Part shown: one piece after another, positions 1 to 42,523 of the stretch
How positions within the stretch are numbered: position 1 is the first letter of the stretch
Layout: each line of letters begins with the position of its first letter
Source of the DNA: Bathymodiolus brooksi thiotrophic gill symbiont
GTDB lineage: Bacteria; Pseudomonadota; Gammaproteobacteria; PS1; Pseudothioglobaceae
Direction of reading: 5' to 3'
DNA: 42,523 nucleotides
NCBI RefSeq assembly: GCF_903642095.1
Contig: NZ_CAHJWD020000390.1
Span: 1 to 42,523, forward strand
Position numbers and translations under genes: made by a program
The notes under the pieces: generated by a model
The model's database searches: none
The model's input: only the letters and a program-made list of their open reading frames with translations
What the model was told of the DNA's origin: nothing

Positions 1-1210
1 ATGCGGTGGTGGGGCTAACGGGGCCCATGATGACATCGACTTTTTCGAAGGCTTGTTTGAAGTCGTCGCTGATAAGGTGGCGGGTTTTTTGTGCTTTGAG
101 ATAGTAGGCATCGTAATAACCTGCTGAGAGTGCGTAGGTGCCGATCATAATACGGCGTTTGACTTCTTCGCCAAAGCCTTCGGTGCGAGAGCGTAGATAG
201 AGGTCTTCTAAATCTTTGGGATTGTCACAACGATGACCGAATCGGACACCATCCATACGAGATAGGTTTGATGAGCATTCGCAAGGGGCAACGATATAAT
301 AAGTTGGGATGGCGTATTTTGAATTTGGTAATGAAATTTCTTTAACGCTTGCACCTAATGCTTCAAACTCTTTAACGGCTGCCATAATGGCTGTGGCGAC
401 ACCATCATCCAAACCATCGGCAAAAAACTCTTTAGGTAGCCCGATGGTTAAACCTTTTATGGAGTCGTTTAAATTCTGCGTGTAGTCTGGCACTTCCCTA
501 TCTACACTGGTTGAATCTTTTTCGTCAAACCCTGCCATAGTGTTTAATACCATGGCAGCGTCTTCTGCAGTTTTGGTAAGGGGGCCTGCTTGGTCAAGGC
601 TTGAGGCGTAAGCAATCATACCGTATCTTGAAACACGCCCGTAAGTTGGTTTGAGTCCTGTGATGCCACATAAACTGGCGGGTTGGCGGATTGAACCGCC
701 TGTGTCGGTGCCGGTAGCAAAACTGCTTAATCCATCGGCAACGGCGGCGGCAGAACCGCCAGATGAGCCACCCGGTGCTTTGTTTTTATCCCATGGATTT
801 TTAACAGCACCGTAGAATGAATTTTCATTACTTGAGCCCATGGCAAACTCGTCCATATTGGTTTTGCCTAGCATTACTAAACCCGATTGATTGAGTTTGT
901 GGCTAACGGTTGCGTCATAAGGTGAGATGAAATTATCCAACATTTTGGAAGCGGCTGAGGTTTTAACGCCATTGGTGCAAAAAATATCTTTGTGTGCATA
1001 AGGGATGCCCGTTAAGATACTGGCCTTGCCTTTGGCAATTTGTGCATCTGCTGTTTGTGCTTGTTGTAATGCTATTTCGTCGGTAATAGTGATGAATGCA
1101 TTGAGGTCTGAGGTGTTGATTCTGTCTAAATAATGTTGTGTTAATTCAACAGACGAAAATTCTTTGTTTTTCAGCCCTTGTGTTAATTCAGCAATGGTTT
1201 TTGTGTGCAT
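1..1210 (-). CDS. gatA: Glu-tRNA(Gln)/Asp-tRNA(Asn) amidotransferase subunit A (partial, 3' end off window)
   Basis: Amidase subunit of GatCAB, which converts mischarged Glu-tRNA(Gln) (or Asp-tRNA(Asn)) to the correct amide using ammonia from glutamine. Translating back from the ATG at 1208-1210 gives 403 codons without a stop before the window edge, of about 480 expected. The amidase-signature triad is visible: Lys74 (YAHKD), Ser149 in GGSSGGS, and Ser173 in [11 protein letters not shown]; the 24-residue spacing of the two serines matches the family. It lies 5 nt after gatC. gatB is not in the window. The presence of GatCAB fits a bacterium that makes Gln-tRNA indirectly. Confidence 0.96.
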
Positions 1211-1215
1211 AAGGT

Positions 1216-1500
1216 TTATTCTATTACGGTTGGTACTAAATAATGCTGTTTGCCAATTTTCGGGGCAATAGCTTGGAAAGATGCTGATTGGTCTTGTTCA
1301 TTAACCTCATCTATTCGCAAACGCTGAGTCATATGTAGGGGGTGTGCCATTGGGGTAATGGCATCGGTGTTAATCTCAGTGAGTTGTTTGGCCAAGTCTA
1401 AAATGGCGTTTAAATCCTTAATGGTTTCGTTCTGAGTATTGGTGTCAATCGTTAATTTAGCTAAATTAGCAATTTGTTTGAGTTCGGTATTATCAATCAT
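1216..1500 (-). CDS. gatC: Glu-tRNA(Gln) amidotransferase subunit C
   Basis: Small (94 aa) GatC subunit that wraps around GatA and GatB and stabilises the amidotransferase. The family pattern is present: an N-terminal helix with LAKLTID, a central [10 protein letters not shown] segment, the PMAHPLHM turn, and a C-terminal tail ending in YLVPTVIE. Length is normal. It is followed 5 nt later by gatA and preceded 3 nt upstream by the coiled-coil membrane protein gene, so it is almost certainly translated from the ileS-aroB transcript. Confidence 0.95.
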
Positions 1501-1503
1501 AAA

Positions 1504-2109
1504 TTACAGGAAAGGCACGGCGTTAAATACACGCATTGGTTTATTAAAAGAAGATCTTAGTTGTGAGATGTCTTTTTGCATCCAATGCATTGATTTTTGC
1601 ATGCCAATCATATTGTCGTTCATTTCTTGCATATTCTCAAGCATTGGTTTGAGTGTGCTCATTTTGGCATTAATTTGCATCATATTTGCAGAAATACCGT
1701 CTAAATTATCAAGTTTTTTGGCGACAATAAACATATTTTTACTAACGCTGGAGAAGTCTTTTTGCATTTTATTGACCGATTGACTCATTTGTGCCACATT
1801 TTTTGACAAATTATCAATACTGATTACCATGGAAGACATATTACTGCCCATTTTTGGATCCATGGCACTTGCTAGGCGTGTCATATCTTGAGTGATTGAG
1901 TAAATAATCATAAAACCACCGAATGCCAATAGGGAAAATACCAATAAAGACGGCACAAAAAAGCGTTCAAATTTAGAATCTGTGCGTTTGTCTGCGTGTG
2001 ATTCTACATTTTCTAACATTTTTTCTAAATCAGACATTTTGGTGGTAATCATTACATCGTCTTCATGCACTGCTTCGTTTTCGATGTCTTTATTGGTTTT
2101 ATCGCTCAT
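1504..2109 (-). CDS. Membrane-anchored coiled-coil protein of unknown function
   Basis: 201 aa protein with no family I can name. Residues 1-48 are acidic and cytosolic in character, residues about 49-71 form one clear transmembrane segment (FVPSLLVFSLLAFGGFMIIY), and the rest is a long heptad-like, methionine-rich helix with repeating D/N-L-x-K-N-M patterns, consistent with a periplasmic coiled coil. Its start codon overlaps the aroB stop (ATGA at 2106-2109) and it ends 3 nt before gatC, so it is translationally coupled between two housekeeping genes. A role in envelope organisation is only a guess from the topology. Confidence 0.8.
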   Translation of the reverse strand: MSDKTNKDIENEAVHEDDVMITTKMSDLEKMLENVESHADKRTDSKFERFFVPSLLVFSLLAFGGFMIIYSITQDMTRLASAMDPKMGSNMSSMVISIDNLSKNVAQMSQSVNKMQKDFSSVSKNMFIVAKKLDNLDGISANMMQINAKMSTLKPMLENMQEMNDNMIGMQKSMHWMQKDISQLRSSFNKPMRVFNAVPFL

Positions 2110-3182
2110 AAAAAATCCTTAATTACTTGTTGTAGATCATTTTTCTGATAATCCTTGCTGATAAAGGTTTGTCCTAGTTTTTTCATTAAAACCAAGCGCA
2201 CCTCGCCATCAATAACTTTCTTGTCAACGCTCATTGCATCCACAAAATCTTGATAGCTTATTTTACTGTTGATAGACACAGGTAACTGAGCTTTTTGCAA
2301 TAAATCTTTGACCTGCTGCACATCGCTACTAGCGATAAAACCCTCTAATGCTGATAATTCAGCCGCCATTAACATACCTACAGCAACTGCCTCTCCGTGT
2401 AAATAAGTGCCATAACCCAATGTATTCTCAATCGCATGAGCAAAAGTATGCCCAAAATTAAGCAAGGCACGCTTGCCAGATTCTAATTCATCTTGTGCCA
2501 CAATATTGGCTTTGTCAGTGCAAGATTGATGCACTGCTTTGATAATTAGACTCTTGTCACGGTGCATTAAATCGTCTATATTCTGTTGCAAATCAATCAA
2601 AAAATCTACATTACCAAGCAAACCGTATTTAATCACCTCAGCCATTCCTGCTGAATACTGTCTATCGTCTAGCGTATCCAGCGTATCTACATCAATCAAC
2701 ACACATTTTGGCTGATAAAACGCCCCTATCATATTTTTACCCAGTGGGTGGTTAACCCCTGTTTTGCCACCTACGCTAGAATCTACTTGCGACAAAAGCG
2801 TGGTTGGAATTTGAATAAAATTAACGCCTCGTTGATAACTGGCGGCTGCAAAACCCGTCATATCACCCACTACGCCACCGCCAAGGGCAATAAGTGTGCA
2901 AGAGCGGTCAAAGCGTGCTGTTAAGAGTGCGGTAAAAATCTCGTTGACCGTATCCAAAGTTTTATACTGTTCGCCGTCTGGCAAAATCACCTCAGCCACG
3001 GTAAAAAGAGTGAGTAAAGCCTTTACTTTAGCGAGATAAAGCGGGGCAACTGTGGTATTAGTCACGATCATCACCTGCTTACCTTTGATGTGTTGGGTGA
3101 GCAAATCAGTCTGTGTGAGTAAATCTTGTCCAATGTAAATCGGGTAAGATTTATCGCCTAAATCAAGATTAAGTGTTTTCAT
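2106..3182 (-). CDS. aroB: 3-dehydroquinate synthase
   Basis: Second enzyme of the shikimate pathway: NAD- and metal-dependent conversion of DAHP to 3-dehydroquinate in the cytosol. The 358 aa length is standard. The NAD-binding GGGVVGD motif is at residues 101-107, and the metal ligands are recognisable as Glu182 (GMAEVIKYG), His245 in LNFGHTFAHAIE and His262 in YLHGEAVAVGM, nearly the same numbering as the E. coli enzyme. It lies 68 nt downstream of ileS in the same orientation. No aroK gene precedes it, unlike many gammaproteobacteria. Confidence 0.97.
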   Translation of the reverse strand: MKTLNLDLGDKSYPIYIGQDLLTQTDLLTQHIKGKQVMIVTNTTVAPLYLAKVKALLTLFTVAEVILPDGEQYKTLDTVNEIFTALLTARFDRSCTLIALGGGVVGDMTGFAAASYQRGVNFIQIPTTLLSQVDSSVGGKTGVNHPLGKNMIGAFYQPKCVLIDVDTLDTLDDRQYSAGMAEVIKYGLLGNVDFLIDLQQNIDDLMHRDKSLIIKAVHQSCTDKANIVAQDELESGKRALLNFGHTFAHAIENTLGYGTYLHGEAVAVGMLMAAELSALEGFIASSDVQQVKDLLQKAQLPVSINSKISYQDFVDAMSVDKKVIDGEVRLVLMKKLGQTFISKDYQKNDLQQVIKDFL

Positions 3183-3250
3183 AAAATATTAATAAGTTCA
3201 TTACTGGTTAAAATTTTCATTCAAGTAAAGGCATTTTTTGCACCTTGATG

Positions 3251-6019
3251 TTACGCAAACTTCCTCTCTTCACCATCACCAACCACATTTTCCACACAAC
3301 GACCACACAACTCAGGGTGTTCGCTATTGTTACCAATGTCTTCACGATGATGCCAACAACGCACGCACTTTTCGTGTTCAGATTTTGATACTTTGATAAA
3401 CACGCCAGTGCCCGCCTCAATGCAATCGTTGGTTTTTTCGCCTAAAGGGTGAATTCTAGCGTAAGAAGTGATAAAGACAAAGCGTAATTCATCAGCTAAT
3501 TTGTGCAATGATTGATAAATACTGTCTTCGCAATAAATATCAACTTCAGCATCTAGTGATGAGCCAATAGTTTTATCGTTACGCATTTCTTCCATTTGTT
3601 TTTGAATAAATGGTTTAATATCGCGTGTAATATCAATCGCTTCATTGTTATAACCTGCACTCAACTCTTGATACCATTCTTGCAAGAAAATACTGTGTGC
3701 TTTCTCACTCGGCATACTTTGCCAAATCTCTTCTGCAGTGAATGATAATATTGGTGCCAACCAACGCACCATCGCCTCTAAAATATGATTCAATGCTGTT
3801 TGTGCACTGCGTCTGGCTGGTGAATTTTCCTGTGTGGTATATTGCCTGTCTTTAATCACATCCAGATAAAAACCGCCTAAATCATTCGTGCAAAAATTAA
3901 GTGTCAATTGCATAACTTGGTGAAAATTATACTGCTCATAGGCTTGCAATATTTGCACTTGCAAAGTGGCTGCTTGTGCCACAATCCACTTATCTAAATC
4001 CAACATTTGATTAAATTCAATGGGGTGTTTTTGTGGATTAAACCCAGTCGTATTTGCCAGCATAAAACGCAAAGTATTACGCAATCGGCGATACGAATCA
4101 GCAGAGCGTTTTAAAATCTCATCAGAAACCGTCATCTCGCCCGTATAGTCTGTTGATGCAATCCACAAACGCAAAATATCAGCACCTAAATTATTAATCA
4201 CTTTTTGCGGACTCATAACATTGCCAAGTGATTTGGACATTTTTTTGCCGTCTTTATCAACAGTAAATCCATGTGTTAAAACTTGTTTATAAGGTGCTTT
4301 ACCATTGATTGCCACAGAGGAAATTAGCGAGGATTGAAACCAGCCACGATGCTGATCTGAACCTTCAAGATACAAATCTGCTACATCCGCCAAACCTGCT
4401 CGGGTTTTTAAAACAGTAAAATGAGAAACACCTGAATCAAACCACACATCTAGCGTATCGGTAGTTTTATCGTAGTCTTTAGCATCAACGCCTAAAAAAT
4501 CTTCAATATCAGATTCAAACCATGCTTCAATGCCATTTTGCTCAATTTTATCTGCCACAGTGGCAAATAATGCTTGTGTATCAGGATGCAATTCGCCCGT
4601 TTGTTTATGCACAAACATCGTAATCGGCACTCCCCAAAAACGCTGGCGAGAAATACACCAATCAGGACGATTACCTACCATTAATTCAATACGCTTCTTA
4701 CCCCAATCAGGTATCCAATCTACTTTTGGAATTTCCTTATTAACCATATCACGCAAGCCATTTTGTTGCATAGACACGAACCATTGAGGGGTTGCACGGA
4801 AAATAACAGGGGTTTTGTGTCGCCAGCAGTGTGGATAGGAATGCATTATTGGCGTATGTTTTACCAACGCATTCTTGTGATTCAAAATCTCAATCACACT
4901 GGCATTGGCTTTAAAAATAAACTGTCCGCCCAAAAGTTCTATGTCTGGAAAAAACACACCTTTGGCATCCACTGGGCAATCTACTGGCAAATTGTATTGC
5001 TTGCCAACAACAAAATCTTCTTGACCATGTGCCGGTGCTGTATGCACTGCACCTGTGCCGGCATCTGTCGTTACATGGTTACCTAAAATAATAGGCACTT
5101 GCTTGTTATAAAACGGATGCTGGACTTTTAACCCTTCCAACTCACTACCCGCAAAAGTTTGCTCGCCAATAACGGCTTCAATATCATAACGCTCAATGGC
5201 ACCAACAGCCAACGCTTTGGCAAGCAATAAATACTCACTGCCCGTATCAACCAGCACATAATCTAACTCGGAATGAAGGGCTACTGCTTCATTGGCAGGC
5301 AATGTCCAAGGGGTGGTTGTCCAAATAACGACCGAAACTGACTTATCAACATTAAAAAGTGAATCGTCAATGATTGTAAACTTAACATCAATTGCCTCAG
5401 ATTGTTTGTCTTTATACTCCACTTCTGCCTCAGCCAACGCCGAACCACACTCGGTGCACCAATGCACAGGTTTATAACCTTTGGTAACATGACCATTCTC
5501 AACAATTTGCCCCAAAGCCCGAACAATATTAGCTTCGTATTGAAAATCTTTGGTCAAATAAGGATTATCCCAATCACTTAAAATACCCAAACGCTGAAAG
5601 TCTGTTTTCTGTTTGGTAACTTGCGTATCAGCATATTTGCGACACTCTGCTCTAAATGCATTGGCATCAATTTTATGCCCAACTTTGCCTTTTTTCTTCT
5701 CAACATTTAACTCAATCGGCAACCCATGGCAATCCCACCCCGGCACAAATGGCGCATCAAAACCCGACAAAGATTTAGACTTAATAATAATATCTTTAAG
5801 CACCTTGTTAACCGCATGCCCAATATGAATATCGCCATTCGCATACGGTGGGCCATCGTGTAAGATAAATTTAGGTTTACCTTCATTATGTTTGCGAATT
5901 TGGGCATACAATTCATCCTCTTGCCATTTTTTCAAAAACCCGCCTTCTCGATTGGCAAGATTGGCCTTCATTGCAAATTTGGTAAACGGTAAATTTAAAC
6001 TAGATTTATAATCAGACAT
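3251..6019 (-). CDS. ileS: Isoleucyl-tRNA synthetase
   Basis: 922 aa class I aminoacyl-tRNA synthetase that charges tRNA(Ile) and edits valine. Visible marks are the HIGH region at residues 57-68 (PPYANGDIHIGH), the CP1 editing domain with WTTTPWTLPAN, the KMSKSLGN loop near residue 600, and the C-terminal zinc finger (CVRCWHHREDIG ... CGRCVENV) of the bacterial zinc-containing type. Length equals the family norm. It heads the ileS-aroB-hypothetical-gatC-gatA run, with a TATAAT-type promoter about 35-65 nt upstream. Confidence 0.98.
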   Translation of the reverse strand: MSDYKSSLNLPFTKFAMKANLANREGGFLKKWQEDELYAQIRKHNEGKPKFILHDGPPYANGDIHIGHAVNKVLKDIIIKSKSLSGFDAPFVPGWDCHGLPIELNVEKKKGKVGHKIDANAFRAECRKYADTQVTKQKTDFQRLGILSDWDNPYLTKDFQYEANIVRALGQIVENGHVTKGYKPVHWCTECGSALAEAEVEYKDKQSEAIDVKFTIIDDSLFNVDKSVSVVIWTTTPWTLPANEAVALHSELDYVLVDTGSEYLLLAKALAVGAIERYDIEAVIGEQTFAGSELEGLKVQHPFYNKQVPIILGNHVTTDAGTGAVHTAPAHGQEDFVVGKQYNLPVDCPVDAKGVFFPDIELLGGQFIFKANASVIEILNHKNALVKHTPIMHSYPHCWRHKTPVIFRATPQWFVSMQQNGLRDMVNKEIPKVDWIPDWGKKRIELMVGNRPDWCISRQRFWGVPITMFVHKQTGELHPDTQALFATVADKIEQNGIEAWFESDIEDFLGVDAKDYDKTTDTLDVWFDSGVSHFTVLKTRAGLADVADLYLEGSDQHRGWFQSSLISSVAINGKAPYKQVLTHGFTVDKDGKKMSKSLGNVMSPQKVINNLGADILRLWIASTDYTGEMTVSDEILKRSADSYRRLRNTLRFMLANTTGFNPQKHPIEFNQMLDLDKWIVAQAATLQVQILQAYEQYNFHQVMQLTLNFCTNDLGGFYLDVIKDRQYTTQENSPARRSAQTALNHILEAMVRWLAPILSFTAEEIWQSMPSEKAHSIFLQEWYQELSAGYNNEAIDITRDIKPFIQKQMEEMRNDKTIGSSLDAEVDIYCEDSIYQSLHKLADELRFVFITSYARIHPLGEKTNDCIEAGTGVFIKVSKSEHEKCVRCWHHREDIGNNSEHPELCGRCVENVVGDGEERKFA

Positions 6020-6053
6020 TGATATTTAAAATAATTGAAATAAAAAAAACACC

Positions 6054-6082
6054 ATTATACTAGAGAAGTGTTAAAACCTTAA
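6054..6082 (-). promoter_or_regulatory. Candidate sigma-70 promoter of ileS
   Basis: Read on the minus strand there is a perfect TATAAT (6054-6059), a 17-nt spacer, and a weak -35 (TTAAGG, 6077-6082). It lies about 35 nt upstream of the ileS start. The -10 is convincing and the -35 poor, so activity is an inference. Confidence 0.5.
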
Positions 6083-6131
6083 TAAAACCCTGCTCTAATC
6101 CAATAGCCTACTATCCATTAAATTCTAACTA

Positions 6132-6182
6132 TAGACCTTTATATAAATAATAAATAATTATCAAAAATCCGCTTTTTATTCA
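6132..6182. repeat. Degenerate arm of the GAGACCTTTGCATA palindromic element
   Basis: TAGACCTTTATATAAAT followed by AATAATTATCAAAAATCCGC closely resembles the reverse complement of the right arm of the 161-bp element at 15936-16096. No matching second end is clear, so this is probably a truncated or decayed copy. It occupies part of the 244-nt space between ileS and the HPP gene; the remainder of that space shows a repeated CAATGAG motif and no gene. Confidence 0.5.
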
Positions 6183-6264
6183 ATGAGCAATAACATTCAG
6201 GGAAGGTCGTTTTACCTGCTCAATGAGATAATATTATAAGTAAATTAACCTATTCAAAAATAAC

Positions 6265-6747
6265 TTATGAGTAATTTTCAAACGGATTTTTATCTCTAAA
6301 AGTGGCAATTGCCATAGCAACAGTAAGCAAAATTAAAGAATTAAAAAATATAGGCATAATAACGAATGCATAACCTAAATTATGAATTGTTGCACCACCA
6401 ATAATTGCTGTTACTGCTGTTGCACCACCGGGGGGATGCATACATTTTAAAAAATGCATGGCGACAAGTGAAAATGGAATGGCAATTGAAGTTGCTAACA
6501 ATGTATTGGTAATTAAATAAAAGCAAGTAACGCCCACTATCGCTGAAACACTATGCCCACCAATTAAATTCCATGGACGAGAAACTAAGGCGTGTGGCGA
6601 GCCAAACATTAATATAGCTGATGCACCAGTTGAAGCAATAATTAAGGGGGAATTGGTGCTCTGTAGAATAACACTGGAGAAAAATTCAGCCATAACAATT
6701 GCTATAAACGCTCCAACTGCTGAGATTAATAATTCTTTATTACTCAC
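6265..6747 (-). CDS. HPP-family integral membrane protein (possible nitrite transporter)
   Basis: 160 aa, almost wholly hydrophobic, with about four to five membrane segments and the family signature HPPGGATA near residues 103-110. HPP proteins of cyanobacteria and chloroplasts have been shown to move nitrite across membranes; that activity is known for the family and inferred here. The start is a GTG at 6745-6747, supported by a GGAGAG ribosome binding site. It is the last gene of the nitrate locus in the same orientation, separated from the dsrC-like gene only by a 50-bp palindromic element, which fits a role in nitrite handling after NarGHI. Confidence 0.85.
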   Translation of the reverse strand: MSNKELLISAVGAFIAIVMAEFFSSVILQSTNSPLIIASTGASAILMFGSPHALVSRPWNLIGGHSVSAIVGVTCFYLITNTLLATSIAIPFSLVAMHFLKCMHPPGGATAVTAIIGGATIHNLGYAFVIMPIFFNSLILLTVAMAIATFRDKNPFENYS

Positions 6748-6763
6748 TACTCTCCATCATATT

Positions 6764-6813
6764 GAGACCTTTGCATAAATATGAATAATCATCAAAAAAT
6801 ATGCAAAGGTCTC
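6764..6813. mobile_element. Minimal MITE-like palindromic element with 5-bp target duplication
   Basis: 50-bp copy with perfect 14-bp terminal inverted repeats (GAGACCTTTGCATA at both ends) and almost no interior. It is flanked on both sides by ATATT (6759-6763 and 6814-6818), as expected of a 5-bp target-site duplication. It begins 6 nt past the stop codon of the dsrC-like gene, where its hairpin could act as a transcript end or RNA stabiliser before the HPP gene. Confidence 0.75.
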
Positions 6814-6819
6814 ATATTG

Positions 6820-7158
6820 TTAGCCTGTGCTCCAGCCTCTTGGGCGTTTCATACCTGATATTTTACAAGTCTGCTTTACATAGCCATAAGGAAACATATG
6901 AAACAACTTAGTTTTAGCAGATTTTTTATCAATCCCTAAGTGTTCACCAAAATTCTTAGCAGTGTGCCTTATGTCTGGCACAATTCCATGCTCTTTATAA
7001 TAATCTTGCATAAAATCAAAGATTATCCAATAATCACCAGTCAACTCAATATCTTCTAATTTGGCTAATTCTATTGCAACCTCTTTATTCCATTCCTCTG
7101 GGTTAATTAAATATCCTTCAGAATCTAACTCTATCAATTTGTCATTTACTTTTAGCAT
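6820..7158 (-). CDS. DsrC/TusE-family protein lacking the penultimate cysteine
   Basis: 112 aa, the usual size for DsrC/TusE, which carry sulfur in dissimilatory sulfite reduction or tRNA thiolation. The fold signature is clear: N-terminal LDSEGYLINPEEWNKEVA, central DYWIIFDFMQDYYKEHGIVPDIR, and the C-terminal arm KQTCKISGMKRPRGWSTG. One arm cysteine (CysB) is kept, but the position of the near-terminal cysteine (CysA in GCV-type tails) is Trp, followed by STG. Such single-cysteine paralogues cannot form the usual intramolecular disulfide or trisulfide and are thought to be regulatory. The gene starts 2 nt after the preceding gene, so it belongs to the nar operon. Confidence 0.9.
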   Translation of the reverse strand: MLKVNDKLIELDSEGYLINPEEWNKEVAIELAKLEDIELTGDYWIIFDFMQDYYKEHGIVPDIRHTAKNFGEHLGIDKKSAKTKLFHMFPYGYVKQTCKISGMKRPRGWSTG

Positions 7159-7160
7159 TT

Positions 7161-7616
7161 TTATTTTATCCTAACATTCATTGCACTGGGATCCTTGAAG
7201 TCAAACCCTTTTATTTCAGAATTAGCCGCCAACATTTGGATATATTCATTAATACCTGAAGTAGTTGATTGGTTTTGCAGATATTCTTTAATATGATTTT
7301 GAACCAAGTTAAATGGTAATTGCCTATTGGCACTCTTATCAAAAAACTTTTTGTTATTATTTTCATAATATCTTTTACAAGCAGTTTCATCCGCAGTTGG
7401 CACTCTTAGGTTATTCTCCAATAATTGATTAATCTTCGATTCTTGATCCTTATCACTGTTGTCTATCTTGGCTTCTTGCAAGAGTAATTGTTGCACTACT
7501 AATGCTTGCGCCGCATTGAAAATAACGGTTTCAACATTAGGAGCGTCTGTCTGATATTGCATTTCTCTAAATACATCATCATCAGTGATTTCTACATTGT
7601 TAACTTTGATTGGCAT
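7161..7616 (-). CDS. PpiC/SurA-like chaperone fragment of the nar operon, parvulin domain missing
   Basis: 151 aa. Many nar operons encode a PpiC-type peptidyl-prolyl isomerase directly after narI, and this protein resembles the helical chaperone parts of those: an N-terminal VNNVEITDDDVFREMQYQ segment, a central CKRYYENNNKKF, and a C-terminal LPFNLVQNHIKEYL helix. The roughly 90-100-residue parvulin (rotamase) core that should lie between the last two is absent; the flanks are joined in frame at about residues 92-101. It begins 6 nt after narI. It may be a holdase for NarGHI assembly without isomerase activity. The family call is by pattern recognition and moderately sure. Confidence 0.7.
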   Translation of the reverse strand: MPIKVNNVEITDDDVFREMQYQTDAPNVETVIFNAAQALVVQQLLLQEAKIDNSDKDQESKINQLLENNLRVPTADETACKRYYENNNKKFFDKSANRQLPFNLVQNHIKEYLQNQSTTSGINEYIQMLAANSEIKGFDFKDPSAMNVRIK

Positions 7617-7622
7617 AATTGA

Positions 7623-8303
7623 TTACCCTCTTCTTCTAACGATTTGATAATTTTTACGAGTAATGTATTGCAATGGAACACTCCAAATATGCACCAATCG
7701 TGTGAATGGAAAGATGATAAATAGACTCATTCCTAGCACCAAATGTAATTTAAATACCCAAGCCTCAGCGATAATGAAATCAGCAGCACCTGTTCTAAAT
7801 GTTACAATATGTTGTGCCCAATTTGCTAAAGCAATCATTGAACTACCATCTAAATGTTGTGCTGAGTATGGAATAGTAATCAAACCTAATAATAACTGCA
7901 AAAATAAATAAAGCAAAACAAATGTATCGCTAAATTTAGATGTCTTGCTAATACGCTTATCAAACAAGCGTCTGTTAAGCAAAATCAGTATCCCAATTAA
8001 ACACATAGTGCCAAAAATACCACCAGCAATCATTGCCATAATTTGCTTAGTGCCTGCACTCATAAATGGGTGATATACCCATTCTGGTGTCAATAAACCA
8101 ACAAAATGACCAAAAAACAATAAGATTATCCCGATATGGAATAAATTACTACCGACCAACATTCCTTTTTTGCGTAACAATTGCGATGAATCTGATTTCC
8201 AAGTATATTGATCTCTATCGTAACGCATTGCACTACCCAAAAGAAATATTGTCATTGCAATATAGGGAAAATAACCGAAAAAAAACTGATTTAAAAAAAC
8301 CAT
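7623..8303 (-). CDS. narI: Respiratory nitrate reductase gamma subunit (cytochrome b)
   Basis: 226 aa membrane subunit that takes electrons from quinol and passes them through two b hemes to NarH. Five transmembrane segments are visible. Candidate heme ligands are the histidines in SNLFHIGIILLFFGHFVGL and in the C-terminal KLHLVLGMSLFIIFPFTRLVHIWSVP region. Length and the ending YITRKNYQIVRRR are typical of NarI. It lies 12 nt after narJ within the narGHJI operon. Confidence 0.96.
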   Translation of the reverse strand: MVFLNQFFFGYFPYIAMTIFLLGSAMRYDRDQYTWKSDSSQLLRKKGMLVGSNLFHIGIILLFFGHFVGLLTPEWVYHPFMSAGTKQIMAMIAGGIFGTMCLIGILILLNRRLFDKRISKTSKFSDTFVLLYLFLQLLLGLITIPYSAQHLDGSSMIALANWAQHIVTFRTGAADFIIAEAWVFKLHLVLGMSLFIIFPFTRLVHIWSVPLQYITRKNYQIVRRRG

Positions 8304-8315
8304 AATATATCTCCT

Positions 8316-8972
8316 TTAATTTAAACTTGCGTCGTCTTCGCAAGTATTACATTCTGAGGCTTCACCACTAAATGCCTCTTGCTCTTTCCAAAGCTCATCT
8401 AACTCATCTAAAGTCTCTGGTTCTTTAGGTGAGTTTTCTATTGCTTCGGCAACTCTAAATTTATTAACTTTAATCTTTGATAACTCTTCTAATGCGATAA
8501 ATATCACTTTATAAGGTGATTTATTCTTCTTAAGATGTCCGCCAATTAAAGCGATAATATCAATAGAATCTCCTAACGATTCTTTTGCCTCTTCAACATC
8601 ACACAAAGATAAATATTCCAAAAATAATGGCAAGTAATCAGGCAGTTCTTTTTTGTTAATAAACAACCCCTTACTAGCATACATCTCCTTCAAATCAACC
8701 ATTGCCTGACCTCTGTCTCGTGATTCGCCATGAATATGTTCAAAAAGATTTAGACAATGATTTCTACTTCTGTCAAATGTGCTAACAAAACGCTCTTGTA
8801 ATTCTAAAAAATCTTCATTTTTATAATCATCAAGAAAAACCAGCAAATCTTTGAGTGTTTTCTTAGGTAATAAATTTTCTTCTTTTAAAACCTCAGCCAA
8901 ATCTTTGGTGTTCGTGTGGACACTTTCTTCTGGATAAGATAATAAAATCGCTAAAACTTTTAATGTTTTCAT
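8316..8972 (-). CDS. narJ: Nitrate reductase molybdenum cofactor assembly chaperone
   Basis: 218 aa acidic, all-helical TorD/DmsD/NarJ-family chaperone that guides molybdenum-cofactor insertion into NarG and membrane attachment of NarGH. The family core LNLFEHIHGESRDRGQAMVDL and the following DYLPLFLEYLS are present. It overlaps narH by 4 nt (ATGA). The C-terminus ends in a CNTCEDD segment whose role is unclear. Confidence 0.95.
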   Translation of the reverse strand: MKTLKVLAILLSYPEESVHTNTKDLAEVLKEENLLPKKTLKDLLVFLDDYKNEDFLELQERFVSTFDRSRNHCLNLFEHIHGESRDRGQAMVDLKEMYASKGLFINKKELPDYLPLFLEYLSLCDVEEAKESLGDSIDIIALIGGHLKKNKSPYKVIFIALEELSKIKVNKFRVAEAIENSPKEPETLDELDELWKEQEAFSGEASECNTCEDDASLN

Positions 8973-10510
8973 GGAGTCTTCCCGCTCATTGTATTTTTAT
9001 GCGTGTTACCGCCAAACAAAGTTGCTGTTGTTGCACCTTCTGAACAACCATTACCAAAAGTAAACCCACAAGAAGATTTATTATCAAAAGCAATTTCATT
9101 ATCAAAAGGGGTATCCCCTGAATATTCTTTGTGATTTGTCGGAATAACAAATCTATCTTCGTAAGCAGCTAATGCCATTGTTTTATACATATCATCAACC
9201 ATATCTTCTGTTAATCCAACCTCATCCAAAACTTCTGTTAAGGCAGCATTGTCAACTTTTTTACCACGCATAAAATTACGCATCGCTATCATTCTTTTTA
9301 AAGCAAAGATAATGGGCTCATCATTACCAGCAGTTAGCATATTTGCTAAATATCGAACTGGAATACGCAAATCTTCAACATTAGGAATAGGTCCTCTATG
9401 ATCAATCACACCTTTTTCAATTGCATTTTGAATAGGAGATAGAGGAGGCACATACCAAACCATTGGTAAAGTTCTATACTCAGGATGCAACGGGAATGCC
9501 ACTTTCCAATCGATTGCCATTTTATAAACAGGTGAGTTTTTAGCCGCTTCCATCCAACTATCAGGCACACCATCTTTTTTGGCTTGTTTTTGTATTGCCT
9601 CATCATGTGGATCTAAAAATATTTCTAATTGTGCCTCATATAAGTCTTTTTCATCACTCATATTTGCCATTTCTTCAATTCTATCTGCATCATAAAGAAT
9701 AACGCCTAAATTACGAATTCTCCCAACACAAGTTTCAGAACAAACAGTTGGTTCCCCTGATTCTATTCTTGGGTAACAAAAAGTGCATTTCTCTGATTTT
9801 CCAGATTGCCAATTATAATAAATCTTTTTGTAAGGACAGGCACTAACACACATCCTCCAGCCTCTACATTTATCTTGATCAATTAAGACAATACCATCTT
9901 CTTCTCTTTTATAAATCGCACCACTTGGACACGCTGCAACACAAGTTGGGTTAAGACAATGTTCACACAATCTAGGCAAATACATCATAAAGGTGTTTTC
10001 AAATTCGCCATAAATTTGTTTTTCAATTTCCTTAAAGTTATAATCTTTTGATCGTTTTTTAAATTCACCGCCTAAAATTTCTTCCCAGTTAGGCCCCCAT
10101 TCTGGTTTTTCCATTACTTCACCAGTAATCATCGAATGTGGTCTTGCTACTGGCGGTGTTGACATTTCAGGCGCATTTTGCAAATGTGCATAATTAAAGG
10201 TAAATGGTTCATAATAATCATCAATTTCGGGTAAATCAGGATTGGCAAATATTTTTGCTAACAATCTAAACTTACCCCCCACTTTAGGTTGTAATTTCCC
10301 ATTTTTAGAAACCCAGCCACCGTTCCATTTATCTTGATTTTCCCAATCTACTGGATAACCAATACCCGGTTTAGTCTCTACATTATTAAACCAAGCGTAT
10401 TCAACCCCTTGACGCGAAGTCCAAACATTTTTACAAGTAACTGAACATGTATGACAACCGATACATTTGTCTAAATTTAAGACCATTCCTATTTGTGCTC
10501 TTATTTTCAT
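8969..10510 (-). CDS. narH: Respiratory nitrate reductase beta subunit (iron-sulfur)
   Basis: 513 aa electron-transfer subunit with four ferredoxin-like cysteine groups: CIGCHTCSVTCKN, CEHCLNPTCVAACP, CRGWRMCVSACP and CTFCYPRIES...CSETCVGR. In the third group Trp replaces one Cys (CRGWRMC), which in this family marks the [3Fe-4S] cluster. NarH accepts electrons from the NarI hemes and feeds NarG. It overlaps narG (4 nt) and narJ (4 nt), indicating tight translational coupling. Confidence 0.97.
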   Translation of the reverse strand: MKIRAQIGMVLNLDKCIGCHTCSVTCKNVWTSRQGVEYAWFNNVETKPGIGYPVDWENQDKWNGGWVSKNGKLQPKVGGKFRLLAKIFANPDLPEIDDYYEPFTFNYAHLQNAPEMSTPPVARPHSMITGEVMEKPEWGPNWEEILGGEFKKRSKDYNFKEIEKQIYGEFENTFMMYLPRLCEHCLNPTCVAACPSGAIYKREEDGIVLIDQDKCRGWRMCVSACPYKKIYYNWQSGKSEKCTFCYPRIESGEPTVCSETCVGRIRNLGVILYDADRIEEMANMSDEKDLYEAQLEIFLDPHDEAIQKQAKKDGVPDSWMEAAKNSPVYKMAIDWKVAFPLHPEYRTLPMVWYVPPLSPIQNAIEKGVIDHRGPIPNVEDLRIPVRYLANMLTAGNDEPIIFALKRMIAMRNFMRGKKVDNAALTEVLDEVGLTEDMVDDMYKTMALAAYEDRFVIPTNHKEYSGDTPFDNEIAFDNKSSCGFTFGNGCSEGATTATLFGGNTHKNTMSGKTP

Positions 10511-13500
10511 GCCTTATCTCCTTTTATTGGTTCATCTTTCCACTCAATCTTATCCATTTTACGAACAATAACAAACTCATCTCGATTAGAGCCAACTGTG
10601 CCATAATAATTAAATCCATACGACTGTTGTGCATAGCCACCAATCATATGAGTTGGTTTTGTAATTGTTCTAGTAACTGAATTATGAATACCACCTCTAA
10701 AGCCAGATTTTTCTGCTACAGGCGTGGTGTTTATTTTTTCTTGGGCGTGATACATCATTGACATACCCTCGGGAACTCTTTGTGAAACAACTGCTCTTGC
10801 TGCAATCGTGCCATTGACATTATACAATTCAATCCAATCGTTATCTTCAACACCTATTTTTCTAGCATCAATTTCACTCAGCCATACAACTGGGCCACCA
10901 CGATTAAGTGTCAACATTAATAAGTTATCAGAATAAGTAGAATGAATACCCCATTTTTGATGTGGTGTAATCCAATTCAACACTACTTGGGGACGATTAT
11001 CATTATTATCATTGATAATTGGTGCTATTGTTTTGGTATTAATGGGTGGCTTGTAAGTGCATAAATTCTCACCAAAGTCCACCATCCATTTATGGTCTTG
11101 ATAAAACTGCTGTCTGCCAGTTAAGGTTCTCCATGGAATATACTCATGCACATTGGTATAACCAGCATTATAACTTACATGCTCATCTTCAAGTCCAGAC
11201 CAAGTAGGGGATGAAATAATTTTTCTAGGCTGTGCTTGCACATCTCTAAAGCGAATTTTTTCGTCTTCTTTTGGTTTTGCTAGATGCGTATGGTCTCTAC
11301 CTGTTATTTTACCCAAAGCCTCCCAAGCTTTAACTGCCACTTGACCATTGGTTTCTGGTGCCAGTGATAAAATAACTTCTGTGGCATCAATATCTGTTTC
11401 TATTTTTGGCAATCCTTTAGAAACGCCCTCTTCTCTTACCGTTGTATTTAAACCATTTAGCAACGCTATTTCATCTTCAGTATTCCAAGAGATGCCTTTA
11501 CCGCCATTACCAATCTTGCTCATCAAAGGACCTAAAGAAGTAAATTTTTTGTAAGTATCAGGATAATTACGCTCAACCTCGACAAAATTAGGCATCGTTT
11601 TACCTGGGATTGCCTCACATTCATCGTCAAACCAAGCCTTAACATCAGTTGCTTGTGCCATTTCTCCCGGAGTGTCATGCAAAATAGGCAAGGCAACAAC
11701 ATCTTTTTCTTCGTCTAAATGACCGGGGCAAAGTTCTGAGAATTTTTTCGCCAAACCTTTATAAATCTCCCAATCACTTCTCGATTCCCAAGCAGGGTCA
11801 ACTGCCTTAGAAAGGGGGTGAATGAAAGGGTGCATATCCGAAGTATTAAGGTCATTTTTTTCATACCAAGTTGCTGATGGTAAAACAATATCAGAATATA
11901 AACAAGTCGTTGACATTCTAAAATCAAGCGTTACAAATAAATCAACTTTACCTTCTGCACCATCACGCCATTTAACTTCAGATGGTTTTTTATCTGTTTC
12001 TTTGCCAAACACTGCATTTTGTGTGCCTAACAAATGTTTAAGCATATATTCATGACCTTTACCACTAGAACCTAATAAATTAGAACGCCAAATAAACATA
12101 TTGCGAGGGAAGTTTTTAGGATTATCGGGATCTTCACAAGAAAATTTCAAATCTTTAGATTTTAATTGCTGAACAATGTAATCTTTAACATCCATTTTTG
12201 CTGCCGCAGCTTTTTTTGTAATTTCTAATGGATTTTCTTCAAATTGAGGGGCAGAAGGCAACCAACCCATTTTTTCACTACGCACATTGCAGTCAATCAT
12301 TGAATAGTTTTCCCAATCTTTTTTGTCTGCTAATGGGGATAAAATTTCATCCACACCTAATTTTTCATAACGCCATTGGCTAGAATGGTTGTAAAAAAAT
12401 GAAGTGCCATTCATATGTCTAGGTGGACGATGCCAATCTAGTCCAAAGGCTAATGGCTGCCAACCAGTTTGAGGACGAAGTTTTTCTTGTCCTACATAAT
12501 GAGCCCAGCCACCACCTGATTTACCAATACATCCACACATCATTAATACATTGATAATGCCACGATAAATCATATCCATATGATACCAATGATTAACAGC
12601 GGCACCCAAAATTACCATTGATTTGCCTTTTGTTTTATGAGCATTTTCTGAAAATTCTTTGGCAATACGAATAACTTGCTCTTTAGGAACACCCGTTACT
12701 TGTTCATTCCAAGCAGGCGTATAAGGAACATCGTCATCAAAAGAACTGGCAACATTTTCACCTCCTAAGCCTTGATCAACGCTGTAATTTGCCATCATTA
12801 AATCAAAAACTGTAGCGACTTTAACCTCTTTGCCGTCAGCCAGTGTTACTTTTTTAATTGGAACATTTCTTTGTAAAATAGCATCATGATCGGTGTTAGC
12901 AAATATCTCTTGTTCGTGTTCTTTATTATTAAAATATGGAAAACCAACAGACACAACTTCATCATTATCATTTTTTAAAGTTGTTTTGGGGCTGATATCT
13001 TCGCCATTTTTAACATTTTTACTTTCAATATTCCATTTTCCAGAACCGTCCCATCTAGAGCCAATAGTTCCTGTAGGTATTACAATTTCATTGGTATTTT
13101 CATCAATTAACAATGGCTTCCATTCAGTATTGTCTTTTTCACCTAGAGTATTTTCCATATCTGAAGCCCTTAAGGTTCTCGTTGGAGACAAAATATCATT
13201 TTTTTCTTCCAAAATAACAAGGAAAGGCATATCAGTATATTGCTTAATATAGCTCGTAAAATACTCACTTTTATTATCTAAATGGTATTCTTTTAAAATA
13301 ATATGCCCCATGGTCATTGCTAAAGCAGCATCTGTGCCTTGGGTTGGTGCCATCCATTCATCAGAAAGTTTAGCAACTTCACTAAAGTCAGGTGTTACTG
13401 CAATAGTTTTTGTGCCGCTATAACGCGTTTCTGTGAAAAAATGTGCATCAGGTGTGCGCGTTTGTGGCACATTAGACCCCCATGCCATAATATAAGATGA

Positions 13501-14241
13501 GTTATACCAATCTGCACTTTCAGGAACATCTGTTTGTTCACCCCAAACCTGAGGAGATGACGGTGGTAAATCACAATACCAATCATAAAAACTCAAACAA
13601 GTTCCCCCTATAAGTGATAAATAACGAGAGCCAGCAGCGTAAGATACCATTGACATAGCAGGGATTGGTGAAAAGCCAACAACTCTATCTGGGCCATAAG
13701 TTTTTGCAGTATAAATATTAGAAGCAGCAATAATTTCATTAACCTCCTCCCAATCAGCTCGAACCATTCCACCCAATCCACGAACTTCTTTGTATTCTCT
13801 AGATTTCTCTTTATCATTCACAATGGCTTTCCAAGCATCAACTGGGTCTGCATTTTGACGCTTAGATTCACGCCAAATTCTTAACAATTTCGAGCGAATT
13901 AAAGGATATTTAAGGCGAGTAGAACTATACAAATACCATGAATATGAAGCACCTCTTGGACAACCACGAGGCTCATGATCAGGTAGGTCAGGGCGAGTTC
14001 TTGGATAATTAGTTTGTTGCGTTTCCCAAGTTACCAGACCATTTTTAACATAAATTTTCCAACTACAAGATCCAGTGCAGTTAACACCGTGCGTTGAGCG
14101 AACTACCTTATCATGCCCCCAGCGACCCCGATAGGCACGCTCCCAATCTCTGTTTTCATAAACTAACTTTCCATGTCCATTGGAAAACTCCTCTGCTTTT
14201 TCTTTATTAAAAAAGCTCAATCTATCTAATAAATGACTCAT
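10507..14241 (-). CDS. narG: Respiratory nitrate reductase alpha subunit (molybdenum catalytic)
   Basis: 1244 aa catalytic subunit that reduces nitrate to nitrite at a molybdo-bis(pyranopterin guanine dinucleotide) centre. The N-terminal FS0 cluster motif is HGVNCTGSC followed by a distant Cys in RGCPRGAS, with His as first ligand as in E. coli NarG. The Mo-ligand aspartate lies in WYCDLPPSSPQ. There is no twin-arginine signal peptide for export, so this is the cytoplasm-facing Nar type and not periplasmic Nap. It starts 31 nt after the narK2-type gene. Confidence 0.97.
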   Translation of the reverse strand: MSHLLDRLSFFNKEKAEEFSNGHGKLVYENRDWERAYRGRWGHDKVVRSTHGVNCTGSCSWKIYVKNGLVTWETQQTNYPRTRPDLPDHEPRGCPRGASYSWYLYSSTRLKYPLIRSKLLRIWRESKRQNADPVDAWKAIVNDKEKSREYKEVRGLGGMVRADWEEVNEIIAASNIYTAKTYGPDRVVGFSPIPAMSMVSYAAGSRYLSLIGGTCLSFYDWYCDLPPSSPQVWGEQTDVPESADWYNSSYIMAWGSNVPQTRTPDAHFFTETRYSGTKTIAVTPDFSEVAKLSDEWMAPTQGTDAALAMTMGHIILKEYHLDNKSEYFTSYIKQYTDMPFLVILEEKNDILSPTRTLRASDMENTLGEKDNTEWKPLLIDENTNEIVIPTGTIGSRWDGSGKWNIESKNVKNGEDISPKTTLKNDNDEVVSVGFPYFNNKEHEQEIFANTDHDAILQRNVPIKKVTLADGKEVKVATVFDLMMANYSVDQGLGGENVASSFDDDVPYTPAWNEQVTGVPKEQVIRIAKEFSENAHKTKGKSMVILGAAVNHWYHMDMIYRGIINVLMMCGCIGKSGGGWAHYVGQEKLRPQTGWQPLAFGLDWHRPPRHMNGTSFFYNHSSQWRYEKLGVDEILSPLADKKDWENYSMIDCNVRSEKMGWLPSAPQFEENPLEITKKAAAAKMDVKDYIVQQLKSKDLKFSCEDPDNPKNFPRNMFIWRSNLLGSSGKGHEYMLKHLLGTQNAVFGKETDKKPSEVKWRDGAEGKVDLFVTLDFRMSTTCLYSDIVLPSATWYEKNDLNTSDMHPFIHPLSKAVDPAWESRSDWEIYKGLAKKFSELCPGHLDEEKDVVALPILHDTPGEMAQATDVKAWFDDECEAIPGKTMPNFVEVERNYPDTYKKFTSLGPLMSKIGNGGKGISWNTEDEIALLNGLNTTVREEGVSKGLPKIETDIDATEVILSLAPETNGQVAVKAWEALGKITGRDHTHLAKPKEDEKIRFRDVQAQPRKIISSPTWSGLEDEHVSYNAGYTNVHEYIPWRTLTGRQQFYQDHKWMVDFGENLCTYKPPINTKTIAPIINDNNDNRPQVVLNWITPHQKWGIHSTYSDNLLMLTLNRGGPVVWLSEIDARKIGVEDNDWIELYNVNGTIAARAVVSQRVPEGMSMMYHAQEKINTTPVAEKSGFRGGIHNSVTRTITKPTHMIGGYAQQSYGFNYYGTVGSNRDEFVIVRKMDKIEWKDEPIKGDKA

Positions 14242-14272
14242 ATTTCTCTCCTAATTTATTATAATTTTGTTG

Positions 14273-15892
14273 TTATGGGTTGTAAAATTCAGCATCTTTG
14301 CGTAAATAAAACCACCAATTGATAATCATACAAATCGCATAAAAAATTGCGAAACCATACAATGCATTTTCTGGTGTCGTTAATTTAATTTGCTCACCAA
14401 ATACTTTTGGAATAATAAACGCACCATAAGCCGCCACTGCCGAAGTCCATCCCAGCACTGGACCTGCTTGCTCTTTATTAAACACCTGTGAAATTGTTCT
14501 AAAAGTAGAGCCATTACCAATGCCAGTCATTGCAAATAGCACAACAAATAAGATTAAAAATGGATAGAAAAATTCTTCAGGCGTTGCCGATGAATAAGCT
14601 TGCTTCATAAAGTAGGCTACACCTAATGCTGATACCACCATTACTGCAGAAATAATCTGCGTTACTTTGGCGCCACCAATTTTATCAGCAATCATACCGC
14701 CAATAGGTCGGATAAGTGCACCAACAAAGGCACCCATCCAAGCATAAGTAAGTGCTGAAGGGCTATTTGGATTTATCGTATTGTGCGTCATTATGCCGTC
14801 AACTAAAATGTGTTGAAAACCGAAAATAACCTTAATTGATAATGCTAATGTTGCAGCATAACCAATAAATGAACCAAAAGTCATGGTGTAAATAATGGTC
14901 ATCGCCCAAGTGTGTTTATTGCTAAAAATTTTATACTGACGATTAATACCTTCTTTGTAATCATTGCCAAGTGGTAATAATTTAAGCAATAATACCGTTA
15001 AAATAATTACAATTGGAAGCACCACCCACTTGCTAACCATAAGCCCAGAGCCATTAACCACCTCTGGAAGCATTAAATACAAACCAAATGTCGCTGTTGA
15101 AAGTCCTAAAATCAACATCACAATAATCTTGATGAATGCACCCAAGGTTGAGCCAATATTTGGAGACACATGGTCTTCAGTGATATTGTTCATCCCTATC
15201 CAAGTTGCAAGAGATAAGGGGATTAAAAGGATTAACCAAACATAACCTGCATTTTGCAAATAAGTATCTGTGCCTGCTGGAATTTTACCAATCAATGTGC
15301 CTGAAGCAATTTGCAACTCTGTCGGGTTGCCCATTATTGCAAGTGTCATTACCAATGGGATAACAATCTGCATTGTGGTTACACCAAAATTACCAAGACC
15401 TGCATTCATACCAAGAGAGTAACCTTGAATTTTCTTTGGAAAGAAGAATGAAATATTTGACATTGACGAAGCAAAATTACCGCCACCAAAGCCAGACAAT
15501 AATGCCAGAATCTGAAAATGCCAAAATGGTGTATCAGGTGCAGAAAGTGCAATACCTAAACCTAAAGCTGGCAATATTAAAAGTGTAGTGGTTAAGAAAA
15601 TGGTATTTCTACCACCTGCTAAACGAATAAAAAATGTTGAGGGGATTCTCAAGGTAGCACCTGATAAACCAGCAATAGCCGCCAAGGTAAATAATTGAGA
15701 CTTGTCAAAGCCACCATAACCCGTATTCATCATTTGCACTGTAATAATGCCCCACATTAGCCATGTGGCAAAACCTGCCAATAAACTCGGAATAGAAATC
15801 CATAAATTGCGGTTAGCTATTGTTTTACCAGTGCTTTCCCATTCAGACTTATCATCTGGATTCCAGTTTTTTATATCTTGAGCCATTTGCAA
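14273..15892 (-). CDS. narK2: NarK2-type nitrate/nitrite transporter
   Basis: 539 aa major-facilitator protein with 12 or more membrane segments. The first helix carries GFATWLMWGIITVQM and the nitrate-porter signature appears as LLSGFGGGNFASSMSNISFFFPKKIQGYSLGMN; LGNFGVT and TFRTISQVF match the second signature. Length and the extra loops resemble the NarK2 (nitrate/nitrite antiport) group, which exports nitrite made by NarGHI. An AGGAGG-like site (AAAGGAGG, about 15895-15902) precedes the start. Subtype assignment is by resemblance only. It lies between the MITE at 15936 and narG. Confidence 0.92.
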   Translation of the reverse strand: MQMAQDIKNWNPDDKSEWESTGKTIANRNLWISIPSLLAGFATWLMWGIITVQMMNTGYGGFDKSQLFTLAAIAGLSGATLRIPSTFFIRLAGGRNTIFLTTTLLILPALGLGIALSAPDTPFWHFQILALLSGFGGGNFASSMSNISFFFPKKIQGYSLGMNAGLGNFGVTTMQIVIPLVMTLAIMGNPTELQIASGTLIGKIPAGTDTYLQNAGYVWLILLIPLSLATWIGMNNITEDHVSPNIGSTLGAFIKIIVMLILGLSTATFGLYLMLPEVVNGSGLMVSKWVVLPIVIILTVLLLKLLPLGNDYKEGINRQYKIFSNKHTWAMTIIYTMTFGSFIGYAATLALSIKVIFGFQHILVDGIMTHNTINPNSPSALTYAWMGAFVGALIRPIGGMIADKIGGAKVTQIISAVMVVSALGVAYFMKQAYSSATPEEFFYPFLILFVVLFAMTGIGNGSTFRTISQVFNKEQAGPVLGWTSAVAAYGAFIIPKVFGEQIKLTTPENALYGFAIFYAICMIINWWFYLRKDAEFYNP

Positions 15893-15935
15893 CCTCCTTT
15901 ATTAAAAATTATTTTATATACTTGTTATATCTTCT

Positions 15936-16096
15936 GAGACCTTTGCATAAATAGGGATGATTAGCAAAATTCAATTTTTGCCAGATTGGTGATTTTCTTA
16001 AACCTTGTCCTAGCAGGGCTAAGGCTGGGTTTAAAAAATCGCCAAGCGGGTGAAAAGTGGATTTTTGATGATTATTCATATTTATGCAAAGGTCTT
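15936..16096. mobile_element. 161-bp palindromic MITE-like element between the two narK genes
   Basis: Starts GAGACCTTTGCATAAAT and ends ATTTATGCAAAGGTCTT; the arms stay complementary almost to the centre (near CCTAGCAGGGCTAAGG), so the whole element can form one long hairpin. CTTCT flanks it on both sides (15931-15935 and 16097-16101), as expected of a 5-bp target duplication. It fills most of the space between the narK1- and narK2-type genes and includes no transposase. An 82-codon reading frame across it is read-through of the repeat. Confidence 0.8.
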
Positions 16097-16153
16097 CTTC
16101 TATTAAATTAAATCTATTTACCCTAAAACTGCTTAGTAACATCATTAAGATTG

Positions 16154-17446
16154 TCATAAGTTTTTTGCATATTCTTTTAACGCTTCAGTTCTTGCTTTTT
16201 CAGTGTGCTTAATTTTTTTCTCTTTAGCAAAAGTAAAATACATCCAAACCAAAGAAACTGCTGTTGCTCCATACAACAACATAAATATCACACTATTAAT
16301 ACCTGTGTAGTCAATTAATATGCCAAACATAATGGGCAAAGTAAAGCCACCCAAACCACCAGCCATACCAACAACACCAGATACTACGCCAATATTATCT
16401 GGATACTCATCTGATAAGAATTTAAATACACTTGCCTTGCCAAATCCCCAAGAAATACCTAGGATAAATAATAAAGCAGTAAAAACCCAGACATTTAAAC
16501 TAATATCGAATTTAACTTCACCTGTGGTGGTTTTAATCAATAAAGCAGTTTGAGGGTAAGACATAAAAAATAAACAAACAAGAGAAACCCACATAACCCA
16601 CCAAGTAACTTTATATGCGCCATATTTATCAGCAAACCAACCCCCTAAAGCTCGAACAATACCTGAAGGCAAAACAAAAATAGCACCTAATAAAGCGGCA
16701 GTTTTTAGCTCAAAACCGTATTCATTAATATAATATTTAGTCATCCATAAAGACAACCCAACAAAACCGCCAAATACCAATGAATAATATTGCATATATT
16801 TCCATACTTTAGGGTCTTTTAATACCTGTAATTGTTCTTTAATAGTTACTTTAGAAGCATGTTTATGAGCAGGATCAGTATAAGTAAACATCCAATATAA
16901 AATGACCACTACCACCATAGCAACAGCGTATATCTTTGGCACCATTTGCCAACCAAAAGATAGCAAAATAGTTGGGGCAACAAAATTTGTAATCGCTGCA
17001 CCTGCATTACCTGCACCAAAAATACCCATGGCAAAACCTTGATGCTCTTTATCAAACCATTTAGAAGTATAGGCAATACCTACGGTAAATGAAGCGCCTG
17101 CTATACCTACTAACAATCCCAATACTAAAAATTGCCAATATTGCGTGGCTGAGCCAATAAACCACAATGGCGTTAATACAGTTAAGAGCAAAATAAGATA
17201 AACAATCCTACCGCCAAATCTATCCGTCATCATACCAACAGGGAGTCTAAAAATTGAACCTGTTAAAATAGGTGTTGCGACTAAAATACCAAATTGAGTA
17301 TTATTCAATGATAACAATTCCTTGATAGGAATGCCAATAATTGAGAACATTACCCACACAGCAAAACACGCTGTAAATGCAATGGTATTAGCCGCCAAGA
17401 CTGATTTAGCTTGTGCAGTTTGGCTTTTAATTGTGGAAATACCCAT
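16154..17446 (-). CDS. narK1: NarK1-type nitrate transporter
   Basis: 430 aa major-facilitator protein with 12 membrane segments. The nitrate-porter signature is seen as GIAGASFTVGIAYTSKWFDKEHQGFAMGIFGAGNAG, and the second half carries GVVGMAGGLGGFTLP; arginines in FRLPVGMMTDRFGG and VRALGGWFADKYG are as expected for nitrate binding. The compact size and sequence resemble the NarK1/NasA nitrate-proton symport group. It is the first gene of the nar transcript, with AGGA 6 nt before the ATG, and faces the NIT-Crp regulator across a 111-nt intergenic region. Confidence 0.93.
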   Translation of the reverse strand: MGISTIKSQTAQAKSVLAANTIAFTACFAVWVMFSIIGIPIKELLSLNNTQFGILVATPILTGSIFRLPVGMMTDRFGGRIVYLILLLTVLTPLWFIGSATQYWQFLVLGLLVGIAGASFTVGIAYTSKWFDKEHQGFAMGIFGAGNAGAAITNFVAPTILLSFGWQMVPKIYAVAMVVVVILYWMFTYTDPAHKHASKVTIKEQLQVLKDPKVWKYMQYYSLVFGGFVGLSLWMTKYYINEYGFELKTAALLGAIFVLPSGIVRALGGWFADKYGAYKVTWWVMWVSLVCLFFMSYPQTALLIKTTTGEVKFDISLNVWVFTALLFILGISWGFGKASVFKFLSDEYPDNIGVVSGVVGMAGGLGGFTLPIMFGILIDYTGINSVIFMLLYGATAVSLVWMYFTFAKEKKIKHTEKARTEALKEYAKNL

Positions 17447-17527
17447 ATACTTATCCTGATAATTTGTTCTAATTTTATATTCTATTTACTTGCATTTAGA
17501 TTTAAAATATGGCTTTTTACAAAAAGT

Positions 17528-17541
17528 GTGATTTATATCAC
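17528..17541. promoter_or_regulatory. Crp/FNR-type operator between narK1 and the NIT-Crp regulator
   Basis: GTGATTTATATCAC has perfect five-base arms (GTGAT and ATCAC) with a four-base centre, the FNR/DNR layout (TTGAT-N4-ATCAA) with a G/C outer pair as in many NarR/DNR-like sites. Its centre is 17 nt-scale close to the regulator start (17558) and about 88 nt from narK1. If it acts at -41.5 on narK1, transcription would start near 17493, where TTAAAT (17500-17505, minus strand) could be the -10. That placement is inferred. Confidence 0.65.
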
Positions 17542-17557
17542 GCAATATTATCTAACT

Positions 17558-19081
17558 ATGCGACAACTACAAATACTTAGCAATACATTTCACACATTAC
17601 AAAATGAACGGGGCTTTGCAATGCTTTATTTGCGTGAAAATACAACGAAATATAAGCAAGATATGTTGGGTTATTTTGCTAAAAGTAACTTAAATATTAA
17701 GCAATTAAAACTAGATATTGCACAACAAAGTGGCAATAAAATGGATTTAGAGCAACAAAAATTAATTCAAACTATTGAGAAAAGTTTAAAGAAATTAAAA
17801 GCCAATCGTTTGGCATTGCTACATTTGGAATCAAAGGCTGGCACTGTGTTTGATTTGTATTCTTATCAACTTATTTCCCCTATCATTCAGTTAATGACTC
17901 ATTTAATTTTAAAAATCAAAAATACACACCCTAGTGCAATTAGTGCTTATTGCTTTTTTCTGCAATGGAAGGAGAAAGTTGGCTTAGAACGCTCCATTAT
18001 TATGCGTGGCTTTGCTGAAAGCAATTCTAATAAAAATAAATGTATTGAACACATTAAAGTTTTAATTAATGAACAACAATATTACAAAAAATCATTCTTG
18101 TCCTTGGCCACAATTGAGCAAAAAAGTTTCATTCAAGCCATCTATCAAACACCTGATATAGATACATTGCACACCATCCACCACCAACTCACCACACACG
18201 GAAAATCAGATATCCTTTCTAAGATGAGCACTAAAGATTGGTTTGCACTTATCTCAAAAAAAATGAACAAACTACATGATATTGAAGAAAAACTGCGCCT
18301 TACCTTAGAAGGAAAACATCAATTAAGTAAACACAAAATCAATACACCCATTACCTCAGAACGCTTGGCATACAAGATTACTCTGTTTCAAGATATGCCT
18401 ATCAATAAGGTGGAACAAATTATTAGCCATTCTAAAATTTATCAAATCCCAAAAAACAAAGTGCTTATTTTGGAAAAAAATCCAGTAACCCATCTATATA
18501 TCGTTTTAATGGGTTGGGTTAAAATTTTTAAGCAAAACAATGGTCAAAGTGAAATTTTACAAATTATTGGTAACAATGAAACTGTATTAGAACATTGTTT
18601 GTTTACACATCAAGTTTTTAACGCAAATGCCAAAACTATTACCGATACATTGATGCTATCTATTCCAATTAATGTGCTTAACCATACGCTAGAACAATCC
18701 TCCAAATTTACACATAATTTCATCGTTATGAGTGCACAAAAGACCAATACTGCTTTGCAAAATCTTCAATCTATTAAACATAAAAATACCGAGCAAAGAA
18801 TGGGGGAATTTTTCCTAAAATTACTCAATGATAAAAAATGGCAATCTAACACCATTCAATTACCTTACAACAAGTCTCTTATTTCTTCTTATTTGGGTAT
18901 GAGCAGGGAAGTATTCTCACGCAATCTAAAACACCTGTCTCACCAAGGTATTAGTATTGAAAAGAAAACCATCACTATTACCAATAAGGAGAAATTATGT
19001 AAATATTGCCATTTTGATGCCAATAACCAGTGTTATAATTTTCAGCACAATCAATGCCGTTACAATGAACAAAATAAATAA
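17558..19081 (+). CDS. NIT-domain / Crp-FNR fusion transcriptional regulator
   Basis: 507 aa from the ATG at 17558; the frame is open 49 codons further upstream, but that part crosses the operator and the narK1 start. Residues about 1-250 form an all-helical NIT (nitrate/nitrite-sensing) domain with LQNERGFA (Arg18), WKEKVGLERS (Arg145) and KDWFALISKKMNKL, matching the NasR-type sensor. Residues about 270-400 are a cyclic-nucleotide-type beta-barrel (THLYIVLMGWVKIF), followed by a Crp helix-turn-helix (SLISSYLGMSREVFSRNLKHL). The tail has Cys481, Cys484, Cys492 and Cys500 (C-x2-C-x7-C-x7-C), possible metal or Fe-S ligands. Divergence from narK1 makes it the likely nar activator. NIT is better known on antiterminators, kinases and cyclases. 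Confidence 0.88.
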   Translation: MRQLQILSNTFHTLQNERGFAMLYLRENTTKYKQDMLGYFAKSNLNIKQLKLDIAQQSGNKMDLEQQKLIQTIEKSLKKLKANRLALLHLESKAGTVFDLYSYQLISPIIQLMTHLILKIKNTHPSAISAYCFFLQWKEKVGLERSIIMRGFAESNSNKNKCIEHIKVLINEQQYYKKSFLSLATIEQKSFIQAIYQTPDIDTLHTIHHQLTTHGKSDILSKMSTKDWFALISKKMNKLHDIEEKLRLTLEGKHQLSKHKINTPITSERLAYKITLFQDMPINKVEQIISHSKIYQIPKNKVLILEKNPVTHLYIVLMGWVKIFKQNNGQSEILQIIGNNETVLEHCLFTHQVFNANAKTITDTLMLSIPINVLNHTLEQSSKFTHNFIVMSAQKTNTALQNLQSIKHKNTEQRMGEFFLKLLNDKKWQSNTIQLPYNKSLISSYLGMSREVFSRNLKHLSHQGISIEKKTITITNKEKLCKYCHFDANNQCYNFQHNQCRYNEQNK

Positions 19082-19089
19082 AATCATCC

Positions 19090-19131
19090 GTAAAAATACC
19101 TATATTATCAATAAGTAGTAGATATTTTTAC
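19090..19131. terminator. Hairpin between convergent regulator and rluB genes
   Basis: GTAAAAATA (19090-19098) pairs perfectly with TATTTTTAC (19123-19131) across a 24-nt loop, in the 90-nt gap between the converging regulator and rluB. The arms are A/T-rich and self-complementary in both directions, so it may end both transcripts. The long loop makes it a weak terminator call. Confidence 0.4.
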
Positions 19132-19171
19132 AGTTAATATTTAAGTAATTACAAGCGCCACATTATTCATT

Positions 19172-19903
19172 TTAGCCTTTCAAATTAACCGCATCTAATA
19201 ACAATTTTACTTGTCCGGGTTTGAGATAATCATAGTGGTTTGCCTTGAGTTTATCGGGTAGGCGAATTTCACCAAAACGGATACGAATTAAGCGTGATAC
19301 TTTAAAACCTAATGCTTCCCATAAGCGGCGTACTTCTCGTTTTCGCCCTTCTTTTAGCACTACTTTATACCAGCGATTTGCCCCCTGCCCACCGCCAACA
19401 GACACACGGAAAAATTTGGCAAAACCATCGTCTAATTCAATGCCATCTGTCAATTGTCGTAAATCCTCTTGCTCAACTTTTCCCAATACTCTAACCGCAT
19501 ATTCTCGGTCAATTTCAGAACTTGGGTGCATAAGTTTATTGGCTAAATCGCCATTGTTGGTAAACAACAACAAACCCGATGTGTTTAAATCTAAACGCCC
19601 CACCATTACCCAGCGAGATTCTTTAGGTAGCAAACTGAAAACGCTTTCACGCCCTTCTTTATCTTTTGTGGAGCAAATAAAGCCTGCTTGTTTATTCAGA
19701 ATAATAACCTTAGTTTCTTCCTCTTTATAGCGTGCAAGATCAATTTTTCGCCCGTCAATTTTGACCATATCCGTAATTTCAGCTTTATCACCAATACTGG
19801 CAGTTTTATTATTAACCTCAATACGCCCTTGCTCAATCAAGCGTTCTGCCCAACGACGAGAACCGTAACCTGCTGTAGCAATTAATTTTTGTAATCTTTC
19901 CAA
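19172..19903 (-). CDS. rluB: 23S rRNA pseudouridine synthase B family
   Basis: 243 aa RsuA/RluB-type enzyme that isomerises a uridine in large-subunit rRNA. The S4 RNA-binding domain is residues 1-60 (MERLQKLIATAGYGSRRWAE), and the catalytic aspartate lies in GRLDLNTSGLLLFTN near residue 104. KEGRKREVRRLWEALG is typical of the family C-terminal part. The start codon is TTG at 19901-19903, with AAGGAG 9 nt upstream; this alternative start may limit translation. It follows the DUF4760-like gene by 5 nt. RluB is favoured over RluE/RluF by the extended S4 domain. Confidence 0.93.
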   Translation of the reverse strand: MERLQKLIATAGYGSRRWAERLIEQGRIEVNNKTASIGDKAEITDMVKIDGRKIDLARYKEEETKVIILNKQAGFICSTKDKEGRESVFSLLPKESRWVMVGRLDLNTSGLLLFTNNGDLANKLMHPSSEIDREYAVRVLGKVEQEDLRQLTDGIELDDGFAKFFRVSVGGGQGANRWYKVVLKEGRKREVRRLWEALGFKVSRLIRIRFGEIRLPDKLKANHYDYLKPGQVKLLLDAVNLKG

Positions 19904-19908
19904 AAGAA

Positions 19909-20391
19909 TTATCTCCTTAAAATATCAATTAGTCCTTGAAACTTTATCCATAAATCGGCGTTATTATCTACTTGCCTAGAGCGAATAATAAAAGGTTCTG
20001 CCTGCTCGTAAATGCGAATAATCATAGTTTTTTGCGCATCTTTTATCATTGTTATGTCATAAATATCAGATTCTATGCCGACACCAATAATTTCATAATA
20101 ATTCAATAGGTTTCTGATAGCAATTGCTTCTTTGGAATTTTTTTTACTTAATTTGGCAAAATCTTCAATACGATACTCTTCATCTATTTTTCTTAGTATT
20201 TTCAAGCCATCTGTTAAAAAATCATCTTCCAAATCTTTCATTAATAAGCCGATAGTTTTGTCTTTTTTAATAGTTTCTCTTTGTTTTTTAATTGAAATCC
20301 ACGCAACGAAAACAGCCACTATTAAAGTGGCTGTTTGTATAATTTGAAAAGTTATTTGATTGTCTAATTCCATTAAAGAACTATAACCCAT
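19909..20391 (-). CDS. DUF4760-like membrane-anchored protein
   Basis: 160 aa with one N-terminal membrane segment (about residues 14-32, FQIIQTATLIVAVFVAWISI), then a basic patch and a helical cytosolic domain with IAIRNLLNYYEIIGVGIESDIYD, the conserved block of DUF4760 proteins. Function is unknown. AGAGGG upstream of the ATG supports this start over the internal Met7. It is immediately upstream of rluB and probably co-transcribed. An AATAAT-C-ATTATT palindrome precedes it (20408-20420). Confidence 0.7.
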   Translation of the reverse strand: MGYSSLMELDNQITFQIIQTATLIVAVFVAWISIKKQRETIKKDKTIGLLMKDLEDDFLTDGLKILRKIDEEYRIEDFAKLSKKNSKEAIAIRNLLNYYEIIGVGIESDIYDITMIKDAQKTMIIRIYEQAEPFIIRSRQVDNNADLWIKFQGLIDILRR

Positions 20392-20511
20392 TTGAACCCT
20401 CTTGAAAAATAATCATTATTCCCTCCTTGTATGTTTTTAACTAAATAATTAATGTAAATCAGGTTAACATTATAACATAATTAACAATTAGTAAAAAAAA
20501 TTACACAAATA

Positions 20512-21708
20512 TTAATAAGTAATTCCCATAACTTCACGCACTTCTGCCATCGTTTCTTGAGCAATGCTACGCGCTTTTTCAGAGCCTTCATGAATAATTT
20601 GGCTAATCAGTTTAGGGTCTGATTGATAGGTGGCAATGCGATCTTGAATTGGCAATAATTCTGCCTGAATACTGTTAATCACTGGTTGCTTGCATTCAAC
20701 ACAGCCTATTTTTGCATGGGTGCAACTGTCTTTTACCCAATCGCAAGTTTGCTCATCTGAATATATTTCGTGTAGTTGCCATACTGGGCATTTTTTCGGG
20801 TCGCCCACATCGGTCAATTTTATTCGTGCTGGGTCGGTTGGCATACGCCTAACTTTGGTTTCAATTTCTATTTTGGTGTCCCGCAAAGAAATGGTATTGC
20901 CATAAGATTTACTCATTTTTTGCCCGTCTAAACCCGGCATTTTTGAGGCTTTTGTTAATAATGATTTTGGTTCAGGTAAGATAATTTTGCCAATTCCTTC
21001 AATATAACCCAATAATCTTTCTCTATCGCCAAGGGTAATATTTTGTTGCTCTTTTAGCAAGGCTTGTGCTTTATTTAGTGCTTCAATGTCGCCTGTTTCT
21101 TGATAAGTTTTGCGCAATGAGCGGTAAGACTTGGCTTGCTTTTTACCCATTTTAGTAATGGCAATCTCTGCTTTTTCTTCAAAATCAGCCTCTCGTCCAT
21201 ACACATGATTAAAACGCCTTGCCACTTCACGAGTAAGCTCAATATGTGCCACTTGGTCTTCGCCCACAGGCACTAAGCCTGCCTTGTAAATAAGAATATC
21301 TGAACTTTGCAAAAGTGGGTAGCCTAAAAAACCATAAGTACCCAAATCTTTGGTTTTTAATTTTTCTTGCTGATCCTTATACGATGGCACACGCTCTAAC
21401 CAAGGTAAAGGTGTAATCATAGATAATAGCAAATGTAACTCTGCATGCTCTGGCACTTTTGATTGCACAAAAATCGTTGAAGTATTTGGATTGATACCTA
21501 CCGCTAGCCAATCAACCACCATTTCAGTAACATTAAATTCAAGGTCAATCTTATCGGAATAATGTGTCGTAAATGCATGCCAATCAGCAACAAAAAAATA
21601 GGAATCATACTCGTTTTGTAATGCTAACCAATTTTTTAAAACACCATGATAATGACCCAAATGTAATTGCCCTGTTGGTCTCATTCCTGATAAAACTCTA
21701 TTTTTCAT
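20512..21708 (-). CDS. trpS: Tryptophanyl-tRNA synthetase
   Basis: 398 aa class I synthetase that charges tRNA(Trp). Visible are the HIGH-type motif RPTGQLHLGHYHG at the N-terminus, FFVADWHAFTTHY, the nucleotide-binding VPVGEDQVAHIELTREVARRFN, and the KMSKSYGN loop. It belongs to the longer TrpS group with a cysteine-bearing insert (CPVWQLHEIY ... KIGCVECKQPV), which may bind zinc. Its start overlaps the end of coaX by 11 nt, so the pair is translationally coupled. Confidence 0.97.
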   Translation of the reverse strand: MKNRVLSGMRPTGQLHLGHYHGVLKNWLALQNEYDSYFFVADWHAFTTHYSDKIDLEFNVTEMVVDWLAVGINPNTSTIFVQSKVPEHAELHLLLSMITPLPWLERVPSYKDQQEKLKTKDLGTYGFLGYPLLQSSDILIYKAGLVPVGEDQVAHIELTREVARRFNHVYGREADFEEKAEIAITKMGKKQAKSYRSLRKTYQETGDIEALNKAQALLKEQQNITLGDRERLLGYIEGIGKIILPEPKSLLTKASKMPGLDGQKMSKSYGNTISLRDTKIEIETKVRRMPTDPARIKLTDVGDPKKCPVWQLHEIYSDEQTCDWVKDSCTHAKIGCVECKQPVINSIQAELLPIQDRIATYQSDPKLISQIIHEGSEKARSIAQETMAEVREVMGITY

Positions 21709-22300
21709 CTATTTCCTTTAATCCTGTTATCACTAAATTTTGATAATATTCTGCTTGCTTAATATCAACTATCGTCTGCCCACCGCCCGTGATTAAAATC
21801 TTACCATTAAACGCATCACAATGCTTTTCAATAGTATCACGCAACATATTTTCCGTCCCCATTCGCCACGACTTTTGACTGTCATTACCCACAAAGGCTT
21901 TACACTTTTGTAATTGATAAAGCCCCGGTGCAATGCCACCATCAATATGCCGATTATTTTGCACATAATCAATGGTAACAAATGTGCCAATACCCACTAA
22001 CATAAAATCTTGTTCGGGATATTTTTCATATCCTGCCACAAGCCCTAAAAAACGGTCAACACCTAATTGCTCCAAATTATAATCAAAAACCAAGCCCTTG
22101 TAAGACTTAGGTTTAACAATAGTTGGATTGGAAAAATGCTGAATAAGTTGATGATTTGCCACACAAGCTATAGTGCTGGTGTGGTGTTGTGGTATGACGC
22201 TAGGTTGAAAATCTTTAATATCAACGCTATCATAACAACTGCCAATCTCCCAATCCACACTACTGTTGCCAATATCTACCCATAAATTAAATTGGCACAT
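21698..22300 (-). CDS. coaX: Type III pantothenate kinase, short form
   Basis: 200 aa CoaX-type kinase that starts coenzyme A synthesis by phosphorylating pantothenate. The acetate-kinase-fold phosphate loops are visible: WVDIGNSSVDWEI at residues 8-20, LGVDRFLGLVAGY, IGTFVTIDYV and DGGIAPGLYQL. It is shorter than the usual 240-260 aa, mostly by compact loops, but keeps the core motifs, so it is probably active. Its start lies inside the nhaD end (14-nt overlap) and its end inside trpS (11-nt overlap). Confidence 0.9.
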   Translation of the reverse strand: MCQFNLWVDIGNSSVDWEIGSCYDSVDIKDFQPSVIPQHHTSTIACVANHQLIQHFSNPTIVKPKSYKGLVFDYNLEQLGVDRFLGLVAGYEKYPEQDFMLVGIGTFVTIDYVQNNRHIDGGIAPGLYQLQKCKAFVGNDSQKSWRMGTENMLRDTIEKHCDAFNGKILITGGGQTIVDIKQAEYYQNLVITGLKEIDEK

Positions 22301-23663
22301 TAAACAATTCTTTGCTCCACCATAAATGCACTAGAATACTGGCAATATAACCCAATGCAATCACTGGCATCCATTTTAAATGTGATACGAATGTATAAAG
22401 TCCTTTTGATTGACCCATTAACGCCACGCCAGCAGCAGAACCTATTGAAAGCAAACTACCCCCTACGCCAGCAGTGAGTGTTACTAATAACCATTGACCT
22501 AATGACATATCAGGATTCATGGTTAATACCGCAAACATCACTGGGATATTATCAACAATTGCCGACAACATACCAACTAAAATATTGGCATAAGTTGCAC
22601 CTAAAGAAGTATACATCACCTCTGAAGTTAGTGCCAAATACCCCATAAAACCTAAGCCACCAACACTGATAATTACCCCAAAAAAGAACAATAGTGTATC
22701 CCATTCAGCAAGTGCAACTTGTTTAAATACATCAAAACCTTGGTCTTGCGTTTTCTTCTCTTCTCTACGAATAAAGAAGGCAGCAATCATCAAATAACTC
22801 AATCCTGTCATCATGCCCATTGCTGGCGGCAAGTGCAAAAAGTTGTAAAAACTCACTGCGGTAAAAACAGTAAATGCAAACAAAATAACAATCGTCAAGC
22901 CGCCAATTTTAACCTCAACTGTCTGATTGCTACCAGTTGCCACATCGTTTTTAATGAAAAAATGCATAATTGCTGCTGGCACCAAAAAGTTAATCAAGGA
23001 CGGAACAAACAAACTAAAGAATTGGGAGAAACCCACCACTCCTTTTTGCCAAACCATTAGCGTGGTAATATCGCCAAATGGACTGAACGCACCGCCCGCA
23101 TTCGCCGCTACCACAATATTAATAAATGCCAACGAAACAAACTGAGGATTTCCCTTGCCAACCGCCATTACTACCGCACCCATAATTAATGCTGTGGTTA
23201 AATTATCTGCAATCGGTGAGATGAAAAATGCCAAAAATCCTGTTAGCCAAAACAACTGGCGAAATGTTAAGCCCTTATTGATCAGCCAAACTTTCAATGC
23301 CTCAAACACATTGCGTTCACGCATCGCCTCAATATAAGTCATTGCCACCAATAAAAATAACATTAACTCCGAATATTCTAATATATTGTGTTTAAGCGCC
23401 ATTTCAGCACTATGTGGTAAACCATGCTGTGCATAAATCCAACCAATTAATCCCCAAATAACACCTGCCACTAAAATAACTGGCTTGGACTTTCTAAAAT
23501 GGGTAAATTCCTCCACCATTACAAAAACATACGCTAATGCAAACAAGGCCAACGCCGTATAACCCACCCAATGGCTAGTTAAATCTAAAATGGTAGATGA
23601 ATCGCTAGTTGCAAAAGCAGGAAAAGTCAGCAACAATAATGCTAAGGTTTTAATAAATTTCAT
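22287..23663 (-). CDS. nhaD: NhaD-type Na+/H+ antiporter
   Basis: 458 aa ion-transporter-superfamily antiporter exchanging sodium (or lithium) for protons at the inner membrane. About 12 membrane segments, with the NhaD signature ISPIADNLTTALIMGAVVM and NAGGAFSPFGDITTLMVWQKG. Residues 1-18 look like a cleavable signal (LALLLLTFPAFA), as in other NhaD proteins. Typical of marine and halophilic bacteria. It is 27 nt after ygfZ and overlaps coaX. A second, unrelated antiporter (NhaA) lies 1.5 kb upstream. Confidence 0.95.
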   Translation of the reverse strand: MKFIKTLALLLLTFPAFATSDSSTILDLTSHWVGYTALALFALAYVFVMVEEFTHFRKSKPVILVAGVIWGLIGWIYAQHGLPHSAEMALKHNILEYSELMLFLLVAMTYIEAMRERNVFEALKVWLINKGLTFRQLFWLTGFLAFFISPIADNLTTALIMGAVVMAVGKGNPQFVSLAFINIVVAANAGGAFSPFGDITTLMVWQKGVVGFSQFFSLFVPSLINFLVPAAIMHFFIKNDVATGSNQTVEVKIGGLTIVILFAFTVFTAVSFYNFLHLPPAMGMMTGLSYLMIAAFFIRREEKKTQDQGFDVFKQVALAEWDTLLFFFGVIISVGGLGFMGYLALTSEVMYTSLGATYANILVGMLSAIVDNIPVMFAVLTMNPDMSLGQWLLVTLTAGVGGSLLSIGSAAGVALMGQSKGLYTFVSHLKWMPVIALGYIASILVHLWWSKELFNVPI

Positions 23664-23690
23664 ATTTATGTAAGAATCTTAATATAGGTA

Positions 23691-24338
23691 TTATGATGAA
23701 AAATTAGCCAATCCAAGCAACTTAACTGATCGGTTATTAACAAAAATAGTTTTGTCTTTTTCGGTAATTTTAAGCACTGCAAAAAAACAAGATTTTACCT
23801 GATTAAGCACCATTCCAACATTTTTTGTAGAATCTTCCAGTGTTAATTTATCCAATGGATTAACCTTAAAATCACACTCAAATTGATACAACCTGCGTTT
23901 CGGCTTGCCTAGATAATGCACCCGTGCCACTACTTCCTGCCCAGGGTAACAACCTTTGGTAAAACTCACACCCACTTCATCAATATCTAAATTTAAATCT
24001 TGTGGAATAAATTTCTCACTGGTTGCTAATGTTACCTGTGCTTCTTCAGTAGAATTTTCTTGATTATCAACCTCACTAAAAACCACTTCAGCATTCAGAG
24101 CAAACATCTTTAAACGAGTTTGCACCCCCGTCTTCAAATCTGACGCAAAATCTAAATAAAAATCATCCCCCTGCTTCTGCACCCACATTAATGCAATAAT
24201 CCGCCCCTGATGTTGGCAATAAGCATTTAACTGCCATTGGCTGTCAATAATTTTGTTAATATCATTCGACAACTGCCCTTGTAGAAAACTTTGTGCATCT
24301 TTGCCGCTAACTTTTAAAATAGGTGTTCTTATTATCAT
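23691..24338 (-). CDS. ygfZ: YgfZ/GcvT-family folate-binding protein
   Basis: 215 aa protein of the family that supports assembly or repair of certain iron-sulfur enzymes (for example MiaB) with folate. The hallmark K-G-C-Y-P-G-Q-E at about residues 129-136 (FTKGCYPGQEVVARVHYLGK) is intact, and residues 8-30 show the folate-fold start KVSGKDAQSFLQGQLSNDI. It is shorter than E. coli YgfZ (about 326 aa). A TATAAT lies only 9 nt upstream of the ATG, so its mRNA may be nearly leaderless. It heads the ygfZ-nhaD-coaX-trpS run. Confidence 0.88.
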   Translation of the reverse strand: MIIRTPILKVSGKDAQSFLQGQLSNDINKIIDSQWQLNAYCQHQGRIIALMWVQKQGDDFYLDFASDLKTGVQTRLKMFALNAEVVFSEVDNQENSTEEAQVTLATSEKFIPQDLNLDIDEVGVSFTKGCYPGQEVVARVHYLGKPKRRLYQFECDFKVNPLDKLTLEDSTKNVGMVLNQVKSCFFAVLKITEKDKTIFVNNRSVKLLGLANFSS

Positions 24339-24361
24339 AAGAACGGATTATACAATAGACG

Positions 24362-24392
24362 AAAAAAAACCGAGCATAAAACTCGATTTTTT
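24362..24392 (-). terminator. Intrinsic terminator of the PuuD-like gene
   Basis: On the minus strand AAAAAATCGAG ... CTCGGTTTTTTTT forms a stem with one mismatch and ends in a U8 run, 18 nt past the stop of the 24410-24994 gene. The A-run on the other side makes it possibly bidirectional. Confidence 0.75.
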
Positions 24393-24409
24393 AAATAAAA
24401 ACAACTATT

Positions 24410-24994
24410 TTAATGCCATGCAATCATAGTCAACAACATCGGCACAGATAAAATCACATTAATTGATGAAGCTAATGCTGCATTTTTCTTAGCTGTTGCG
24501 ATTTCTTCCGCTGTTGCCTCTTTCATACCCAAAATCTTTTGCTGATTTGGCCAAATAATAAACCATACATTAAATGCCATGATTGTGCCCATCCATGCAC
24601 CGATACCGATAACTTGATATCCTGTGCTAAGCATAAACGCCTTTCCAATAGCGCCTTGCACGCCAAGTAACACTAAACCAAGAATTAAAGTCGTAGCCGC
24701 TGCCATACGAAACCACAACAAAGCACGAGGTGCAACATATTTACCAATCGCCGCTGGACCTGGTCCATCACTATCAGCTAATGCAACACCCATCGCTGGC
24801 ACTTGCACAAAGTTGAAATAATATAGCAAACCAATCCAAACAATACCTGCCAATACATGCAACCATACTGTCATACCATAATGTGATATATTTTGAGCTT
24901 CTGCTACATTATCTTTGAACACATAAAACACAATTGCTGTTAAAACAAAACCAAGTGCAATTTTACACTGCACTAAATTAATACGATTAAACAT
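24410..24994 (-). CDS. PuuD/urate-oxidase N-terminal-like membrane protein
   Basis: 194 aa with five predicted membrane segments. The segment WLHVLAGIVWIGLLYYFNFVQVPAM matches the membrane domain found at the N-terminus of PuuD urate hydroxylase (DUF989-like), but the C-terminal cytochrome c part of PuuD is absent. Histidines in WLHVLAG and the terminal AWH could hold a heme; that is speculative. It is widespread as a stand-alone protein in marine proteobacteria and its function is not known. It has its own terminator and no close operon partners. Confidence 0.7.
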   Translation of the reverse strand: MFNRINLVQCKIALGFVLTAIVFYVFKDNVAEAQNISHYGMTVWLHVLAGIVWIGLLYYFNFVQVPAMGVALADSDGPGPAAIGKYVAPRALLWFRMAAATTLILGLVLLGVQGAIGKAFMLSTGYQVIGIGAWMGTIMAFNVWFIIWPNQQKILGMKEATAEEIATAKKNAALASSINVILSVPMLLTMIAWH

Positions 24995-25062
24995 ACTTTC
25001 TCTCCATTGTTATAAAGTTGACTATTATAATAAGGTATTCAAAATTATGTGCTATTTTTCTA

Positions 25063-25125
25063 CTTTTTACCAAACTGGTAAAAATTGAATACTGCTAATC
25101 ATCCATAATTTATACAAAAGGTCTC
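25063..25125. repeat. Decayed one-ended copy of the palindromic element, next to the nhaA stop
   Basis: Read on the minus strand this begins GAGACCTTTTGTATAAAT and continues GGATGATTAGCA, ATTCAATTTTTACCAG, closely tracking the left arm of the 161-bp copy at 15936. The outer base falls in the nhaA stop codon (25125-25127). Inside it, TTTTTACCA (25064-25072) pairs perfectly with TGGTAAAAA (25076-25084) and may help end the nhaA transcript. The second terminus is not recognisable. Confidence 0.6.
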
Positions 25126-26288
25126 TATTTTCTATTCGCTTTCAAAACCAAGTAACCAACAATACCAGACGCAAATGAACCTAGAAGTATCGCTAATTTA
25201 TCAGTATATTGAAAAAGGCTGACATCTTTAAAGGCTAACGACACAATAAATAAACTCATAGTAAATCCAATGCCTGCCAAAACAGATACGCCATAAAGTT
25301 GCATCCAATTACTGCCTTCAGGCAATGTTGCTAATTTTAATTTTATTGCCAAAAAACTAAAGCCAAACACTCCCAACTGCTTACCAACAAACAATCCCAA
25401 CATAATACCCAATGGCACGGTTCCAGACATTTGAGTTAATGAAATATCTATGATATTTACCCCTGCATTAACAAAGGCAAACAACGGTAAAATAAAAAAA
25501 GCAACCCAAAAATGTAGATTGTGTTCAATCTCTTCAAGTGGAAAAACGGGCAGTTGATTTTCGTCTTTACCAGTGAGTGGAATCGTAAATGCCAATGCCA
25601 CGCCTGCTAAAGTTGCATGCACGCCTGATTTTAGCACAGCAATCCAAAGCACAATACCGACCGTAAAATAAGCTGCCTTTCTTGTTACACCAAACCAATT
25701 AAGCACAATCAAAATAACCAAAGAAGCCAACGCTATAACAATTGACAAAGTGGACAGGTCAGCCGTATAAAAAATAGCAATAATGACAATCGCACCTAAA
25801 TCATCAATAATAGCCAAGACCATTAGAAATATTTTGAGCGATGCTGGCACTCGATTGCCCAGTAAAGAAAGAATTGCCAAGGCAAAGGCAATATCTGTTG
25901 CTGTCGGAATTGCCCAACCATTCTGTGCAATAGGATGGTTTTGATTAAAGGCAAAATAGATAGCAGCTGGAATAACCATACCGCCTATAGCCGCAATCCC
26001 TGGCAAGGCTATTTGATCCCAAGACGAGAGCAACCCGCCCATCATTTCTTTTTTAACCTCAAGACCAATTAATAAGAAAAATATACTCATTAGCCCATCA
26101 TTTACCCAATGATAAAGCGACTTATTCAAATGCAACGCACCAACGCGTATCTCCACGGGAATATGTAAAAAAGACTCATACAATGGCGCTAAAAAAGTAT
26201 TACTTAATATCAGTGCTAAAATGGTTGCAAATATGAGCAAAATACCACTAGAAGACTCTTTTTGTATAAATTTTTCAATTGAACTCAT
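25125..26288 (-). CDS. nhaA: NhaA-type Na+/H+ antiporter
   Basis: 387 aa inner-membrane antiporter (two protons in, one sodium out in the E. coli enzyme). The cation-binding aspartate pair is present as Asp162-Asp163 in LAIIDDLGAIVII, and the family markers FFLLIGLEVKKE, GWAIPTATDIAFALAIL and AGIGFTMSLFIVSLAF are clear. Length is standard. No Shine-Dalgarno is visible; the ATG sits at the edge of a predicted leader hairpin (26288-26337). It faces the small lipoprotein gene across a 318-nt region. Confidence 0.97.
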   Translation of the reverse strand: MSSIEKFIQKESSSGILLIFATILALILSNTFLAPLYESFLHIPVEIRVGALHLNKSLYHWVNDGLMSIFFLLIGLEVKKEMMGGLLSSWDQIALPGIAAIGGMVIPAAIYFAFNQNHPIAQNGWAIPTATDIAFALAILSLLGNRVPASLKIFLMVLAIIDDLGAIVIIAIFYTADLSTLSIVIALASLVILIVLNWFGVTRKAAYFTVGIVLWIAVLKSGVHATLAGVALAFTIPLTGKDENQLPVFPLEEIEHNLHFWVAFFILPLFAFVNAGVNIIDISLTQMSGTVPLGIMLGLFVGKQLGVFGFSFLAIKLKLATLPEGSNWMQLYGVSVLAGIGFTMSLFIVSLAFKDVSLFQYTDKLAILLGSFASGIVGYLVLKANRK

Positions 26289-26606
26289 GGGTTTTAAGAT
26301 ATGGCTTTAAATTGATGATAATTTTACCTTAAACCCAATTCAAAAATAACAATCATTATTTTCAATGATCCCTTAAAATGATAGTTAATACAAAGACCTC
26401 AATATTTACAAACACAGTAAAATTTTATTGTATATAATCAAAATGTAGTTATCTTTTGTATATTAGCCCGTTGAGTGAAATGGTTTTTTGGTTGAAACCA
26501 TTATAGGGAATTAGATTTTCTGCATTTTTTTTGAATTGAGATAGATAATATCAAGTTCATAAAATTGTAAGATGAAAAAAACTAAACTAAAAAACAAGAG
26601 AAATAA
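26289..26606. other. 318-nt divergent intergenic region between nhaA and a lipoprotein gene
   Basis: Contains no reading frame I would support. It holds a bulged inverted repeat adjoining the nhaA start (26288-26298 with 26328-26337), a Fur-box-like AACAATCATTATT with an ATCATT/AATGAT hairpin (about 26342-26368), a TATAAT at 26433-26438 facing the lipoprotein gene, and an AATGGTTT/AAACCATT hairpin (26479-26502). None has proven function. Confidence 0.5.
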
Positions 26607-26795
26607 ATGAGAATTTACAATATTAGATTTATTTTTATAGTGCTGTTGATACTTGTTACATCATCGTGTGGAGTAAAGAATGCTGAAGAAGATCTTCTTT
26701 CTAGTCCGACCCTGATTACTCAAGGACAGAATAAAAACCTTAAGTTATCGCTAGACAGAACGAAGTTCGCATTTAGTATGAAGACCTCAAATTAA
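26607..26795 (+). CDS. Small predicted lipoprotein
   Basis: 62 aa. An N-terminal basic-hydrophobic signal (MRIYNIRFIFIVLLILVTSSC) ends in a lipobox-like T-S-S-C with Cys at residue 21, so signal peptidase II processing is expected, leaving a 42-residue polar tail starting CGVKNAEED. AAGAGAAA precedes the ATG, a usable ribosome binding site. It could be a remote LptM/YifL-like protein (CG-x-K start), but the usual GPLYLP follow-up is missing. It ends 21 nt before mutM. Confidence 0.65.
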   Translation: MRIYNIRFIFIVLLILVTSSCGVKNAEEDLLSSPTLITQGQNKNLKLSLDRTKFAFSMKTSN

Positions 26796-26816
26796 AACCC
26801 TTTCCCAATACAACTA

Positions 26817-27626
26817 ATGCCAGAATTACCTGAAGTAGAAACCACCAAACGAGGACTTAAGTTGTTGATTATCAACCAAGTGGTTAATCAGGCTGTGTTA
26901 TATCGGGATAATTTGCGTTGGGAAATACCCAAACATTTACCGACAACACTGGCTAATCAGGCTGTGAATGCAGTTGAACGGCGAGGAAAGTATTTATTGA
27001 TTAAATTCAATGCAGGAACGCTGATTATTCATTTAGGCATGAGTGGATCAATTAGAATAGTGAATAGCACTGTGCCGCTCAAAAAACACGACCATTTTGA
27101 ACTGGTATTTACGAATGGAAAATGTATGCGTTTGAATGACCCTAGGCGATTTGGGGCGGTGTTATTTTCTATGGATAATACCCACTCTTTATTAGACGAT
27201 CTGGGTGTTGAACCGCTGGAAGTATTGTTTGATGAACAATACTTATATGGAAAATCTCGCAAAAAACAGCAGAATATTAAGGCATTTATTATGGATAGCA
27301 AAGTGGTGGTTGGCGTGGGTAATATTTATGCATGCGAGAGTTTGTTCCGTGCAGGAATTAATCCTGAGCGAAAAGCGGGCAGTGTGAGTAAAAAACGCTA
27401 TGCACGGTTAACACAATGTATAAAAGACATTCTTACTCAGGCAATCAAAGCAGGGGGGACAACTTTGCAAGATTTTTCTTCTGTAGATGGCAAACCGGGA
27501 TATTTCGCACAGACTTTGTCAGTGTATGGGCGTGAAAATGAAAACTGCACGAAATGCAACGGTAAAATAGCACGAATTATACAAAATCAGCGATCTTCAT
27601 TTTATTGTAAAGGATGTCAAAAATGA
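26817..27626 (+). CDS. mutM: Formamidopyrimidine-DNA glycosylase
   Basis: 269 aa base-excision repair enzyme that removes 8-oxoguanine and formamidopyrimidines and nicks the abasic site. The catalytic N-terminus MPELPEVETTKRGL (Pro2 nucleophile after Met removal, Glu3) is intact, as are the helix-two-turn-helix region VVGVGNIYACESLFRAGI and the C-terminal zinc finger CTKCNGKIARI ... FYCKGCQ. Length is standard. The stop overlaps the next gene (ATGA). Confidence 0.98.
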   Translation: MPELPEVETTKRGLKLLIINQVVNQAVLYRDNLRWEIPKHLPTTLANQAVNAVERRGKYLLIKFNAGTLIIHLGMSGSIRIVNSTVPLKKHDHFELVFTNGKCMRLNDPRRFGAVLFSMDNTHSLLDDLGVEPLEVLFDEQYLYGKSRKKQQNIKAFIMDSKVVVGVGNIYACESLFRAGINPERKAGSVSKKRYARLTQCIKDILTQAIKAGGTTLQDFSSVDGKPGYFAQTLSVYGRENENCTKCNGKIARIIQNQRSSFYCKGCQK

Positions 27627-28018
27627 GTAAAGAAACTTTTGAAACTAATTGTGGCACTAATTCAGAACCGTTTGCCTTGCAAAATTTAGGCAGTTATATG
27701 GAACCTGAGTTTAGTGAAAATTGCATTTTAATTATTGACCCCGGCATGCGGATTCATCATCGTGCTTATGCGGTGATTCGTTATGAGGAGGAATTGTATT
27801 TTCGTCAATATATTGAACGAGGTAATAACAAATTTTTAGTGCCGTTGAATACGCAATATGATGAAATTGAGATGAAAAATGAATTTGAGGCAGTTGGATG
27901 TGTGGTGCAACAAAAACAGCGCAAACAAAAACCACTACATTATTATCATTTAAATGTTGGAACAAAAGCAATGGATTTCACCATCTCTGGTAAAGAGAAA
28001 ATAAAGGCAGAAAAATAA
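27623..28018 (+). CDS. S24/LexA-fold-like protein with altered catalytic residues
   Basis: 131 aa from the ATG at 27623, which overlaps the mutM stop (ATGA) and has AAAGGA about 10 nt upstream; another ATG lies 9 nt earlier. The middle (EPFALQNLGSYMEPEF followed by SENCILIIDPGM and AYAVIRYEEELYFRQYI) resembles the S24 signal-peptidase/LexA protease core. Where active members have Ser before Met (GDSMEP), this has Tyr (GSYMEP), and the expected Lys in the second strand region looks like Arg. It is therefore probably non-proteolytic. Coupling to mutM suggests, but does not prove, a link to DNA damage. Confidence 0.65.
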   Translation: MSKETFETNCGTNSEPFALQNLGSYMEPEFSENCILIIDPGMRIHHRAYAVIRYEEELYFRQYIERGNNKFLVPLNTQYDEIEMKNEFEAVGCVVQQKQRKQKPLHYYHLNVGTKAMDFTISGKEKIKAEK

Positions 28019-28019
28019 T

Positions 28020-28238
28020 ATGGAAAAGAAAGTGCATCTAATATTTAGTGTCGTTATGTCATTATTTATGATTAGTATTATGTCATTTGTTGTTACTTAT
28101 ATGAATATTGGCTGGAACGACCAAACCATTGAAAAATGGTTGTCTAGTTTTGCCATTGCGTGGCTAGTGGGCTTTCCACTATTGTATATTTTTGCACCAA
28201 TTTTTAAGAAAAAAATTGTTAAGTTGTTATCCAAATAA
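28020..28238 (+). CDS. DUF2798-like small membrane protein
   Basis: 72 aa with two membrane segments (about residues 6-28 and 43-63) and the DUF2798 pattern FSVVMSLFMISIMSFVVTYMN ... WLSSFAIAWLVGFPLLYIFAP. Function is unknown. It starts 1 nt after the S24-like gene and its 3' end overlaps the convergent pgeF gene by 20 nt. Confidence 0.75.
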   Translation: MEKKVHLIFSVVMSLFMISIMSFVVTYMNIGWNDQTIEKWLSSFAIAWLVGFPLLYIFAPIFKKKIVKLLSK

Positions 28239-28929
28239 GGTGTGCCATTCTGCCTGAATTTACGCCATCTCGGCGATAAGAAAAATAATCTTTATCTTGC
28301 TCAGCAGTGCATTGATTACCGCCACTCATTGTTTTAATACCTAAATTATTCAAAATAATACGGGCGGCTTGGTAAATATCAAGGTGATATTTTTCACCTA
28401 TTTGTGCAAATGCCACACTGAGTTTTTTGTCTTTGGTTACAAATTGTTCAAACACCTCTTTGCCAACTTCAAGGTTTTTTGATGAAATCGCCGCACCAAA
28501 ATGTATCAATAAATCACGCTCATCAAACTGCTCAATAAACGATTCAATCACACCATTAAGAATCCCTTGCCAGCCCGCGTGAGCAACCCCAACCTGCGTG
28601 CCAGACTGATTGGAAGCAAAAATCGGCAAACAATCAGCAGTCATTACCGCACAAATTACACTTTTTTCACGGGTGATAACAGCATCCCCTTCGCAATCAT
28701 TGGACTGGGCATCTAAGCAAATATTAGAATGAATTTGATTCAGCCATTTTGGCGTATTGGGCAGGTCAAAATGCGTTATCAGTAATTCACGATTATGAGC
28801 AACGGCATCAAGATTATCGCCCGTGTGTGTGGCTAAATTAAAATTGCCATAACCGCCCTTGCTCGCTCCACCTTGTAAATACCGTGGTGTTGAAAGTAAC
28901 TTAACATTGTCTGGGAAATTAAACTGCAT
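28219..28929 (-). CDS. pgeF: YfiH-family polyphenol oxidase / purine nucleoside phosphorylase-like protein
   Basis: 236 aa member of the laccase-like YfiH family, linked in E. coli to peptidoglycan editing and in other species to purine nucleoside phosphorylase activity. The metal site is visible: His in LNQIHSN, Cys in TADCLPIFA and His in GVAHAGWQGIL. YFSYRRDGVNSGRMAHLIW closes the family pattern. It lies 35 nt after rluD, the same neighbour order as in many gammaproteobacteria. Confidence 0.92.
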   Translation of the reverse strand: MQFNFPDNVKLLSTPRYLQGGASKGGYGNFNLATHTGDNLDAVAHNRELLITHFDLPNTPKWLNQIHSNICLDAQSNDCEGDAVITREKSVICAVMTADCLPIFASNQSGTQVGVAHAGWQGILNGVIESFIEQFDERDLLIHFGAAISSKNLEVGKEVFEQFVTKDKKLSVAFAQIGEKYHLDIYQAARIILNNLGIKTMSGGNQCTAEQDKDYFSYRRDGVNSGRMAHLIWITT

Positions 28930-28964
28930 CGTATTTCACATAAAAATACAAAGCATTGAACCTC

Positions 28965-29909
28965 TTACACGGCATCATAGTTTTGTAAAATTTTAATTAA
29001 GCTTTGCATATCTTCTGGCAACGGTGCTTTCCACGACATTTCCACTGCTGAAATCGGATGGGTTAAAGTAAGTTTTTTAGAGTGTAATGCTTGACGATTA
29101 AAGCTTTTTAGCTCTTCTTTGAGCGCTTCATCTGCTTTTTTGGGAAAACGAATTTTACCTCCATACAACGGGTCAGCAATCAAAGGATGTCCAATATGTG
29201 ATAAATGCACACGAATTTGATGGGTGCGTCCTGTTTCTAAAATCGCCTTAATATGCGTATGATGTGCAAATCTGTCAATCACACGATAATGTGTAATGGC
29301 ATGCTTACCCTCTTCCACCACCGCTTGTTTAATACGGTCTTTAGGATTGCGTCCAATCGGCTCATCAATAACACCTCCTGAAATCATATGCCCATACACA
29401 ATGGCAGAATATTCCCTAGACACACTGTGCGTTTGCAACTGCTCAACCAAATTTTTTTGTGCCAATTCACTGCGTGCAACCACCATTAGCCCCGAGGTAT
29501 TTTTATCCAATCGATGCACAATACCCGCCCTATCAAGATTAGCAAGTGCAGGGTCATAATACAACAGTGCATTTGCCAATGTGCCTGTCCAATTACCCGC
29601 ACCGGGATGTGTGACCAAGCCCACTGGCTTGTTAATAATAATAATATCCGCATCCTCAAATACGATATTTAACGGCATATCTTCTGCCACCCAATCATTG
29701 GTTTTTTCCGCTTTAATACTGAGTTTCACAATCTCGCCACCCAACACTTTTTCTTTGGGTTTAAAAGTTTTCCCGTTAATCAACGCACTCCCCAACCTCA
29801 CCCACGCTGTGATTTTAGAACGAGAATAATCAGGCAACATTAACGCTAGTGCACTATCAATACGCTGCCCAATAAGTCTATCTGGAATAATGATATTAAA
29901 TTGATTCAT
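28965..29909 (-). CDS. rluD: 23S rRNA pseudouridine synthase D
   Basis: 314 aa pseudouridine synthase acting on helix 69 of 23S rRNA. The S4 domain spans about residues 10-65 (LIGQRIDSALALMLPDYSRSK), and the catalytic Asp is in GIVHRLDKNTSGLMVVAR. ETGRTHQIRVHLSHIGHPLIADPLYGG is the typical downstream block. The ATG directly abuts a MITE-like element (29912-29982), which leaves no recognisable Shine-Dalgarno. Confidence 0.96.
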   Translation of the reverse strand: MNQFNIIIPDRLIGQRIDSALALMLPDYSRSKITAWVRLGSALINGKTFKPKEKVLGGEIVKLSIKAEKTNDWVAEDMPLNIVFEDADIIIINKPVGLVTHPGAGNWTGTLANALLYYDPALANLDRAGIVHRLDKNTSGLMVVARSELAQKNLVEQLQTHSVSREYSAIVYGHMISGGVIDEPIGRNPKDRIKQAVVEEGKHAITHYRVIDRFAHHTHIKAILETGRTHQIRVHLSHIGHPLIADPLYGGKIRFPKKADEALKEELKSFNRQALHSKKLTLTHPISAVEMSWKAPLPEDMQSLIKILQNYDAV

Positions 29910-29911
29910 AC

Positions 29912-29982
29912 GAGGCTTTTATAAATATGGATGATTAGCAAAAAGTGGATTCTATAATTATTCATACTGATGCAAAGGTTTC
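29912..29982. mobile_element. 71-bp degenerate palindromic element upstream of rluD
   Basis: Left end GAGGCTTTTATAAAT then GGATGATTAGCAAAA and right end AAAAGTGGATT, ATTATTCAT, GATGCAAAGGTTTC match the two outer ends of the 161-bp copy, with the middle missing. No flanking direct repeat is left, so it is older or altered. It starts 3 bp upstream of the rluD start codon and ends 24 nt before the tRNA-Glu gene. Confidence 0.65.
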
Positions 29983-30005
29983 CCTCTATATTTAATTTTA
30001 TAATT

Positions 30006-30082
30006 TGGCGTCCCGTAAGAGATTTGAACTCCTGTTATCAGGATGAAATCCTGAGGTCCTGGGCCAGCTAGACGAACGGGAC
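30006..30082 (-). tRNA. tRNA-Glu (anticodon TTC), copy 1
   Basis: 77 nt including encoded CCA. Acceptor arms GTCCCGT and ACGGGAC pair fully, the anticodon stem TCAGG/CCTGA closes the loop ATTTCAT (anticodon TTC), and the T loop is TTCAAAT. The body is close to E. coli tRNA-Glu. It appears to be transcribed apart from the other two tRNAs, since a terminator lies just upstream at 30122-30156. Confidence 0.95.
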
Positions 30083-30121
30083 AAATGCTTATTATATAGT
30101 CCAACTGCATTTACAACAGAC

Positions 30122-30156
30122 AAAAAAATAGCCCAACATCATCACAATGCTAGACT
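30122..30156 (-). terminator. Intrinsic terminator after tRNA-Glu copy 2
   Basis: On the minus strand AGTCTAGCAT (30156-30147) pairs with ATGTTGGGCT (30139-30130) with several G-U pairs, followed by A and a T7 run. It sits between the two tRNA-Glu genes and would end the tRNA-Ala/tRNA-Glu transcript. Confidence 0.65.
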
Positions 30157-30165
30157 ATTCAAATA

Positions 30166-30240
30166 TGGCATCGCCTAGGAGAATCGAACTCCTCTTACCA
30201 GGATGAAAACCTGGGGTCCTAACCGATAGACGAAGGCGAC
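30166..30240 (-). tRNA. tRNA-Glu (anticodon TTC), copy 2
   Basis: 75 nt including CCA. Acceptor GTCGCCT pairs with AGGCGAT (one G-U pair at the end), the anticodon stem CCAGG/CCTGG closes TTTTCAT (anticodon TTC), and the T loop is TTCGATT. It has the same anticodon as copy 1 but clearly different acceptor, D-arm and T-stem sequences. It lies 14 nt after tRNA-Ala. Confidence 0.95.
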
Positions 30241-30254
30241 ATAATTTTTTTACT

Positions 30255-30330
30255 TGGTGGAGCTAAGCGGGATCGAACCGCTGACCCCGACACTGCCAGT
30301 GTCGTGCTCTCCCAGCTGAGCTATAGCCCC
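30255..30330 (-). tRNA. tRNA-Ala (anticodon GGC)
   Basis: 76 nt including CCA. It begins GGGGCTATAGCTCAGC and has anticodon stem CGACA/TGTCG closing CTGGCAG (anticodon GGC), with T loop TTCGATC. First gene of the tRNA transcript, 26 nt downstream of the predicted start point of a strong promoter. Confidence 0.97.
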
Positions 30331-30362
30331 ATAAAATACTGGTGACCAAATAAAAGAAACAA

Positions 30363-30390
30363 ATTATAGCGTGTCCGACGAATTAGTCAA
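30363..30390 (-). promoter_or_regulatory. Strong sigma-70 promoter of the tRNA-Ala/Glu unit
   Basis: Minus strand TTGACT (30385-30390), a 16-nt spacer, and TATAAT (30363-30368), five and six matches to consensus. A GC-containing stretch follows near the start point. It is the best promoter match seen in the window and lies 15 nt from the divergent MBL hydrolase gene. Confidence 0.85.
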
Positions 30391-30404
30391 GTTAAAATAC
30401 GGCT

Positions 30405-31127
30405 ATGCTAGAAAAAAAATACACTGAAAAAACTTTTACCTTAGAAATTCTTTATCACATTGGTGCATTAGAAGATTCCATTCATTTTATCTTTGACCAT
30501 GATACCAAAACTTGTGCCATTATCGACCCAGCATGGGATGCATCGTTATTTATCCAACGGATACACGACAAAGGCTATACACTTACTGATATTTGGCTAA
30601 CACACTGGCATTTTGACCACACCAATGCAGTGGATGAAATTGTAGAAAAAACAGGTGCAAAAATTACTGTAGGCATCCACGAAGTGCCTTATTTGCAAAT
30701 TGACAATTTGCCCGAAACAGTTGAACACAACGACACTATTTTTATCGGTAAAACCGCTGCTACAATTATTAACACACCGGGGCACAGTGCTGGTGGTATT
30801 TGTTATTTACTAGATGGACATTTGATTGCGGGTGATACACTATTTGTTTATGGTGCAGGACATTGTTCATTGCCGGGTGGTAATATTAGTGAATTATTTA
30901 ATTCCATGCAAAAGCTCAAGCAAGTTGATGATGCAATAATGCTACATTGCGGTCATGATTACGGCTGCAAAATTGAAACCACAATGGGAGAGCAAAAACA
31001 AGGTAATGCTTATTTATTGATTGACAACGAAGCAGACTTTGTGCGTTTTGTAGAAGGTATGTCAATCGGTCAATACCCTTATCCAACCGAAGCATTAACC
31101 AAAACAGAAGTTCAAACCATGTTATGA
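30405..31127 (+). CDS. MBL-fold metallohydrolase (glyoxalase II-like)
   Basis: 240 aa metallo-beta-lactamase-fold hydrolase. The metal motif T-H-W-H-F-D-H is at residues 66-72, with NTPGHSAGG, IAGDTLFVYGAG and MLHCGHDYG supplying further ligands. It resembles hydroxyacylglutathione hydrolases and related thioester or persulfide hydrolases; in a sulfur-oxidising organism a persulfide substrate is possible but cannot be read from the sequence. The final ATGA overlaps nadD, so the two are coupled. Confidence 0.9.
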   Translation: MLEKKYTEKTFTLEILYHIGALEDSIHFIFDHDTKTCAIIDPAWDASLFIQRIHDKGYTLTDIWLTHWHFDHTNAVDEIVEKTGAKITVGIHEVPYLQIDNLPETVEHNDTIFIGKTAATIINTPGHSAGGICYLLDGHLIAGDTLFVYGAGHCSLPGGNISELFNSMQKLKQVDDAIMLHCGHDYGCKIETTMGEQKQGNAYLLIDNEADFVRFVEGMSIGQYPYPTEALTKTEVQTML

Positions 31128-31675
31128 TTGGTTTTTTTGGTGGTTCATTTGACCCTGTGCATTATGGACATTTAAAAACGGCTTGTGCTGTTAAAAAAGA
31201 GTTGGGATTGACACAACTTTTTTTAATGCCTTGCAAGACTTCTGTGCATAAAAATACTTTACAATTTTCTCATCAACAACGCCTTGAGATGTTAAATTTA
31301 GCGATTGCTGAGTTTGATGATTTGCAACTTGATAGTCGTGAAATTGACCGACAAAATGCTTCTTACACTATTAACACACTCAAACAAATTAAAGTAGATT
31401 ATCCCGATAGAAAGATTTTTTTCATTATGGGTGAGGACAGTTTTAATACATTAGACACTTGGAAAAACTATCAGCAACTTAGTAACTACGCACAATTAGT
31501 AGTGCTGCCTAGATTGTCTGAGGCAAAAGGCTTAACTTCTTGCATGGAGGTATATTTTGCTAAAACACCGTTAGTTAATATTTCATCAACGCAAATTAGA
31601 AGTAAAATACGCAATCAGGAAAATTTATCAGGATTATTACCTGAAAACATTATTAAATATATTAAAAAACTATGA
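31124..31675 (+). CDS. nadD: Nicotinate-nucleotide adenylyltransferase
   Basis: 183 aa NAD-synthesis enzyme joining ATP and nicotinate mononucleotide. The nucleotidyltransferase motif FFGGSFDPVHYGHL is at residues 4-17, IFFIMGEDSFNTLDTW in the middle, and NISSTQIRSKIR near the end. Length is slightly short but complete. It overlaps the MBL gene and rsfS by 4 nt each; the nadD-rsfS-rlmH order is a conserved bacterial cluster. Confidence 0.97.
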   Translation: MIGFFGGSFDPVHYGHLKTACAVKKELGLTQLFLMPCKTSVHKNTLQFSHQQRLEMLNLAIAEFDDLQLDSREIDRQNASYTINTLKQIKVDYPDRKIFFIMGEDSFNTLDTWKNYQQLSNYAQLVVLPRLSEAKGLTSCMEVYFAKTPLVNISSTQIRSKIRNQENLSGLLPENIIKYIKKL

Positions 31676-32004
31676 ATTTAAAACAACAACTAAAAGCAGT
31701 TACCGACATTATTGATGAACTTAAAGGAGAAAATGTTGTTACTCTAAAAGTTTTGCAACAAAGTGCAGACATTGAAGCGATTGTGATTGCCACAGGTCGC
31801 TCTACGCAACATGTGCGAGGCATTGCTAATAATGTCAAAATTGAGGCAAAGCGTTTAGGAATGAAAGTTGTTGGTATTGAAGGAGCGGAAACGGGGCATT
31901 GGATGCTCATTGATTTGGCAGAAGTAGTGGTGCATGTTATGACTGAGAAAACTAGAGAATTTTACAAATTAGAAAAATTATGGTCGGGAACGGACGACGA
32001 GTGA
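31672..32004 (+). CDS. rsfS: Ribosome silencing factor
   Basis: 110 aa RsfS/Iojap protein that binds L14 and blocks 50S-30S joining when nutrients are limited. Family blocks are visible: DIIDELKGENVVTLKVL, IVIATGRSTQHVRGIANNV, GAETGHWMLIDLAEVVVHVM and the C-terminal REFYKLEKLW. It overlaps nadD (ATGA) and rlmH (GTGA). Confidence 0.96.
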   Translation: MNLKQQLKAVTDIIDELKGENVVTLKVLQQSADIEAIVIATGRSTQHVRGIANNVKIEAKRLGMKVVGIEGAETGHWMLIDLAEVVVHVMTEKTREFYKLEKLWSGTDDE

Positions 32005-32468
32005 AAATCAACTTGATTGCCATTGGTAAAAAAATGCCTGATTGGATACAAACAGGAATTACGCATTATCAAAAACAATTACCTCGTGAACTCAACTTTA
32101 ACTTAACCACGCCTGAAGCACAAAAACGCAAAGGCAAAAATATTGAACAAATCAAACAACTTGAAGGTGAGTTATTGATGAAAGCCAGTGCCACTGCAAA
32201 TTTGATTATTGCTTTTGACGAACATGGCAAACAACACACCACTAAAGAAATCGCTCAAGCAATGCAAAATTGGCAACAAAATGGCGATAGTGTGGCTTTG
32301 CTGATTGGTGGTGCCGATGGTTTAAGCAATACAATTAAACAACAGGCTCATCAATTATGGGGATTGTCAAACTTAACTTTGCCACATTCAATGGCACGAT
32401 TATTGGCAGTGGAGCAAATTTATCGTGCCCATTCATTATTAACCAACCACCCCTATCATCGGGAATAA
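32001..32468 (+). CDS. rlmH: 23S rRNA (pseudouridine-1915-N3)-methyltransferase
   Basis: 155 aa SPOUT methyltransferase acting on helix 69 of 23S rRNA, the same helix modified by RluD. The SAM knot motif LLIGGADGLSNTIKQQA and the C-terminal SNLTLPHSMARLLAVEQIYRA are present. I place the start at the GTG of 32001, overlapping the rsfS stop (GTGA): this gives VKINLIAIGKKMP, the standard N-terminus, and the usual 155 residues, while the ATG at 31980 would add seven residues not found in the family. Confidence 0.95.
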   Translation: MKINLIAIGKKMPDWIQTGITHYQKQLPRELNFNLTTPEAQKRKGKNIEQIKQLEGELLMKASATANLIIAFDEHGKQHTTKEIAQAMQNWQQNGDSVALLIGGADGLSNTIKQQAHQLWGLSNLTLPHSMARLLAVEQIYRAHSLLTNHPYHRE

Positions 32469-32472
32469 TTTA

Positions 32473-32492
32473 GAGAAAGCAAGGGCTTTCTC
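32473..32492 (+). terminator. Hairpin between rlmH and the GST-like gene
   Basis: GAGAAAGC and GCTTTCTC form a perfect 8-bp stem with an AAGG loop, starting 4 nt after the rlmH stop. It is followed by GTTTCT, not a clean T-run, so it may be a partial terminator or a processing/stability element before the AGGAG site of the next gene. Confidence 0.45.
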
Positions 32493-32509
32493 GTTTCTAG
32501 GAGAAAAAC

Positions 32510-33169
32510 ATGAAATTAGAACTTATTAGCTTTAAACTTTGCCCATTTGCACAGCGGGCAATGATTTCATTGGATGTGCAAAAAATTGATTTTAAAATGA
32601 CTTACATCAATCCAATGGATCCACCAGATTGGTTTATAGAAATTTCACCTACTGGACAAGTGCCATTACTTAAAGTTGATGACCAAGTTATTTTTGAATC
32701 TTTAATTATTACTGAATTTATCGAAGAGATAAGTGCACACAGTTTCCACCCAAAAGAGGTTGTCCAGAGGGCTAATAACCGCTCTTGGATTGTGTATTCT
32801 GGGGAAATGCTGGGGGATATGTTCGGCATAGTAACAGGCGATGAGGAAAAATTTCACATTTCGAAAAAAGCATTATTTGAAAAATTAACAAAAATTGAGG
32901 CAATAAAAAACCAAGACAAATTCTTCAATGGTGAGGAATTTAATATGATTGACGCTGCTTTTGCACCACTTTTTATGCGCTTATCTTGGGTGAATGAATT
33001 TACCAATAACGCCCTATCTATCACAGAATTTAAACATTTAAGTGCTTGGAGTGATGCAGTTTTGGCACTTGATGTGGTTAGAAATTCTGTGGTTGATGGG
33101 CTGGATGATGTATATTACTCAAATATTGAAGCGCGTGAAGGTTACCTCTCAACCTTATTAATTGATTGA
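32510..33169 (+). CDS. Glutathione S-transferase-family protein
   Basis: 219 aa with a thioredoxin-like N-terminal domain (residues 1-78) carrying FKLCPFAQRAMI (Cys11 as likely catalytic cysteine), the cis-proline loop SPTGQVPLL and the glutathione-contact FESLIITEFIEE, then an all-helical C-terminal domain. The Cys-type active site suggests an omega/beta-like thiol transferase or a stringent-starvation-like role more than classical conjugation. AGGAG precedes the ATG. Confidence 0.88.
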   Translation: MKLELISFKLCPFAQRAMISLDVQKIDFKMTYINPMDPPDWFIEISPTGQVPLLKVDDQVIFESLIITEFIEEISAHSFHPKEVVQRANNRSWIVYSGEMLGDMFGIVTGDEEKFHISKKALFEKLTKIEAIKNQDKFFNGEEFNMIDAAFAPLFMRLSWVNEFTNNALSITEFKHLSAWSDAVLALDVVRNSVVDGLDDVYYSNIEAREGYLSTLLID

Positions 33170-33186
33170 TTTTTTAACTTACGGAT

Positions 33187-35604
33187 ATGACAATGAACTG
33201 GCGACTAAAAACAGAGCAAAAATTTGAACAATTAGCAGATTTTATTTTTGAAAATAGCAAAAAAACCATTCTTGCAGTTTTACTGGTGGTGGTGGGACTT
33301 GGCTCCAATTTATCAACCCTTAAAATGGATACTTCAACCGAAGGGTTTTTGCATAAAACTGATGAACTTCGTGTTAAATACGATGAATTTCGTGACCAAT
33401 TCGGCAGAGATGAAAAAATCTTAATTGCTGTTGAAACTAAAGATATTTTTGACCTTAATTTTCTTAAAAAACTGGCAAAACTACACCAAGAATTAGAAAA
33501 CAATTTGCCCCACATTGAAGAGGTTAATTCTTTAATAAACGCCAGAAACACCCTTGGCACAACGGACAGTTTAATTGTTGAAGATTTGTTTGATGATTAT
33601 AAAATTGATAAATCCACACTCAGTGCTAAAAAACAACTGGCAAGTGCCAATCCTTTGTTAAAAGATTTGCTATTTAATGGTGATAAAACTTTTACCAGCA
33701 TCATCATCGATACACAAACTTACTCTAGTTTTGATAAAAATGGCAAAACAATAGTCGTTAACGAGGAAGATGAGTTTGCCGAAGAAACGACAAACAATAC
33801 ACCTAAATTATATTTAACAGACAATGAAAACACCAAAATCATTGAAGCAGTGCAACAAATTACCAAAAAATACGAAGATGCTAATTTTAAAGTGCACCTT
33901 GCAGGTTCAGCGTTATTTGCTGGCGTTATCAAGCAGGCAATGAGAAAAGACACCCAAAGTTTTATCCAAAAAATGTTGCTCATGGTAATTTTGGTTTTGG
34001 CATTAATGTTCAGGCGCGTCTCGGGGGTTGTTCTGCCACTTATCACTGTTGTTTTAACAATCGTGAGTGCTGTTTCATTAATGGCACTGTTTGATGCCCC
34101 CTTTACTATTGTTACTCAAATTATGCCTTCGTTTTTATTGGCAGTTATTACTGGGGCGAGCATCCACCTTTTGGCAATGTTTTATAAAGACTTTGCCAAA
34201 ACTGGGGATAAAAAATCAGCACTGCGTTTTTCCATGGGACATTCTGGCTTTGCCATTGTAATGACCTCACTTACCACTGCTGCTGGTATGTGGTCGTTTT
34301 CATTTTCCGATGTTGCCCCTGTTGCCAACTTAGGCATTTTTGCTAGTGCCAGTATTATATTAGGGCTGTTGTTTGTTTTAATATTGTTGCCTGCTATGCT
34401 TGCCACTCTGAAACTCAAGCACAAACCCATTGCCTCGCATAATAAAACAATGGACACTTTTTTACACAAGATTGCTGATTTTTCCCTAAACAATGCTAAA
34501 TCCATTGTGGTAATTAGCAGTATTATGATTATTATTGCAGTCTCTTTTGCCACACAAATGAAATTTTCTCACTACCCGCTCATCTGGTTTAAGGCTGACA
34601 ACCCAGTGCGTGTTGATGTTGAAACGATTGACAGAGAGTTAAACGGCTCAACGACTTTGGAGATTATTGTTGATACTGGACGAGAAAATGGTCTGTATGA
34701 GCCAGCGATGCTACAAAAAATTGAAAGAACAACTGATTATCTTAACACCTTAAAAGACGGGGAGATTTTTGTCGGTAAAACAATAACGCTGGTTGATGTA
34801 TTAAAAGAAACCAATAAAGCACTAAATGCAAATAATACAGCGTTTTACAAAATCCCTACTAACAAAGATTTGATTGCACAAGAATTATTTTTATTTGCCA
34901 ATAGCGGTAGTGATGATTTGGAGGATTTTGTTGATTCTGGTTTTTCTAAGGCACGCATAACGGTCAAAGTGCCTTTTGTTGATGCCATTAAATACAATCA
35001 ATTTTTAAGTGAGATTAAAACCAAAATTTCACAAGAATTTAACACAAAAGCCGATGTTTCTTTCACTGGCATTGGTGTTTTACTTTCCAGTATTATGGAA
35101 AAATCCATTCATTCTAGTGCAATTAGTTATGTGCTGGCATTTGGACTTATTGCCATTATGATGATAATTTTAATTGGCAATATTAAAATCGGCTTGATTA
35201 GTATGATTCCAAATATTCTGCCAATGTTGACTATCACGGCAATGATGGTTGGTTTCGGCATTCCTTTTGATATGTTTTCAATGCTTGTAGGAGCGATTGC
35301 CCTAGGCCTTGCCGTTGACGATACTGTGCATTTTATGCACAATTTTAATCGCTATCGATTAGAGGGTAAAAATGTTGATGAGGCTACAAGGCTAACTCTT
35401 ATTGGAACGGGGCGGGCGATTATCGTTACTTCCGTTGTGCTTTCTCTTGGATTTTTAGTGCTATTAAGTGCCAGTATGACCAATATGTTAAATTTTGGTA
35501 TTTTGACTGCCAGCGCTATTTTTATCGCCCTTATTGCTGACTTTTTACTGATGCCTGCTATTATGAAACTATTAGAAAAACCTAAATCTTTGGAGCAAAA
35601 ATAA
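33187..35604 (+). CDS. RND-superfamily (MMPL-type) exporter
   Basis: 805 aa inner-membrane transporter with two repeats, each made of one membrane helix, a large periplasmic loop and five further helices (first helix about residues 27-47; second repeat from about 440). GLAVDDTVHFMHNFNRY in the last repeat is the conserved charged motif for proton coupling. It has no partner adaptor gene but is followed at once by a LolA-like and a DUF1302 gene, a cassette suggesting lipid or hydrophobic-molecule movement to the outer membrane. An ATG two codons later is an equally possible start. Confidence 0.9.
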   Translation: MTMNWRLKTEQKFEQLADFIFENSKKTILAVLLVVVGLGSNLSTLKMDTSTEGFLHKTDELRVKYDEFRDQFGRDEKILIAVETKDIFDLNFLKKLAKLHQELENNLPHIEEVNSLINARNTLGTTDSLIVEDLFDDYKIDKSTLSAKKQLASANPLLKDLLFNGDKTFTSIIIDTQTYSSFDKNGKTIVVNEEDEFAEETTNNTPKLYLTDNENTKIIEAVQQITKKYEDANFKVHLAGSALFAGVIKQAMRKDTQSFIQKMLLMVILVLALMFRRVSGVVLPLITVVLTIVSAVSLMALFDAPFTIVTQIMPSFLLAVITGASIHLLAMFYKDFAKTGDKKSALRFSMGHSGFAIVMTSLTTAAGMWSFSFSDVAPVANLGIFASASIILGLLFVLILLPAMLATLKLKHKPIASHNKTMDTFLHKIADFSLNNAKSIVVISSIMIIIAVSFATQMKFSHYPLIWFKADNPVRVDVETIDRELNGSTTLEIIVDTGRENGLYEPAMLQKIERTTDYLNTLKDGEIFVGKTITLVDVLKETNKALNANNTAFYKIPTNKDLIAQELFLFANSGSDDLEDFVDSGFSKARITVKVPFVDAIKYNQFLSEIKTKISQEFNTKADVSFTGIGVLLSSIMEKSIHSSAISYVLAFGLIAIMMIILIGNIKIGLISMIPNILPMLTITAMMVGFGIPFDMFSMLVGAIALGLAVDDTVHFMHNFNRYRLEGKNVDEATRLTLIGTGRAIIVTSVVLSLGFLVLLSASMTNMLNFGILTASAIFIALIADFLLMPAIMKLLEKPKSLEQK

Positions 35605-36398
35605 TGAAAAAATTACTACTACCCACCCTATTGTTAAGTTTTGGCGTTAATGCCTTAACAGGCTTAGAAATTATGCAAAAAGTTGATGCCCGAGATGATG
35701 GCAGCAGCATTGTCTCCACTTTGCAAATGGTTTTAATCGACAAACACAAGAAAAAACGCATCAGACAAATGCGCACATTTTCCAAAGACATAAATAAGAA
35801 CACTGAGCATAAATCTGTCTTTTTTCTAACGCCCAGCGATGTTAAAAACACAGCCTTTTTAACTTTTGATTATAGCGGGAACGATAAAGATGATGACCAA
35901 TGGATGTATCTCCCTGCACTCAAAAAAACCAAACGCATCCCAGCCAGTGACAAAGATGGTGCTTTTATGGGCAGTGATTTTTCTTATGCTGATATGACGG
36001 ATAAAAATCTTGATGATTATCATTTTAAACTGCTAAAAGAAAGCGTTATTAAACGCAAAGATGATAAAAATCCAGTGTGGATTATCCAATCTTTGCCAAA
36101 AAATAAAGCCGTGATTGACGAAACTGGCTACACCAAAAGCATTTTATATATTCGCAAAGATAATTTTATGCTCGCCCGTGCCAAGTTTTATCTTAAAAAA
36201 GCCAACCGAGTTAAATATATGGATGTTCGTAAAATGGAAAAAATTGATGGTATTTGGGTGGCAACACAAACGACAATGACGACAAAATACGGCAAACAAA
36301 CTCTACATAAAACCATTTTGAGTAATCGTGATATTAAAATTAATGTTGCTATTGATGATGAAATGTTCAGTGTTCGTAAAATTGAAAAAGGCTTGTAA
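35604..36398 (+). CDS. LolA-like outer-membrane lipoprotein-sorting protein
   Basis: 264 aa with a Sec signal peptide (residues 1-18), then a single LolA/LppX-like half-barrel domain: LEIMQKVDARDDG, FLTPSDVKNTAFLTFDY, DDQWMYLPALKKTKRIP and MGSDFSYADMTD are the recognisable blocks of this family of periplasmic lipid carriers. The start overlaps the RND stop (TAATG) and it is directly followed by the DUF1302 gene, so it likely ferries the RND substrate through the periplasm. Confidence 0.88.
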   Translation: MKKLLLPTLLLSFGVNALTGLEIMQKVDARDDGSSIVSTLQMVLIDKHKKKRIRQMRTFSKDINKNTEHKSVFFLTPSDVKNTAFLTFDYSGNDKDDDQWMYLPALKKTKRIPASDKDGAFMGSDFSYADMTDKNLDDYHFKLLKESVIKRKDDKNPVWIIQSLPKNKAVIDETGYTKSILYIRKDNFMLARAKFYLKKANRVKYMDVRKMEKIDGIWVATQTTMTTKYGKQTLHKTILSNRDIKINVAIDDEMFSVRKIEKGL

Positions 36399-37676
36399 AT
36401 GAAGCTTGTTTTATTATTTTTACTCCTTTTAAATGCTTTTTTATTAAATGCTGAAGAAGGATTTGATGATGGGTTTGATGATAATATTGACGACATTATC
36501 ACCACCACATTACCACCTGAAAAAAATATTGTGTATGGTTCCGTCAATTTGGAAACGCATTATAATTTTAATAACGATAAAAACCTATCTTCCACCAAAC
36601 TGTTATTGGATTTAACCACCGATTATAAAATGGACAATGGTTTTAAGGTAAACAGCAATTTGAAAGCCTATCATGACTTTATATTTTATGCTAGCAACAA
36701 CTATGAAACAACGCCTAGTGGCTATGAAAGTGAATTAAATTTAAACGAATTAAATATTGAAGGTAGTATTAGCACCAATCTTGATTTTAAAATTGGCAGA
36801 CAAATTGTCGTTTGGGGTAAATCCGATGTTATTCGCATTACCGATGTTCTAAATCCATTAGACAATCGCACACCGGGGTTGATTGACATTAAAAATTTGC
36901 GTCTTGGTCGATTTATGAGTAAATTAGATTATTACCAAGATAACCTAAAATTTTCTACTGCCATTTTGCACGAAAATCGTTTTAGTAAAAATCCAAAATT
37001 CGGCTCTGATTTTAAAAAAAGCATTGATTTATCAGAGGATAAACCCAATAATGATTTAAAAAATACCGGCATTGCACTCAGCCTCACTGGCGAGTTTTCT
37101 GGGTATGATTTTGGTGTATATTTCGCTGATACTTACCTTGATAAACCTTATTTTAAAGATGGTGTTTTACAGTTTGATAACCGGTCAAAAATGCTAGGTT
37201 TGGCTTATAACAAAGTAGTTCGCAGTTTTTTATTAAAAACAGAAGTTGCCTATTTTAACAACATTAAATACGCAGGACTAACTGACACAAGATCGAGAAT
37301 AGACGCTTTAATCGGCGTGGAATACACTGGCATTAGCGATGGTTCAATAAGCTATGAATTGGCATTGAGAAAAATCAATCATTATGATGATATCATCAAC
37401 ACTCAATCCAATAATTTCACCCAACAAGAAAGCTATCAACACGCACTTCGTTTTACTCAGTCATACCTCAATCAAACTCTAAATTTAACTGCAATTGCTG
37501 GTGTATTTGGCAAAAAAGGTGATGCAGGAGGTTTTGCCAGAACTTCATTAGATTATGCTATTGATGACAAACTTTCAATAAGCGGTGGCATCATTGATTA
37601 TATTGGCGGCTCCACTGCTACTGATTCAATTAAAAATAACGATAGAATTTTTACTAAAATCAGTTATACTTTTTAG
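36399..37676 (+). CDS. DUF1302-like outer-membrane beta-barrel protein
   Basis: 425 aa with a signal peptide (residues 1-18), an acidic linker rich in Asp and Gly, then alternating beta strands ending in KISYTF, an outer-membrane C-terminal signature. DFKIGRQIVVWGKSDVIRITDVLNP is the marker of DUF1302 and its relatives. Its start immediately follows the LolA-like stop. The barrel is the probable outer-membrane end of the RND/LolA-like route. It ends 3 nt before the convergent arsC-like gene. Confidence 0.85.
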   Translation: MKLVLLFLLLLNAFLLNAEEGFDDGFDDNIDDIITTTLPPEKNIVYGSVNLETHYNFNNDKNLSSTKLLLDLTTDYKMDNGFKVNSNLKAYHDFIFYASNNYETTPSGYESELNLNELNIEGSISTNLDFKIGRQIVVWGKSDVIRITDVLNPLDNRTPGLIDIKNLRLGRFMSKLDYYQDNLKFSTAILHENRFSKNPKFGSDFKKSIDLSEDKPNNDLKNTGIALSLTGEFSGYDFGVYFADTYLDKPYFKDGVLQFDNRSKMLGLAYNKVVRSFLLKTEVAYFNNIKYAGLTDTRSRIDALIGVEYTGISDGSISYELALRKINHYDDIINTQSNNFTQQESYQHALRFTQSYLNQTLNLTAIAGVFGKKGDAGGFARTSLDYAIDDKLSISGGIIDYIGGSTATDSIKNNDRIFTKISYTF

Positions 37677-37679
37677 GGT

Positions 37680-38027
37680 TTAAATAATCGCCAATACATT
37701 TTCAGGTGGTCGCCCAATTACTATGCCTTTATCGGTTTTCACAATGGGACGCTCAATAAGAATTGGGTAATCAACCATTGCTTGGATTAAATCGGCTTCA
37801 CTGAGTGTTTTATCTTCTAAATTATTGGCTTTGTAAGGCGCTTCATGGGTGCGCATTAATGACCTAGCATCTAATTTTAATTGACTAAGTAGTGCTTTTA
37901 ACTCTTCAGCAGAGGGGGTATCGTCCAAATATTTAATTACTTGAAAATCAATACCTTTTTCTTCTAAAATACCTAGAGTCAACCGAGATTTTGTGCATCT
38001 GGGATTATGATAAATTGTTGCACTCAT
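37680..38027 (-). CDS. ArsC/YfgD-family arsenate reductase-like protein
   Basis: 115 aa thioredoxin-fold protein. IYHNPRCTKSRLTLGIL carries the catalytic Cys of glutaredoxin-dependent arsenate reductase, and LIERPIVKTDKGIVIGRPPENVL is the typical C-terminal block. No arsenic-resistance genes are nearby, so this may be the chromosomal YfgD type of uncertain substrate. Its start is only 15 nt from the divergent tlpA-like start. Confidence 0.9.
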   Translation of the reverse strand: MSATIYHNPRCTKSRLTLGILEEKGIDFQVIKYLDDTPSAEELKALLSQLKLDARSLMRTHEAPYKANNLEDKTLSEADLIQAMVDYPILIERPIVKTDKGIVIGRPPENVLAII

Positions 38028-38042
38028 TTTAAAATCTTCTAT

Positions 38043-38549
38043 ATGAAAAAAATCTTTATTATACTCGCTATCATTCTTCCTTTAAGTATCGTTTACGCCA
38101 TAACACTGGGGGGAATTTTTTCTAAAAATAGCACCCCAAAAAATATTCAACTACCACAATTTTCAGTGGTGGATATGAACGGAAAAATACACAATAATGA
38201 GACCGTTAAAGGCAAATACTTGGTGGTGAATTTTTGGGCAACTTGGTGTCCACCTTGCCTTAAAGAAATCCCTGCTTTTGTTGATTTTTATGACAAACAT
38301 TCAGACAAGGTGGAACTCTTAGGTATGGATTATGAACAGGTTAATATTGATAAAATTACCGACTTTACCGACAGTTTTATGGTGAATTACCCCATTATTT
38401 TATCCAGTGACAAAAATCGTGCTGAATTTGAAAAATTTGGCAAAGTGGTTGGTATGCCGACCACCTATATTTACGCCCCTGATGGGGCATTAATTAATCA
38501 TTATATAGGGGAAATTAATATCAAAACTTTAGAAGAAGCCATTCGCTAA
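38043..38549 (+). CDS. TlpA/ResA-like thiol-disulfide protein
   Basis: 168 aa from the ATG at 38043, chosen because it begins a membrane anchor (MKKIFIILAIILPLSIVYAI); a 12-codon upstream extension would spoil it. The periplasmic thioredoxin domain has VVNFWATWCPPCLKEIPAF (active-site WCPPC) and the cis-proline GMPTTYIYAPDG. Such proteins reduce disulfides, often for cytochrome c maturation. It overlaps the convergent epmB end by 4 nt. Confidence 0.9.
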   Translation: MKKIFIILAIILPLSIVYAITLGGIFSKNSTPKNIQLPQFSVVDMNGKIHNNETVKGKYLVVNFWATWCPPCLKEIPAFVDFYDKHSDKVELLGMDYEQVNIDKITDFTDSFMVNYPIILSSDKNRAEFEKFGKVVGMPTTYIYAPDGALINHYIGEINIKTLEEAIR

Positions 38550-39481
38550 AGCCAAGTTTTTGCCGCTAAATTCTCATCTCTTACTAATCTAGGCACTAAG
38601 TAACCGCTAAGTTTTTTACCTAATTCTCGGTGTAATTTAGTGGCAGTTTCATCCTCAACTAAAAAATGCTCTGCACCGCTAACTTTATCCAATAAATGTA
38701 AATAATAAGGCAAAATTCCCAAAGCAAATAAATCGGTAGAAAGTGCACTTAAAACCGACACAGAATCATTCACACCTTTGAGTAAAACCGATTGATTAAG
38801 CAAAGTTACCTTGGTTAATTGTCCTATAGCCTCAGCAAATTTATCTGACAACTCATTAGCGTGATTAACATGGGTAACTAGCACGATGTGCAATCTAGTT
38901 TTACCCAGCATTTTTACCAATTCGGTAGTAATTCTACTCGGCGTTACCACTGCACTACGCGTATGAAACCGAAGATTCTTAATGTGTGGAATATTTTCAA
39001 TATTGTTAATTAAACTCTGTAATTTTTCATCGCTTAAACTCAACGGGTCGCCACCACTTAATATTACTTCATTCACTTGCGGATGGGTGTGAATATATTC
39101 CTCAATCGCTTGCCAGTTACTGATAGCATCATGCTCGCTATAATTAAAATTTTGTCTAAAACAATATTGGCAATGAATCGCACAAACCCTAGAGGCAATT
39201 AATAAAACTCGATTGGGGTATTTATGAATAAGCCCTGCCACGGGGGAATTTTTCTCATCTTCTAGTGGTTCAATTGAAAAACCTTGTTGTTCAATTTTTA
39301 TTTGTGGCAAAACTTGTTTTAATAGTGGGTCGTTTGGATTGTTTTTATCAATGAGATTGGCAAATTCTAAGGGAATTTTAATAGGAAAATTCTGGTCTTC
39401 AAATTGCTCGCTGTGAAAAAAAGCGTTGCATTTGTCTGCACCTTTAAGTGTATTTCTGGTGTTTTGTTGCCAATGATTCAT
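38546..39481 (-). CDS. epmB: EF-P beta-lysylation protein EpmB (lysine 2,3-aminomutase family)
   Basis: 311 aa radical-SAM enzyme that makes beta-lysine for modification of elongation factor P. The cluster motif is C-A-I-H-C-Q-Y-C-F-R (C-x3-C-x2-C), and EVILSGGDPLSLSDEKL and HTRSAVVTPSRIT are typical of EpmB/KamA. I use the ATG at 39479-39481 (MNHWQQNT): the nine-codon longer frame reads through the terminator at 39496-39525 and adds no family sequence. The short C-terminus fits EpmB over the longer KamA. Confidence 0.92.
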   Translation of the reverse strand: MNHWQQNTRNTLKGADKCNAFFHSEQFEDQNFPIKIPLEFANLIDKNNPNDPLLKQVLPQIKIEQQGFSIEPLEDEKNSPVAGLIHKYPNRVLLIASRVCAIHCQYCFRQNFNYSEHDAISNWQAIEEYIHTHPQVNEVILSGGDPLSLSDEKLQSLINNIENIPHIKNLRFHTRSAVVTPSRITTELVKMLGKTRLHIVLVTHVNHANELSDKFAEAIGQLTKVTLLNQSVLLKGVNDSVSVLSALSTDLFALGILPYYLHLLDKVSGAEHFLVEDETATKLHRELGKKLSGYLVPRLVRDENLAAKTWL

Positions 39482-39495
39482 AAAGCAATACCCAT

Positions 39496-39525
39496 AAAAA
39501 AGCCCCATAAACGGGGCTTTTTTTT
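39496..39525. terminator. Bidirectional intrinsic terminator
   Basis: AAAAAAGCCCC and GGGGCTTTTTT form a perfect stem with a short ATAAAC loop and T-runs in both directions. On the minus strand it lies 22 nt past the stop of the 61-codon gene, so epmB downstream should have its own promoter or depend on read-through. Confidence 0.9.
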
Positions 39526-39547
39526 AAAATTTATTAGTTTACAAAAA

Positions 39548-39733
39548 TTAGCAAAAACTGCCAAAGTTTGAATCTGTATGCTCTTTACCATCTTCAAAGC
39601 CAGATTCCCACTCTTCAGTGATTCTTTGCTCTTCAATTTCAGGATTGTGCAAAAAACCAGCTACCCAACCTTGAATATAGTTGTCATTTACGCCCATTTC
39701 TTCCATTTTTTTAACGCCTTCATAATATGTCAT
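39548..39733 (-). CDS. Small acidic protein of unknown function
   Basis: 61 aa, acidic, with no recognised family. Features are VNDNYIQGWVAGFLHNPEIEEQRITEEW and GFEDGKEHTDS, giving an N-terminal helix and a repeated G-W/F-x-x-G-F pattern faintly like RMF, and a final Cys. It looks real: a strong AAGGAG site lies 8 nt before the ATG and a perfect intrinsic terminator follows, so it forms a single-gene unit. Confidence 0.75.
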   Translation of the reverse strand: MTYYEGVKKMEEMGVNDNYIQGWVAGFLHNPEIEEQRITEEWESGFEDGKEHTDSNFGSFC

Positions 39734-39850
39734 TACTGTTACTCCTTGATAAATAGTGTTTATAATTTCTCACTTCTTAGTCAAACTTAAATTGTTGAAT
39801 AAGAGAAAGACAATATTATAACCATTTAAAATAAATACACAATAAAAATT

Positions 39851-42016
39851 ATGAATTTATCTGAAATAATTGATGGACTAAACAATGAACAAGCACAATC
39901 TGTTACCTTAGATGACACGCAAAGTGCTTTAATATTAGCAGGTGCAGGCTCTGGAAAAACCCGAGTGCTAACCCATCGCATTGTCTATTTAATCACACAA
40001 AAAAAACTTCATACCGATGCCATCTTGGCGGTTACCTTTACCAACAAAGCGGCTAATGAGATGCGTGAACGCCTTAATGTGCTATTGAGGCGACCTATTG
40101 GAAGTATGTGGGTTAGCACTTTTCACGGTTTGGCACATCGCTTATTACGCACCCACCCTATTGAGGCGAATCTAAGCCCTCAGTTTCAAATTCTTGACCA
40201 GCAAGACCAATATCGTATTGTTAAACGCTTAATGAAAGAAAATCAGATGGATGAAAGTAAGTTTCCAGTTAGAAAAGTCCAAAGATTTATCAATCAGCAA
40301 AAAGATGAAGGTATTCACCCCAATGATATTGAAGCGGGGTATAATTTTTTCGTCAAAAAAAGCCTTGAAATATTCAAACGCTACGAGGCGTATTGTCATA
40401 CCAATAATTTGATTGATTTTTCCGAATTGTTAGTGCGTAGTTATGAATTGCTAAAAAATAACCCAGTGTTGCTCACGCATTATCAAACTCGCTTTGCACA
40501 TATTTTAGTAGATGAATTTCAAGACACAAACACCGTGCAATACAAATGGATTAAGTTGCTATTTAACGGCGATAACAAGGTATTTTGCGTTGGCGATGAC
40601 GACCAGTCTATTTATGGTTGGCGTGGTGCAAAAATTGAAAATATCACCAAACTTACACAAGATTTTGCCCCCCTTAAAACCATCCGTCTGGAGCAGAATT
40701 ATCGCTCAACAGGTAATATTCTAAATGCCTCAAATGCACTGATTGCACACAATTCAAATCGTATGGGGAAATCTCTATGGACCGATTCTGGCGATGGTAA
40801 TTTAATTGATTTGTATGAAGCACGCACAGAAATTGACGAAGCAGATTTTGTCGTTAGTGCCATTCAAAAGCACCTTGATAATGGGGTGTCGGCCAGCGAA
40901 TGTGCCATTCTTTATCGCTCAAATGCACAATCTAGGGGCTTTGAAGAACGATTGATTAAATACAATATTTCTTATGTTATTTACGGCGGTTTGCGCTTTT
41001 TTGAACGCGCTGAAATCAAAGATGCCTTAGGTTATTTACGCCTAATGGAAACCACTGCTGACGGCGTTGCCTTTGAACGCGTGGTAAATTTTCCAACGCG
41101 TGGTATTGGTGCCGCTACCGTTGAAAAAATACGAGAATTTGCACGAGAAAATCAAACCAATTTATTCCAAGCAGCAACCAGCATAGTATCAACTTTACCC
41201 ACTCGTGCCGCCAATGCCTTGACTGGATTTATTCAGTTGATTGAGCAAATGCAAGACGATACCCAGCACTTAGATTTGCCTGAAAAAGTTGCTTATTTAA
41301 TCAAAGCATCTGGACTTGTTGCACATTATTCTAGCGACAAAACCGATAAAGCTGGCAGTAAAACCGCCAACTTAGAAGAACTGATTGCCGCTGCCAAAGA
41401 ATACCAACACGAAGAAGACAACGATATGAGTGAAACCTTAGGCTTTCTTTCTTTGGCATCACTTGATTCCAGTGGCGATGCCAATTCACCACCCGCACAA
41501 AATGTGCAACTAATGACCATCCACTCCGCCAAAGGCTTAGAGTTTCCTTATGTTTTTTTAACAGGTATGGAAGAAGATTTATTCCCTTCTAGGCAATCCA
41601 AAGATGAGCCCCATTTAATGAGTGAAGAAAGGCGTTTGTGCTATGTCGGTATGACTCGTGCAATGAAAAAACTGTCACTTTCATTTGCCATTAAACGCTT
41701 TTTACACGGACAATCTATCTACGCCTACCCTTCTCGTTTTCTCTCAGAAATTCCAGAAAAACACCTTAACCAAATTAAACAAAAATATGGTGCAACACCT
41801 CAAAACTACCAAGCAGATGACTCCTTCAACCAAGAAATTACACCCAGTGCAAACGGTCAATTGTCCATCGGAGGAACAGTTAAACACGCCAAATTCGGCT
41901 TTGGCACCATACTGAATTTTGAAGGCGATGGCGACAGCACTAGAGTGCAAATCAAATTTAAAACTGCTGGCACAAAATGGCTGATTAGTGCCTATGCCAA
42001 ATTAGAATTTGTTTAG
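39851..42016 (+). CDS. uvrD: DNA helicase II
   Basis: 721 aa superfamily 1A 3'-5' helicase for nucleotide-excision and mismatch repair. Helicase motifs are in order: LILAGAGSGKTRVLTHRI (Walker A, about residue 30), FTNKAANEM, VDEFQDTNTVQY (Walker B), GDDDQSIYGWRGA, LEQNYRS, LMTIHSAKGLEFPYV and YVGMTRAM. The C-terminal 50 residues (GGTVKHAKFGFGTILNFEG) are the Tudor-like RNA-polymerase-binding tail of UvrD, which favours UvrD over Rep. Confidence 0.96.
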   Translation: MNLSEIIDGLNNEQAQSVTLDDTQSALILAGAGSGKTRVLTHRIVYLITQKKLHTDAILAVTFTNKAANEMRERLNVLLRRPIGSMWVSTFHGLAHRLLRTHPIEANLSPQFQILDQQDQYRIVKRLMKENQMDESKFPVRKVQRFINQQKDEGIHPNDIEAGYNFFVKKSLEIFKRYEAYCHTNNLIDFSELLVRSYELLKNNPVLLTHYQTRFAHILVDEFQDTNTVQYKWIKLLFNGDNKVFCVGDDDQSIYGWRGAKIENITKLTQDFAPLKTIRLEQNYRSTGNILNASNALIAHNSNRMGKSLWTDSGDGNLIDLYEARTEIDEADFVVSAIQKHLDNGVSASECAILYRSNAQSRGFEERLIKYNISYVIYGGLRFFERAEIKDALGYLRLMETTADGVAFERVVNFPTRGIGAATVEKIREFARENQTNLFQAATSIVSTLPTRAANALTGFIQLIEQMQDDTQHLDLPEKVAYLIKASGLVAHYSSDKTDKAGSKTANLEELIAAAKEYQHEEDNDMSETLGFLSLASLDSSGDANSPPAQNVQLMTIHSAKGLEFPYVFLTGMEEDLFPSRQSKDEPHLMSEERRLCYVGMTRAMKKLSLSFAIKRFLHGQSIYAYPSRFLSEIPEKHLNQIKQKYGATPQNYQADDSFNQEITPSANGQLSIGGTVKHAKFGFGTILNFEGDGDSTRVQIKFKTAGTKWLISAYAKLEFV

Positions 42017-42523
42017 CACAACACCCAAGGAGTTGTATCTATAAAACGGTGCTGAACTTAGACCGTGTATCAAAAATCACATAACAAATCATTCCAGCCG
42101 ACCGCTTACGAAGTTACTAAATCCAAGTATTATGCGTCAATTAAAACTTTGGACTAAACCAGAAAGGCAAGGGCAAATTAATGCTAGAATTTTAAATGCT
42201 AATTGCATTGAAATATGGGATACAGTGCGTTTATTCGTGTCTGAATAGTATGGATTCCCTATAGATTATAGTTCAAAGATAATAAAGAGGAAAATATAGA
42301 GGAAATTCGGCTTTATCCTATAACGATAAATGCTATCTTAACTGAGTCTGATATAATAAATCTAAATATGAAGATGCCTGTGGAGAAAGTGGATAAATTA
42401 CACTAACCAAACATTCATCTTTATACGAAATTCTCTTATCTTTATTTAAATATGGCTACATTAACTAAGTAGCTTAGAGAGTTTACAATTTTTTATATTC
42501 TTAAGATCGTGTTAAAAATTTTT
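42017..42523. other. 507-nt terminal region without an intact gene
   Basis: After uvrD no intact gene of supported size is seen on either strand up to the window edge. Besides the possible fragment at 42132-42406, a short GTG-started frame at about 42065-42157 encodes KSFQPTAYEVTKSK-like sequence, a type of short peptide often produced by dispersed repeats. No tRNA, terminator or element end was recognised. Confidence 0.5.
42132..42406 (+). pseudogene. Possible decayed gene fragment
   Basis: From ATG 42132 a 38-codon frame (MRQLKLWTKPERQGQINARI...) ends at TAG 42246-42248; the same frame continues as YGFPIDYSSKIIKRKI and, after a one-base shift near 42294, as EEIRLYPITINAILTE to a TAA at 42404-42406. 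The pieces have ordinary amino-acid composition, so they may be one gene broken by a stop and a frameshift. I recognise no family. The alternative is chance reading frames in noncoding DNA. Confidence 0.3.

Follow-up and report, generated by a model that had tools for sequence, protein, structure and literature searches.

The window analysed here, a stretch of 42,523 nucleotides, carries a gene whose product joins a predicted nitrate/nitrite sensor domain (NIT), a Crp/Fnr DNA-binding module and a cysteine tail in one chain, and which lies divergent from narK1 at the head of a nar gene cluster. The features of the locus are as follows.

7623..14241, minus strand: narGHJI (narH, narJ and narI by Pfam, narG by eye from its translation; synteny)
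14273..15892, minus strand: narK2 (MFS_1; named by eye; synteny)
16154..17446, minus strand: narK1, divergent predicted target (MFS_1; named by eye from its position next to narGHJI; synteny)
17527..17542: palindrome TGTGATTTATATCACG, between narK1 and the fusion gene, predicted to be the operator of the fusion
17558..19081, plus strand: NIT-Crp/Fnr fusion gene, 507 aa (Pfam NIT, cNMP_binding and HTH_Crp_2; same-frame relatives)
17588..18298, plus strand: predicted NIT nitrate/nitrite sensor domain, residues 11-247
17609..17611, plus strand: R18 within QNERG, opposite NasR R50 in the alignment (derived number); R in 141/142 fusion rows reaching the position
17987..17992, plus strand: E144-R145 within GLERS, opposite NasR E175-R176 in the alignment; predicted nitrate pocket
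18446..18697, plus strand: Crp/Fnr effector barrel (PF00027, E 5.7e-13; alignment with E. coli CRP)
18794..19006, plus strand: Crp-type helix-turn-helix, residues 413-483 (PF13545, E 1.7e-12)
18905..18907, plus strand: R450, equivalent of CRP R180, separating GTGA from TTGA half-sites
18998..19057, plus strand: CX2CX7CX7C tail (C481, C484, C492, C500), candidate Fe-S site

An earlier note, made from the letters of the sequence, had proposed that a NIT domain, a complete Crp/FNR barrel and a helix-turn-helix are joined in this one protein, and the Pfam profiles match all three, PF08376 (NIT) scoring 85.7 bits against a gathering score of 24.9. The cNMP-type barrel together with the Crp helix-turn-helix places the protein in the Crp/Fnr superfamily, and its N-terminal part has the NasR-type helical bundle of a NIT domain, fold and profile comparison agreeing on the likeness. 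The three outcomes that the note had named as fatal (no PF08376 match, a fold unlike NasR, an assembly join of two genes) did not occur. In particular, an assembly or annotation artefact can be regarded as refuted, given that the same-frame fusion recurs in other assemblies, both in the window's order (identity 88-41%) and in other orders, and that dN/dS is 0.08-0.16. AlphaFold gave a pTM of 0.53, so the arrangement of the domains is not established by the model, and its confidence falls below 50 in the tail at residues 488-491 and 501-507.

The best NCBIfam match of the fusion is FtrB, with 115 bits against a cut-off of 211, and it scores 34.7 bits against 266 for CRP and 37.5 against 228 for Fnr. 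When it is aligned to the E. coli CRP sequence, the cAMP contacts that we take to be G71, R82 and T127 (mature numbering) are replaced by L, N and A, three positions in a gapped stretch. The N-terminal Cys ligands of E. coli-type FNR are absent; the NIT domain occupies the N-terminus and four conserved Cys are C-terminal. A relative with 88% identity is named HcpR by NCBI, and the fusion does have the R180-equivalent and the TGTGA-N6-TCACA type of site associated with HcpR, yet these are common to other Crp/Fnr proteins and are not diagnostic.

The two arginines that had been singled out in the NIT part, Arg18 (QNERG) and Arg145 (GLERS), align with arginines of NasR and are near-invariant. In an alignment of 149 fusion rows (27 of the window's type and 122 others, one gene entering under two handles, L162 and P0032), R145 is conserved in 149/149 and E144 in 148/149, and the KDWF block, also pointed out before, keeps W228 in 149/149 and F229 in 132. 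A profile built from seven NIT parts returned one PDB match, NasR (E 1.2e-5), with Q15-N-E-R18 lying on NasR QCER and G142-L-E-R145 on NasR GQER. According to the available passages of PMC8199190, the nitrate-binding residues form a G-x-x-R motif in which Gln replaces one Gly in NasR, and the fusion carries the same asymmetric Q/G pair of motifs. NasR E175 and R176 are given as predicted pocket residues in the accessible text of PMC7496416, from whose E191, R193 and Q194 the numbering offset was taken that yields the E144/R145 and R18-R50 pairings. The NIT part is, on these grounds, predicted to bind nitrate or nitrite. That it responds to nitrite alone, to a different anion or to an internal metabolite, or is a dimerisation arm, with nar control remaining, seems unlikely to us: the link to nitrate comes from residue conservation and fold, which leaves room for such a role, but both NasR Q/G-x-E-R motifs stayed near-invariant while the remaining domain diverged, and the gene mostly stays with narK. 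One fusion (L232, G1119:C15) has Phe for R145, and neither narK1 nor a box was found in the stretch read around it, a possible case of ligand change.

In a tree, one branch separates the NIT halves of 28 fusions (without P0008) from 11 NIT domains of other proteins; in these 11, membrane/HAMP-like stretches come next, as judged by eye. The window's own genome, whose close relatives carry names of Bathymodiolus gill symbionts, has one NIT protein, and a PilJ/NarX-type sensor domain was not found in it (the E. coli control was positive), so that the fusion stands there without a sensor of that type.

The position divergent from narK1, likewise noticed earlier for the window, proved to be general in its order. 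Of the 83 genomes searched, seven encode the fusion as a single open frame. In G417 the gene is divided between two contigs, in G422 it is frameshifted into two frames, and G109 retains a relic. The fusion is divergent from narK1 in 9/9 loci (one-frame, split and frameshifted), and narK1 is followed by narK2 and then by the nar structural genes where the contig allows. The narH profile (PF14711) matches in 27/83 genomes, among them these nine; G109 gave no match, and the remaining 18 narH genomes are without a fusion. In G427 and G372 the gene arrangement is unchanged, with a fusion only 41-45% identical to that of the window and narG/narH of another type (58-61%). The nar operon and the regulator seem to decay together, as in G407 (L154) and G409 (L155), where the operon is broken into many short frames, and in G109 with its relic and no narH found. 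Four genomes of about 1.0 Mb (G402, G406, G410 and G403; loci L149, L150, L151 and L161) keep narG and narH; narK1/narK2 were not found in the stretches read, nor either regulator at the threshold used.

The palindrome TGTGATTTATATCACG lies upstream of both genes, with its centre 88 bp from the start codon of narK1 and about 23 bp from that of the fusion. We scanned 20 narK1 promoters of the order, 260 bp each, for the patterns GTGA-N6-TCAC and TTGA-N6-TCAA (in three, L082, L091 and L093, the aligned narK1 start is not ATG and distances are approximate). Promoters of genomes with the fusion only, among which we counted G417 with its gene split over contigs and G431, which also carries a broken Crp-like stretch, have the GTGA box in 6/6 cases and the TTGA box in 0/6. 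Those with a stand-alone Crp/Fnr protein only have TTGA in 10/10 and GTGA in 1/10 (G415), and the two promoters with both regulators carry both boxes (2/2), 38 bp apart. Neither box was present at the narK1 promoter of G422, with its frameshifted fusion, or of G226, where no regulator was found. Overall, GTGA occurs in 8/8 promoters whose fusion gene shows no break, counting one gene divided between contigs, and in 1/12 others, and TTGA in 12/12 promoters with a stand-alone protein and in 0/8 others. In 400 dinucleotide shuffles per promoter, GTGA matched in 0-0.7% and TTGA in 0-2.8%; Fisher p was 7e-5 for GTGA with the fusion and 8e-6 for TTGA with the stand-alone, values to be read with the relatedness of the promoters, because of which the counts are not independent events. 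By eye, a hexamer TTAAAT lies about where a -10 element is expected for a class II site.

The difference in boxes is explained by the recognition helix. R450, E451, S454 and R455 of the fusion align with R180, E181, G184 and R185 of CRP (mature numbering) and with V208, E209, S212 and R213 of FNR, and position 450 is Arg in 27/27 fusions of the window's type and Pro in 20/20 stand-alone proteins. PMC1274295, in its accessible part, pairs Arg at the R180 position with TGTGA-N6-TCACA sites, and Ser or Pro there with TTGAC-N4-GTCAA, which accounts for the GTGA/TTGA split. Box and residue 450 thus vary together in the computed set, and for the 29/122 fusion rows outside the window's set that have Arg450, GTGA boxes are predicted. 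As an operator prediction drawn from sequence, the local one is unusually clean.

The palindrome could also belong to another Crp/Fnr protein, with the fusion acting elsewhere or on itself only. Two observations lean that way: a GTGATTTATATCAC site also adjoins a different Crp-like gene in G427 (L137, named by eye), and G415 (87% complete) has a GTGA box at narK1 with no fusion found, the sole exception to the match between box and regulator. Against this, the type of box tracks residue 450 of the fusion in the window's order and two other orders, the box is missing where the fusion is frameshifted (G422), and GTGAY-N4-RTCAC has three exact sites in the window's whole genome, of which the other two lie within large open reading frames; we hold another owner to be improbable. 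At the G415 promoter (L160, G415:C67), GTGACCTATATCAC and TTGATATATATCAA lie 39 bp apart. In L137 (G427:C39; positions 2154-2912 and 2985), the GTGATTTATATCAC box stands between the Crp-like gene and an apparent flavocytochrome c sulfide dehydrogenase pair, the genes being judged by eye. The looser pattern GTGA-N6-TCAC has a second site in the window, at 28384, within an open reading frame.

Wider regulons were looked for by counting. A GTGA regulon beyond nar was not supported, GTGA palindromes being fewer than the reversed control in 7/8 genomes and equal in one. A TTGA regulon restricted to genomes with the stand-alone protein was also rejected: TTGA palindromes exceed the control in 16/16 genomes, with 33-66 in the six fusion-only genomes, 46 in G226, where neither regulator was found, and 40-61 in the nine with a stand-alone protein, so that whole-genome counts do not track the regulators.

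The C-terminal cysteines had not been remarked on in the earlier note, nor had the breadth of the family. The exact pattern CX2CX7CX7C occurs in 22/27 fusions of the window's type and in 120/122 other rows; the seven exceptions are two rows with X9 in the last gap, one with X10, P0020 and P0022 without the fourth Cys, P0008 without the first and fourth, and P0130 without the first. The same four Cys are invariant in 19/19 stand-alone Crp/Fnr proteins of the window's order (a twentieth row, L080, much like L081, was left out of this alignment). In the class sample, 17 Crp-only rows are without the tail. By eye it is present in L164, a stand-alone protein from outside the class, which speaks against its being confined to one order.

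Genes typically controlled by FNR include hemN, nrdD and nar. The stand-alone proteins have HemN and FtsK (L078) or NRDD (L083) nearby, and narK1 lies in the stretches of L082, L083, L091 and L093; other neighbours are a molybdopterin oxidoreductase and a multihaem cytochrome (L085) and DctM and glycine-cleavage T genes (L092, L090). The stand-alone loci have a TTGA box upstream in 16/20 cases and GTGA in 0/20, one of the other four having nearly no upstream DNA. Further targets of the stand-alone proteins in anaerobic respiration are likely. At L085, L086 and L089 (G426, G372 and G427), the stand-alone gene adjoins a set of similar-sized open reading frames.

We regard an Fe-S cluster, labile to oxygen or NO, as the most likely occupant of the tail. 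In the accessible descriptions, Fnr of Bacillus bears a [4Fe-4S] cluster in a C-terminal Cys-rich extension (PMC3520743, PMC12937710), its ligands being CX2CX4C plus Asp (PMC3520743), a Gram-positive-type set that the CX2CX7CX7C of the fusion does not match. We give a lesser, though real, chance to the view that the protein is the same nitrate regulator, in which the tail binds structural zinc or acts as a thiol redox switch, anoxia being sensed elsewhere or not at all. It is compatible with a tail that is poorly modelled and for which no computation identifies a metal, with the excess of TTGA palindromes over control in fusion-only genomes, where another anoxia regulator is possible, and with a second Crp/Fnr protein in the window's genome (L006, 1117-1929). 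It accords less well with the invariance of the same four Cys in the 19 stand-alone proteins, some near hemN, nrdD or nar, and with the C-terminal position of the cluster in Gram-positive Fnr as described. By eye, the second protein (G000:C478), the only other with PF00027 among the two of this genome, carries a CxxC in its N-terminal part and has a recognition helix that is unusual; an ANTAR-like response regulator, also by eye, lies close by at 2147-2731.

The fusion is not limited to one family, as a sample of the phylum (398 genomes) gave, besides the window's own genome, full-length fusions in G755 and G806, both divergent from narK1-narK2-narG. The class sample (369 genomes) contained the full fusion only in the window's own genome, with a relic in the same family. 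Two earlier protein searches, one of which scored 7995 candidates sharing most words, found at least 29 and at least 30 proteins, two largely overlapping sets. A search that started from the G755 and G806 fusions found at least 194 clusters (7996 candidates scored); the 120 clusters listed all have the three Pfam domains, and the names include Kordiimonas, Emcibacteraceae, Sphingomonadales, Rhizobiaceae and Methyloligella, all Alphaproteobacteria. Full-length fusions were present in 37/296 and 14/299 genomes of the orders of G755 and G806; three further matches in the first of these searches covered the Crp part only, and one in the second was cut by a contig end. The spread is patchy, the class sample of G806 (289 genomes) giving a full fusion in G806 only.

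All 45 out-of-class loci that were read have Pro450 and the tail, and narK1 is divergent in 43 (the other two being L230, which starts at the end of its contig, and L201, which is close to such an end); their 44 upstream regions contain a TTGA box in 42 cases and GTGA in none. Eight lower-ranked outside loci all have Pro450, with TTGA in five, GTGA in none and no box in three; narK1 is divergent in four and was not found in four, and the tail pattern is present in seven, L233 having undetermined letters. Fusion and stand-alone proteins as a single sister clade were supported without the out-of-class rows and not resolved with them. In G1127:C106 two fusion genes (L238 and L200) lie about 1.5 kb apart, narK1 being beside L200 and not matched in the stretch read around L238. 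Matches to the Crp part within open frames of 511 and 521 aa (G1095:C8 and G1089:C14) may represent the same Crp/Fnr module joined to different N-terminal sensors.

Among known systems, NasR of Klebsiella oxytoca (4AKK), a NIT-ANTAR antiterminator tied to nitrate assimilation genes, shares the sensor; its output is an RNA-binding ANTAR domain, whereas the fusion has a Crp/Fnr DNA-binding output, an additional Cys tail and a place beside nitrate respiration genes. The HcpR/DNR/FNR group shares the barrel, the helix-turn-helix and a half-site set by the CRP R180 equivalent, and differs in the NIT domain, the tail and the divergent narK partner; to our knowledge, Bacillus Fnr has no NIT domain. 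As a rule, oxygen and nitrate are sensed by separate proteins in the control of nitrate respiration, and in E. coli FNR plus NarXL report anoxia and nitrate at the narK and narG promoters, that is, two regulators, one of them two-component, in contrast to one chain with the same predicted logic. The earlier note had presented nitrate perception and promoter binding in one chain as unusual. This stands for the NIT fusion, but the principle is not wholly new: Paracoccus NarR, in the accessible text of PMC4771820 and PMC8139620, is a nitrate/nitrite regulator of nar, and like the fusion it belongs to the Crp/FNR superfamily and links nitrate to nar transcription in one chain. The same passages describe NarR as without an Fe-S cluster and do not mention a NIT domain, and by this description it is set apart. 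In the open-access literature, which leaves subscription journals largely outside, we found no paper describing a NIT-Crp/Fnr protein; the databases name the combination 'nitrate- and nitrite sensing domain-containing protein'. The single modules are all known; as far as we have seen, their conserved combination is undescribed there.

We consider it likely that the gene encodes a one-component regulator of respiratory nitrate reduction, made of NIT, Crp/Fnr and Cys tail and acting at the narK1 box, and the synteny and the tracking of the box with the recognition helix support the one-component nitrate regulator of nar that had been proposed. Computation gave the modules, the pocket residues, the synteny, the conservation of the tail and the box with its co-variation with residue 450; we infer the ligand, the cluster, the dimer, the allosteric path and activation rather than repression, and the mechanism would then run as follows. 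The NIT bundle of a dimer would take up its ligand, nitrate or nitrite, between a pair of arginines in the way proposed for NasR, and the signal would pass from NIT through the linker to the Crp/Fnr barrel and dimer helix. With the tail cluster intact, the helix-turn-helix would bind the palindrome at 17527-17542 and the bound fusion would activate narK1-narK2-narGHJI; probably it also controls its own gene, because the centre of the box is so close to its own start codon. If the tail carries an Fe-S cluster labile to oxygen or NO, a single chain would require anoxia and nitrate together.

Less firmly, and on balance, we favour a wider reading in which NIT - Crp/Fnr - CX2CX7CX7C proteins form an undescribed three-module family in at least three proteobacterial orders, serving as an AND gate for anoxia and nitrate that replaces FNR plus NarXL at nar promoters; the operator class (TTGA or GTGA) would be set by one recognition-helix residue, and the window's lineage would no longer share sites with the stand-alone Cys-tail equivalents of FNR. 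If true, sensing of anoxia and nitrate by one chain would be a compact regulatory solution, from which a nitrate biosensor with a DNA output could readily be developed, and the promoter and residue-450 data make operator switching within the Crp/Fnr family testable on a natural example.

Downstream of the fusion, at 19909-20391, an open reading frame of 160 aa is intact in the window and appears as two overlapping pieces in a close relative (L066).
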